From contig NC_079881.1 of NCBI RefSeq assembly GCF_029227915.1, positions 14,233,501 through 14,297,500 of the forward strand: a DNA stretch of 64,000 nucleotides, given 5' to 3'. This DNA is from Hydractinia symbiolongicarpus (Eukaryota; Cnidaria; Hydrozoa; Anthoathecata; Hydractiniidae). A model generated the notes under the pieces. That model had not been told where the DNA came from, did not search any database, and was given only the letters and a program-made list of their open reading frames with translations. Shown here in pieces: positions 1 to 64,000 of the stretch (the stretch's first letter is position 1; the number at the start of each line of letters is the position of its first letter). The translations under genes and the position numbers were made by a program.

Positions 1-612
1 CTTAGGTGATATGTTGGGCAGTGAAGGGGGTGTTGGAAGAAGTGTTACTTGCAGGATAGGTTCTGCTTGGAAAAAGTTTAGAGAGTTACTTCCTTTATTG
101 ACTAGCAGAGTCCTGTCAATTGAGGTAAAAGGTAGGTTGTATGAGGCCTGTGTAAGAAGTGTTATGTTGTACGGTAGTGAGACATGGGCAGTGAAGCAGG
201 AAGATCTTGACCGTTTAGAAAGGAATGATATGAGAATGGTTAGGTGAATGTGTAATGCCAGTCTGAGAGACAGAAAGAGTTCAGATGAGCTAAGAAGCAG
301 GCTAAGTCTCTGTAGAATTAAAGATGTTATCCAGATAAGAAGATTGAATTGGCTGGGGCACTTGGAAAGAATGGAGGAGGATAATTGGGTAAGAAAGTGT
401 AGAGACTTGATAGTTCCTGGGGCAAAGCCCAGAGGCAGACCGAGAAAGACTTGGCAGGAGGTTATAAGGACAGACTTGATAGAGAGGAAGTTGAGTTTAG
501 ATCTAACACAGTCTAGATCAGATTGGAAGAGGGTCATTAATATACCCCGTCCAACCCATGCTAGCATGGAAAACGGACGTTAAGCCGAGAATGATGATGA
601 TGATGATGATGA
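1..612 (+). mobile_element. LINE 3' end, copy 1 (non-LTR retrotransposon)
   Basis: C-terminal end of a LINE reverse-transcriptase polyprotein, entering from the left edge. The reading starts with LGSEGG and continues through KGRLYEACVRSVMLYGSETW, a signature of the region after the polymerase domain, then GRPRKTWQEV. The frame is interrupted by TGA at 245-247. The second copy (30.7 kb) has TGG (Trp) there, so this is a nonsense mutation rather than a natural end. The frame then runs to TAA at about 581-583, followed by a short (GAT)n run at 591-611 that probably marks the 3' terminus. A second copy lies on + at 30.7 kb and a third on - at 25.8 kb; all three share the same 3' end and are 5'-truncated. 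The clade (Nimb-, CR1- or RTE-like) is not resolved. Inactive. Confidence 0.85.
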
Positions 613-1689
613 ATAAGAAAAAGAAACAAAAAAACAACAACCTAAAACTAACTAATTATACGTTTTAGAATTAAAAACAAATGCAGCATCAAATAGAAAA
701 TGCTCTGCTGTAAGTACATTTCAAGATTTTCCAAATGACCTAAGGCCTAAGTCCACTCTAAGCATTGGAAAGGTAGCTTTGACAGGTTTAAAATATGTAA
801 ATCTGATATAATAACAGCCAATGCAATTCCGTGGCCAAAAACTTAGAAATTAGTTGCACTGTCTTAATATATTTTGTAGTTGATGATGTTCGTATTTACC
901 TACACTTTTAAGTCCTATATTTTAAAAAACTTATTTCTTAACTAATAATAAGAAGATTCAGGCGTGACCAGGAATGGTGTAGGATTGCACTTGCACAAGC
1001 CATAATTTGTTATCGCACGCAATAATTTATATAATAATACGCTTGTCTGAGTGACTATGTGAGTCCACGACACGCAAAGTACGGGTCACTTTCTTACAAA
1101 AGGAAGTTAAAATCAAGGCTGTGACATCAATTTTTAGGTTATAATCATTTAACAGCTTTTTTTAAGAACAGTGTATCACAACCTTTTAGCCCAAAAAGCA
1201 ATATCAAAAGTTTTCTTCCCATAGTGACATCATTACATTGACCTGTAAGGGACTGTCCGTAAGTTACCCGAGTGTTGGTTCACATCTTTTCTTCACCTGA
1301 ATCCAGTTGATTTACAACAAAAGTTGACACAAATATAAATAAAATACAAAAAATCCGTTATATAGCGAGCACAATTGCACTGAACTACCCTTGTTATTTA
1401 TTTATAAAAGATGAAAATGAGCTAGTACTTAAAAGGTTGGGTCAATACCTTTACAGAACAAAAGTATTTAAATACAGATTGTTAGAAACAGATAAAGTTT
1501 CACAAAGTAAGAATGAGCTGTGGAAATTGTCAAGAAAATTAAAGATTGGTTCAAACGAAACTTTTTTTTATAAGAGGTGGTAAAAGTTACATAAAAGACA
1601 ACAAATTGTACAAATTTGATATTCTTACTAAAGCAATTGTTTGACTTTTCTCTATTTTAGCAGCAGTTAGTTGGTCTCTGCCTCCCAAA
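613..1689. other. Non-coding stretch, no recognised gene
   Basis: AT-rich sequence with frequent stops in all frames. I recognise no protein domain or RNA gene. It contains short GTGCGATT/ATCGCACG-like words around 980-1030, similar to those of the foldback element at 32.3-32.6 kb, so it may include remnants of that repeat family. In gene terms it lies downstream of the placed exons of the minus-strand ARHGAP17-like gene and is probably part of one of its introns. Confidence 0.4.
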
Positions 1690-2770
1690 AATGAAGGAAT
1701 ATTTAAACGGAAGTTAAGTCGATTAAGGTTATCTTTAATTGTAAAACTTCTGCCATAACACTGTCATTGTTTTTCCAAAAGCTTCTTTCTAGCAATCCAG
1801 ACCTCTGCACAACTTTTTTGTCTGATATGGACCCCTCAAAAAGTTGACTGATAAATGTTGTGACACCAGATGGTGAAATGCTAAGTAAGCCTTTGTAGGT
1901 CACATGACTTGTGTAGTGCGAATAAAGGGAACTTTGAATACCAAGTAAAGATGGTCTTTGACAATACAACTCAGTGCAGTCTATTATACACCTAGTGGAT
2001 GGATAGGTTTTCTTGAAACTTTCTAGCATAAGCAAAAATTTGTGTAAAGTGATCGACGATTACGTAAAAAAGCAATATTCATCCCTTTGGTATTTGTCTC
2101 ATGTTTTTAGTGAATTATCGTTTCGTTCCACCATTCATCAACTAATCACTAATTCATTTTCACACATGTTAGCCATTCAATTAGTTTTTATTTCTCTAGG
2201 GTTTTATGTAGCATTGTTTCTGTATCTTGTCAAACTAGTTTTTATATCATTTTTTTTCTATATAAGGCCTACGTTTTTTCTCGTTTTTCGTTCAGTCACT
2301 AGTTGACTATGAAGTAGTCGAATCAATCAAGTTTCAATTTTTCTCACTGGCTCACTAGTCCAGCGCACACTCTGGGCCAGCTGGTAGGTTTTTCGTGTTT
2401 TTCTTGTTTGTCTCTTTTCGCTTTTTGCAGGTTTTGTGTGTCTTTGCCCTTTCAGTGTTTGTCGGGCCTTTAGGTTAGTTAATCTTTGTAATCATTTTAA
2501 TACTTTAGTTTGAACATTACATTACACGATCATCATCAAAACTGTGTTGTGTGTGTTGTGAACAGAACCCCCACGTCCTTGCAAGTGGACCTACAATTTG
2601 TCCATGTTATGAGATATCTAGAAACTCTTGCCTTTGATATATAAAACAGCGATGAAACATGAGAAAGTTTAAAACCATTTTTCAACCATGTGACATAAAA
2701 GACCAGTTGCTCTTGAGTACACAGCTTTGGCCCAGATTTGAAAAAGTAGGGTTTATTAGTTAAAGACATT
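1690..2770 (-). pseudogene. DDE_Tnp_4/HTH transposase remnant (Harbinger/ISL2EU-like)
   Basis: Two minus-strand blocks of one transposase. The upstream block (about 2769-2580) reads CTQEQLVFYVTWLKNGFKLS and SKARVSRYLITW, the helix-turn-helix of THAP-linked DDE_Tnp_4 transposases. The downstream block (about 2035-1740) reads STRCIIDCTELYCQRPS, SHVTYKGLLSISPSGVTTF and FEGSISDKKVVQRSG. This is the start of the DDE nuclease fold: the first catalytic Asp is in IIDCTE and SDKK is a conserved loop. About 0.5 kb between the blocks (2040-2540) does not read through and looks like an insertion. The downstream end frameshifts after SVMAEV. A decayed THAP domain lies at 3.2-3.5 kb but on the other strand. 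Family assignment rests on remembered motif similarity. Confidence 0.75.
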
Positions 2771-3129
2771 GCAAAACCTTTTTATTGTGTTATAGAACTT
2801 CCTATTAAGACAATCTTCTCCTGCATATAAAAACTTAAACAGGATATCAAAATTTTCTACTTCCAAACCAGTAGTCCAAATAGTTTATGTGTATGGACAT
2901 TTTCATATCTGTATTTATGGGGAAAAACTGCTCATTTTCTTTTGTTGCGTTGTTCAAATTCTTGTATTTTTTCTTTCAGTTCTTTCAATTAACTTCCCTT
3001 TTCACTATAGTCATTGACTACAGGTCCCCATTTAGTGCATGCAAAATAAATTTTAACAAGATAAGCTCAACTATCTTGTGGTTGAGTTAGCGAACAAATA
3101 TAAAAAATAAAAATGAATTCACAAGAATT

Positions 3130-3540
3130 ATATGCAGGTAGTAGTAAAACTCACTCTCAAAAAATTTATCTCGGGGATATGGGAATTATTGTTGTATTCC
3201 CGGCTGTATAAAGAGCTCTTTACAACTCAGATAGAAAGAAAACAAACATTGGACTTTTTAATTCCTAAACAAGAAACCCGAGACACTGTGGACTAATGTT
3301 ATCAAAAATATTAGAAGAAAAGGTGGCACTGATAATTTTGACACAAAAGACCAAAAAAAATATAGAGTTTGTGAGTTTTACTTCGAAACTGAAGATATCA
3401 GAGTAACATCAGTTAAAAAAAAACTAGTCGCTGGTGCTGTACCTTTATCTTCAAAAAAGAGACAAAAAAAGTATGTGGAAGACCCCACATCTAAACAGAG
3501 TGAAGTCATTTCAGTCCGAAGAGTCTGTTGCAGTTTCTGC
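3130..3540 (+). pseudogene. THAP zinc-finger remnant
   Basis: Plus-strand reading gives NCCIPGCIKSS near 3190, the CxxxC start of a THAP (C2CH) DNA-binding domain. After a frameshift it continues KYRVCEFYFETEDIRV and KKKLVAGAVPLSSKK at 3356-3465. The ending -GAVP- after a C..(H/Y)F pair is the THAP signature; the zinc-ligand His appears replaced by Tyr (CEFYF for CxxHF). In ISL2EU-type transposons this domain is the N-terminus of the transposase, but here it faces away from the transposase blocks at 1.7-2.8 kb. Either an inversion has split the element or two elements are adjacent. Not functional as read. Confidence 0.6.
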
Positions 3541-4457
3541 TGACCAATTTGATGGGGAAACTTTACAAGAGGTCCAGACTTATAGTGAATCATTGACTAC
3601 AGGTCCCCATTTTGTTTTTAAAAGAATTTTTAAAATATTTGGTAGGTAAGTACATTTCAATGAGTTTAAAACTTTCAAGGTCCGGTGTTAAAAAGTCATA
3701 TTGATTTTGCATACTTTGTTTACATTATAATATTCCAAGTCTTGTCTCCACGTATAGCGAAGTATTGTGCAATCGAATAGGGGAAACCTGTATGATGTTT
3801 TCCACGCTCTCTTTAACACAATCTTGGAGGATAATTTTTAGCTTGTGTTGAGTGCAATTTTAATATCTTTGGAATCACATATTAAAGCATATTAAGATGA
3901 TTTGATAGAGGTAATAGAGGAGTATGGCAGGTATCATTTCTAGGTGTTTTGACATGTATTTCACAACCTATTGACCAGGAATTAATTATTAATTGCTGTT
4001 GAAAATATTGAGAAATGTTAAAATTAGATTTAGATGATGATATTGTTTTGTTTTTTTCTCTTAGCTACTTTCAAGCAACAGACTGTGGCCACTAAAATAT
4101 TAAAAAAATACAAAGAACAAGACACATGCAACACATGATGCGCCCGTTGTCACACACTTATTACAGCATCCAAACGCACACCAAAACAATCATAATATTG
4201 CACTGCAGAAGAAGTAAGGTGTGCGAAACTCTGCACGCTAGGTCAAATAGTACTGATTAATGCTGTATTAACAAATTAGTTATGAGGTGTGAATGATCGC
4301 ACAACATCATTTTTTCTACCAGAAGATTCCTAGTTAACTTTTAAAGCTTTTTCAAATGATATCACCTTGTTTTTCATGGAGTACGTTTTACACAAATTTA
4401 AGCTTCTACTGTTTCATATTGAAATGAAAGAAAAAAGGAAATTTCAGTAAGACTTAC

Positions 4458-5703
4458 TTGCTAGCCACAATCCATTCTTCAAATAGCTCAAAAGTAAGTA
4501 GAGGATCAGGTAACTCTCGTAAATACAACTTTAGCACACCTGAAGTATAATAAAAAATGTTGTAAATAAAATAATTCCTATAATACATTGCTTTTTACAG
4601 ATATTACAGACAGGTTAGTAACAACTTTACCTGTCACTGCATGCACTTCGTTTGTAAAGTCTTCCATTTCCACAACACCAGCATCAAATGCGGCCTGCAA
4701 AAAAATTTAATTGAGGAATTAAATGAAAATAAGAGAAAACAAACAAAAACAATATTATGACCAACTGTTCCTACTTTTAATTTCTTTATTTTTGTGGAAC
4801 TTCCAGCAAGCCTAAATAGTCCCTATAAGAAAGATTTAGTACAAATTAACATTACAGTAGGTTACTACTGTCTTTTGATCATGAACTTTTTTGTAACTCA
4901 CAGAAGAAACAAAATGTACTGACAATCTAAACAATAGTACATCTGAAGGTTCAATGTTTATTATTTCTACTCACATAATTAGGTGTGCAATTTTCCCTTG
5001 TTGTAAGTGTGTTTCAGGAAGTTACATTTTACATTTTGGGTGTAAGAATTTGTTGTGATTATCACAGTATTAGGATGTTGTTGGAGAAAAATGAAAACTA
5101 TCTATACAAAGTATTAATACAACTTATTGAAAAGGGTTCTTCTTAGCAACTGCATGACAAAAGTAAACCGTAATAACACACATTAATATCCTTTAAACCC
5201 CCCGAAACTCACCTAATTCGAAAAGCAAATCCTTTGCTCCACAATTAGAAAAAACTTTTTTCCAGAGAATTTGAAGAACAGTTGTAAGGTAACCCACAAT
5301 TTCATACCTTAGTAAAAGCCTTAATTGAGCAGGTAACCCCAATTCTTAAATTAAGCGCAAATTACTTTTAGAATTTTTAAAACCTTAAATTTTTACTGGA
5401 ACCCACATAATCACAATTTAGAACCATCTCGTCTGCTTGTCATTAAAAATGTCATAAAACCCATGTTAATTTTTAACTTGCATCATAGGTGCACCTATTT
5501 TGTCTTAAAATCTAATTTCAGTGTGTAAATAAAAAATGAGTATTACAAAAAATGTACAAAAAATACAGAAGTCACCTCAACATCCATAGATGACTCTAAT
5601 AAATACAAAACACATTCTTCAATTACATGAGCAATTTGTCGGCCAGTACTACAAAGATGATCTAATAATGGACAACCAAACATTGGACGAAACATTGAGC
5701 TAT
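4458..5703 (-). CDS. ARHGAP17-like: RhoGAP-domain exons, ARHGAP17-like
   Basis: Four exons: 5576-5703 (SSMFRPMFGCPLLDHLCSTG and IAHVIEECVLYLLESSMDVE), 4775-4822 (GLFRLAGSSTKIKKLK), 4631-4694 (AAFDAGVVEMEDFTNEVHAV) and 4458-4539 (LKLYLRELPDPLLTFELFEE). The Arg of GLFR is the catalytic arginine finger of RhoGAPs, and LYLRELPDPL is the conserved helix region. Phases 2-0, 0-0, 0-1 and 1-0 connect without a gap. The last donor is GTAAGT at 4457-4452. The remaining GAP helices (expected to include a TPSNMAIVLGPNLLW-like block) are not in the window. Confidence 0.93.
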
Positions 5704-8700
5704 CTATAATAAAAGTTGTTAACTAAGTGTAATTGTTTCTTATAGTTGATTAGTTGCTCTATATATTATTCCAAAAAATTTATGAGGTGCAAAATTAACG
5801 ATCACAGAGTTAGCAATGAGGAAATTCACGTGAATGCTTATAACAACTTAAAAAAATGAATTAATTAACGCAATTTAGCTCAACAGACTTACAAAAAGCA
5901 TTAAAATAACTCAAATTTATAAATATATTTCAATCTTTATGTTGAGAATGGTTTAGTGACAACCATTTTTTCTTTTTTTCTTCAACGTTTACAATATTAG
6001 CTGCCCTGCAGCCTGCCTTTATAACATTAGGTGGGTGAACTGTACCAAAGAACTAAGTATGCGTGTGTGTGTGTGTGTGTAAGCTTAATAATGCAATTGA
6101 CAGATAATTTAATTTTTAAACTTTAATTGCAGGTTTTACATTAACTAGTAACATGTTTAGTGCCCTGGACCTTTTTTTGTTACGCCTTAATAAGAGTCAT
6201 TTAATTAAAGCAAATTTTCAAAATTCATGTTAAGTTTGTGCTCCGTTAATTTTCTGGAATAAGGTAGTGTGTCACTTTGTAATCCAGTCACGGCAGCAAA
6301 TTCAGTACGTTTACACATTATGAAATACTTTTGAAAAGAGTCAGCATTTTTTTTTATTTTTTATTTGCAAATAATTCAATGATTTTAAAATTAATTAGTA
6401 TCTTCAGTTTTAAGTTTGATTGTTTCTTGACATATTTAAATGGTGGCTGTGTTATTTGAAATCTTCATGGCTATTATTCATTTAACAGAATAAATATTAT
6501 TTCTCATCGGGTTGCTTTTTTAATTCTTGACATTGAAAATGAGGTTAATTATTTTTTTTGCATACTATATAAGTAAAACTCATAAAGGATAGACATTATC
6601 ATGCTGATGTAAATGAGGCGGCAAAGGACAAAGACAAAATTATTTAGTAATTAAATAAATGAAACATACTTTTTTATTAGATTCAAAAATTCCTATTAGA
6701 CAAGCTAAAATAAACACAATGGGTACTAATCAGGACATTGTCTTGTCGCAACAGAGCTTTTTTTAAAATAGTTCAAAATCAACCTGTGTCAAAGGACATT
6801 TTTTCTAATAAAAAGAGATTAAAATCCCTGGGTTGGAGGCAGATTTTCAACGTAATTGTTTTGGTGATACAAAAAAGGAAATCGTGCCAGCTCTAATAAA
6901 AACAGGCAATAAAATAGATATGCTGCAAAAATATGAAGATGAGTCTGACAATATTTAATATTACTACTATCTCTTCAGACAAACTAATAACAGCTGTTTA
7001 GCAGCTTTGAAATACGTTGTGCATGAGATTAACCAAAGAAGAGTTGTGTTAAAATAGTTGCGTTATTGATGGTTGATCTAGGCTGATGAAGTATTATAAT
7101 CATGGCAGTTGTATTATTGGTTTTCAACTTATGCCATTGATTTATCTGTGGCTTATGGCATTAATTATTTATGGTAAATGTTACTGTTGTGTTGAACAAC
7201 AGAATTATTTACTGCTTGACTTACAAGAATGACACACACACTCAAGGTAATATTATTACTATTTTCAGAATCAATCTCGACTCTCAATTCCACAGGGTGA
7301 AAAAACGAATATTGGTGCAGATCTTCTAACTTCTTAAACAGTGAAGCATTTCTATACATTTTAAATATAAAGACATGAACAAGCTGTAAAATTTAAGTTG
7401 TTAAAAAGTTTTTTTTGAACTTACAAGATCTTTAAACCTTGGTTTCCACTGGTAACGTAAAATAACATGAATTAATTTTTGAACATAATTTCTTACTTCA
7501 TGTTAGTCCACAGTGGAAACATGTTTATTTCAAACTCACCTTCTTCTTACTTCTGAAATAATGTGGACTTGACATCAAAATCTTTTGATACGAAGTTCAC
7601 GTTTATTTCATGAAATAAGGCTACATCAAAAGAAATACTGATATTTTTATGCAAATGGGAGTTACAAAACATATAGTGTCAGAATTTAGATAGAGACGTT
7701 TCAAAATGAGTTTAAGGTTTAAAAAAAGAAATTTAATGGATCGTTTTTTTTATTAATTTAAATAAATCACTTGAAACAAGACTTCTACATCAATGTTGAA
7801 CAGAATTTACTCCTTATCAGGACTGGAGATGAGAATGTTTATTTCGTATGGCTATATACAACAATTTCAGTAACATTTTTTTCTAAAAATACCATGCACT
7901 TGTTGGTTCTGTTTACTGTAAAATAAGCTTTCTCTGCAGTGGACACTATGCATAATCAATCAGATATTGCGAAATAAAAAAAAAAAAAAATTTTTTTTTT
8001 CATGTTTATTTATGTTAGTCACCAGTGGAAACCAAGCCTTTTTCAATTCAAATGTTAGGTCAATATTGTGCCCGAGGCTTACCTGCGATTTTTAGAAAGC
8101 TCTTATAGTTGTGGGCTTATCATTACCCAGGTTTATCATGTTGTTTTTTTTGTGTTAAAAGTTAATAGATGCACTTTCTAATTCTAAACTTAAACAAAAA
8201 TAATTTTATTTCAGAACTTTTTGGATGGTAGAATAAAGGTATAACACATCATAAAAAAATTAATTAATTGTCTGTGAAAAATAAGAACTGACTAATTGTC
8301 TGCTGGTGACTAGCTTTATTCGGAAAAGTGTGATAGTTTAGTACCCTGTAGCCTGAAAAAAACATCAATGAAGATAAATTATTGGAAATCAGCATTTCAA
8401 CATTCAATGAACACAATTTTGATTTTGAGATAAAAATCATGCTAGAGAGAGGATCGCACAGATATTTGTTAATTAACACAGAAAACCAGGCCTATGGAAC
8501 GCCTGAACTGTCTTAAGTGATCAGTTACCCTTAGCGTTTTCTTATTATACGAGGTTCATTTGTTGATACATGCAGTCCATATGATGTTACAGTCGGTTTA
8601 TTTCTCATTATTAGGTTGATATAACATTATATGAGGTACATACAACATTATACATGGTTTGTTAATAATTATATGCGATTTGTTAATAAATATATGCAGT

Positions 8701-11700
8701 TTGTTTGTCATCATATGTGGTACATACCACATTATATGCAGTCTGTTCATTATATGCGGTGCATACGAAGCAGCTCAGTAAAATCATTATACGATTTATA
8801 AAATTTATACAGAGGAGTGTGTTTCAAAATTGTCCCCCTTTCTCGGTTACAATTTGTATAACAACAAACATGGCGTCAGTGTTGCCCGTTCAGTCTGGTT
8901 CAAGAGATTTTGTCACGGAAGTTATGTTGAACAAAGTTGGTTTGGGTCACTTGAATCAGAGATTCGAGGAAAAGCAGGTGGATATTGACATAATTTGCTC
9001 AGCATCTGATCTGGAACTCTCTCGATTAGGAGTGTCGACATTGGAAGACAGAATAAGATTAAAAGAATTCTGCAAAGACCACATTGAAAAAAAGGACAAA
9101 ATAGTTCATCAGCTGGAGAGAAGTCCTATTCCGACATTCTTAGAGAACGTTCTAATTTGTTTAACATGGGAAAAAGTAGAATTTCTATCAAAAAATCAAT
9201 GATTGGTGCCAAGAAAGGTAGACCATGGACTATTTCTTTTGTATATTTGGCTTCAAAATATGCATGCAGAGTTCCCAGCAATGACGAAAGAGGTATTTTA
9301 CAAAATGCTGCTTTGGGATTTAAAAAAATAAAAATAGACATGTTAGATTTTGAGGAAGACGTATTCAACAAGCTGACCAGCAGTATGAAAAAGATGGGGA
9401 AGAAAGTTTTATGGGTTTTCCTCAATTAAAGGACTGCAGGGGTTTCAAATTACTAACATGCTTAGCTAATTCCAGAGATCACAATAAACTACCATGTAGG
9501 ATGTCCGCGAAAGATCTAAAAGCTTGTTTAGGTGGAGGACAGTCAAAAGCATATATAAGACCTATTCAAAAAAACCTATCAACATGGTCACGGATTAAAG
9601 AAAATCAATCATTATTGAAAGAAAAATGCATACCTTGTGGAAATCAATTTTTATTGAAGGATTTGAGAAATCATGTAAGACGATGTGGTAAAAGTAAAGA
9701 TGAGTTTTTTGATGAGTTGTTTTCTGACAATATTGTTGTTGATAATGATAATGATGATGATGATACCTTGTTCTTCCATGTAATAAAACAATTTATAAAA
9801 AGAACTTAGAACACCAGTATATACATCTCTCCACAGACGTTCAATTCTCTGATTATGCGTGCTCTTTCCTTTAATCATGCTACCTCTGTTCTCTCCGCGT
9901 TTTTGTATCATACAGTTGGCAACAAGGACATTTTCCATTCCTTTATCAGATCGCACACACATGGGTAACCCGTACTCATCTACTCCTTTTAGAAAATCAT
10001 TCAAGACCACAGTTGCTTTGTTGCTAGATGTACAATCCAGACTACGGATGATCTACTGTATCCATCTATTGCACCTATAATCATAGGTGCAATAATCATA
10101 GAGTACCAATTGTACCAATTTGTGATTGGTATCTAGATGCCATAAGTGGTTAGATCCTTATACACTCGTCGACTTAGCCTTTCATTTTTCATTCACCTTC
10201 TACCATCGGAATCAACCTTTTTATGCTTTCACGCACCTGAAATCGGTAAATGCTTATACCTTGTTGTTTCAGCACCGGAATCAGCATTCCCTCTCCACAG
10301 TTTGGATACTCTGACGTCAGTTTAACCAAAGAACTATCAAGTTCATTATCAGTCATAACATCAAACTTTTGAACTTTGAGATCGAAATCCAGCATTCGTC
10401 TGTAAATAGTTCGCTCAGAGACTCCTAATAACGAAGAAATCTCTTTTACGTAGAATGCTTCAGCTAGTAAATCTTCCAAGATATACTGGTTGATTTCATA
10501 CTTTGGAGCACCAACATTTAGATTGAATTTCCTGGCTGGCGAAGATTAACAATAAACGTTGCATTGGTTCCGAAGATCCATGATATTTTTTTGTTCTGTC
10601 ACACCTAATCCTGCCAACTCCAACAAGGACAGCTTAGGTACAATATTAGGTGCGATCTTTTCCACAGCAAACTTTGGAATTTTATCTGTAATACAGAGAC
10701 TTGTTAATATGTCTCTCATTTTTTTCTCCACCATCTCTAAAAGTCTGGTTCTGATACACACGTAAAATTTGTTTACCGATACAAGAAATCACAAATTTTT
10801 ACTCTCTATCACTAAGTTTTTCACACTTCCTCGTCATATAAGTACAAAGATTTGAATAAAGAAAATTCGTATAATGTTGAAGTCACGTATTATTGTGAAT
10901 GAAACTGAACATAATAGAAGAATTGACATCATAAATTGCGTTTTCTATGCACAGCGTAAAATGAAAAACAAACTGAGTATATATATTAACAAACCCCATA
11001 TAATGTTGTTTGAACCTCATTATAATGTTAAACAAACCGCATATAATGTTGTTTGAACCTGTGTTTCGTATAATATTAACAAACCGCATATATTTATTAA
11101 CAAACCGCATATGATGTTGTATGTCTCATATAATGTTATATCAACCTTGTATAATGTTTATAGCACCGCATCTAATGTGAAATAAACCTATCATATGGAC
11201 TGCTTGCATCAACAAATGAACCTCATATAATAAGACGCAACATATGCTAAGCATAACTGATCACTTAAGGCAGTTAAGGTCTTCAATACAGGCCAACTTA
11301 ACAAAAAACAGAACCTAAAAATATAAAGGATTATTAAGTGTGACACAAAAAGACTACAAATTGTGATTGATTTGGAGTTACAAAGTGTCACAAAATTTGA
11401 TGAAAAAATATGTTATGGAAGAATAAAAATGTACTGATTTACTTATTTCATGTTGGGTAAGAGTTTTTAACTTTGTGTTTATAGGTTTTCTCAATAGTAA
11501 TAATTCATTAGGATGATAGCGATTTTGCAAATTGTTTAATTAAAACAGAAAACAATAGTGATCTACTGACCTAACTGCACTTGTGCAATGGGTAAATGTT
11601 TTTTTATTACCTCCAACGATGCTTCATGGTATCTCATTTGCGCTTTCATTAACTGCAGGAAGAATTAATTGATGAATTAAATAGTAGGCCAAGATTTGTA

Positions 11701-14700
11701 CTGGAAGATGAAGTAAAGAAATATCATAACACCAAATTAAGACAACTACAAAACGAATATGCTTTTTTATTTCAAATACCTTAAAAAATGGTTCTATCAT
11801 CAACAACAACAAAACAGAAGCACTGAAGCTAACAAAAGTGACAGAATGAGAGAACAAATGTAATAATAAACGGGTCCCAGGGCAAGAACACAGATTTTAT
11901 TTATGATTTTATGCCAATTTACACCCTACTTTTATGCTATCTCATGCCCTTCACTTCTAATTTCATGCCATTTTTAAGGAAAATTTAGCTAATTTTATGC
12001 CAATGCCTAATTTTAATAACTGTATGGTTCAGTGGTCCTTACTAATTTCTAATAGATTTGACATATCTCCTGCGAAAACTGGTTAACCCTTGGAAAACTA
12101 GGTAAACACATAAAAAGTGCTTTGAATTTGCTTTGTAAGTCTATACTGTTACCACCAAGGTTCATTCTTCAACAATGGGTTAAATCAATCAAGTCTAAGG
12201 GTTTGCCTCTCAAATTTGTTTCTGAAATCTGTGTCTCAAGACTCTTCTAATCTCACTAAGATGAAAAGAAAATGATTGATCAAACACGTTTTAGAGAAAA
12301 GCCTTTGACCTGTTGAAGAAAAACAAAAAACAAAACAAAATTAGCTTCAAACACAATCAAGTTAAAGTCAATGTCACTAACGGCAAACAGAATTATAACA
12401 CAGCTGAAAAAGAATGCCATAAGTGATCTAAAGGATTTTTTCTTAGAATACTGTTCTTTAAGGTCATCTTCGAACTTTCGTTTTCTTTTGGTCCCAACTT
12501 CTATTTTTGAGAATGCTTGCTGTACTAAACTTCTATCCACTTTCTTATGAGCTAGAGCTTCTGAAATTTTGTTTTTGCATCATCTGTAATATCATCTGCA
12601 ACTATTAAACTCGGTTTACACTTTTCAATTTCTGTATTAACTGAAGCCACCTTGTTCTCAATCAGCACATTTCTTGCTGACTCTTTAATATCCTTCTTCC
12701 TTCGAGCAGCCTATGCATCAGCAATTTCTTTTCTAGTTACCCTATCTGCATCGTCCTCTGAAAACGATGCCTTAACATCAGATATTAACCCACAGGTGAT
12801 GTTAAAATTTATGAAACCAGCAATCATATCTAGGTCATCTATCACCATCCTCAGTGCAATTCGCTTTACTCATCTTAATTTTCAACAAGATCAACGACAG
12901 TACAATGTCCTACAAACAAAGAACCAACACATGCACATGCAACCTTATTATGACGGTTAGACCAATAGGGTAAGTATGCATTATGCTGCTTCTTCACTTG
13001 AATTCTTGTAGTTTCATCAAACAAAAAAGAATACGGTACATTGTTAACATCATATATTAATTTCTTTCTAAGATTTTCTGCTATATTACATTTTATACTT
13101 TACTGCGGTTAAGTGTTTGCCATACTGTAAGATTTAGCAATACTAGAATTAGGGAACATTAAACAAAATATGTCACTGTTCCCCTTAGTCGGCGGAGCAA
13201 ACAAATGGTTTTGATCAACTATCTATAAAGCTTCTAAAATTTCTGCCTTCGTTTCTAATCTTCTTGGGTTAGGAATAAACTGCCTGGACTAAGACTTAAC
13301 TTGCAATCTTTTGAACTACAATCGTGGTCACAATATGTTGGACAAGACAGCTAATTTAAGTTTGCCACCACAAGTAATTGCGCAGGCTATTTCTATATTA
13401 GATTCACGCATCTTGAACTTGTCAATGTTCAGAGTGGACTCAGGACTTCCGATCTTTACTTGGTAAATTCGAAATACTTAAAATGTGATAATCCTATATT
13501 AAATTAATGAAGCCATTACAGTGCACCCAAAACTTTGAGGCCAAATAACTTGGAAACAAGGTGGTGACGTCAATGATTTTTCAACGCGTGGGTAACTAGG
13601 GACTAAGTAAGTTTCCCAAACCTGGGTCCCCGAATCCGTTTCGGAATGGACGGGTTGATGAACATTTGTCAAAAGTACACGATCCTATACATTTTCTTGA
13701 TCAGCGTTTCAAGATCTATACAATAAAGCCAACAGGTACACAATTTTTTTAAAAAAAAATTGGGTCTTGTTAACTACTCATCAAAAGTACATGATCATAT
13801 ACATTTTCTTGATCAGCAGTTTAAGCTCTACACAACATGAAAACAAGGTTCTAATTTTTTTGTGTGAATGGGTTGCTGACATTATCAAAATTCAAATGAC
13901 GCTTCTTTTTTATTTTTATCCTGCCTCAGTGGATTTTTGCACGGTCTTTATAGACTAGTAATTAATATTATGAAGGTTTACGGCCTTGAAAACACAAATT
14001 TCACAATAAGCTGAAAATTTATCATTTTTAACTAAACTGAGTCGCTTTTTTCCACTCTGGATGGTTATGTTGTTTTGCCCATATAACTAGTATAGCTATA
14101 TTTTATACACTAAGTCTAAAAAAAATAGTATTAATATTATGAAAGTTTACGGCCTTCAAAAGCGAGATTCCAAAAATAAACTACTCCCTTTTGACTAAAG
14201 AAATTAGTTGGGTTTGGATAAGTGTTCAATCAATCCTTATTGTAATTACTAACCTTCAAAAAAGTTGTTCTACTGTCTTCTCAACTTAAATAATTGCTAC
14301 ATAAAACTATGGGAAATGTCATACGAGTAATAAATGCTGAGTAAAGAGCAAACAATATGTACAATAATTATGATTTTCAAGAAAAAATTGCTCTTTTATG
14401 ATTTTATGCCAGCTGGGACCCCTAAAACGAACAACTAAACTAACCCCTCAGAGATTTTGTACATGTTTAAATTAGCGATGTAAATATGTACACATAAACA
14501 TGCTTAAACAAACAGTTACAATTTGCTTTAGTAATCCTTTGATTTAGTTTTATTACATACATCGTGGAGGTATTATCATAGAAAACTGAATTGCATAGAG
14601 GAAACCATCTCACTAATTTACATGTAACAATCCGAGTTTAACAACTTTTAAACACTGAGTCAGAGAATATACTGAAACAAACAGAAAGAATTTGCTTACT

Positions 14701-17700
14701 TTCATGAACCACTGAGCATAAGTTCTTTCACCAGCTACAAAAGTAAACATCTCAGTAGCTAAATTATCCTGTATTTGTTGAAAGAGGGCTGTTTGATCTT
14801 CAAGGTCTCCTTTTAATAATTCAGCTTTTGCAACAGCATCCACCTTGTTGCCACCACTAGTTTGTGACACTTTCACTGCATTTAACCATCTAAAATTGCA
14901 GTCAGCAAATACAATGCAAGCTAAAATTTATTAATTTACTTTATTGTGTTTTCACCAGTGGTTTAAATGCAATACCTAAAAACAGTCACACTAATAATAT
15001 GTGACATGTTTTGCGATTTGGGATACTGGTTAAAATTTTTGTTGAAAAAACGGCATAAATACCTTACCGGAAATTAACAACTCATAAAAGTTTGACAGCA
15101 TAAAATTAATGTGGTTTTCCAAAAAACCTACATTGTGGATGCATGAAATTCGCAGGGTTTGGAAAAAGTCTAGTGATAACTTAATTTTCAGTTAAAGTGT
15201 ACCAAATATTCTGATGATTCATCATACATTTCAAAGGACATTAAGGACAATGATTGAACCAGCAAAAGAGAGGGGAGTGAGAGTGATTAAGAAATAGATG
15301 AATAGAATACCTGGTTAATAAATCGCCCATTCCACGTTAAAAATTCTTTGTGGACAAAGTTTAACGTTCTTAAAATTAACACAGTCACAATAATAATGTA
15401 TTACTTAATTAACACATATATGAAATTAATGCGTCCTAAAATTAACACAGCTGAGAGGGAAATCGTTAATTTTGAAAAAATCATACATACAAAAAAATTT
15501 CTACACTGTAGTTTATTTTTCTACGCCAAGTTTAATTTTTTTATTTTACATTGGCAAAAAATCATGCAGTATTTTGTTACATAAAAAACCTTTCTTATGA
15601 ATCTTAAACATTGCTGTACTTTATTAAGAAACAATTAACTGTAAGCGATTAAAAAAATATCTAAGTTTTTACATTGCCGTATGTTACAGAGAAACCATTA
15701 AGAAACTTTCCTACAAAGTTTTTACATCCCCATATTTTGTTAAAAGACCATTAAAAATAACCTTACGTAGTTTTTCTTTCTCAAAAACGTGCATTGAAAA
15801 GGGCCTGGTAAAAAATTATGTGGTAAGGAAGGACTTGGTTCAACTGGATCTTGGAAATTAAGATTGGCAAATTACAAATCGCATATAATAAAGAAGATGC
15901 CATCCTGTAGAGTAGTACGACATTTTACGGAAAAGTGTACCAATGACGCGTTGTGAAACATTCGTTTTATTATTATTGACGTAGTTAATAATGTTAAAAA
16001 TCTTACGAAGGGTGAAATTGATTCGTTATTGTTGCAAAAGGAAAAGTTTTGGATAGGAACGTTAATAGGGAAATGTTTGTCTATAAGAAGCAAGAACAAC
16101 TTTCCGATTTTCGTAGATACGTTTACGTTATAAGGAGGATTAAACCATATTATATTTCTTTTTCTTTTCTTATTTTCTGCGAGATTATCCAACTGAGGAT
16201 TGCGAAAGTATGAAACTATAGTATTGAATGTAAAAATTGTCTTTGTTTCATTCCCGTGTGTATAAATCGCTCTTTTTTTTTAGCACTGTTTTAATAAACA
16301 AAGAGAAAGAAGAAGAATATATATATATCAAAAAACAAAAAATAGTTAAATGAATAAATATTAATAAGTTCAATGCAAGAGAAGCGGCATTTTATTAAAT
16401 ATATTTTAGAGTTTTTTGCAATAATTTTATTTATCCAAAGTGGTGATAAACTGTTTTTTAATGATGCCAAAAAATGTTAACAAATTTTTCGCTAACAGTT
16501 TGTTTGTACATTGCTGCAGGAGGCAACTGAACTATACTCGAGAAAAACAATCGCTTTTTTTCGTTGTAATATCTTCAGCTTTTTTCATGCACAAGTGATC
16601 CCACAAAGTCCAAGGGACCAACAGTATGTTTTAACGAAACGTTGCTTCATACGTTGACAAATGCTGTTTGCTGTCTCGAATTACAAAAGCTGCAACTGCC
16701 CTGAACCTTATTCAAAGGGGGGTGATTCATCCCTATTTTCCCACCCCAGCTCCCTCTTTAACTTTTTTCATATGTGCGGTGGTTGAAGGTTCAGTGAAGT
16801 TCGTTCTAACTTGTGGTTTTAATAGCATTTATTATCATTTACTTTGAATGTTTATGAGCGTCACACATATTCTGCATTTTGTGATAACGGGAAATTATGA
16901 AATTAAGTTGCTTATTCGCAAAAATGAACAAAGATGTGTATTATCTTTTAGCAGTAATGTTGTTAAGAAAGGAGACAAGGATGAGAAATATAAAAGAGAA
17001 AGAAAAGGTTTTGGGTTCATGACATATCTGAAACAAATTACACATGGTTTATTTCATCCTCACAAGTTTTATTTCCGGTTGGGTGTTGAGTCACATATTT
17101 TGTGCCACAAATAAGGCTCTAAATAAATTTTGATTTGTGTATTTCATTGCAGGTTCTTGCGCATGTCGCCAGCAAGGTTGGAACATCTTCTAAGTTTAGT
17201 TGGGCCCTTAATACAAAAAGCAGGATAAGTGCTCAAGAGCGCCTGATTCTAACGTTAGCTTTTTTAGCTTCTGGTGAGTCCCAGCAATTACAAGCTTTTC
17301 ATTCCACATGGGGAAATGTACAGTTAGTAACGTAACTTGAGAAACATCTACTGCTATAAACAATTGCTTGAAGGACGAATACATTTTAATTTTTTTCTTT
17401 ACACGATGTGGGTTATACAAAGGTGCGGTAAGTAAAACACATTGATTGAAATTAATGCGGGTTATACGGAGGTGCCGGCTATCTGATAGCATCTAGTTCA
17501 TAACTCCCTAAAAAAGCTGGTTTGCGGGTTATACGATGTGTGGGTTATATACCGGGAAATACTGCATTGCCTTTTTAGGGCATGGCGAACTATTGAAGAT
17601 TTTTTCTGGTAGATGGTGGCTTATCCACAAACCAATATGTGGCAATGTGTCAATTGTGGAAAAATATACGCTAGCATGTATAGTATTACATTACTATCTA

Positions 17701-20700
17701 CGTTTAACTGATAATGCCTCAGTTGATTGATGCTTCCGGACAGTTGAGAGAGGGATATTGCATACTGAAGTAGACTCAAACTTATGGAATGGTTTAGTTG
17801 ATATTTGCCCTGTTCAAGATTCCCGATACCTACAAGCTGTCCAAACGAGGGAATCATTGAAGAGCTATTTCAACAGTGAAGAAAGCAGTGTGAAGTGGCA
17901 AACAGCATATATTCGGAGATCCAGAGTTAAAAACAATTGAAAGTACTTGTTTAAAGGGGAATTATGTCCAAATATTTTTTCTTTGGAAATATATTTTACA
18001 AACCCTGTCTTCATTGTCATCATCATATTTTCAACTTTTTCACATGGTTTATAACCCAGAGCACCCAAAAATGCTTAAAAAAAAGCAAAAAATAGTTAAG
18101 GAATTTTTTTTATGTATTGCTTATTAAAGCATACTTTGAAATATATGTTGTTACTATTTTCTACCACTTATTTTCAAATGAACTATTGAGTAATTTATTT
18201 GTGATTTTATTTATATGTGTTAATAGCCTTTTAGGTACACTAATTTTTTAATGTACACAGATACAAATTAAATTTCTTCTTGTTGTGTGTTGTGTTTGTA
18301 GACGTTTCTCTCCCTGTATTGTTTCTTTTTGCATTTGATTGACATTTTTATTATAACACAATCATTTTCCCTCTTTTGTTTCCTCATGTAACCAAAAAAG
18401 TATTAAACGTGCCATTTTCAAATATTACTTTATTAGCACACCAGGTGTGTATTCTGAATGTGACCTCGATAGTGCACTCAAAAAGAATTCACTAATACAT
18501 TTGTCTTGTTGCGGTAATAACACAAGCTTGTTTCAAAAAAGTTTTAAAAATATAAAGTAGTAAACAATCTTAGAGAAAAGGAAAGCATACAAGAAAATAC
18601 ATTTTGGTTTGGTTGCAATTGCGTCTGAAACTAGGCATGATGCTTTAAAAAAATAATGACAGTTGAGGCTTATTCCAGTTTATGCCTTTTGCCTATACGC
18701 ACGCAACCTCATTCAAAGGGGGGTGATTCAACCTCTGAATTTCCTTATATCATTATTGCTGTTCGATATAAAGCGTTCTTCAATTCTTTGAAGCAAAACA
18801 AAAGCTAATTCACAATGATAAAACAACATTAAGGAACTAAGTTATATTTTTGTGATTTCATGGACTAGCTGGATCAAATATCAAAAAACAATTTTTTGGG
18901 TAACTTCCCTGTTAAAAAAAGGCAAAGATGCTTTTCGGTAAATTGCCACAACTTTTTTACAACAATAACTATTTCCCTTGACCAAAAGCAAAATGGTAGA
19001 ACAGGTGAGAGACAACAAGGCAGACTATACCTATTTATAAGGAAATTGAAAACACTGTATAACCTATTATTTACTTAAAAGTAATTAAGAATATTTATAT
19101 TCAACATAACCTTCTGTATTATCTGGTAATTTGTAAAGCCAAAAGTCCATTTTGATCTTTCAGCACATTCAAGGTGCATTAATCAAAGTACTTATTAGTG
19201 TGTCATGCTGGTCATTTTGAAAGTAAAAATCATTTTGACTTTTTTTAGACTTTTATATTTCTATTGTTTAGCAGTACTCTTATTACGATTTCCACACTCT
19301 CTCTAACACACAGTTCTGGAGATCATTCTTCTAATTTTCTTTTTTTATCTTCTCTACCTTCAACAAAATGTTTTTGAGATGATAACAATTGTTAACTATG
19401 AAAGAAGTTTTTTGAATTTATAACAAAATATGTTAATGAGAACACCTTGTAACTAAGCTTTTCAATCAATTCTTAAAAAAATATTGTGATGTAGAAAATT
19501 CTTAATAAAAACTTTTCTAACGATTTCTTAATAAAATACAGCATTTTAAAAACTTTATTAGGTAGTTTTTTAATAGTTTTCACAATGATGAAGGTCTCAG
19601 TATACTGATTTCAGCAGTGGAAATCCCTCAGCAAAACAATAAATATAGTTATGCTATGTGTGATGAGAGTTAGAAATTTGAAAATGGCAGCGTGCTGTAA
19701 ATAAACAGCATTCTGACTGTTCTGTCTTGACAGAACAGTGAGAATCAATACAAACCTTTAATTAATTGGCAACCACACATAGAACATCGACGTATCGCAT
19801 TATCAACTTAATTTAACTTTGCATATCAGGCTTCCACACTTTCACGTTGGTAAATATTTTCACATACATAAAACATTATGTGGAAAGAAGCATTGATATT
19901 TATATAAATTTGCTGGTCTATTTTATTATTTATGAAGTTTTTTCCTGTGTAGCTGGGGTTTTTTATTTTACAAACTTATTGAAAACGCACTACAATGTGA
20001 TCTAGAATGTTTCTTTTTATTGACATCACACAAAAAGAGCCAGGTGCATCATTTGAGTCTTAAATGCTGTAAAATTTATATTTTTAGATGTTTTATCTAG
20101 AATTTGAAACTAATTTTGGAACAATTTTTTATTGTCACCTAGGTCACGTTAGGGTTTAAACCCAAGTATAATCTCTGTTTTTTTTCTATGATTTAAATTT
20201 TCTTGGCATAAAAATAAACAGCATAATAACATCACAGATTTTCGTATTTTATTTAGAAAATTTTATTAATAAATCATTAGAAAAGATTTTCGACATCGTC
20301 ACATATTTTTAAGGATTGATTGAAAAGCTTTCTTACAAGGTGTTTACATAAGCGTATTTTGTTATAAATTCAAAAAACTTCTTTTGTATTAACAATTGTT
20401 ATCATCAAAAAAATCGTTATATTTTACTAAGAGATGACTAAAAAGCTTTATTCAGAGCTTGAACATCGTCATTTCGTAAAACCATCACAATAACCTTACA
20501 AATAAAAACAAATTCATCTTAAAAGTACAGCATACCATTATGGCATCATAAATATTTTCTATGGTGTTTAAAAGTATCTACAGTGTAGCAATGAAATAGT
20601 ACAGTATTGTACTTAAATACTATGTGTAACAAAAAACACTATACTAGCAATTTTATCAGCGTAAAATTATAGCACATTTTGGAAAAACAGGAGTATCTTA

Positions 20701-23700
20701 AATTGCAAAACATGTAACCTATGCAATTCCTAGATTAATTGACGGAAATTCATTATATTGATCCTACAAACAGATTGTACCTGGTTCTGCAAGCATCCAT
20801 GTCTAATCTAGTTTTTGACAATTTCTTTTTTGTAAGTTGAATATTAGGAATGTCAACCTTTAATCAATAAGAGGAAAAAACAATTATAAAGTTGAACAGG
20901 CTGTAACCAGTATAGTTATGGAGGAAGTAACAATTAGAACTTACCTCTATTAACTTCTGAAGTGGTGCTAAAACAGTTTCATCGATTTCTGTTTCATAAG
21001 TAGCTAACTCTGCAGATATCACAGACTGCGTTTCACCAGCTGACATCAGGACAGAGCTATAAAAGTTAGGCCATTACACAAAATTTAGCATTACAAATAA
21101 TTTATAAATAAAGCGTCACAACGGTGGCAAAAGGTTTCTGTGGAAACATTTAACAATGCAAGTCATAATAATATACAGATTGTAAATTTTTTTGCCTTGT
21201 TTTTGGTCGGTTCAATATTTTTTGCTACCACAAATTACGTTCACAACAGCAATTTGTAAAAATCAATTGCTGTCTAGATTCCCTATGCTTACAAAGCCAA
21301 GTGAATCTATTCTTCTTGTAGCGATAGACTCGAAATATTAAACACCATACCCTTTCCTCCCTAACTGCATTAAGCACATACAAATATTATCTGCAATTTA
21401 GCACATTTTAATCTGCAAGAAATAGGTACAGCAAAATTCAAAAGAAGAAGTAGTTATAAAAGGTATACCCTAAAATGGACATATCTCCGAGCATTTGACC
21501 ACATTCTAACATACTTTGACCAAACTGAAACTGGTTCAGTTTTTTCTAAAAGAAAATAAATATTCATACTAAAAAAATTTGACCTTTTTCCGAGAATATT
21601 TTGGTTTGCTGAACAGTCAATATTTGTGATCAATTTACTTAATTTTACCTTTCTTCGCTCAGCATCAGGCCCACTGCTCAACATACATGATGCAAGTTTT
21701 CTGCCTGTGGATGAACAAGCAATTTTGATTTTTTCCAAAGATTTTTCTACCTTTAAAAATAAGTACATGAACAAGCAATAAATAAAACATCAAGTAATTG
21801 AAAAACTCTAAACTAGTAGATGTACATACGTGTTGTAAATCTTCGGTCAGTAGATCAGTTTTCTCTGCTCTACAACAAAGTTTAAAAAACAATTAAACCG
21901 GAAATTTAGTGGTACCTGCAGTACACATTTCTTTTTCCCATTATGCCAAACTAATTTTATTTTCTATTAAAAAACGACACAAAAGCTATTAGAATGTAAA
22001 CAAGAAAATTAAGTTTAGGAGCCAATTATTACTTCTTGAAAAAGTTATGCTATTGAAGTTATTGGCACTGGAGAAGGAAAAAAAATGGGAAATATAAAAA
22101 GAGATTCTGGGGTCACCAAATTTACTAAGAACGAGATCATCTACTGTTAAAGAATTTGAAACTACATGATCACCAACCGCTTATTAAATACTTTTGTATA
22201 TCTCCTTTTGATTTGTTAACATTACTGTCTTGGGTAGCTCCCCTTGCTTTAAAAGAAGAAACAAGACTGTGAGAATCGATCAACCCAAGTGAAAGATTAT
22301 GTGTTACTATGAGATACTTGTTATTGGAGATACCCAGGTAACAATCACCCCCAAAATTCCGAATGAATCAAACTATTGTTGAAAGAATTATCCCTGAAAT
22401 ATGTAGGATCATTTGCAGTGCATTATCTGGGTAAACTAACTAAAACCTCCAAGCACTCTGGAAGAATGGCAACATGTAGCACAGATATGTGATAAGAAAT
22501 GGAACTTTCCAAATGCTTTAGGTGAAATAGATAAAAACATGTTGTGATGCAGGACCCAGCAAGATCAGTTTCAGCATTCTTTACATAAATAGCAACACAG
22601 TATTGTGATTACGGCAGTGTGTATGGCACTTAAATCTTTGCTGGTGGATATTGGAGATACAGGAAGGCAAAGTGATGGCTGTGTTGATGGGAACAGTAAT
22701 CTTTGCTATCAAAATAATCTACTTAAGGTGGCAGTAACCCTTTTTTAGCCTTTCAAAAAGATGGATTTTTCAGTCAGTGTATTATTAAACTTCCTTTATT
22801 ATTTCCTGAAAATATTGGCCTTCAGGCATAAAGAAACAGTTTTGTTAATTTTTTTAATTTGCTGAGTCAGCAGATATACTCATTTATAAATATACAATAA
22901 AGAAGAAAATATAGCTTTCACAAGGGTTGTTTGTATCAAAAGGGTGTGCAGAAAACTTTGTTTTTTTCTTACTTTGTTTCTTTCTTTCTTTTTTCTAAAA
23001 AGAAACGAAAATGCTATCAGAAGTTAAAACTGTTGGGGTGATGCGCAATAGAGATCAAAGTTGGTGAAAGATAATAGTATTACAGCTATAAAATGGTGAC
23101 AAGTGTGCAATAACAAAAAAATACAGATATAAAGTCCGAAAATAACCTTTCGTAACCCAGTAAAAAAAATCCGGGTTACTGCCACCTTAATATCCCCAAA
23201 GCAACCTGAGTGAAATCAGGCATTGCCTTATACTTTTATTGGTGATCATGCTTTTCATGCTCAAACCGCACACGATGAAGCCTTACCTACTCCTAAACTT
23301 GTCAACAGAAAAGCGAGTATTCAACTACAGGCTCTGAAGAGCTTGCAGAGTAGTAAAAAATTTATTTGGAATTGCAGCAAGCTGTTTTCAAAAGCAAGGC
23401 GGAAAAAGTTGTATTACTAAAGCAGTAATGGCTTTACACAATTAATCTAGTTAACTAAATCCACATGTGGGAGCTTTATGCTAAAGGGCAATCAATAGCG
23501 AAAGCAGGGAAGAGACAGGTATCCTTTTCATATACAACTATACTTAATGACTGTTGAATACAGTCAATACCTATAGCTACTGCCAAAACTATGTTAACAG
23601 AGAAGGCAGAGACGTTTTTATTCCAGGAGTATGGAGAAAAGAGTCACAAAGAATAAGTGGTATTTCTAGGACTTATAACACCTTAGGTCGAACAATTATT

Positions 23701-26700
23701 CAATAGCAGTTAATGCCACACGAAAAAAAAAAGTAAAGAAAATCATTATATTCCGCATTGCAAGTTAATTTCCAATCAAACTTGTTCCGAAACCTTTTCG
23801 CTTTGCCATTCCAATGAAAGAAAATTAAATGCGGCAGGTAAGCACAACGAGAAAAAAAGTTTTTTCATGTTTTTTCCCCGTAAAAATACCTAACTGATTT
23901 AATTAATTGAAAACATGCGGTGCCTCAATTGGGTTAGCGTTTGGAGTAGTGGTTGGGTACCTAATTTTGGTATTTGAAGCATATATTTTGCAAATATACA
24001 TTACATACTTGCTTAACATACCGAATTTCACACCAATTCTTAAACACAAGTTTCACCTTTACCTTTTGGTTTTAACTTCTAGCTCGTCATATACTATTTT
24101 GCATAATAATTTGCAAACCTTACAAACCACACAACATACAATACACGTGAAATGGCTTGCGATTATCAACCGTTTGCTTTTTAACTTTATTTGATATTCT
24201 AACGGCGTCAATAACATGTTATAACGCTGACTGTAAGAAGTATACCAGCGTTAAAGTTCATCTTGCTTACTTTAAACTGATTGGCTCATCATTTAGCAGC
24301 GTTATAACTCGTTAATAACGGCGTTACAGATTTCACAAAATTTCAGACGTAGAAAACTTTTGAACATTGCTCAGACAGACGTTTCAAAACTGTGACTTCT
24401 AACCGTTATAACGCGTTAAAAAGCTTCTTTATAGTGACCGTCAATCATTGAAGCGTTATACAGGTGTTATAATGCTTATTCTAACCGTTATAACGCGATA
24501 TAAGAACTGTCTCCACCATCATTTCACAGTATACAATCTAAGGCGATCTTTTTGATTTTTACGATCCCTTTTTTAATGATTTTTAAACTATCTAGGGCGA
24601 TATTTTTAATTACTGCGATCCCATTTTCATAATTTTTAAATGATCTACGGCGTTCTTTTTGATTTTTTCGATTTTGCTTTCATGATTTTTAAACAATCTA
24701 TGGCGATCTTTTCGATTTCTACGATTTCTACGATTTAATGCAATCTTTTATATTTCTACGATTCCGTTTTCAGGATTTTTAAACGATCTACGGCAATCTT
24801 TTTGCTTTCTACGATCCTGTTTTCATGATTTTTAAACAATTTATGGGGATCTTTTCGTTTTCTACGATCCTGTTTTCATCTTACAATATGTCAAACAGGT
24901 TTTTGATAAGATCGTTATCGACGAAATGAAACATTTGCAGCTACTATGATTTTGGAACGCTTGTTCCAAAACATAGTAGCTAAACATAAATGGAACCATA
25001 ACACATTGCTGTAAATAAACTTTTTTTATAACAACGTAATATAATCGTACGCTGGCTAACACTGACGATAATGTCGTAAGTTGGAAATAAACTAAATTAA
25101 TAATAAAATTTCTGATCTACAGTTTACTTTTTAAACTCGTTGAACGCGAAGTCAAGTTATTGTTTATGATCAAATTTTTTTTAACGGGATTCAAAAGTTT
25201 TATTTTCTTTCACAGTGGAATTCTATATTGGACGTTTCATTTATGGGAGATGGTATCATCAGAAATTTTGATACCCAATTTTTAGGCCAAAATCTACATT
25301 ACATATTCCTTAAAATTTAGAATTATGGTGTTACTTGGTGGAGAAAAGTTAGTTTTGTTTGTTACAGAAAGCTTGATGGTTCCATGGTCCTTCTTTGAAT
25401 TATATGTATAGCAATATGCCGCTTCTTTTTGGTCACATTTGATAGTGAAGTTACCTAAGAAATAGGGTCCGTATATACGTCACAGCTTACCCCTGGATCC
25501 GCTTATCACTTTTTCTGATTTTTTGCACTTACAATAAATACTACAAACTGACATAATGGTGTAAAAATTATCTTTACAAATTTAATTTGGTCCCACAAGT
25601 TGCAAAACTCTGGTTTCAAAATCAGCTTAAAATATGGTTTTTCACATTTTCTTAAAATTGATTAGTTTCTTTTTTGATATACTTGATTGATGAATTTATA
25701 ACCTGAGAACAGATGATTTTTTACAAATTTCAGTTCATTTCATGTTGGAGAAAAATATGCTACTAGGCCTTCATTACCCCAAATTAACTGTAAATAAGGT
25801 TTTTATGTTTGTCTTATCGTCATTCTCCACCTATGTAATGTCTGTTTTCCATGCTAGGATGGGTTGGACAGGGTATATTAATAACCCTCTTCCAACCTGA
25901 TTTAGACTGTGTTAGATCTAAACTCAAATTCCTCTGCATCGGTCTACCTCTAGGCTTTGCCTCAGGAACCAATAAGTCTCTACACTTTCTTTCCCATTTA
26001 TCCTTCTCTATTCTTTCCAAGAGTTCCAACCAACTCACTCTTCTAATCTGGATAACATCTTTAATGCTATGGATACCCAGCCTGGTTCTTAGTTCCTCTC
26101 AACTCTTTCTGTCTCACAGACTGCTATTACACATTCACCTAACCATTCTCATATCATTTCTTTTCAAACGGTCAAGGTCTTCCTGCTTTACTGCCCATGT
26201 CTCACTACCATACAACATAACACTTCTTACAGAGGCCTCATAAAACCTTTGTCCTCAACTGTTCTGAACTTCATCGACAGTGCTTCTGAGACTAAAACAA
26301 ACAAAGAACAAAGTGTTAACATGTATTTATTGTCATATAGAACAAGGAGTAAGACAATATCACTGACCCTGTAAATATAGCTAAGGTGTTGGGTTATACA
26401 AGAAAGATTGAATATGAGTATTAGATGAAAGTATCATTGAGCAAGGCAGAATATAAGAAAGCAAGAGAAGCTGTTGGATTCCATCAAAAAGATTATAGAC
26501 TATCAGAACAAAAGATTACTGAGGAAGAAGAATATCAGAAAGTCTTATAGAAGAAAAAAGGTTAGTGGTTTTATTAATTATCACAAAGTACAGAGCCCTG
26601 ATGTACACAAACAGCTACACTAAATTCATCACTAAGTATCCTGACACGACTTGTAGCCTTGCTGTACATAGACTGTACCATCTTAACTAGCCACTTATTC

Positions 26701-29700
26701 ACATCAATTTTCTTATAGCCCGCCAAAAACTTTAAGTGGCACTCTATCAAAAGCTTTTTGTAACTCTACAAAGACAAAGTAGAGATTACTTATCTTTAAA
26801 GGGGCTACGAACTAGTTAAAATGCTCACATTCTATATATCCCGCGCACATATTAAAAATCCAGCAAACGCATTTTGCACAATGAACAGACCAGGGCACTT
26901 TGCTCGCTGTTTCAACATTTTTTTCCAAAAGTATATTACAAAGAAATATTTCAGCGAGACTCATTCTGGATGCAAACATGACCAAGGCTGGGTAAGATAA
27001 ATCTATATGTGTGAGTATATGTATTACATACATGCCGGAGAAATAGCCAGTTTTGTTTTTCACCGCCATCAGCTCGACTTTCGTGAAGTCACTAAAGTCG
27101 AAAACCAACAGCCGTTCGGTAGCCCCTTTAATAAAGACTTTTCCTGAAGCTATCTGAGTAAAAATATTGCATCTGTAGTGCCACGCCCTAGGGTAAAACT
27201 AAATTGCATCATATCCACTTCAATTCTTTCTCTATCAATCACTAAACTTCAACCCACTATAATTACTTCTTTCTAATGCATCACCCTTGCCCTTGAAACA
27301 ATTCACTATTCTTGAAACAATTCACTATTACACTCGACTGCCAGTCACTTGGGATAACACTATACTTTATGTTATTAGCAAAATCCTAAAAATAAAAATA
27401 TTTCTGACTAAACCTAAAAATCTAGGTAACTAGCAAAACTTTCTGGGTCATTTTTTATTCTTTTGTTTGCTTTTTTATCTAGAAACTAATCATCTAAAGT
27501 TAAACAAGAAGCCCTGGGGGCTCTAAGAATTTCCCTGCGCTACCAAAATATTTGATGAAAACCTGCTAATTCGTTGTGTTATTGTGCCAAACATTCGAAG
27601 GGGTTTGGTGCATGAACCTCTGAAGATAAAGCCCATCAGTGACATTATATCTTACAGCAAACGCAAACAAAACGAAACGTGTCATAATAAACTTACATTT
27701 TAAAAGAAATTGCTAACAAAAAATACAGCCTATCATTCATGGTTGAAAGTCTTGCGATTGAAACGTTTATGGTCTTAAACGGCATTAGTTGACAAAAAAT
27801 CAAAATTTTGATGTGACCATCATTTTCAGCATACTTTTTTTGTCAATTGTGCCAAAATTTGTCAAAAATAAAGTAGTTTATTTTTAGACCAATTTTTGCC
27901 TAAAATGACATTTAGGTAACAAGAAATCAAAATTTTGATGTCACCATCATGTTCAGCATACTTTATTTGTTTACTGTGCCAAATTTTGTTAAAAATAAAG
28001 TAGTTTTAATTTTTGGACCTATTTTGGCCTGAAATGACATTTAGGTAAGAAGAAATCAAAATATTGATGTCACCATCATGTTCAGCATACTTTTTTTGTT
28101 AACTGTGCCGAATTTTGTCGAAAACAAATACCAATTTTGGCCTGAAGCGTCAATACTAGACTTCCCAGTAGTTAAGGAGCTTGGGTACGAAGTTTACATC
28201 TGTGACGGACCAACGTGAAATCCCAGGGTCGATTTTTTCTCAAAAAATGCTCCGAAAGAAAAAAACGATGGTTTTAAAGAATTTCCTACGCCTTCGGGCG
28301 CGGAAATTCAAAAAAAAACAAAGACTAAATTATCCCCAAAGTCTGTGATTCGCTATTTATAGTTCCATTCTGAAATAAAAAAATCGAGCTAAATAGCTAG
28401 TTAGCACAACCAATATAGGATTATAAGTTATAAGGCAATAATTTTGTAGGAGATTAGCCATAAATTTAAATGTCATTTTGGCAAAAAAATTATGTTAATC
28501 AATTAACCTTTATGATAAAGTTTGAATATGACATCATAATTTATGCAACATAATAAAATCTGAAATTCTTTAAATGTAAAAAGAGCTTTTTAATCATTTT
28601 ATACCTTGGTTTCCTTTAAAGTTGGAGATTTCCCAGTCTGTCAAAGTTTCTTAAAATTTAGCCTTTTTAAGTCTTATATTTTCGACCAACCAACCTATAG
28701 CACCACATTAACCTTCTACGTTACCATTTTGACAGTTTCAAGTAAACTATGGCGCCATAATAATCTCTACAGACCTCTTTTCATAGTTTTAAAGTAATCT
28801 AAATAGACTTTTTAGCAATTACGGTCCTGTTTTGGTAGTTTTACACAACCTACAGGGATGTTTTAGTACAAAAAAATTACCATTCATTATCAGCACAACA
28901 AAAAAGTTTATTTTGTAGTTAATGAGTATCTTTATTTAAAATTCCTCTGAAGTACAGTACAGTACAGTTAAGTTAATGTTTTCATATTTTTGATTGCTGT
29001 TATTTATGAATTCTATAGACTCTGTGCTGAAAAATTCTCAACAGGTTATTGTTATTATGAAAGTTATTATTCCTATTATTCCTTAGATGTTTGTTTTTCA
29101 TGATGTATACATGACTTAAAATGTCCGAAACTCCCCTCCACGATAGAGAAACTTAACAAAACTTTGCACACGTACTCATCGATACCTTTGCACCTTACGA
29201 CTACCTATTATTTTCGCTGAAGAAGCTGAGATAACCAATCTGTTTGATTGCTATTTGAAAAAGAAAAAGCTTTTTACGCGCCTAAGAAACATGTGCTCTT
29301 TAAGCCCTATGATTGGATTCGATATCGATGAACAAGCTGGAGTATAATCAATATGGCGTCCTTTAACTCTGCCCCTTTGAAAGGAATGACTCGTACCCTT
29401 TTGAGTTCGGTTTAGTTGAACAAAATCCGTTTCGTTAAAAACATAACTGGAAAAGAAAATTTGAAGGAGTATCAAGCATAGCTCATATTAAAATAACAGT
29501 CTACAACAATATTTGTGATTAAATTCTTAATATGGTCTTCATTCTTTCCCAATTTCACAAATATCAGAAGGAGAAAAAGAAAGAAACGACCTTGTTTAAA
29601 TAAGATTTCTGATACATCCGAAATCTTAATAAGTACAAGATGGAAAAGCTGAACTTTAAAATATTTTTTTTAAATTTTTTTCCACTATTTCCTTTATACC

Positions 29701-32076
29701 TGCTATTTCCCAACCTTTCAGGCAGATCTGCTTCTCATCAGCTGCATCATTTCGTTATACATCTCTATTAACCAATTTGTGTGCAATGGTTTGATAATCT
29801 AAAGTTTGAGCTAAAGACAGACCAGTCTTCTATGGTTTCTAACTCTTGACTGTTTTGTTGTCCATTGTTTGAGTGATTTAATCTGTGTACCAATTGGCGA
29901 ATTTTTTCTTCATTATTCTTTTTACATAACCATTAGGACCCCCTCGACATCAAGTGGTTGAAGGATGTAAGTAAAGTTTGCTGGAACACTCTGTAGCAAA
30001 ATGTGGTTATCAGCCAAGACCTTTAAAATCGGATTTGTCATCTGACCTTTAAATACATTCATTATTAGCAAAGCAGGATGACTTTTCTCCAATCCGAGTG
30101 AGTTCCTTTCTTTCTCGACATATGGAATAATGATTTCATTTAGCCATTTAATGGATTCTTCTTTATTACTATAGGATTTTGGATTCCACTCAATGAAAAT
30201 GTTGTTGGAAATTTTACTCTAGGTAGACTTAGCTGCGTTTTTTCGGCATAAATTATGAGGGGGGTAAAAATTTCCTGTCAAGGATTATTGTAAATGTCAA
30301 CGTGATCTTTCTCAGTAGCAAAATGTGGTTAACAGCCAAGACCTTTAAAGTCGGATTTGTCATCTGACCTTTAAATACATTCATTATTAGCAAAGCAGGA
30401 TGATTTTTATTTGAACCTTTTATCGGTACAGTTTCCGCATCTTTTGTTGCTAAGGTTCTGTTGGATACTGGGACATATTTCGAAGGTGTCTGGTCAAGAT
30501 TAAGAACCATTGATAGTGGAATGTTGTTATTCTCGATTTTTCTTACAATATCATGAAGGTAGGAGGTTACAAGTTCTTTACAAAGAGCTTTAAGAAAGGG
30601 AACTTCGAAACAAACTCTGTGCCCAGTTGGATCCACTTATATCAATATGGTCGAGTATCAAAGGTCATATAGTTTTGCAGCGTTACCAAAATCAGAGAGT
30701 TACTTCCTTTGTTGACTAGCAAAGTCTTGTCAATTGAGGTAAAAGGTAGGTTGTATGAGGCCTGTGTAAGAAGTGTTTTGTTGTACGGTAGTGAGACATG
30801 GGCAGTGAAAGGAAAAGGAGAAAGGAATGATATGAGAATGGTTAGGTGGATGTGTAACGCCAGTCTGAAAGACAGAAAGAGTTCAGATGAGCTAAGAAGC
30901 AGGTTAAGTATCCGTAGAATTAAAGATGTTATCCAGCTAAGAAGACTGAATTGGCCTGGGCACTTGCAAAGAATGGAGGAGGATAATTGGGCAAGAAAGT
31001 GTAGAGACTTGATAGTTCCTGGGGCAAAGCCCAGATGCAGACCGAGAAAAACTTGGCAGGAGGTTATAAGGACAGACTTGATACAGAAGAAGTTGAGTTT
31101 AGACCTAACACAGTCTAGATCAGATTGGAAGAGGGTCATTAATATACCCTGTCCAACCCATGCTAGCATGGAAAACGGACGTTAAGCCGAGAATGATGAT
31201 TATGATGAACTATATTGTCTGCCGAAAGAAGAGAATATAATGGGATCTTCTTTTGAAAACAAACATGCCAAACTGCCTATGGAGCCTGTATGGCCAAAAA
31301 AGAGGAAAACTCCAAAGCAATGGAAAACCATCAAAAGGATGTAAAGATATACAGAACTTCTTCCAAAAAAGGCAAAGGAAAAACGAGACTACACAAAAAA
31401 AGTTGAGAAAAACAAAAACCTTTCAGATACTGATTTCGCTGTTACTATTGACTAAAGTGACTTTTTATATATTTTTATTAGGATACTTTTTATAACTATT
31501 TTTACCACGATTGGCACTGTGGTAAACATTTTGTGCAATTTCAGGACAACATTTTAGTTGGCCAATCCAATAGACTCCTTTGTTTTTTATTATTGTATCA
31601 CCAGAAACAATAACAACAAACCATAGGCAAAAAGGGTGTGCACACATTTGAAAAGTTCTTTAGGCATGATAGAAGACTGCATATGTCAGATGTGTTAAAA
31701 CTCTCCCTAAGACAGTTGAGAGAGATGTGCGATGCAAGTTTGAGTGTGGTTTTCCTTAGCTGGTGAAATCCTAATGATCGGGACTGCAGACCACACCAAT
31801 CATAGAAACATATCCCACATAGTTTTTTGGGTTTTTTTTACCTCACAGAAAACCATTAGCCACTTTTGAAGTGGTCCCCACCATAGTGATTGCAGTAATT
31901 TCATTGAATTAAGTAAACTATCATAGTTTGTTTCTGAAAAACGTTAGAGTTTATTGAGTCCTTTGTGAGGGAAAGAAATATATATATACCTGCTTTTTAG
32001 TTTCTTTAGCATCTAAATCTTACCTGCCTACTCTCTGATCAGCAAGCTGCTTAACACGATACAACTGCTTCTTCAT
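4458..32076 (-). CDS. ARHGAP17-like: ARHGAP17/ARHGAP44 (RICH)-like BAR-RhoGAP gene, partial
   Basis: Spliced minus-strand gene. Coding exons found, in order: 32024-32076 (start ATG), 21830-21869, 21649-21750, 21469-21545, 20945-21056, [one not found], 14700-14889, 11611-11652, [one not found], 5576-5703, 4775-4822, 4631-4694, 4458-4539. All have AG/GT borders and the phases of adjacent exons agree. The product opens MKKQLYRVKQLADQRVGRAE, close to human RICH1/2, followed by a BAR domain (membrane-curvature dimer) and a RhoGAP domain with GLFR (arginine finger) and KLYLRELPDPLLTFELFEEW. RICH proteins are GTPase-activating proteins for Cdc42/Rac acting at membranes and junctions; that role is inferred here from homology. 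The rest of the GAP domain and the tail lie beyond the left edge. The introns, up to about 10 kb, are filled with transposons. Confidence 0.93.
5706..7437. other. Intron sequence with TTAAC-rich repeat remnants
   Basis: No coding region recognised. Segments around 5780-5880 and 6120-6280 carry repeated TTAATT/GTTAAT words. The end at 6247-6275 reads CCGTTAATTTTCTGGAATAAGG, very similar to the right terminus of the MITE nested in the LINE at 32.87-33.47 kb. A decayed copy of that MITE family is likely. A (GT)n microsatellite of about 20 bp is at 6061-6080. One short BAR-GAP linker exon of the host gene is expected somewhere between 5.7 and 11.6 kb but was not identified. Confidence 0.45.
7438..8036. 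mobile_element. Non-autonomous TIR element (~0.6 kb)
   Basis: Left end (from about 7438) reads CTTGGTTTCCACTGGTAACG; the reverse complement of the right end (about 8036) reads GGCTTGGTTTCCACTGGTGA. This gives an imperfect TIR of about 20 bp. A second inverted copy of the motif (CACAGTGGAAAC) lies inside at about 7510, making a foldback of about 90 bp at the left end. A(n)T(n) runs of 14 and 10 lie at 7975-8000. No coding capacity. The target duplication could not be fixed and the superfamily is unknown. Located in an intron of the ARHGAP17-like gene. Confidence 0.6.
8489..8770 (+). repeat. Left TIR with internal sub-repeats
   Basis: Inverted partner of the arm ending near 11295. After the outer 30 bp come about seven partial units, each combining ACATTATATG(A/C) with GGTTTGTTAA-like words (for example around 8620-8760). 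These spaced repeats resemble transposase-binding arrays inside long TIRs. The plus-strand gene begins about 100 bp downstream (ATG 8870), so the arm may also supply its promoter. Confidence 0.65.
8870..9807 (+). pseudogene. SAM-domain and zinc-finger protein of the transposon (frame-broken)
   Basis: The start ATG at 8870 follows AACAAAC. The first block (8870-9200) includes a SAM-like domain: EVMLNKVGLGHLNQRFEEKQ, then DLELSRLGVSTLEDRIRLKE. A +1 shift near 9150 leads to the second block (9157-9429) with GRPWTISFVYLASKYACRVP and GFKKIKIDM. Another shift near 9411 leads to the third block (9411-9807) with GGGQSKAYIRPIQKNLSTW and a zinc-finger-like CIPCGNQFLLKDLRNHVRRC. I recall the same domain order (sometimes with a C-terminal HECT-like part, absent here) in proteins repeated in cnidarian and fish genomes. 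Its function in transposition is unknown. The tail is acidic (Asp-rich). It overlaps the 3' end of the opposing transposase gene. Confidence 0.7.
9780..10761 (-). pseudogene. rve/DDE integrase-like transposase (frame-broken)
   Basis: Minus-strand gene starting near 10761. The N-terminal block (10761-10550) ends in a stop near 10546. The frame resumes at 10479 with FYVKEISSLLGVSERTIYRR, a helix-turn-helix, and continues to about 10190 with YPNCGEGMLIPVLKQQGI. The catalytic core is scattered over frames: GAIDGYSR (Asp, about 10070), LPMCVRSDKGMENV (Asp, about 9950) and STHNQRIERLWRDV (Glu, about 9870). Together they give a plausible D-D-E triad. It ends with FYKLFYYMEEQGI near 9780, tail to tail with the SAM/zinc-finger gene. 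Decayed. Confidence 0.75.
10960..11295 (-). repeat. Right TIR with internal sub-repeats
   Basis: Inverted counterpart of 8489-8770. It contains repeated AACAAACCGCATATAATGTT-like units (around 10990, 11030, 11080 and 11100) and ends outward with CTTCAATACAGGCC. The number of units differs from the left arm, so the sub-repeats have expanded or contracted since the element was symmetric. Confidence 0.65.
11611..11652 (-). CDS. ARHGAP17-like: Micro-exon of the BAR domain, ARHGAP17-like
   Basis: A 42-bp exon between CTGCAG and GTAATA encoding LMKAQMRYHEASLE, the equivalent of LLEAQADYHRKALAVLE at the end of the human RICH1 BAR domain. It is in frame with the previous exon (phase 0). It lies between the transposon ending near 11.3 kb and the hAT-like element starting near 11.87 kb, so it is a host island of under 0.6 kb. 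Confidence 0.88.
12280..13230 (-). pseudogene. hAT-like transposase remnant
   Basis: Minus-strand reading, with stops and shifts. Near 13150 it gives MFPNSSIAKSYSM, then KLIYDVNNVPYSFLFDETTR (about 13060-13000), YWSNRHNKVACACVGSLFVG and HCTVVDLVEN. The pattern FDE(S/T)..(V)KKQ...YW......GH.T matches a hAT-like transposase family common in cnidarians and echinoderms; the Asp of FDET would be the first catalytic residue. Further on come FSEDDADRVTRKEIADA and a Lys-rich block, VDRSLVQQAFSKIEVGTKRK (12540-12480). The second half of the nuclease is not seen in order. Inactive. Confidence 0.6.
13560..13970. repeat. Dispersed repeat with internal ~130-bp units (copy 1)
   Basis: Two units, each with TTGATCAGC(G/A)(G/T)TT(C/T)AAG, then TCTA(T/C)ACAA, a poly-T/A run and ACATTTTC. 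The segment ends with CTGCCTCAGTGGATTTTTG near 13920. The same words occur in inverted orientation at 49.5-50.1 kb, where they are joined to TGACGTCAGCAA motifs. No coding capacity; probably a non-autonomous element family. Confidence 0.6.
14700..14889 (-). CDS. ARHGAP17-like: BAR-domain exon, ARHGAP17-like
   Basis: A 190-bp exon with acceptor TTTTAG and donor GTAAGC. It encodes WLNAVKVSQTSGGNKVDAVA, then KAELLKGDLEDQTALFQQIQ and DNLATEMFTFVAGERTYAQW. This is the third BAR helix of RICH proteins, equivalent to the human segment with EQCKDQLAADMYNFMAKEGEY. It starts in phase 2 (one base completes a split codon) and ends in phase 0, consistent with the next exon at 11.6 kb. Confidence 0.93.
14890..15871. 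repeat. Intron with two families of short AT-rich repeats
   Basis: 15300-15490 carries repeated AAATTAACACAG and TTAATTAAC words related to the MITE at 32.87-33.47 kb. 15600-15790 carries three imperfect ~60-bp units built from TTACATTGCCGTATTTTGTTA, CATTAAGAAA and TTTCCTACAAAGTTT. The same unit occurs in the arms of the inverted-repeat element at 19.4-20.4 kb. No genes recognised. Confidence 0.5.
16030..16192 (-). pseudogene. Penelope-like/retroelement ORF fragment
   Basis: The minus-strand reading MDNLAENKKRKRNIIWFNPP followed by GKLFLLLIDKHFP matches a block (RNIIWFNPP(Y/F)...V.T.(I/V)GK.FL.L(I/V).KHFP) that I associate with polyproteins of Penelope-like retroelements in cnidarians. It lies between reverse transcriptase and the GIY-YIG nuclease. 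Only about 50 codons match; downstream the frame decays. Clade assignment is from memory. Confidence 0.5.
16690..18760 (+). mobile_element. PIF/Harbinger-type transposon remnant
   Basis: Two plus-strand coding scraps of one nuclease family. The first (17150-17340) reads LRMSPARLEHLLSLVGPLIQ and, after a +1 shift, AQERLILTLAFLASGESQQ, the N-terminal region of HARBI1-like nucleases. The second (17760-17937) ends with LKSYFNSEESSVKWQTAYIR, the usual C-terminal tail (YF....G.V.WQ..Y). The catalytic middle is deleted. A 20-bp block, ATTCAAAGGGGGGTGATTCA, occurs in direct orientation on both sides (about 16710 and 18711). Coordinates of the element are approximate. Confidence 0.6.
19310..20410. mobile_element. 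~1-kb inverted-repeat element
   Basis: The arm 19375-19560 is the inverted copy of 20220-20406. Shared words include GATAACAATTGTTAA, AAGTTTTTTGAATTTATAAC, ACAAGGTGTT and AAGCTTTTCAATCAATTCTT. The unique centre of about 650 bp has no coding potential. The arms are built from the ~60-bp sub-repeat also found at 15.6-15.8 kb. This fits a foldback or long-TIR non-autonomous transposon. Outer boundaries and target duplication were not resolved. Confidence 0.65.
20945..21869 (-). CDS. ARHGAP17-like: BAR-domain exons 2-5, ARHGAP17-like
   Basis: Four exons in one cluster: 21830-21869 (AEKTDLLTEDLQH), 21649-21750 (VEKSLEKIKIACSST...GPDAERRK), 21469-21545 (KKLNQFQFGQSMLECGQML) and 20945-21056 (MSAGETQSVISAELATYETE...LAPLQKLIE). 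Lengths of 40, 102, 77 and 112 bp fit the phases exactly. The stretch DAERRK and the LxPLxxLxE motif are conserved in RICH-type BAR domains. The donor after LIE is GTAAG. The next BAR segment (expected to resemble IPxIxKxRKQLxKLxLD) was not found between 14.9 and 20.9 kb. Confidence 0.92.
22727..23186. mobile_element. TTAA-flanked MITE (460 bp)
   Basis: Perfect 14-bp TIR: GGTGGCAGTAACCC at 22727-22740 and GGGTTACTGCCACC at 23173-23186. Each is flanked by TTAA (22723-22726 and 23187-23190), the target duplication typical of piggyBac and Kolobok elements. No coding capacity, so non-autonomous. Located in the first large intron of the ARHGAP17-like gene. Confidence 0.88.
23191..24210. other. Intron sequence, nothing recognised
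   Basis: Open readings here (for example 23223-23420 and 23907-24191) are short, AT-driven and show no domain I recognise. No inverted termini or tandem structure was seen. Confidence 0.4.
24215..24505. repeat. Cluster of palindromic GTTATAACG motifs
   Basis: The near-palindrome CGTTATAACG or close variants (GTTATAACGC, GCGTTATAAC, GCGTTATACA, GTGTTATAATGC) appears at least six times between 24219 and 24497, on both orientations. There is no coding. It may be a decayed inverted-repeat element or subterminal repeats of one. Confidence 0.5.
24540..24885. repeat. ~60-bp tandem repeat array
   Basis: About five to six diverged units of the pattern (T)CTA(C/G)GGCGATCTTTTTGATTT, TACGATCC(C/T)(G/T)TTTT, CATGATTTTTAAAC. 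Units vary by indels; one has a short internal duplication (TTTCTACGATTTCTACGATT, about 24716). A weaker relative occurs at 28800-28860. Minisatellite-like, non-coding. Confidence 0.7.
24940..24980. repeat. Short perfect-type hairpin
   Basis: GCTACTATGATTTTGGAAC and GTTCCAAAACATAGTAGC are inverted copies separated by about four bases. They form a stem of about 18 bp with one bulged A. It lies just beyond the tandem array. No associated gene; it could be a tiny foldback element or a structured RNA, with nothing to choose between them. Confidence 0.6.
25810..27300 (-). mobile_element. LINE copy 3 (minus strand), with nested MITE
   Basis: The minus strand gives reverse-transcriptase motifs FTLGRGTTDAIFLLR (about 27210-27150), then after the nested MITE NLYFVFVELQKAFDRVPLK (about 26785-26730), then MVQSMYSKATSRVRI and VAVCVHQGSVL (about 26670-26600). 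The shared LINE C-terminus follows at 26260-25815 (GSETWAVKQEDLDRLKR-type reading, AKPRGRP). The 3' end at 25815 matches the other two copies. An unrelated or heavily decayed block at 26280-26560 separates polymerase and C-terminus. The catalytic YxDD box was not seen. Inactive. Confidence 0.8.
26800..27127. mobile_element. TTAA-flanked MITE (328 bp) nested in LINE
   Basis: The left end AGGGGCTACGAAC and the inverted right end AGGGGCTACCGAAC form imperfect TIRs. TTAA is duplicated on both sides (26796-26799 and 27128-27131). Removing 26800-27131 rejoins the LINE reading between LLR.LQEKSL and KISNLYFVF. An open frame of about 98 codons spans the MITE on the minus strand but has no recognisable domain and is probably chance. 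Confidence 0.82.
27505..28325. mobile_element. Dispersed repeat element, copy A, with internal tandem units
   Basis: Begins AAGAAGCCCTGGGGGCTCTA and ends at CCTTCGGGCGCGGAAATTC. Inside are about three units of ~120 bp built on AAATCAAAATTTTGATGTCA, CCATCAT(T/G)TTCAGCATACTT and TAAAGTAGTTTTAATTTTT. The 3' end is a hairpin: GAATTTCC..GCC, TTCG loop, GGCGCGGAAATTC. A second copy (35585-36510) shares start, end and units but has more units. Non-coding. The architecture (central minisatellite, 3' hairpin) recalls non-autonomous Helentron/DINE-type elements; this is inference only. Confidence 0.72.
28330..29690. other. No recognised feature
   Basis: AT-rich sequence. An open frame at 28606-28794 and one at 29251-29475 (minus) show no domain or repeat relationship. 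A stretch near 28800-28860 weakly resembles the 24.5-kb tandem unit. In gene terms this is part of the first large intron of the ARHGAP17-like gene. Confidence 0.4.
29710..30640 (-). pseudogene. pogo-like DDE transposase remnant with internal duplication
   Basis: Minus-strand reading starts inside the catalytic domain: IPLSMVLNLDQTPSKYVPVS (Asp of LDQTP), then further down KFLPPSLIYAEKTQLSLPRV and a block HPALLIMNVFKGQMTNP (Asp position mutated to Asn; usually LLIxDxFxGQ). After a shift near 29950 it continues with CRGGPNGYVKRIMKKKFANW, the conserved pogo C-terminal region. The HPALLIMNVFKGQMTNP block occurs twice: in its proper place (about 30090-29995) and pasted after VPIKGSN (about 30403-30314), displacing the normal sequence. 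Decayed; the element is abutted by LINE copy 2 at about 30.65 kb. Confidence 0.75.
30690..31210 (+). mobile_element. LINE 3' end, copy 2
   Basis: Open from about 30709 to 31185. It carries the same C-terminal reading as copy 1 (LTSKVLSIEVKGRLYEACVR, LLYGSETWAVKG, NDMRMVRWMCNASL, GKAKP-type and RPRKTWQEVI). A short in-frame deletion removes the equivalents of QEDLDR between AVK and ERND. Where copy 1 has a stop this copy has TGG. It ends with the shared GTTAAGCCGAGAATGATGAT. Strongly 5'-truncated. Confidence 0.85.
31215..32020. other. Intron between LINE copy 2 and the first coding exon
   Basis: No gene recognised. A Lys-rich open frame at 31253-31492 (GKLQSNGKPSKGCKDIQNFF) might be a retroelement scrap but shows no identifiable domain. 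The donor of the first coding exon is at 32023. Confidence 0.35.
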
Positions 32077-32084
32077 CTCCCCCT
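32024..32084 (-). CDS. ARHGAP17-like: First coding exon, ARHGAP17-like
   Basis: The start ATG is at 32076-32074. Seventeen codons encode MKKQLYRVKQLADQRVG, then two bases of an Arg codon completed by exon 2. The donor GTAAG follows at 32023. Just upstream of the ATG the minus strand reads TTTCATAG followed by GGGGAG, a plausible acceptor, so this exon probably carries 6 bases of 5'UTR and a non-coding first exon (and promoter) lies further upstream. This is the N-terminal amphipathic helix region of the BAR domain. The short length and match with human RICH1 (MKKQFNRMKQL...) make the start choice firm. Confidence 0.92.
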
Positions 32085-32304
32085 ATGAAAGATTTATAAT
32101 AGCCTTCTTCTGTACTTCACTTTTTGTTATAAACTAAAAAAAATCATGCAGCTGTATTCCACAGGTCACAGGTTAAAATTTTAAAATGTTCCAAATTATG
32201 ACAATGCAAATAATTTTAGCCATTTCCAGTTTCGTGATGCAGCGCCAATACAAAATACGCAGTACAGAAAATTTTTGACATTTTTTGCAATCTTTAACAC
32301 TTGT

Positions 32305-32570
32305 CAGAAGAACCCCCACGCCCCTTTCAGTCTTTTTCAGGAATTTTAGAGTAGGTGTGCGATGATTCTCACGTGTAAATCAAGTAATGCGTGCGATGAA
32401 AACGTGAAGATGTAAATGCAAAGAATGTTACACATGCGATGTGGTTAGTAGTTAATTATTGTCCTAACATTCTTTGCACATGCGTTTTATATATCGCATG
32501 CGTTACTTGATTTACATGTGCGAATCATCGCACACCTACTCAAATATTCCTGAAAAAGACTGGGGGTTCT
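32305..32570. mobile_element. Foldback element (~260 bp)
   Basis: The arms read AGTCTTTTTCAGGAAT, TTTAGAGTAGGTGTGCGATG, ATTCTCACGTGTAAATCAAG (left) and the inverse with few mismatches on the right (CACACCTACTC, AAATATTCCTGAAAAAGACT). The centre contains GCAAAGAATGTTA and its inverse. The left arm has about 10 extra bases after AACCCCC. An almost complete palindrome of this size would form a long hairpin in RNA. It lies just upstream of the first coding exon of the host gene and inside the tail of a LINE. Confidence 0.8.
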
Positions 32571-35065
32571 TTGAGATGAAGTCCTCGTAATTGCCAAAAT
32601 TGGGTATTTTTTCTTAAAGTTTGATAGCAATAGAACTAAAAAACTCATTAAATGAATTTGCAATTTCACCTGGGTCTGAAATTATATTATTAAATTTATT
32701 TAGAAAGATCTTAGGTTGATTTTTATTTGATTTATTAATAATTTCATTTATACCCTTCCAAGTGGCTTTAGAGTTTTTAATGTATTTCTTTAAAGAACTT
32801 TTTATAAAAGTTTTTTTACTGAGTTTAATAAGAGCAACAATTTTATTTCTGTATACCTTACTCCATGAAATTAATGAGTCAAGAAATTAACACGACTTAA
32901 ACTTCAATGATATTATATTGAAACAGGCATTTAATTAATGCAGTTGGGCAAGGTTGTTTTTTAAAATGCATTTAATTAACATGGATTTTAGGATGTGCGA
33001 TATCACACGAAGCAAAACTTACGGCAACAGTCGAATACACGGTAGTAAAGTGGTTTCCTCTGTTACAAGGTGGTTTGGAAATCTAAATAAAAGTTTTCTT
33101 TGATTGGAAAGAAAATGGTAAAAATTTCAAAATTTTGGAAGAGAAAGTATGCTTTTAGTAAATTTTCTACTTGGATCAAGAGTATGAAGATTATACAAAA
33201 GCCATTTTAAAAAAGATTGCTGAAAAAGAGAACATGGTTGAGCTATCGTCGGATGAGGAAGACATGGTAGAAAATTTGTAAAAAAAATTGTACTGTTGTT
33301 TTTTAGGCTTTTACATATATAGTAAAAAAGTCACGAAATTAATAGTATTTAATTAGGGAGTCATGAAATTAACAGTCTTTAAATTAACAATGCATTTAAT
33401 TAACGGTCATTAAATTAACGCAAATTTTGAAAAACCATGGTAATTTCATAACTCGTTAATTTCATGGAATAAGGCATTTTATATTGACTGTGTAAAATGT
33501 CCTTATTTACTTCACTTTTAGTTTTTATAAATTTTTTAACAAAGAATCTCTTCTGAGTATTGATTTTTTAATCCCTTTGGTTATCCATGGTTTCATATTA
33601 TTTTTAGCCTGTTTTGGACAACTTTTTTGTGGGTGTGCACAGATCTATCAGTTCAGTTTTTCGATTAAAGAAAGAATCAAAAGAAAGGCTAGGCTTTTTA
33701 TTGTTAAGATTTAGCACCTTTTCCGAGTCAGTTAAATTAAATATTGTTTAAAATTGATACCGTTAAACTCTTTCCAATCCTTGTATAATTTTTCACTCTT
33801 AATGCTTTCTTGACGAAAATGTTTGTAAAATAGTAAATTGAATGAGATGGTCTGATATGCCAATAGTGAAATTACCAGATAAAGATTTCATGTTATTGGG
33901 GGAAATAAAAATGTTATCAATCAGAGTTTTTGATGTTCAACATACTCGTGTGGGCAGCGTAATATATATAAGGAATTTAAAGGTAACCTAAATCTAAGGT
34001 GTCAAGAAATCTGTCAATATTTGGATTTTTACTAGTATTAATAAGGTCAATATTAAAGTCACCCAAAAGAACAAGTAGTTTATTTTCTTTGCTAACCTTG
34101 CCAAGGCCTATCAATAAGAAAATAAGACCCGAGCAATAAAACGATCCTCCAAAGTTACAATAATTTAAACTGGGTGAGCAATCTGAATAAATAGAATATG
34201 TTTATAAACGCATATTTTATCACAAAGTCTTTCTTATCTATTTTATTTTATCTTTTTTATATATATTTTGGTTATTTTTCACTGTAATAATACCTTTGCG
34301 TGAGCAAGAGCAATTGCTCTCCTCTTATTGAGAGGCCTGCTTGTCTAACAAAGAGAATGATGTCTATAAATTGAACCAGCTATAATATTAGGATGATTTT
34401 TCACAATAATTTCTGCAAAAGTTGATTCTAGTAATTTAGATGAATACATTAAATCCTTGAGGACAGATCTTTTTAAAGATCTAAGGGTATTTTTTAATTA
34501 AAAGGAGAGTTCCTACATGGGTAGCTTCTGTTGGGGTATGAAAACAGTTATAAGCCTTGATAGGAAAGATTGAAGGAAGTAGTAGAAAGAATTCGTTTTT
34601 CAGAGAGGGCTATAATACCAAAATTAAGTTTAAGACTCGTCAAGAAAAGTTCAAGACTATCAAAATGTAAGTTGAAAGAACTTATGTTAAGATGGAAAAA
34701 AGATATATTACTGTTTAAAGATAAGGAAAGTTTGTTAAATGAGTTAGAGTCATAATACTTGGAATCTAAAAGATACCATGAAACTCACTATAATCATTAA
34801 CAATTATCACCGTAGGAATGGGTATTATGAATATTAAAACTTTGTTCAGCGGGTTCATTATTCATAGGAAAGAGCGTGCGATTACATCTAGCTATAACAT
34901 GACCAGATTTCACCATCATCATCAGAATCAATAAGTTTCTAAAAGTCAGGGATACTAAGCTTATTACATTTACGGAGAACCCATAAATTGCAAAAATTAC
35001 AGTAAATAGCATCATTTTTTACCTCTTTATCACAAATTGAGCAGGGAAAACAACTTTCCACTTTT
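32570..35065 (-). mobile_element. CR1-like LINE remnant with PHD finger and endonuclease
   Basis: Read 5'->3' on the minus strand. A PHD-like zinc finger comes first: PCSICDKEVKNDAIYCNFCN and LWVLRKCNKLSIPDF (35050-34930), with one cysteine pair lost after WSC. Then comes an AP-type endonuclease block: LLVLLGDFNIDLINTSKNPN (about 34080-34020) and KTLIDNIFISPNNMK followed by ISDHL (about 33930-33850); GDFN and SDH are catalytic motifs. Then, beyond a nested MITE, comes the linker to reverse transcriptase: YRNKIVALIKLSKKTFIKSS, KATWKGINEIINKSN and ISDPGEIANSFNEFF (32870-32650). The polymerase itself is missing. PHD-bearing first ORFs occur in some CR1 lineages. Confidence 0.72.
32866..33470. 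mobile_element. MITE nested in the CR1-like LINE
   Basis: The left end is CCTTACTCCATGAAATTAAT and the right end inverted is CCTTATTCCATGAAATTAAC: TIRs of about 20 bp with two differences. The interior is full of TTAATTAAC words. Excision would rejoin the LINE reading HSQY(K) with YRNKIVALIKL. Related ends appear at 6247-6275 and related words at 15.3-15.5 kb, so this is a family of several members. The exact target duplication is unclear (a TATA-like motif borders both sides). Confidence 0.72.
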
Positions 35066-35112
35066 ACTTTTTAGCACACTAACAAAAGTCGAACTATTAG
35101 TCTAAAATATTA

Positions 35113-36745
35113 AGAAATGCGTTGCCCGGATAATGAACATTGGCCTGATTGAGTACGGCAGCTTGCCCCGGTTAAGAACAGGGCAGAAAATACATAATCA
35201 GGGCAACATAATCGGGACAGGCCGGCTTATTACTCAAAAAATATTATTTGGCACTTATAAAAGGAACATAATCAGGGCAGTTTATATACGACAGTGTAAT
35301 ATTATTTCTCACTTATTATAGAACGAACATAATCGGGGCAGGCCGACTTATGTATGACAGTCAAATATTATTCGACAATTATAGGACTTAAATAACACAA
35401 ATATAATTGGGGCTGACTGCTTTTATATCATTCGTGGCAAATACTAAATTTTGGGATTCGCAAGTTTAATAACTTTTCACCAAAATTAATTCCCGCAAAA
35501 AGAATAATTTAGGTTCCGTGAAATTTAGTTGCTTCAAAGTATATTATGTTGAAATGTATTTACTACAAGGGTAGTTTATACTAAGAACAAGAAGCCCTGG
35601 GGGCTCTAAGAATTTACGCGCGCTACCAAAATATTTGATGAAAACCTGCTAATTCGTTGTGTTATTCTGCCAAACATTCGAAGGGGTTTGGTGCATGAAC
35701 CTCTGAAGATAAAGCACACCAGTGACATTATATCTTACAATAAACGCAAACAAAAGGAAACGTGTCATTAAACTCACATTTTAAAAAAAATTGCTAACAA
35801 AAATACAGCCTATCATTCATGATTGAAACGTTTATGGTCTTAAACGGCATTAGTTGACAAAAAATCAAAATTTTGATGTGACCATCATTTTCAGCATACT
35901 TTTTTTATTAACTGTGTCAGTTTTTGTCGAAAATAAAGCAGTTTTAATTTTTGGATAAATTTTGGCCTGAAATGACATTTACGTGACAAAAAATCAAACT
36001 TTTGTACCATAATCATTTTCAGCATACTTTATTTGTTAACTGTGCCAGATTTAGCCGAAAATGAAGTGGTTTTAATTTTTGGACCACTGTTTTGGCCTAA
36101 AATGGCATTTAGGTGACAAAAATCAAAATTTTGATGTCACCATTATGTTCAGCATACTTTATTTGTTAACTGTGCCAAATTTTGTTGAAAATAAAGTAGT
36201 TCTAATTTTTGGACCAATTTTAGCCTAAAATGACATTTAGGTGACAAAAATCAAAATTATTATGTCACCATTATGTTCAGCATACTTTTTTTGTTAACTG
36301 TGCCAAATTTTGTCGAAAAAAAATACCAATTTTAGCCTGAAACGTCAATACGAGACTTCCCAGTAGTTAAGGAGCTTGGCTACGAAGTTTACATCTGTGA
36401 CAGAGCAATGTGAAATCCCAGGGTCGATTTTTTCTCAAAAAATGCTCCGAAAGAAAAAAACGACGGTTTTAAAGAATTTCCTATGCCTTCGGCGCGGAAA
36501 TTCAATTACGTCGACACTTTTTTATTTCGCCATGTCTAGTTTTTAGGGGTGTTCTATCTTCCAGAGAATGTTTAATTTACAAAAGCTTGAAGAAAATGCC
36601 AATCACAGCCTGTCTCCCAGCTATTTATATCAGCGTTCATAATCCGGTCACCACGACATAACAGTGCAAAAAAAACATAATCGGACCGTGCGTACATAAT
36701 CCGGCTGTCCCGGTTGTAAACAGGCCGTTTTCGCAATCTGGGCAG
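35113..36745. mobile_element. Imperfect TIR element with CATAATCGGG repeats, hosting repeat copy B
   Basis: The left end TTGCCCGGATAATGAACATT and the inverted right end CTGCCCAGATTGCGAAAACG are similar and are followed by GGCCTG on both sides. Both flanks hold several CATAATC(G/C/A)GG(G/A)C words: at 35196, 35209, 35268 and 35330 on the left; 36637, 36677 and 36697 on the right. The dispersed repeat copy B sits in the middle. Probably a decayed non-autonomous transposon with subterminal repeats that received copy B. Boundaries are approximate. Confidence 0.5.
35585..36510. mobile_element. Dispersed repeat element, copy B
   Basis: Second copy of the 27.5-28.3 kb element: same start (AAGAAGCCCTGGGGGCTCTA), same 3' hairpin end (CCTTCGGCGCGGAAATTC) and about four internal ~120-bp units instead of three. 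Single-base differences and unit-number change show independent decay. Non-coding. Confidence 0.75.
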
Positions 36746-36765
36746 AACAGAGCTATGATTTACAA

Positions 36766-36797
36766 GGTAGTGGCTAGATGCAGCGCGACTCAGAACC
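36766..36797 (+). repeat. Left TIR of the Ulp1/PHD element
   Basis: Starts GGTAGTGGCTAGATGCAGCG and ends GACTCAGAACC. The inverted copy is at 47194-47225. One mismatch in 32 (CGCGACTC versus CGTGACTC). Outside lies GATTTACAA (36757-36765). Confidence 0.9.
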
Positions 36798-37021
36798 ATC
36801 ATATTTTTTTCAAATACACTTCATCTCGGAGGTCACCCTCCATCAATGTTTTTTGTGGAGAAGTTCGAGCGGATAGATGAAACTTAAATTAAATCATCAT
36901 TTTATCTTTTTTTTTAAAAAAAAGTATGTAAAATGTAAATAAAAAAACAATATATAAAAAACGCTTAGTAAAATCATAATGATAAGAAAGAGAAATACAC
37001 TGTTTTGAATGAACATTAACA

Positions 37022-37432
37022 CTTTCCACACTTCCATTTAACAGCCTCGTCATCGTTTTTAAATACTTTTAAAGGAATGGACACACACTTTCTGTGATAC
37101 CATTCCTCGCATTTACTGCAAACAGCCATGAACATCTTGCTGTCAGCTTCGGCGTCTTTAGTGAAAAATGGTCGACGACAAACACAAAAAACATCCTGGT
37201 AACTGCAGTTTTAATTTATCATCAATTGTTACTCCCAAAAGTTTTACGGACCTTTCTGATTGTATGACTCTATCGCCCTGACCAACGCTCTGTCTGCACC
37301 TTTTTTCTGTGCGAGGAAACGGCGAAAACTTTTCTTCAACCAAGCATGAAAGAAGATGTTTTCTCATTTTGGCAATGTCGAATTGTTGTGACCTACAGGA
37401 GTAACGCCAAACAATGCATCGACAAGAAAAGC
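37022..37432 (-). pseudogene. Ulp1 C-terminal part and PHD finger of the outer transposon
   Basis: Read on minus from the BEL insertion point: AFLVDALFGVTPVGHNN, then MRKHLLSCLVEEKFSPFPRT. This continues, across the insertion, the protease reading from 45.9 kb. After a foreign patch (about 37290-37200) the frame resumes as SYQDVFCVCRRPFFTKDAEA, FMAVCSKCEEWYHRKC and VKWKCGKC, ending in TAA at about 37022. The Cys/His spacing (C-x-C...C-x2-C-x4-H-x2-C...C-x2-C) is that of a PHD finger. The patch causes a frame change, so the fusion protein is not readable. Confidence 0.8.
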
Positions 37433-37540
37433 TGTTAATTATTTATGTATTTTTAACACGTGACTCTTAAAGCCACGTGTGACGAATGTGATGTAGATGT
37501 ACAGAAAATATTTTGTTGATATAAGACACGTTTTCATGAG
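37433..37540 (+). repeat. 5' LTR, first part
   Basis: First 108 bases of the 130-bp LTR. It contains two CACGTG palindromes (about 37459 and 37473) separated by ACTCTTAAAGC. It ends with ATGAG, the target site that was duplicated when the hAT element jumped in. The last 22 bases of the LTR follow the hAT at 42657-42678. Confidence 0.92.
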
Positions 37541-37599
37541 CAGGGGCGGATCCAGCATTTGTAACATGTCAGTCACTTTTTTTGCGAAGCAAAAAACGG

Positions 37600-37690
37600 C
37601 GCAGCAATTTGCTGCGCCCAGAACAGCTGTGGGTCCTGGGGGGCGCTGTAAGCCCCCCATGGGGGGTCCGGGGCGCAGCCCCGGAAACTT
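37600..37690. repeat. GC-rich hairpin near the hAT 3' end
   Basis: Very GC-rich island in an AT-rich region. CCTGGGGGGCGCTGTAAGCC, then CCCCATGGGG and GTCCGGGGCGCAGCCCCGGA, give at least two strong stem-loops. Subterminal hairpins of this kind are common in hAT elements. It lies about 60 bp inside the left terminus, past the end of the transposase gene. Confidence 0.6.
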
Positions 37691-38254
37691 TCGCTATTTT
37701 GAGCCTCTACGCACTATAAACGGCCTAATTAATGTCCAAATTATTAGCTCTGTTAGAGATGTTTTTTGTTTCGAATGGACAGCAAAATAACAAACAATCT
37801 TGTAAAGGGTTGCAAAAAAGTGTAGGAAAAATAAAAACAACGGTTTAAATTCATATATTTTAAGACTGTTTCGCCCAATATCAGGGCTCGTCAGCATGCC
37901 TAGGAAACAGCTAATAACGTAATATTAGCTATTCCAGACATGGACAGTCTGCTCCAATCAACCGAGTGCTATCAGCTGGAGCAAGCCGAACTCGGAAAAG
38001 GGGGGGGGGGGTTAAAGAAAAGGAATTGATATAAAAATAGAAAGTTATTAAAGCCCCTGACAGGGGGCTCCTAGAACAGGTACTATCAGCCGGAGCAAGC
38101 TGAACCTGCAGAAAGATAAAGACACAACGTAAACAAGAGGAAAGGGAATTTATTTTATATAAATGGTTACTATTTTTTTCAATTAGGAGTGGGTAAGATT
38201 TAATTATTTATTTATTTATTCATTAATTTGTTCTAGATTGTATAGTGGAAAAAT

Positions 38255-41200
38255 TTATATTAATTCAAGTCTTCTTTTATCTTTAGCAAATTTATTTAAA
38301 ACTTTATCAACATCTGGCACTATTTCTTTGTGAATATACATAAGCGCTAGCCCGTTGAGGCGTTCAGATACCATAGTAGTGCGAGTATAATTTTTAAGTT
38401 TTCTCATAGCAGAGAAAGAGCGTTCACATTCACATGTGGTGACAGGAATAGTGGCTAAAATTCTTAGGGCCACATGCAAATTAACAAAGACATTTAGATT
38501 AATAGACTTCAACGTTTGAGCAATAGTTTGGGGTCTATTTCCTTTAAAATCAATCCAATACTTCTCCCAAATTTCTAATTCAGCATTAAGCCCAAGTATA
38601 TTTGGAAGGTCATCTTCATAGAAAGAGACAAAAGACTTGAATTTCTCCTTCCAGTTTGTTTTACCTCCAGAAATCAAAGAAACCATTTTTGCTGGAACAA
38701 TGCATAGGCCATTATAAGCATTTAGAGAAAACAGTTGAAAACGATTCTTCATTTCACTATTTAAATGGTCTAAAAGAGGATTAGTAACTGATTTTTTATA
38801 GTAATCAGAAGTTGAAAAAGAAGGATGATTATCTCTTGTGGTTTGCCTTCCAACAGTCCTTTTCTTCTCCTCCACAATTCCTACTTTTTCACAAAGAGAA
38901 AGAGCCTCCTCATACCACCTATCATGAAAATGTTCCACATTATTTCTGGTTTGAAGGAGAACATTTTTTAATGTTTGAATAAGCTCTATGCTGTCCATAA
39001 CATCAATTGTTCTATTTTGTAGCAATTGAGTAACTGGAAGTGTTATGTCAAATACGTTCCTTGTGATCACCAGAGTGACAAGAAATTCAAAATTAGCTAT
39101 TTGGTGAAAAAAACCAACAGCTTGTTTTGATGTGTCATAATTGAACTGCCGATTTAAGTTTAATTTCATCTCTTCCAAAGTAATATAAATAGGCACATAT
39201 AACTCTTGAAAGAGATCTAAACCAGTAATTCGTTCAACCCACCGAGTACGGCAAACATCCTTTAATTTAGTTTTTTTAGAAGTCGGACTATATTTATCTA
39301 TGTTAATCATAAGGGATTGCTGTCTTTTTTGAGAATAGTTAAAGAAATAGGAAATGTGTTTTATTTTAGCCATCACATGGGCAACTAAGCTGATTGTACA
39401 AGATTTTCCAACTGCTAAATTTAAACGATGACTGTTGCAATGAACATATATAGCCTTTTTATTTAAATTAAGAATATGGGCAGAAAGTCCATTCTTATAC
39501 CCAGCAACAGCACCTGCACCATCATATGCTTGACCCCGACAATCCTTAATATTTAAAGTCAGGTTATGAAGTGACTTTAAGAGAACAGACTTCAAGTCTT
39601 TACCTGCCAGCCCCTCATCACGATGAATATATTGAACAAACTCCTCACGTATATTCAAATTACTGTCAACAAAACGTAAAACTAAGGACATTTGCTCTTT
39701 ATTAGATAAATCAGCAGCTTCATCTGCCAGAATAGAAAAGAAAGTGTTTGATTTTACTTCTTGGATTATTTCATCTAAAATTACAGATCCACAACAGTTG
39801 ATTAATTCATTCTGGGTAGTTTTAGAAATGTATGTAGCATTTTTGGGACAAGTTTTAAGATGGTCAGCAAGAGCTGTATCTCCACCTTGTACTCTAAAAT
39901 TCAAAAGTTCAACAAAATTTCCTACCCGACCACCAGAAAATTCTCCTAATTCACCATGATATTGTGAGTCATCACGGTGACCTCTTAAAGCATGCCCTTG
40001 TCTACCAGAGTAAATAATGGCCTGAACAATTGGTATCAATTTCTTTCTGTTCTCAGTAATTTTCTTCTGATGGTTAGTATCAAGAAGCACATCAATCGGC
40101 TGAGAATTACCAAAATAGTTAGCCATAAAACTAGTAAACGTAGCAGATGTGTAAGCATGAAGGCCAGTACTTGACTCATGTTTCACAAAGTTGGCACAAG
40201 CATCAGGCCAGTACTTAAAAGGTTCAGAAAACAGTTTTTTAATTTTACTTAATTTGGAAGAAAACTTGTGTCCAAACAAAACACATGGCAGACAATAAGC
40301 TCCATCAACCTTGGGTGAATAACATAACCAGGAAAACTTTGTTAACCACTCAAAACGAAAAGACCTATTTGTTTTCGGAAATTTATAAGAATGATCAGGT
40401 TTATAAACATTTTGGATAAGTTCATGAACTTTTAATGGATCATCCTTTATTTGAAAAACTTTATCTGTGTAATCTGAGACATCAAAATAAGTTTGAGGAT
40501 AGTTTAAAGATGAACACAGAGGATGACTAGTAGTTGTGTCTGGTGCATTGGACAATGCACTATCACAAACAACAGTATCTGAATTAACTTTACTACTACC
40601 AGCAAAAGGAGGCATGGAAGAAACATCAACAACAGTTTTGTGCTCCTCTTTTATTTGGGGTAAGTCTTTTTTCTTACAAGTAGGCAAAATAAGTTTGTCG
40701 CTGCGCTGGTCTGTCCAAAACGACAACTTTGATTGTACCTTCCCATCTTTTGGGAACAAACAGGGTTTTTTAGACTGCGGCAAGATTTTTTTGGAATGTT
40801 GAATTAGTTTCCTTTTGGTACCATTAGGAAGAAATAATACTGGCACAAAATGGTTGGCTTTAAAAGTCTGACCACATTCTGCATGAACACCTTGCAGACA
40901 AAACAAAATATGAGCATCAGTAACTTTATCGTTTAATGATGTAAACATGGGTTCAATTTTGCAGTTAAATAAAAGTTTATCTCTCTCATCACCACAGTCA
41001 GGGAAATAGGAAAAGATGTTTTTTAATGTTACCGTAGACAAAGCAAACATGCACAGCAAACTACACCAAGTCTGGTTAGTACAGTTCAAAACAGCTTCAT
41101 TTCTCACAAAGTCTATTGGTGTTACACCAGTTTCAGTTGCAGAAAAAGACATGCTCATATGTAAAATACAATTAAAAGATTTAAATGACTTACCTTGATG

Positions 41201-42135
41201 TTTTTCATAGCAAGAAACTAAAACAGGATGCTTACTATATACCTCAGGGTGAAGAAAAAGTTCTAACGAAGTTAAATGTCGCAGCTCGTCAACCAGTGTG
41301 TTGTCGCCAACAAGAAGCAGGGACATGGAGCTGTACAAACAATTCCCAGTGGCTTCAGAACTAAAACAAGAAAGGAAACTACATGCATGATTAACCATTA
41401 TGTCACAACCATTTACAAACTTATTTTATTCAACGAAAAAGTAAATTGTCAAAACTAACTTCACATTCATGCAAATATTAATTTAAAAGCTAATCTAGAT
41501 AAAGAATACATAGCCACACTTCAAAATGACACTCTAAATGTTCTTAAAAGCCTGTGGTTTATTTACTATATATATATATTTACTTCATTGGTTCAACTTT
41601 TTTACAGTTTAGCTACTTAGCTAGGCTATAGTTATTAAATCAAATTTAAAAATATATTTAAATATTATATGTTATTATTGCAATATTATAACAAAAAATC
41701 TTGTACACAACAGCATGAACATGATCCTTTTAATCTCTAGCTAGCTACTTTGTTTTGCCGAAATTCTTTTGAATCAAAGCTATTAAAACAATTATGCAAA
41801 AGATCATTTGGCAGATGGCCAAAGAAAACAACTTTGAATGGCCTATTAAATAATTTATTCAATATATAAGTGTTTAAGATAACAAAAGAATATTATTTAT
41901 CTCACCACAAAGCAATTGCAGAACTCCCTGGGTCTTTCCTCCACAATAACTTTGGAAAATAAACCTCTGCATTAAAATTTCGAGATATTGTTCCATCGTT
42001 TAAGCTTTGGTAAAGATCTTTGTGACACAAAGATTTGATTTTTTTTAATGATTTCTCATAGATTTCTTGCATATACAAAAAATTATTACTTCTCATTTCA
42101 GCACGTATTCGGTCAAACATGTCGTAAGTCGCCAT
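38255..42135 (-). CDS. OTU-like / ZMYM-type / DUF4371 hAT transposase (two exons)
   Basis: Exon 1 is 41906-42135 (ATG of MATYDMFDRIRAEM); the intron is 41361-41905 (GTGAG...TTTTAG); exon 2 is 38255-41360. Joined length is 3,336 bp, about 1,111 residues, no interruptions. Across the junction the reading is ALCSEATGNCLYSSMSLLL. GNCLYSS resembles the nucleophile loop of OTU cysteine proteases and NHFVPVLF (about residue 265) its His motif, so residues 80-270 look OTU-like. A TTF/ZMYM-type zinc-binding segment follows near residues 410-445 (FSWLCYSPKVDGAYCLPCVL). Next is the DUF4371 hAT core with ILADEAADLSNKEQ and CRGQAYDGAGAV, supplying likely catalytic Asp residues. Last is the hAT dimerisation region CECERSFSAMRKLKNYTRTT. 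Cut-and-paste transposition is its expected role. The OTU function is unknown. Confidence 0.9.
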
Positions 42136-42194
42136 GCTTTCTATCGAAAAGAGAAACAATACGCCCTGATCACCCATTATAAAGTCCTGCATGC

Positions 42195-42305
42195 TTTCAT
42201 TTGGTCCGAAAAGCCTTTGATTGCTTTCATTTGGTCCGAAAAGCCTTTGATTGCTTTCATTTGGTCCGAAAAAGCTCACCTAATTGCTTTCGTTTGGTCC
42301 GAAAT
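42195..42305. repeat. 30-bp minisatellite in the hAT 5' region
   Basis: Unit GCTTTCATTTGGTCCGAAAA plus GCCTTTGATT, three near-perfect copies and a diverged fourth (GCTTTCGTTTGGTCCGAAAT). Located upstream of the transposase ATG, between it and the right TIR. If the open frame were read further upstream it would encode FGPNESNQRL repeats, but an internal Met at 42135 is the better start. Confidence 0.75.
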
Positions 42306-42678
42306 TTTAATTACACGGTATCGGTTTATGAAAGCTTTAATTATTATAAGAAAATACAGGCTGAATCACACTTCGAATACCGTAAATATTGGGTCAAAGT
42401 CGTCAGTTTTTGTAAACCAATCAGAATACGTTATTTCGGCCGGCAAGCCAATCAATTTGCATGAACATTCTTCGGATGTCAGTCGCTTTTTGCCGTATCC
42501 ATCAACTCAGTCACGGAAGAGGAAGGTCCGTAAAATAAAGCTCAACGGACGCAGGGCCTGCGGGATCACAGTACCCTATTATTTTTTACGACTCTTAGTA
42601 AAAATTATGTCAGTCGCGTGACGGCGCTGACGTACACTGGATCCGCCCCTGATGAGTTCCTTTTTACGAGATATTACA

Positions 42679-42695
42679 TGGTCAAACCGAGCCGG
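42679..42695 (+). promoter_or_regulatory. Candidate tRNA primer-binding site of the BEL element
   Basis: TGGTCAAACCGAGCCGG follows the 5' LTR end (TTACA) directly. Primer-binding sites start with TGG, the complement of tRNA 3'-CCA. I did not identify which tRNA would pair. Confidence 0.5.
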
Positions 42696-42929
42696 ATAGT
42701 TTTGATATCATTTATACGTTATTTATTAAATTATTTATTATATTAAAAAAGGAAAGAAGACGTGGTTGTGTGTGTTAGAAGAAACAGAGTATTATTTATT
42801 TTGAACGTATTATAAACAAACATGTTGCCTTTGGAAAAGAAGTTAAGAATAAGAAACACGTTAGTAAAAAAAAAAAAAAAATAATAAAAAGAAATAAAAC
42901 CTTGTTATGAACATTATCACGAAGAAAAA

Positions 42930-44379
42930 CTTACGTTATTGCAAACGTTGAACACTACGATAGAGAGCAAACTTGGAAAATTTTTAAGTATTACGGAAGA
43001 GATTTCCGAAATTATTGAAGAGGAAGATCATCTAATAAAAGATGCTCAAGAAAGTAGTGACTTTGAAGTACGGGTAAGAAATGAACTGCTAATACTTGAT
43101 CGTTTCCTAAAATAAAAACAAGATAGAAGTGACACAGTCAGTACGAGGTCAGTTAGTGCTTCAAGCTCTATTAAACTGCCAAAAATTGAAATAAAAAAAT
43201 TTGATGGCGATCCAACTAATTGGTTTTCATTTATTGATTCTTTTGAAGCAGCAGTTGACAAAAACGATCACTTGTCTAATGTTGAAAAAATGAATTATTT
43301 GTTAGGATTTGTTGTTAAAAACTGAGTAATGATAATTATGAGATTGCTTTAAATTTGTTAAAAGATCGCTTCGGAGATCCGCAAATGATAATTTCAGGAC
43401 ATATGAATAAACTATTAAACTTGGAGCCTGTCATGGCTATTTCTGACGTTCGTAATTTACGCCAATTGTTCGATATAACTGAGGCGCAAGTGCGTAGTTT
43501 ACAATCTTTAGGAGTTCAATCTCAAAACTTTGGCTCAATGCTTATACCTGTGTTATTGCAAAAACTGCCAGGAGAATTGCGTCTGATTATTAGTCGCCAA
43601 CTTGGAAAAAACGCATGGAAAGTAAGCGAGGTAATGCAAGCTTTTAAAACTGAATTAGAAGCGCGAGAAAAAGTTTCAACCGGTCAGGAGGAAAGCCCTT
43701 GTTTTTCTGGTGCTTCCCTTTATGTTGGAAATCGACGGAATTTCGATGCGAAAGAAAGAAAATGTGCTTTTTGTGAAAACCCAGGGCACAAACCGCAATT
43801 TTGCTCTATTGTTTCCAAACCGACTGCGCGCTCTTCCATTTTAAAAAGGAAAGGATTATGCTTTTATGTCTACAGTCAGGCCATGTAGCAAGACACTGCA
43901 CAGTTAGATGGAAATGTTTTAAATGTAAGGGACGTCATCATGTGTCTATTTGCAATAAGGGTAATCGAGACCAGGATAGCAATGATCAGAATGAAGGTGA
44001 GGGAACTTCAAATAACGTGGCGAATACTGAATGTGATTTTAACACAGTTTTGTTACAAACTGCGTCTGCGGAAATTTTTTCTGATGATAAAAACTGTCAC
44101 AGGTTTAGAATTTTGTTTAATAGTGGCAGTCAAATGTCATACATTTATCCGCAAGCGGCGGAAAAATTGAAATTGAAAACAATCGACAAAAAACAAATGT
44201 GTCTTAAAACGTTTGGAGGAGCTAAACAAAACAAAACTTTGGACATGGTTAGATTTACCGTTAAAACAAAAAATGACGAAGAAAATATTACGGTAAACGC
44301 GTTCGTATCCGAAATATGCTATCCTTTGACAAACCAAAACATCGAGGGTGCAAAATCTAACTACCCTTCAAGTGGTTAA
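42930..44379 (+). pseudogene. BEL/Pao gag and aspartic protease (frame-broken)
   Basis: Gag-like reading starts near 42940. PKIEIKKFDGDPTNWFSF (about 43180) is the DUF1759 signature. After a stop near 43322 the frame continues 43337-43888 with NLLKDRFGDPQMI and LLQKLPGELRLIISRQLG. A zinc knuckle CAFCENPGHKPQFC follows, then a shift near 43860, a second knuckle CFKCKGRHHVSIC, and the DUF1758 protease region with FRILFNSGSQMSYIYP. The usual catalytic Asp-Ser/Thr-Gly is changed to Asn-Ser-Gly, so the protease would be inactive. The frame ends at 44377, where the polymerase should begin. Confidence 0.8.
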
Positions 44380-44399
44380 AACTGTTTCAATGGAAGGTC

Positions 44400-45734
44400 C
44401 AGAATAACAAGAATTTTGAAGTAGAAAAAGTGAAACTTGGTCTTTTTAAGAATGACGATGGATTTCTGCGATGTAAAGGTCGTGTACAAAATTCACCTTT
44501 TACCATACGACACTCGGCATCCAGTGTTTTTACCTACACAATGTGAGCTTTTGCCTCTTATTGTTTCGGATTCACATCGTGCTGTTAGTCATAATGGACC
44601 ACGTGACACTCTTTGTCACGTGCGTAAACAATTTTGGATACCGCGTCTCAGACAAGTTGTTAGAAATTTATTACGTAACTGTACATTGTGTAAAAGATTT
44701 GAAAGTAAAGCGTTTACTTACCCAAGTACTTCTGCGTTACCTGATTTTCGTTTGTCGTTGAACTTTGCCTTCACTATTGGAATCGATTATGCAGGTCCGT
44801 TGTATATACGAGATATTTATTCACGTTCTGATGTACATAAAGCGTGGATTTGTTTGATTACTTGTGCTAGCAGTAGAGCTGTTTATTTGGATATTAGTAC
44901 TGATTTGTCTGCTTCAGCTTGTGTTAATGTTTTAAAACGTTTTGTAAATAAAAATGGAGCTCCGAAAGTTATCAACTCAGACAATGGTTCTAACTTTATT
45001 AGTAAAGAAGTTCAACATTTTACATCATCACATGGCATTAAGTGGTGTTTTAATATTGAAACTGCCCCCTGGCAGGGTGGATATTTCGAAAGGATAATTC
45101 AGTCTCTTAAACGTTGTTTGAAAAAAGTACTTTTTAAAACTTTAGTTGATTATGAAGAGATGTTGACTATTTTCTCAGCAATTGAACGCATACTTAATAA
45201 CCGTCCTTTGACGTTTATTTACGACGATGTTAACGAAAGTCCATTAACTCCGAATCAATTAATATACGGAAAAAACGTTAGTATCGATTATGAAGAATAC
45301 GATGGCGAAAAAAGTGACGAGTTGACAGTTCGCGCGAAGTACATAAAATCTGGCTCGATCATTTTTGGAAACGTTGGTTAAATGAATACGTTGTCGATTT
45401 ACGCGAATTTCACAAACAGAAGAAGAAAAAGCTACAGTCCTCTTACGAAATTGAAGTAAACGATGTTGTTCTTATACACGATGATGTTAAAACTAGAGCA
45501 AAATGGAAGATAGGTCGAGTAACGGAATTGTTGAAAAGCAAGGACGCTCGTATACGTGCAGCAAAGGTATTAGTCGCAACTAACAACAATCGTAAAACGA
45601 TAATTACACGCACTTTGAACAAACTTTATCCTGTTGAACAGTCTGATCGCGACTACGAGAATGACAAGGAAGATAACGACGAAATTAAAATTGACTTTAT
45701 AAACGAAGATGACATCATCGTTTTTGGTGGGGAG
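44400..45734 (+). pseudogene. BEL/Pao integrase and C-terminal domain (frame-broken)
   Basis: A long open segment, 44437-45381, carries the zinc-binding HHCC-like part (H..AVSHNGPRDTLCHVRKQF, then RNCTLCKRF) and the DDE core. The catalytic triad is visible as Asp in TIGIDYAGPL, Asp in INSDNGSNF and Glu in GYFERIIQSL. A frameshift near 45360 moves into the DUF5641-like tail (DHFWKRWLNEYVVDL onwards), which stops at TAA overlapping the start of the 3' LTR (45737). Upstream the reading begins inside the RNase H/integrase linker (FKNDDGFLRCKGRVQNS), so the polymerase and RNase H have been deleted. Confidence 0.85.
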
Positions 45735-45864
45735 TGTTAATTATTTATGTATTTTTAACACGTGACTCTTAAAGCCACGTGTGACGAAAGTGATGTAGAT
45801 GTACAGAAAATTTTTTGTTGATGTAAGACACGTTTCCATGAGTTCCTTTTTACGAGATATTACA
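45735..45864 (+). repeat. 3' LTR of the BEL element
   Basis: 130 bp, TGTTAATT...ATTACA. It differs from the 5' LTR at four positions (about 97% identical). It is preceded by the purine tract GGTGGGGAG and followed by AAAGC, the second copy of the target duplication. Confidence 0.92.
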
Positions 45865-46460
45865 AAAGCTACGGCAAAAACTCCACAATCAATAGAGTTT
45901 TTTTGTTGATGGACAGGAGAAATGTTATCAGATAAGGTGCTTTCTGAAGTGAATGTGATATCGGCTATCTGCTTCCATACCGCTTCAGCAATTCTTCCAG
46001 CAAGTGAGTCGCAATAATATATCTAAATTAAGAGGAATAAAGAAACGTCTGCAATCCTTCTGGGGAAGTGATTGTTTTTCATTCTATTTTATTTTCTATT
46101 CTATCATACAGCTGTATGTAATTTTTCTTTGCTGTTTGCAATAGCAACGATTATCTTCTTCCTTTATCTTTTTGGCCATGTCGGTTCTTTTTCCTTTTCG
46201 TATCTTTTTCGATCTTGTACTTTGAATAAAAAAATACCTTTTTAACAATAAATGTAACTGGGCAATCCAATTTTTTCTTTTTTTGATTTTCTTATTTTCT
46301 TGCTATTTGCATGCCAATCTTTTCCATGGTGACACTGGTAGTCCTGGGAACCTAACACCATATAGGGAGCACCGGTAAATTTCATAGGCAGTTGGTCGTC
46401 TTTACTGCAAAATTCCCACAACATGCGTGGAGCTTTTTCGCTTGATATATCGCCCAATTT
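45865..46460 (-). pseudogene. N-terminal part and Ulp1 core of the outer transposon
   Basis: The minus strand near 46430-46260 reads RMLWEFCSKDDQLPMKFTGA, PYMVLGSQDYQCHHGKDWHA and a Lys-rich stretch, a segment I know from Ulp1/PHD transposon proteins. After frame loss around 46240, LAGRIAEAVWKQIADITF is readable near 46000, then HQQKNSIDCGVFAVAF at 45912-45865. QxN..DCG(V/L)FA is the catalytic Cys motif of Ulp1 (C48) proteases. The reading stops exactly at the BEL insertion and resumes at 37432. Confidence 0.75.
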
Positions 46461-47193
46461 AACTATTGTAACAAAAAAGAAAAGTAAGCTTTTTGAACTT
46501 CAGCTAACTGATAAGTATTTACAAAATGAAGTACCTTATTCTGTGAAACCTTTGGAGCATCTTGTGATGGAAAACTTTGAACGATGTTCATACTCATACT
46601 TCCCTAGTTCCGCTCTAAACTCATATGACTTAAATGTTTCAAAATCTAAAAGAAATCACTTAATAATGTCTAAGTTTTTCGTTTCTTTTTCTACTTAGCT
46701 AATCAATTATGCATAATAGTAAAAATATACCTGTAGCTTCTTCTTTCTTGTTTGGGAGCTCGTTTTTAATATTATCAATCGACTTTTCTTCCCTAATAGA
46801 TTCCATATCACAAGTAAACTAGGAGAAGAAAGAAATAATAATCAGTGAAAAATATTCTCAACAATGTTAGGAATAATCCGAAGAATAATCTATTCACTAT
46901 TTCGAAAAGAAAAAAAATGTTGTACCTACCAAATTTATCTTAAACTTTTTCCTTTTCGATAAAATAAATATTTTGAACCAAATTTCAATAAATAAAAAAT
47001 AATAAACTTGTCAGTAAAACAGTACAAAACAATTTAATTTCGTACAAACAACTATAAATCGTAATTGAATGATCACCCACGTGGTGTATCTACAGCATCA
47101 ACACTTTGAATATATATAAACAACTTTTCCGCGTAAAATTATTGTTTTCATCCAACTCGCATTCAGTGAATCGTGGACTCGCTTTTTTAACTT

Positions 47194-47225
47194 GGTTCTG
47201 AGTCACGCTGCATCTAGCCACTACC
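47194..47225 (-). repeat. Right TIR of the Ulp1/PHD element
   Basis: GGTTCTGAGTCACGCTGCAT...CCACTACC, followed directly by the second GATTTACAA target copy at 47226-47234. Pairing of the TIR with the 9-bp duplication on both sides makes the element borders exact. Confidence 0.9.
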
Positions 47226-47636
47226 GATTTACAAAAGCTAAGTTAAAATAATGTACCAAGTTTGCAATTAATACAAGAAAACGAGCGAAAGCCTGACATA
47301 CGGAAGCCGATAGGTGCAAAAAGTCTTTTCCAAAATTCTGTGAAAATGATTGCCGAAATATTATCTATATATTTCATCTTTGAAATTAACACCCATTCGG
47401 ATACATATTACAAACAATAAGGGAAAGGAATAATAAAAAAAAAAGAAATAAAAAAACAAAAAATAAAAAATATATATATTATAGTCTGATGTCGGCATCT
47501 AAAATCGTTCTGAAACGCAGTCTGTGTTCGGGGTATACCAATTCTCAATAATCATTCTTAGTTCGTCTATTATTGTTTCGTCTACATTAATGTTTTCCTT
47601 CAGCACAGAGAAGGGGGTGATTACATGGAAAATTTC

Positions 47637-47845
47637 AGCCCGGGCAAAAATTTCATCCCACCTTTAACTGAAAATTCACTCACATTAGGAATTGTGATTA
47701 CATGAAAAAATTTCAACCCGGGCTGAGATTTCGCCCCGGGAGAAATTTCAGCTCGGGGTAGAACAACCGTGCTAGGATTTTCGCCCCGGGGCGAAATGTC
47801 ATGTAGTCGCAAATATTTTTTCAGCCCGGGTGAAAACAACCATAC
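47637..47845. repeat. Cluster of TTTCAGCCCGGG-type motifs
   Basis: Six to seven copies of a degenerate motif: TTTCAGCCCGGGC, TTTCAACCCGGGC, TTTCGCCCCGGG, TTTCAGCTCGGGG, TTTTCGCCCCGGGG and TTTTCAGCCCGGG within 210 bp, some arranged as overlapping palindromes. The spacing and the adjacent Myb/SANT gene suggest subterminal binding sites for the element's own proteins. The block also reads as a minus-strand open frame (47621-47947), which is repeat-driven and not a gene. Confidence 0.65.
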
Positions 47846-47889
47846 GCATGCGTACATGGAAAAATTGTAACATTCAAGATGGCATCTCA

Positions 47890-48832
47890 ACAAGTGAAAA
47901 CAAGGTTTCGTTGGGATAAGGATGACAAAATAAGCAATATAATTCAATGCCTTGCAAACTACAAGTCATAGATGTAGTTTTCCAACTGTGACTTTAATGC
48001 TGGCAAGGTCAAGCAATATGAAGCTGTACGGAAGGCGATGGCTACTTTATATAGCTCCGATGTAGCCTAATTTTGGTCCTCCATCTTTGTCAGAAATGGA
48101 ACATTCGAGTAGTGATGACTGTAGTTCCGCTGCGTACAATGATTTTATTAATCAAAGAAAGAAAGATAAGGAGCTTATAAAAAAGGGTACGCAAGAGTGC
48201 AAGAGAAAATTAAAGATATAAGACAAAATTTTGGCGAGTGCTGTCACTTCTGGTCGTAGAAAGTGGCAGTGGAAAGGTGGTTTTGGAGTTTTATGACCAA
48301 CTTGTTGCAATTGGGGGTGGTTTTCCAGCAACAGAATCACTTGCGTTTGGAGCCAGCTTCGATAGTTTTATTACCAGACCTTCTTTCGGTCATGACGATA
48401 ATGATAACCTTGCTAATCAATCAGATGATGAAAGTTGTAATGGTGTTATGCTGGTTTGTTTTCATTTGGAGGAAGTATGGAGAGAACTGACTGTAGTATT
48501 TCACCAAGCACCTCTACTATTAAGATCGGAAAACAGCGAAAGTGAAAATCTACAGAAAACCTGGTTCCTCGTTTAATTGATAAACATATGGAGCAATTTT
48601 ATTAAATGATTCAAAGAAAGATGCGAAATTTAAAAGAGATATAGCAGAAGCAATATGCCAATCCAACAAAACATTTGCTTCCTCTATGCAAGAAATGAGT
48701 AGATCGATAACGTTAGTTGCTCAGGGATTATCTCAGGCAATGGAAGTAATAGGACAAGTCATGATGCAGGGTAATAACCAAAATTATATGCACAGTGTCC
48801 GAGTAACACGTTTTCAACAGCACCTGTTATAA
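47890..48832 (+). pseudogene. Myb/SANT-like DNA-binding protein of Harbinger type (frame-broken)
   Basis: Start ATG near 47890: MASQQVKTRFRWDKDDKISN (Myb/SANT-like helix start), then IIQCLANYKS. A small deletion follows, then FNAGKVKQYEAVRKAMATLY, SSDDCSSAAYNDFINQRKKD and KDIRQNF. A shift near 48235 leads to SGSGKVVLEFYDQLVAIGGG and FPATESLAFGASFDS. A further shift leads to the C-terminal coiled region KRDIAEAICQSNKTFASSMQ, which ends near 48832. Such proteins accompany the nuclease in Harbinger transposons and help it reach DNA. Three or more lesions: dead. A young domesticated gene is unlikely given the shifts. Confidence 0.7.
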
Positions 48833-48872
48833 ACCAAGGGAATCAGTCTAGTCAACTCAATTCATATTTGAC

Positions 48873-49350
48873 ATTCCTTCAAAATAATTCCTTGTTACCC
48901 TCTGCCAATGAATATGACATTGGTAAGGTGAAAGAAAAATGAGACTTTAATTTTGTTTTATTTATGCTATTATATGGATACAAGCAGGACAGCAGAGAAG
49001 AAAAATCTTTGTATGCATGTCTTTGTATGCTTCCATACCGCTTCAGCAATTCTTCCAGCAAGTGAGTCGCAATAATATATCTAAATTAAGAAGAATAAAG
49101 AAACGTCTGCAATCCTTCTGGGGAAGTGATTGTTTTTCATTCTATTTTATTTTCTATTCTATCATACAGCTGTATGTAATTTTTCTTTGCTGTTTGCAAT
49201 AGCAACGATTCCTTCAAAATAATTCCTTGTTACCCTCTGCCAATGAATATGACATTGGTAAGGTGAAAGAAAAATGAGACTTTAATTTTGTTTTATTTAT
49301 GCTATTATATGGATACAAGCAGGACAGCAGAGAAGAAAAATCTTTGTATG
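48873..49350. repeat. 143-bp identical direct duplication with 183-bp captured filler
   Basis: 48873-49015 and 49208-49350 are identical over 143 bp. Between them, 49028-49210 is a copy of 45970-46152 (183 bp, one mismatch), which belongs to the Ulp1/PHD transposon 3 kb to the left. At the left junction TCTTTGTATG is repeated twice. This is the footprint of a repair event that copied a distant template. Confidence 0.92.
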
Positions 49351-49509
49351 TTGCTCAAGGAAAAATTCTAGCTAGTTCTAGATGATCAACTTTACTTCTC
49401 TCTTGTCTGCTGTCACTTGACTTGACTGGACTGGTAAAAATGAAAAGGCTTTGGTTCCGAGTAAAATAGACACGAGTGCTGAATAATTATACGACAAGCG
49501 ATCTTGGTC

Positions 49510-50100
49510 TTCAATATATTTTTAAATTTTTCTAATTGCTTTCAAGTAGCGAACTTCTAAAACAATTGTAATAAAAGTATCTGAATCATAATCTCTGTAA
49601 GGAACAGGAAACATTTGGAAAGAAGAAAAATAAAACAATGACAATATATTAAATAGTCGATGAGGCCAGTGGAAAAATCCACTGAGGCAGGATAAAAATT
49701 TTGATGACGTCAGCAACCTATCCATTAAAAATTTAGAATTTTGTTTTCACGTTGCCTCTATTGTGTAGACCTTAAAGCGCTGATCAAGAAAATATATATG
49801 ATCATGTGCTTTTGATATCAGCGGTTAATGATATATAAAGAAGGGTTTAAAAATTTTGCTGACGTCAGCAATGGCCCCCAAAACCGAATTTTTTTTTTTA
49901 GAAATTTGTATACCTGTTGCCTTCATCGTATAGATCTTGAACCGCTGATCAAGAAAATGTATAGGACCATGTAATTTTGACAAACGGTTTCGAAAATATT
50001 GAGGTTCAAAAGTTTTTTGATGACGTCATCAACCAGATCATTTGTAATTTTCGCAGTTCTGTGGGACTTTTTATAATGGAATACGGGTTGTAATTTAAGC
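49510..50100. repeat. Dispersed repeat with ~130-bp units (copy 2, inverted)
   Basis: Contains GGCCAGTGGAAAAATCCACT then GAGGCAGG, two or three units with C(C/G)CTGATCAAGAAAAT(A/G)TAT and GATCATGTG/GACCATGTA, and TGACGTCAGCAA / TGACGTCATCAACC motifs at each unit boundary. Inverse of the family at 13.56-13.97 kb. The TGACGTCA palindrome recurs three times. No coding. Confidence 0.65.
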
Positions 50101-50510
50101 AGATTTGTGGGACATGACATGCATGAAAACGTACCGTAACTAGTTCTGTAGAGCCTGTTTAATTTTAGTTTGTCCCGGGTGGACAACACAACAGTACAAT
50201 TTTAATGTACGTCAGTCCTTGTTTTCACTCTACAAAATCTTGTGAAATTTTGTCATGTTTTAACTAAATTTTGGTAGTTTTCTAAGAGCATTTAAGAGTA
50301 TTCGAAATGCAACTTAGGAGGTTAGGGACTCAAGCAGTTTTCTGTGGCTTGTCTGCCACACCTAAGAACAAGAACGTCGAACGCATGCAAATTCGATAAC
50401 CTTTTGGCGAGTTTGTAAAATTACTGTAAGCAAATTCTTGATGAGTAGACACGACTTTTGACATAACTCTATCTATGCAATCAATCTTGTGTTGTGCGTG
50501 GAACCGGTAA

Positions 50511-51165
50511 AAGGAAGAAACTTTCGCTGGAATAAAGTTTCGTGGTTTCGCGTTTTTTGGGGCCTTTTCGCGAAAGTTTCTTCCGCGAAATTTTTTAAAA
50601 CGTGTTGTCCGCGAAAGTTTTTTCCCGCGACTTTTTCTAAAACGTGTGTCTGAAAAAGTTTTTTCCTGCCAATTTTTTTGTAAATTTAGTTCCTAGTGAA
50701 GGCTGTTAATTGTATTTAACTACTCAGTAAAAGCAAAAAACAAGTATTGTTGTCTTATTTTTTTTTTTTTTTTTTAATCAGTTGAGTTTATAGGAATGGC
50801 TTTGAGAAGAAAGGCTTAGAAACTATAACAAAGGTGATAAAGAAGCAGAACAATAATTTTTGTAATTTTTATCAACGAGAAAATAATTTTCATTCAAAAG
50901 ATGATGAAATTTCGGAATATTGCGAAGACATTATAATCATAGACTAAGAATATTATATAGTATTTTTTTTTTGTGATAAAATAATAACAACATTCATATC
51001 CTTTGTTTTGTATTGTTTTTTAATACTTTATTATCGGTCTGCGAAAGTTTTTTCCCGTAAATTATTTTCAAATTGCTCTTCCGGGAAAGTTTTTTCCCGC
51101 AAAATGCAAAATTTTTGCGGTTCTTCCGCACCGCAAAACTTTTTTCCAGCGAAAGTTTCTTCCTT
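50511..51165. mobile_element. TAA-flanked MITE (655 bp) with GCGAAAGTTTTTTCCCGC repeats
   Basis: The left end AAGGAAGAAACTTTCGCTGG and the inverted right end AAGGAAGAAACTTTCGCTGG match over 22 bp. The target duplication is TAA (50508-50510 and 51166-51168), as in PIF/Harbinger elements. Subterminal regions on both sides carry several GCGAAAGTTTCTTCC(C)GCGAA-type motifs (50560-50660 and 51040-51120). A poly-T run of about 17 is near 50758. No coding capacity. Confidence 0.82.
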
Positions 51166-51169
51166 TAAA

Positions 51170-53730
51170 GTATTTTGCGTAAAACCATTTTCAGGTAAAG
51201 AAAATTACTCTTAAAAAGAAAAGAGAATATAATGGTGAAAAAATATCAATTGCAGCGCCTTTAGTATTTGTATTCCTAAAAAAACTTTTAATTATAGGGT
51301 AAAAATGCATTATGAATAAAAAATTACAGAAGCACGGGGGAAGGGGGCGTTCATTAAGGGCCAAGAGTAAGTATGAAGTTGGTGTTAGATGCGAGGGAAT
51401 AAATAATTCGACGTTTAGAATTTCAAATCACAAAACGTCTATTTTAAAAACGTGTAAAACAGGATTTTTAGTTTCTTTTCACCATCTAGTCCCCAGACTG
51501 CATCGTACAAAAAGCAATGAAAATAGAACTTAGGTAGTTTTGTGGGACCAGTTGCAAGTAAAAATTAACATAAAAAAACAAAAAATTCAGCACTGCTATG
51601 TTTTTAAAAGAACGTCTAAATTTCAGCTGATGCTGGATGGATGTGCATAATTTTTAACACTTTTCTAAAAATAAGGATATATATGGTCAGATTAACGGAT
51701 GATAATAAATATTTTTAGGATTGGAATAACCAGGACACTCAGCTAAACTTTCACTCAATTTGAATTTCATTCAAGCAGCGCTGGATCGCAACGGCCAAGA
51801 TTACGGTCAGTATATGTGCGAGAATGCTGATTGGCTATTGTGAAAATTGGATATTGTGCACAAAAACGTAAATGATGTTAATAATTTGGGCAAATTGCTC
51901 AAAATAAAATTACTTTTAAAATTAACTTTACGCTGTTAGATATAGAAATAAAATCATTTTAATCCAACTAGCTAGCTAGATTTTTTTAACGCGCGCTACT
52001 TCTAAAAATATTTTTATAAATAATGTTTACTTTTTATTTTTTGCTGTTTATTTTTTGCAATATTTTTAAAATAAGTACGTTAACAATGACAAGGTTACTG
52101 ATTAGCCGAAACTTTATGATTAATCACGTGATGCTAATGTGAGCAAAATCCGTTGCAACTTAGCTCTCGTTTTCTCGAAATAAGAGTGCTAAGTATACTT
52201 GGCTAGGATTGAAAAAAATGATGTTGAAGTTATTGTAAAAACATACGTGTACAGCAGTTCTAAAACAATTGTTTATTAGTAATTTATTAGTAATTATTAG
52301 TTTATTAGTAATTCTAGACTCACATTATTTTGTTCTTATAGTCAATGAAAGAATTAATTTAATTAATTTTTGGTAGAATCTCACCTCAACGTTCTTATAA
52401 ACTAGGTTTTTGTAAAAATTTCGCTTACTTGTCAAGTTGTATTAATTTTGAGATTGTCGTTTTGTAAATTGTTGCGATGACAAAACAATAACTGTTTTTA
52501 TACGGATATTTCTTTAGAACACCAGTCGTTTTTATAAAACTGGCGAAGAAGTCTCAGTGTAAAATCTGGCGTTCTCTTTTCCTCTAAGATTTTATCAACT
52601 GAGTTAACAAATAAAGATGGCGCGCTTTAATTGTAAATTTCTTTTGAAATATTATATTTTCGGACTATATATCAGTCGCATAGCATAATGGATAATTTTT
52701 AAAACTATCTTTTCACGTTGATATTTTTGAATTTTTGGCGCCATTTTTAACAACTTTCTTTTCTTGCACTCATTATTACTCCATGCCTTATTCAATAACT
52801 TTTTCCTTTTCTCCATTCTGTGTAAAAATTGTTAATGCTGCTTTCCATTAACGCTTTTATGGCCGCATCTCCCTGTGCTAAAACGTCAGCTCTTAATACG
52901 CTCAATTTCCATTACATTAAAGATGGCAGCGTTTTCTGAATTTTTATTGCTTATTAAAGACAGCGCTCAAAGCTCCCGACAAGAAAGTTCGCTACTTCTC
53001 AACTTCCTGACTTCCGAAATTTCAGGCGCTGCGTCCAGAAATATTTTGCAATGTGCATGCTCAAACGCTGCAACCAAAAACGCTACAATGAAAACCTTTA
53101 CTTATATTTTATAATAAAGTTAGTCTTCGTTTATACATGCACATTTTCTTAGATGAGAACACCTTTCTTTTTTTTTCGCCTTTTCGGTGCCTTACACTGA
53201 TCTCTTTATGAAACACCTGTCATTTGAAGCACATCAAATGTTAAAGTAAACTCAGTATAAGAACGACTAATGATACAAAATTTCTGGGAAAAAATTATGT
53301 CACTTTAAAATTAACATTCTATCATTTTAAGACTAATATTTAAAACCTTGTTTGCAAACACGTTTTGTAATAAGATCCAACTATATAAGAATATGGCTTC
53401 AAAGGTCTAAAACGTTAAAACATATTAAGAACATTTTGAGGCTTTAAATTTAAAACGTTAAGAACATTCGAAGATTTCCTTCAAGTTGAGTGTTCCCATA
53501 AGTGTATTCGTCCTCTGAATACACTTTTTTATAAGAACCAGAAAATTTAGCTTCAGTCTGAATGTTCTTACCTTAAGGGAAGAAATCAACGCATATTACC
53601 TTATTTCCGAATTTTATGCAATTTTTCTTTTTAACATTCACTTTAGAGATCTTCAAAATAAAAATGCGTTAATTTACAAATTTTTTTTCCGCATTTTATT
53701 GAGGTCCTATTCGCAAAGTTTAATGTAACT
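51170..53730. other. No recognised gene (2.5 kb)
   Basis: Short open frames (51312-51530, 52875-53111) have no recognisable domain. TTAGTAATTTATTAGTAATT short tandem copies lie at 52270-52310. No TIR pair was found. Could be intergenic host DNA. Confidence 0.4.
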
Positions 53731-53754
53731 TACTTTCGTAGTAATCGAAGCAAG

Positions 53755-53785
53755 CTACGCATGCGCCTGATAGCGCATGCTTGAA
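53755..53785. repeat. GCATGCGC inverted repeat
   Basis: GCATGCGC, CTGATA, GCGCATGC: an 8-bp perfect stem with a 6-base loop, GC-rich against an AT-rich surrounding. No neighbouring gene; could be a protein-binding palindrome or chance. Confidence 0.4.
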
Positions 53786-53956
53786 AAGAACTTCCCACCC
53801 ATTTTTACTTACAATTCAATTCTATTCACGTACAGAATACCGAAGATGACTACACTCACTAAATTTTATTTCTCGAATAGCGTCTTAAGTCTTGAAGAGA
53901 TTACGTAGACAATAAGGCTCTTATTTTCGGTTGAACAAAGTGAATAGGAAAATAAA

Positions 53957-54300
53957 GCTGCATTCACTTCTATGTATTTTTTTATATAACTGTCGAATGT
54001 TCATTCATTCTCTTATGTATGTCAAAAAATTATATAAAATTACATAAATGTGTTAACAACATGTATGACATAAGTGTTTATGCATTTTCCTCATGACATA
54101 AGCAAGGAGAAGACAAGCAGAAAAATTGCGCAGTCGGGTTAGAATACAATAGATCACCTTTGAAAGTGTGATCGATTTCAAAATGCGTGCTCTATTTTAT
54201 CGTTTCCACATCAAATTATAGCCGCATTCGTACTTTATGTACTTTTTTACATAAAAGCCGAATGTTCATTCGTTCTCTTATGTTATGTCACAAAAATTCG
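53957..54300. repeat. Diverged direct duplication (period ~265 bp)
   Basis: GC(T/C)GCATTC...GTATTTTTTTATATAA with (C/G)CGAATGTTCATTC(A/G)TTCTC and TTATGT appears at 53960-54030 and again at 54222-54295. Non-coding, adjacent to the Tigger insertion. Confidence 0.55.
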
Positions 54301-54405
54301 CAACAATCAATTCTGCAATAAATTCTGCTTTAAAGTTGTATTTTTCCATGTTTTTTGTGCGGGCTTTTTTATATCAAGAAAATTTCAGTCTTGCTATTGT
54401 TCTTA

Positions 54406-55550
54406 CAGTTGACTCTCTCTATCTCGACTACCCTCTATCTCGAACATCTCTCTATCTCGAACCAAAGTCTCGGTCCCTTGGACATTTGTGTAGGCTCTAA
54501 GCTATTTTCCTCTCTTTATCTCGAACCTCTCTAACTCGAATACCTCTCTATCTCAAACCAAAATCTCGGTCCCGTCTGACTGTTTCTCTCTCTATCTCGA
54601 ACTTTTCCGGATTTAAGAACCTATTTACACTAAAAATCGAATTAAAATGTTCCATTTTCGAACGAAAATGTTTGACGTTCGAATTCTAAAGTCACTCACA
54701 AAACATTGTTTACAGTGTTTTGAACCAGAAACCTTCTTGAGGTGAAGATGTCGGCTTTAAAAAGAAAACTCAATAACGTTTCTTTAATTCAAAAATGTCA
54801 AATAATTCGGGAAATCGAGAAAGGAATGTCAAACAAGAAGGCAGCAGAAAAATACGGGATCCCCAAAAATACAATTTCAACTTGGATGAAAAAAAAACAT
54901 AAGATCCTACAAAGCTTGGAAGAACAAAAAACCGCGTCTGGTTCGAAAAGGGTTTGAGGCTGTGATTATGAGCAGATAGACAAGGCTGTTTTCAAATGGT
55001 TTACTGTTCAAAGAAGCCAAAACATTCCGATCGATGGCAATTTGATAAAAGAAAAGGCACTCATCATTGATGAATTTCGGAAATCTCAGGACGACGAAGC
55101 TGAAGACGATGGCAGTGACATGGAGGATGATTCATTTGATATAGTTGTCGAAAAACCATCAAGATCAAAAGTCGAGTGTAGTATTGATCTTTTGAAAGAT
55201 CTAACAATGTGTTGCGAAAAAGGCAATGAAATGCAAATGCTTATCTCCAAATTCGAAAAAATGTATAATGAAGACAGAGTGGCATCACTTAAACAAAAAG
55301 ACATAACCGATTTCTTTAAATGAAGCTGTAAATTTATTTTATGTATTTATTTTAAAAGAAGTCTTGTGCATTGAATATTAACATTTTAACATCTCTCATT
55401 GACCTCTATCAACTCCCGATACACTGAAGGTTAAAAATACGTTTTTTACGAAAAAATCCAATTTTTGTCAATTTTTCTCTATCTCGAACTTTCTCTATCT
55501 CGAACAAATTTTCTGGTCCCTTGCGAGTTCGAGATAGAGAGAGTCAACTG
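54406..55550 (+). mobile_element. Tigger (pogo/Tc1-mariner) transposon, internally deleted
   Basis: Perfect TIRs of at least 20 bp: CAGTTGACTCTCTCTATCTC at 54406 and its inverse ending at 55550, each bordered by TA (54404-54405 and 55551-55552). Subterminal CTCTCTATCTCGAAC motifs are repeated about eight times on the left and twice on the right, plus GGTCCC(T/G)T motifs. The encoded protein keeps its DNA-binding start and its C-terminal tail but lacks the DDE nuclease. At 1,145 bp against the usual >2 kb it is a deletion derivative mobilisable only in trans. Confidence 0.92.
54748..55323 (+). pseudogene. Tigger transposase, DDE domain deleted, one internal stop
   Basis: MSALKRKLNNVSLIQKCQII and REIEKGMSNKKAAEKYGIPK form the CENP-B N-terminal helix-turn-helix (TISTW motif follows). 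TGA at 54955-54957 interrupts an otherwise continuous frame. It is probably a CpG decay of CGA (Arg), as the same frame continues with CDYEQIDKAVFKWFTVQRSQ, the start of the second CENP-B-type domain. It then jumps from KEKALII to an acidic C-terminal region (DDEAEDDGSDMEDDSFD) and ends KQKDITDFFK. The nuclease is missing between about 55070 and 55080. An alternative in-frame Met is at 54742. The final DFFK resembles the PCNA-interacting-type tail seen in Tigger proteins (inference). Confidence 0.88.
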
Positions 55551-55552
55551 TA

Positions 55553-57330
55553 GATTTAACCAAATAACGTTAGATCCGATGTTTGTCCTATGTCTGCTGT
55601 AAACATTAGTCAGGGAACTTTCACAAGTTAATATTACACGAATCATATAGAAATAGCCTTAATCATTACTTGTGCCGACGAACTTCGAAAATTGAAGTCT
55701 TGCGCCCACATATTCTGGCAAGGATTGTAGACGGTTTCTGTTTGGTACCGTTCGATAGCTTTTCTTTCTAAAAAATAGCACGTTTCATGACAACTTAGTT
55801 CTCAGAAGTTATGGCGATCCGGCAGTGGAGCAGTCTTTGACCGGACCTTCAATGGTTAAGGATTATTATTTCTCTTTTACACATCCAGTTTACAAATCCC
55901 GTCCGGAATTGTTTATAATTTTTTGTGTATAATGCTTTTTATGTGGCTGGAACAACTAGACACCTCTTGGGAGGTCTAAAAAAGGCTTTCCGCGAAAATT
56001 AATTTTGTCAATTTGCAAAAATTTATTAAAAGAATTTGACATTTTTAATTTATTTTACTTTCCAGATCCAAAAAAAGAAAGCGATCTCCTCTCGTACTCG
56101 CTGTGATGCACTATGGTTAGCTGCAGTCAGAAAATGTCATAGCTTCTCTTTGGTAACTGCAGGATACGCAAATTTAGAGTTATAAATTTTAAGTATGCGG
56201 GTGTTATTACTAGGGATAAAAAATTAGTAATTGTTATTAGTTACCATAAACGCACTAAAAAACACCCAGTCTCTAAAAAACGCTCCATTTTTCAGTTAAA
56301 AAGAGACATTTTCCTAATTTTAAAAATCTTTTGTGATAAATTTATGATATGTAAATCAAATATTTGAATTTGTCAGTCTCTTTATTAATAGCCGTATTGT
56401 TTTCAAAATGCACTAAGCACGAAGTAGCCGACCGCCGTGCTAAGAATGTACGAAATAGCGATTCCGGAAATATGTACGACGGACAATAATCTAAGGACTT
56501 GGATATATACGACGGGCGAACCTAAAAATCTGGAAAATTTAATATATGAAAAAAATCTGTTTAATAGCTTTGTCTCGTTTCTGGTCAATTATAGATCCCC
56601 AGTCATAATTAAACTTTGTCGGCTAAAAAATAAATTTATTAGTCTAGATATGTACAATACCTTATCGGCGAAAAAAACCCGGCGAAAAGTGACTACATCT
56701 GTGGTTCAGTGAATAAAATTTTCCCGACTAACTTAATCTCTGACTAAATTAATCCCCGACTAATAATTTTACCCAACTAACTTTAACCCGACAAAAAAAA
56801 TCTGCCGAAAAATTTACTACCGGATTATTTTTCATCGGAATGTTCCAATTTTGTTCCTACTTAAGTCAAATCAACTAGTTTTTTATAATAGCTAATGAAC
56901 TTTGACGATTACAGAAGAAGGAAAATAACAAGGAAGAAAATACAGAGCAGAGTTTTCTTTCTGAACATAATACGTCACTTTTTCTTTAAAAGATACTTAA
57001 AAAATTATGTAGTATTGGAGTGCAATATTTGCGATTTGAGGCCGTAGCAGAAGTAAGTTATGCAAATTTCTTTTTTTTTAAATCGATCTAGCAAAATTTT
57101 AAACCCTTGAAGCAATGTTGTCTAAAAATGAATTGTACTTAAAATTTGATCTTGATATCAAGCCTCTCAATTTTTTAGCAATTTTATTTAGGATTTTAGG
57201 AGTTTTTAAGGCTAAATATTGGAGGAATTTCAGGGTATTTTATGTTATATATTAGGAGGAATTTAGGAAAAAACGCGACTCTGAAGGTTAAAACAACGAT
57301 AAATTATCATACAGGAAAAAGAATACGTAC
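55553..57330. other. No recognised feature
   Basis: Open frames at 56437-56709 (+) and 56403-56588 (-) overlap on opposite strands and show no domain. Between 56705 and 56830 the words CCCGACTAA and CCGACAAAA recur in degenerate form. No TIR pair identified. Confidence 0.35.
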
Positions 57331-57332
57331 CT

Positions 57333-57433
57333 GTGCCAAGCACAAATTACGAAGGAATTTTTGACAATCATTTTCTACAATTTTTCGTTTCTTAAGTTCT
57401 TGGACTTCAAGTTCAAGTTTTCTTTTACAAGTA
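57333..57433 (-). CDS. Isolated exon-like coding segment
   Basis: On the minus strand TTTGTTTAAG precedes and GTACGTATTC follows a 101-bp open segment. It encodes TCKRKLELEVQELKKRKIVE followed by NDCQKFLRNLCLAQ, a likely coiled coil. Codon use and splice-like borders suggest a real or recently lost exon, but no partner exon was found within several kb. It might be a transposon-derived coiled coil. Function unknown. Confidence 0.4.
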
Positions 57434-58829
57434 CCTTAAACAAATAAGAAAGTGCGAGAATAAAAGCTTGGGGAATTAAAAAATGCGAAACTTATTAGAG
57501 CGAATTTGGGTAAAAATGGCAATTTTAAAAGGATTTAGGGAGTTGGCCTATTCTTTCCCTATTATAGGAATTTTAGGAGATGTTGGATGTCTGTGATATG
57601 TTTAACATAGTAGTGACTGTATAAATCATATTTAAAGAAATTTTAAATCTTGCCTTGTTATCCTTTTTTTGAATTTTACGAGAAAATTAATTAAAAGAGG
57701 TTTATATTTCCGTGTAACGCTCCCTTAGTTTAGTACGACGAAGATATCGTGATTTAAAATGTCGTTGTCATTTCCAGTGGCGTAATAGATATGGGAAATT
57801 GCCAGCAAGGGGTTGTCCAATTTCACCAAATTACTAGTAATATTGCCTCTTCGCGTTCATTTGTTATCTCGCAATTACAATCAAGAATAGCCCTTATCAT
57901 GTTATATTTAGGACGAACTTGCTAGCCCTTCTCCAAAAGTGACTGGCACAATTTTATGTTGGAGGAGAATTGTATTTAAAGGAATTGAATGACGTCATTT
58001 GATCAAAAGCGACGTCATCATATATTTCCGAACCTGAAGGAAGGCTAAAACGGTGAAAAATAAATTTTGGGATAAGATAATAAAAAGCCGTGCAAACGAT
58101 CTGGATGTGTGAAATTTCTTGATATAAAGGCTAAAATATCTACATTTATTTCTTTGCCTGACTAATGACTTTGGAATTGTTAGGATAATGATAAACAAAA
58201 TTTTATCCATATTTTTTCGGCATTAACTATCAATGATAAAAAGTTACTAAGTTTCAATCCCCAAAACGATAATGATTAGAAGTTATGAAAAAATTAAAAA
58301 AATTCACATGGACTTTTTTGCCCCCACAGAATAGTGCTAATTTATTAAAAGTACAACCATAGTAAACAACGTAGAAACTGCCTCATGCGAAAGATTCAAA
58401 AGTGCAACGATTTTGAACCTTATTGGGCGTAAAGGTTAGTTGGTTAAAATTAATAGTCACTAATGTTAGATTTTTTGTTTACATTAATTTTTCCAATTTA
58501 ATCTTACATTTCAATAAATAAAATTTTGGTACTGCTTTTTAAAAATCTTAGTACCGAAAGTGGAAACACACGGGTTTTTTTCTTATAAAAAACTACCATG
58601 TAAGAAACTGATTAGTTGTCTTTCAAAAAATTAAGAAACTTTTACTAGTAAAAATAAAACTTTTTAAGTTAGAGTCTTTTTCACCCATAACTACCAACAA
58701 GAAATTGGGCGAATATCGAGTTGATTATTCTGACGATGTTAACAGGAAACACATCATTTTAGATCATAATAGGCAAAAAGGCAATTTTTTATAGTAACAT
58801 GACAAATCAGAATTTAAGAAACTTTTACT

Positions 58830-61010
58830 AGTTCGCCGTTAGGGAATGGAACTGGAAAAAATACTCATGCAATATTTTACTTGTAAGATGTAAAATTACC
58901 TTATTAGACTTATCCTTTGCATAACATGAAAGAAAAATGTTATTTGAAAGAAACTGTATGTAAGGGACTATTAAAAAGTTGCAAAAGGTTATGCGTTAAA
59001 ATATAATTATTACACGGACGTAATGGGCAGTTTTAAGTTTCGTTAGGTATCGAACATGACTTGGTGTTAAGTATTTGCAACAACCTTGGTGCTACCGCTT
59101 TTAAAAAACTTAGCGGTCCCAGAAAACTGCCGAAAAGCGTAGTAGAAAAACCGCTTTTAAAAAACTTAGCGGTCCCAGAAAACTGCCGAAAAGCGTAGTA
59201 GAAAAATTAAACGTTATCCTACTAGTCATCATTTTGAATTAAAGCGGTCCCAGAAATGTTGCAAAAAATATGTAGCAAGCAAGCTCCAATTTTTAGGGTT
59301 AGGGAGTGGAGATGCGCTAAAGGTAATGCATATGCAATGTTCTACTTGTAAATTGTAAAATTACTTTGTTAGACAACTCACGCTTGGGTGGTACAGCATC
59401 TTTATATTGTTCTTTGTCATTTTTTGCATTTTCCTTCACATAAAAACAAAACATTATTTGCAAGGGACTATATATAACGGACTATTTTAAGGTAGGAGAC
59501 AGTAATGCGTTGACAGATAATAATCACACGGACGTAGTTGGCAGTTTCGTGTTTCTTAAGATATCTTACGACAAGCATAACCAGGTGTTAAGTATTTGCG
59601 ACAATCTTAGTAGCACAGTTTTAAAAAACTTAGCGGTCGCAGTAAACTGCCAAAAATGTAGTAGAAAAATGAAATGTTATCCTACTAGTCGTCATTTTGA
59701 ATTAAAGCGGTCGCAGAAATGTTGCAAAAAAATCTATAGCAAGCACGCTCCAATTTTTAGAGAGTTAGGGAGTGGAGATGCGATAAAGGTAATTCATATG
59801 CAACGTTCTACTTATAAAATGTAAAACTACTTTGTTAGACAACTCACGCTTGAGTTGTACAGAGTCTTTGCACTGCTCTCCGTTATCCTTTGTATGTTCC
59901 TTAACAGGAAAACAAAATATTATTTGCAAGGAACTATATGTAATGGTTTATTTTAAGGTTGCATACGGTAATGCGTTGATAGATAATTATCATACAGACA
60001 TAGCGGGCACTTTTGTGTTTCTTAAGGTATCGTACAAAAAGCATGACTTGTTGTTAAGTAGTTGCCACAACCTTATTGGTCCAAATTTGAATAACTTAGC
60101 GGTCCCAGAAAACTCCCGAAAAGCGTAGTAGAAAAATTAAACGTTATCCTACTAGTCATCATTTTGAATTAAAGCGGTCCCAGAAATGTTGCAAAAAATA
60201 TGTAGCAAGCAAGCTCCAATTTTTAGAGTTAGGGAGTGGAAATGCGCTAATTGTAAAATTACTTTGTTAGACAACTCAGGCTTGAGTGGTACAGCATCTT
60301 TGTTCTTTGTTATCCTTTACATAAAAGAAAGACAAAATATTATTCGCAAAGAGCTATATATAACGGACTATTTTAAGTTTGCATGTAGTTATGCGTTGAC
60401 AGATAATAATCACACGGACGTAGTTGGCAGTTTCGTGTTTCGTAAGATATGTTACGACAAGCAAAACTAGGTGTTAAGTATTTGTGACAATCTTAGTGGC
60501 ACAGTTTTAAAAAACTTAGCGGTCCCAGAAAACTGGCCAAAAATGTAGTAGAAAAATTAAACTTTCTTATACTTGTCGTCATTTTAAAATGAAGCGGTCC
60601 CAGAAATGTCGCAAAGAATCTGTAGCAAGTAAGCTCCAATTTTTAGAGTTAAGGAAGGGAACTGGAAAAGAAGTACCAATGCAATATTCTGCTTGTAAAA
60701 TGGAAAATTACTTTATTAGACAACCCAAACTTGAGTTGTATAGCACCTTTGCACTGTTCTTCCTTATTCTTTGTGTTTTCCTTAACATATAAACAATATA
60801 TTATTCGCAAGGAACTATAATTAAACGGACTATTTCAAGGTTGCAGACGGTGATGCGTTGATAGATAAGTTTCACACGGACATAGTGGGCACTTTTGTGT
60901 TTCGTATGGTATCTTACAGCTAGCATGACTTGTTGTTAAGTATTTGCGACAACCTTAGTGGTACAGTTTTGAATAACTTAGCAGACCCAAAAAATCTGCT
61001 CACATATATC
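58830..61010 (+). repeat. Tandem array, ~460-bp unit, about five copies, exon-like coding content
   Basis: The anchor AACTTAGCGGTCCCAGAAAA recurs at about 59109, 59164, 59627, 60093, 60513 and, decayed, 60975. The unit is 420-468 bp. Other shared blocks are CAGAAATGTTGCAAAAAA, GTAGCAAGCAAGCTCCAATT, CACACGGACGTAGTTGGCAG and GTGTTAAGTATTTG. Unit 1 has a local 55-bp duplication (59097-59205). Unit 2 holds the longest open frame (see next entry). In the other units the same frame is broken. The array is bounded by unrelated sequence at both ends. It could be an amplified exon of a lost gene or a coding satellite. Confidence 0.85.
59510..59824 (+). CDS. Open reading frame in array unit 2 (Cys-rich, unknown)
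   Basis: 104 codons: MTDNNHTDVVGSFVFLKISY at the start, then VNCQKCSRKMKCYPTSRHFE and KRSQKCCKKIYSKHAPIFRE. Seven cysteines fall within about 60 residues, partly as CxxC and CC, suggesting metal binding or disulfides. In unit 2 a donor-like AAAG/GTAATT follows at about 59789 and in unit 3 an acceptor-like TTCCTTAACAG precedes the same frame. The unit could therefore be an exon of about 115 residues (KQNIICK... to ...GDAIK) repeated with its intron. No family recognised. Low confidence as a gene, but the open frame repeats in position in units 2, 3 and 4. Confidence 0.35.
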   Translation: MTDNNHTDVVGSFVFLKISYDKHNQVLSICDNLSSTVLKNLAVAVNCQKCSRKMKCYPTSRHFELKRSQKCCKKIYSKHAPIFRELGSGDAIKVIHMQRSTYKM

Positions 61011-61354
61011 CTTATTTTTAGAAAAGTGTTGAAAATATGCGCACATCCATCAAGCATCATCTAAAATGTAGGCGTTTTTTTAAAAAAGTAGCTGTGCTGA
61101 ATTTTTTGTTTTTTAAGTTGATTTTGTGTTGTTTTTTTTTGTCGAAAACTAATACAGAAACGGATCCAGAGTAAACGAATCCTGAAGTATGACCAATTAA
61201 AAAATGTCTGAAATTACACGTTTGTCTTTTATAACCAGCCGAGTTGCTAAGGGGTAGGGCTGAGATTTGTGTCAAAAACCGCTAAGCAACTGGCCAGGAT
61301 AAAATTCAGGAAGGTTAGGCAAATGTATGTAACATTTGTATTTCGATTCGTAAC

Positions 61355-61455
61355 TGTCGCCGCTGGTTATGCCGCTAGTGATTACCGTCGCCGCGAGTTA
61401 TGCTGATAGTTATAACTGTTGTCGCTAGTTATGTCGCTAGTTATGTCGCTGCATT
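61355..61455. repeat. Short degenerate tandem repeat (GTCGCTAGTTAT)
   Basis: Seven or eight diverged copies of a 12-18 base unit, (C/T)GTCGC(C/T)G(C/G)(T/G)(A/G)GTTATG, between 61357 and 61452; the last two are perfect (GTCGCTAGTTAT). Non-coding minisatellite. Confidence 0.6.
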
Positions 61456-62207
61456 TTTCAATTCCATTCAGAAGGATTTAGGGATTTTTGGCCTTCTGCA
61501 TTTATTTTTATTTAAGACGTTTATTCGAAGAATTACAGTAGTTATTACATTTCACCTCTCCGTTGCCTTTCGCTTGCTACCAATATTTTATCATTAGATT
61601 TAATTCCAGCCAAAAAATTGTAAACATCTGAGTCGCGAAAATTTACTGTCACAAAATGAAGTAAAAAGAATTAAAAAAAAAACCTTTACGCGAAAATTGG
61701 TCACTGGCCACCTAATCAGTAATTTAAAGTAAAAGTTTACGCTGGTAAGATTTTCTTTTTTTTTATATTTTAGTCATCAAGTATAACTTCAATTACCCAG
61801 AATTATTTGTGATCGAAAACGTTATGACTATTCCCCACGTTTTTTCTGTCAATAACATTCTGTTCTTTTTTTCTTAGGTGTGCAGCAATCAAATTGAGAG
61901 CTACATGGCACGCATTAATAAACAAAGAAGTCAATGTTAATGCAGAAATGTAAAAAAGTGTCGGTTTTAGCGAGAAGAAATTTGGAAAACAAGACAAGAT
62001 TAAGTAATCACGAGATTATATTTTGCGAATTTCGTGACTTTTCCCAGTTTTCGCGAATTTAAATTCAGGAATGACAACAGGCACGGTTTGCGAAAATAGA
62101 TATCCGCGAAATATTTACAAAAACTTCTACTATTCACGAAATTCGTAAAATTCGTGAAAGTCGGAAATAATTAATCATTTTTTCCTGGTGTCATTTTCGT
62201 AACACTA

Positions 62208-63066
62208 CAGTCTACTCTCGTTGTACTTTGCCGTTTATAAATGGCTGAAAACTGCAAGACACAACAATATTCCTATCAGCTGTAGTATATTCAAAGAAAA
62301 AGCTCTAGAGTTTGCAAAATCATGAGATCTCAATGACTTTCATGTTTTGATGGACGGGTGAGTCAATGGAAAAAAACGATTCAATGTCAGTTTCAAAACT
62401 GTTCAGGTAACTAAATATATTTATATTACATATATAATTATTGTATATTTATAGAGACTTTTGAAGTTGTTCTTTCAAAACGTTTATAAAACTATCTTCA
62501 GCCGGAAAATGTAACTTACAAGGCACTTTCATTCCTTTTCCATCTCCTTAATTGATGGCTTTTCCAACAATTTCGACGGAGCAAGTATTTGAGTCACAGG
62601 CTCGAAGAAAGTAGAAAATCATTTTTGCAAATCTTCCTGTTTTTTCTTTTGGTAAATGTCCGACCAAACAGCCTTTTTCATTACTGAAACAGCAAATTTG
62701 TCTGTTTTGTTTTTTGGCTCCATAACCGCCTTCAACATTTCACTCTTCACTAGTGTCCAGAAATCTTTATATTCATGATATCCCATAACATAAGATGTGA
62801 ATTCAAATGCTTTATGTAAAACTATTTGAAGCCCATTCTGTGTAATTTCCATATCCATTTGACCTTCTATATAATTATTTTCATAATAAAATGATTTTAA
62901 AAAGTTGAAATATACTTCAATCAAAACATTCGATTCGAATTTGAATTTTCGCCGCGTAGTTCTTATACTTTTGCACATAAAAAAACCGTGGCTTAATTTT
63001 TAGACCTTGTCAAAAGTGAAACTTTTCTTCGGTCCCTTGGAGGTTACACTTATCGAGAGTAGACTG
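62208..63066 (+). mobile_element. Pogo/Tigger-type element with CENP-B remnant
   Basis: The TIR CAGTCTACTCTCG at 62208-62220 has its inverse at 63054-63066. The left border is TA; the right border is TG (a decayed TA). Inside the right end, GGTCCCTTGG precedes the TIR as in the Tigger at 54.4 kb. Plus strand 62275-62400 reads SIFKEKALEFAKS, DLNDFHVLMDG and KKRFNVSFKTV with two stops, the CENP-B-type DNA-binding domain. A minus-strand frame of different origin lies at 62.62-62.98 kb. About 860 bp, strongly deleted. Confidence 0.75.
62619..62978 (-). pseudogene. HIRAN-like/transposon-associated protein fragment
   Basis: Minus-strand frame of 119 codons. YVMGYHEYKDFWTLVKSEML, then KAVMEPKNKTDKFAVSVMKK: the pattern GYHxYK..W.P..GE.L....EP.N..DK(Y/F)AV.V matches a HIRAN-like module frequent in cnidarian transposon-associated proteins. 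The continuation (usually VGH(I/V)PRE-) is lost after AVWSD. The upstream region (KFESNVLIEVYFNFLKSFYY) is not recognised. It sits inside the 62.2-63.1 kb pogo-type element in opposite orientation to its CENP-B remnant. Confidence 0.55.
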
Positions 63067-63401
63067 TGTATATTATAAACTTCTTTTCTTTATGTAGAAG
63101 TGAGTCTTTGCGATATCACGAGAAAACACGTGAGGCGAAAATAAGTCTTCGCAAAATTTGCTCTCGTTAAAGAAGATCCTGCAAAAAATGAAAGGAAACT
63201 CCAGAATCTATCTTAAACAGCTAAGAAAATCTAAAGCAATCCGAATAAAATCCCAATCAGATGTATCATTAAGAAATCCTTTCCTAATACTGCTTTTGTC
63301 ACAAATCAGAAATATTCGAAAAATTTTTTAGCAATAATATAATTTCCACCTGTTAAATAATTTGCTGGCCAATGGTGCAGTTAATACTGAACTTATGTTT
63401 A

Positions 63402-64000
63402 CAGTGGAACCTCCTTATAGCGGACAACCTTTATCGGACACCTTTGTACAGACACTTTTTCCAAGAACGGATGAAATGACGGTCAAACTCTCGTAATAAA
63501 ACATATATGTAGCGGCCAGTTTTTAGTGGACACCTCTCCCTAGCGGACGTTGTTTCAAGGTTCCAATATATATTACCCCCTAAAACTTACCTCTACACTA
63601 CAATATACAATGGGTCATATAAAAAAATTCTTGTAAGATGTCTGTCTATATTTTCCTTAAAACAATATGTTACAATTTCAAAATATTAAATTGTCTGCGC
63701 AAAATCTCAAGTTGTGAGGTCTCGAGTCTGTTTTACTTTTTTGAATGAAAGACAGCATATTTACTATAAATATTGTCTTCAGGTTCCTTCTTCATCCAAA
63801 ATCAGCCTCTTGACACACTTTAAGGTCGATCCCACTATACCCTAACACCCAAGGGAAAGCTTTTAAAACAATATAAGCCAATTTGGAAGGAACTTCTATA
63901 CAGCGACCACATAGCGCACACCGAGTCTAAATAGCGGGCACCAATCAGTTTTTGTCCGCTAATTAGAGGTGTCAGCTATTTGAACAGTCATTTCCTGCCT
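63402..64000 (+). mobile_element. Left end of a Tigger/pogo element, cut by window edge
   Basis: TA followed by CAGTGGAACCTCCTTATAGC at 63402, a typical Tigger terminus. Subterminal motifs AGCGGACA and variants follow at 63417, 63431, 63511, 63526, 63541 and, further in, 63901-63945 (CAGCGACCACATAGCGCACA, ATAGCGGGCACC). No coding sequence is reached; the other end is outside the window. Confidence 0.75.

What the first reader, a model, noticed from the sequence alone, without database searches (positions are those of the whole stretch)
37541..42651. Apparently intact hAT with an OTU-like protease domain and a 5-bp target duplication
The gene has two exons with good splice sites, joins to about 1,111 codons without a lesion, and the TIRs are perfect: a candidate for a still active element. 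The N-terminal GNCLYSS / NHFVPV pair suggests an OTU-type cysteine protease fused to a ZMYM/DUF4371 hAT transposase. The target duplication is 5 bp instead of 8.
Basis: partly seen in the sequence, partly recalled or inferred. Interest (0 to 1): 0.78.

Follow-up and report, generated by a model that had tools for sequence, protein, structure and literature searches.

The report
Jumping gene with built-in ubiquitin protease
This is a complete, apparently recent hAT "jumping gene" in a colonial hydroid whose transposase carries an extra domain folded like a ubiquitin-removing enzyme, a fusion that could show whether mobile DNA tampers with the host's ubiquitin signals.

The parts
37541..42651 (-). 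complete OTU-hAT transposon (gene on minus strand), 5,111 bp
   Evidence: 15-bp perfect TIRs, TSD, empty site
37541..37555 (+). terminal inverted repeat, gene 3' side
42637..42651 (-). terminal inverted repeat, gene 5' side
37536..37540 (+). target duplication ATGAG, first copy
   Evidence: single copy at the empty site 45838-45842
42652..42656 (+). target duplication ATGAG, second copy
41906..42135 (-). exon 1 coding part, ATG at 42135; N-terminal arm of the OTU domain, motif RNxxAE (Asn53 at 41977-41979)
   Evidence: the same arm is modelled in P0002
41361..41905 (-). intron, 545 bp, GT..AG
   Evidence: same position and phase in the second family L021/L022
38255..41360 (-). exon 2 coding part including stop
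40817..41360 (-). exon-2 part of the OTU-like domain: Ser78 (41357-41359), Cys84 (41339-41341), His247 (40850-40852)
38258..40486 (-). transposase part after the linker (from residue 369): DUF4371, D623, D690, C718xxH721, W784, E1056, dimerisation region
   Evidence: Pfam; Hermes fold match for P0002; motif positions; catalytic roles assigned from recalled Hermes work
37566..37574 (+). ATGTCAGTC, candidate transposase-binding motif 26 bp from one end
   Evidence: same place in 10 of 10 copies displayed
42607..42615 (+). ATGTCAGTC, same motif 45 bp from the other end; a further copy at 42476-42484
   Evidence: also in the 3 other copies scanned for it
37578..37684 (+). four consecutive palindromes (DNA hairpin potential) at one end
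   Evidence: fold z -3.08; no useful covariation, innermost one missing in some copies
42192..42304 (.). 30-bp tandem repeat, 3.7 units, upstream of the start codon
37433..37540 (+). left LTR of the host retrotransposon, first 108 bp (continues at 42657-42678)
45735..45864 (+). right LTR of the same retrotransposon = empty site, 126 of 130 identical, one ATGAG at 45838-45842

Best explanation
The element is a complete cut-and-paste DNA transposon of the hAT superfamily, with the 5-bp target duplications that define the hAT5 group. Its transposase is a fusion: an N-terminal OTU-type cysteine-protease domain (residues about 25-258), a linker of about 110 residues (disordered in the model of a relative), then a Hermes-like RNase H transposase with a dimerisation part. 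SHOWN: termini, 5-bp duplication, empty site, open two-exon gene, OTU fold (model), Hermes-like fold (model of a relative), Cys and His invariant where covered, purifying selection on both domains, and related families in one genome. INFERRED: the transposase binds the ends (possibly ATGTCAGTC), excises the element and inserts it with a 5-bp stagger, while the tethered OTU domain, using an A20-like active site (Cys84, His247, and Asn53 or Ser78 as third residue), removes ubiquitin in cis from the transposase complex or from chromatin/repair proteins at the donor and target sites. This would keep the transposase from being degraded or the break from being signalled.
Against: No experiment shows catalysis or mobility. 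The Asp of the canonical DGNC loop is Thr here and is absent in 11 of 11 readable rows of the 36-row clade that holds the window. Position His+2, acidic or Asn in many OTU enzymes (recalled), is Val in all 30 rows. The third-residue assignment is extrapolated: the A20 alignment is weak (E 0.035) and ends 9 residues short of the Asp70 counterpart, the window has Asn there, and its spacing to the Cys is 31, not 33. Pfam does not call OTU in the full window protein even at E 10. Foldseek E-values for the OTU model are modest (best 3.6e-4) with low TM-scores (0.26-0.48 by query length in the 50 rows shown). dS is near saturation, so dN/dS is approximate. Of the window family only one copy was seen with both ends and an open gene; L010 has a stop at codon 952 and L011 lacks one end.
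Confidence: 0.6

Rival explanations
1. The OTU part is a catalytically dead pseudo-protease kept as a ubiquitin- or protein-binding module that tethers the transposase to ubiquitinated chromatin or repair factors.
For: Canonical loop Asp lost: 0 of 11 readable rows of the window's clade have it; His+2 is Val in all 30 rows; the OTU part evolves faster than the transposase (dN 0.338 against 0.159).
Against: Cys and His are invariant wherever covered (14 of 14 and 30 of 30 rows), and the counterparts of both candidate third residues of A20 are conserved where seen; dead enzymes usually lose such residues.
Confidence: 0.27
2. The OTU domain is a self-processing protease that cuts the linker and releases an independent transposase.
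For: Long low-confidence linker between the two folded parts (residues 259-386 of P0002).
Against: OTU enzymes are isopeptidases (established knowledge); the linker diverges fastest of the three parts (dN 0.566).
Confidence: 0.06
3. A host gene derived from an old hAT (ZMYM-like, as the RefSeq names suggest) rather than a mobile element.
For: RefSeq names such as 'zinc finger MYM-type protein 1-like'; purifying selection.
Against: Perfect TIRs, TSD, empty site, insertion inside a retrotransposon LTR, and several near-identical dispersed copies.
Confidence: 0.02
4. The 5-bp duplication is coincidence and the true duplication is 8 bp.
For: hAT elements usually make 8-bp duplications (PMC12730594, passage).
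Against: 0 of 13 end pairs has 8 bp, 11 of 13 have exactly 5; the empty site shows one ATGAG.
Confidence: 0.01

Closest known systems
hAT5 group (Kapitonov and Jurka 2007, Repbase Reports; not seen, only as cited in passages of PMC12730594 and PMC9004415)
   Same: hAT transposase with 5-bp target duplications, found in some invertebrates and fish; PMC9004415 lists a Hydra element under hAT5
   Different: I could not see whether published hAT5 proteins carry an OTU domain; a word search of PMC9004415, PMC12730594 and PMC12220107 for OTU gave 0
Hermes (hAT superfamily, solved structures)
   Different: Hermes makes 8-bp duplications and has no OTU domain (both recalled); about 14% identity
Ginger1 and Helitron proteins with OTU domains (PMC2836005, discussion read)
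   Same: DNA transposon protein with an added OTU cysteine-protease domain
   Different: Unrelated transposases; OTU at the C-terminus in Ginger1, at the N-terminus here
A20/TNFAIP3, Cezanne and VCPIP1 OTU enzymes
   Different: Sequence identity about 17%; the loop Asp is missing in the window protein

Membership tests
hAT superfamily | hAT transposase with C-terminal dimerisation region (PF05699) | tested here: met
   2.7e-9, above cut-off; Hermes fold match for P0002
hAT superfamily | short terminal inverted repeats | tested here: met
   CAGGGGCGGATCCAG, 15 of 15
hAT superfamily | usual (not obligatory) 8-bp target duplication | tested here: not met
   0 of 13 end pairs; hAT5 and hAT6 are published exceptions inside the superfamily, so membership rests on the transposase
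hAT5 group | 5-bp target duplication | tested here: met
   11 of 13 end pairs exact; empty site
hAT5 group | phylogenetic place with published hAT5 transposases | not testable with these tools
   Repbase sequences are not held
OTU cysteine proteases | OTU fold | tested here: met
   predicted models against solved structures
OTU cysteine proteases | detection by Pfam PF02338 above its cut-off (a threshold rather than a defining trait) | tested here: not met
   window piece 13.3 against 23.3 bits, full protein not listed at E 10; the relative P0038 carries a precomputed PF02338; hence 'OTU-like'
OTU cysteine proteases | catalytic Cys and His | tested here: met
   Cys84 and His247; 14 of 14 and 30 of 30 rows
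OTU cysteine proteases | third catalytic residue | tested here: inconclusive
   loop Asp replaced by Thr; A20-type counterparts Asn53 and Ser78
OTU cysteine proteases | deubiquitinase activity | not testable with these tools
   needs an assay

The most novel reading that the evidence does not exclude
A lineage of hAT transposons, shared at least by hydrozoans and octocorals, carries an active A20-type deubiquitinase in cis with its transposase and uses it during transposition to strip ubiquitin from itself or from the host's break-repair or silencing machinery: a mobile element with its own ubiquitin editor, of which complete copies from two families survive in one genome.
Probability: 0.35. 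Interest if true: 0.68.

Novelty: new variant of a known kind. Interest (0 to 1): 0.5.

Why it matters
OTU and Ulp1 protease domains were noted in several DNA transposons and it was proposed that they act in transposition (PMC2836005, discussion); I know of no decisive test (recalled, not searched for). A compact transposon with its ends, gene, empty site and a second family defined in a colonial hydroid (a genus used in the laboratory, recalled) gives a clean test: transposition with and without the active-site cysteine. It also shows that hAT elements with 5-bp duplications can carry the domain.

Tried and rejected
Hairpins at one end as a conserved structure: strong single-strand fold, but the alignment of 10 copies shows a both-sided change at only 1 of 33 predicted pairs, and the innermost hairpin is missing in some copies that do have exact TSDs, such as L020 and L026; rejected as evidence of function.

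Profile search of solved structures with A2 found only a low-complexity match; single relatives with the canonical loop did better. Relatives in viral contigs: none confirmed among 51 pattern matches. Genome contigs: one distant hit (L001, 24% identity, in a record titled Candidatus Poribacteria), probably eukaryotic contamination; not pursued.

Paper searches for OTU together with hAT: held no paper; one search held one (PMC5148889, on fungal Helitrons, listing only, not opened); held 940 and 935 papers with two of three terms, of which 12 and 10 were listed and none was about a hAT with an OTU domain. The library lacks Repbase Reports and most subscription journals, so this is not proof of absence.

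Number of OTU-hAT families in the genome: the planned protein search did not complete, so the count is open.

The tree used 43 of 56 proteins in hand: 11 were set aside beforehand (mostly fragments or remote hits) and two lacked the cutting motif (P0045, P0047); it is rooted at the midpoint. L039 is counted among the 13 end pairs although its second end is probably a chance match.
Full report
WHAT IS THERE. Between 37541 and 42651 lies a 5,111-bp element with perfect 15-bp terminal inverted repeats and a directly repeated ATGAG on both sides. Its gene runs on the minus strand: ATG at 42135, exon 1 to 41906, a GT..AG intron of 545 bp (41905-41361), exon 2 to the stop at 38255; 1,111 codons without a lesion. 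The start and the intron are supported by the relative P0002, a RefSeq protein of Hydractinia symbiolongicarpus that by eye starts at the same place and whose gene is split at the same place and phase. The nearest protein, P0001, 99% identical over 74% of the query, is from the same species, and its contig length equals that of contig C1 of the genome in which the window lies, so the host is that species or very close.

THE EMPTY SITE IS IN THE WINDOW. The element sits inside a 130-bp sequence (TGTTAAT..ATTACA; 37433-37540 plus 42657-42678) that recurs uninterrupted at 45735-45864 with 126 of 130 bases identical and one ATGAG. Between them lie a DUF1759 frame, an aspartic-protease-like frame (below Pfam's cut-offs) and an integrase frame, and the pair is flanked by AAAGC on both sides: these are read as the two LTRs of a BEL/Pao-like retrotransposon (family name from general knowledge of DUF1759). 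The hAT therefore landed in one LTR after the retrotransposon did, and the other LTR records the target before insertion. The 5-bp duplication is thus read directly.

OTHER COPIES. A whole-genome search found 76 matching stretches (a lower bound, since 40 of 401 candidates were scored). I fetched 39 stretches. In 13 places two ends could be paired (11 within one locus, plus an outer and a nested element read across L012 and L013). Eleven of 13 have an exact 5-bp duplication (ATGAG, AAATT, AATAT, CTGGT, CCAGG, GCAAC, TGTTA, AGTTA, AAAAC, TTCAC, AAGAT); L027 has 4 of 5 bases (GTACC/GTATC); L039 has none, but one of its ends is probably a chance match. None of the 13 is longer than 5. Random 5-mers agree at 0.0020. 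The remaining fetched places showed only one recognisable end, or none, in the stretch taken.

AGE AND INTACTNESS. L011, on the same contig 1.7 Mb away, differs by 4 mismatches and one single-base gap over 4,994 aligned bases and encodes an identical protein, but lacks 116 bp with one end; L010 is complete at both ends and 99.4% identical, but has a stop at codon 952. So the window copy is the only one I examined in its family with both ends and an open gene; of the other partial copies I did not read the gene. A second family, 72-73% identical to the window over the matched first 2,888 bases, holds L022: 5,005 bp, both ends, TSD CCAGG, an open 1,134-codon gene, 99.3% identical to L021, which encodes P0002. 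A third, more diverged OTU-hAT is nested in the C1 copy (frames with SGNCLFSS and HNHYVP) with its own 5-bp duplication. Recent movement is likely; present activity is not shown.

ACTIVE SITE. Cys84 (14 of 14 rows) and His247 (30 of 30) are invariant where covered. The canonical Asp three residues before the Cys is Thr here and Ser, Thr, Asn or Ala in 11 of 11 readable rows of the 36-row clade that holds the window; it is Asp only in P0036 and P0038, which lie outside that clade, while P0035, also outside, has Asn (14 of 43 rows readable). P0036 aligns without gaps to A20 across the cysteine loop (E 0.035, residues 64-109). Extrapolating that register by 9 residues, its D55 falls on A20 Asp70, and its T82 on Thr97, the two candidate third residues named in PMC10284599 (one passage seen). 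The counterparts are a motif R[DN]xxAE, found in 7 of 56 proteins (Asn53 in the window; spacing to the Cys 26-33; how many of the other 49 cover that stretch was not counted), and Ser/Thr in 12 of 12 rows (Ser78). I infer an A20-like active site; this is the weakest structural step.

SELECTION. Window against P0002: dN/dS 0.16 over 171 OTU codons, 0.081 over 744 transposase codons; dN 0.338 and 0.159, and 0.566 over 102 linker codons. dS near 2 (beyond estimate in the linker) is saturated, so the ratios are approximate, but the OTU part is clearly constrained.

ENDS. ATGTCAGTC stands 26 bp from one end in 10 of 10 copies shown, and in the 4 copies scanned (window, L022, L024, L026) also 45 bp from the other end and once further in, including the second family: a candidate transposase-binding motif.

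HOW IT PROBABLY WORKS. hAT chemistry (excision, strand transfer with a 5-bp stagger) by residues D623, D690 and E1056 (roles from recalled Hermes work). The tethered OTU domain most likely edits ubiquitin at the complex or on chromatin and repair proteins; a dead binding module is the main rival.

AGAINST THE KNOWN. 5-bp duplications define the hAT5 group (PMC12730594 and PMC9004415, passages seen). In Hydra, hAT5 is among six TE families with expression specific to some cell populations (PMC12220107, passage seen); whether those copies carry OTU is unknown to me. OTU domains are known in Ginger1 and Helitrons, with a suggested role in transposition (PMC2836005, discussion read). Searches showed no report of an OTU-hAT fusion among what was listed; the library lacks Repbase Reports. 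Named carriers of the fusion here are Hydractinia, Hydra and Dendronephthya, an octocoral; a Xenia protein without a DUF4371 call has the cysteine loop and the RNxxAE motif. I rate it a new variant of a known kind.

Noticed in passing
window 37433-45864: BEL/Pao-like LTR retrotransposon with 130-bp LTRs (126 of 130 identical) and AAAGC on both sides; the three frames of 180 aa or more between the LTRs outside the hAT match DUF1759, aspartic protease (weakly) and integrase, none reverse transcriptase.
   Followed up: partly
L012:4726 to L013:3178: A different, diverged OTU-hAT element of 4,454 bp is nested in the intron of the C1 copy of the window family, with its own 5-bp duplication AAGAT.
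   Followed up: partly
window 37578-37684: Four consecutive palindromes at one end of the element, kept in part in related copies; the innermost is missing in some duplication-flanked copies.
   Followed up: partly
window 42192-42304: 30-bp tandem repeat just upstream of the start codon that keeps a reading frame open upstream of the ATG.
   Followed up: no
L024, L025, L026, L033: Shorter (2.1-2.6 kb) derivatives sharing both ends and 5-bp duplications, probably non-autonomous passengers of the same transposase.
   Followed up: partly
L017 and L018: Two stretches about 58 kb apart on contig C10 with the same partial copy and the same 12-bp flank, suggesting a segmental duplication.
   Followed up: no
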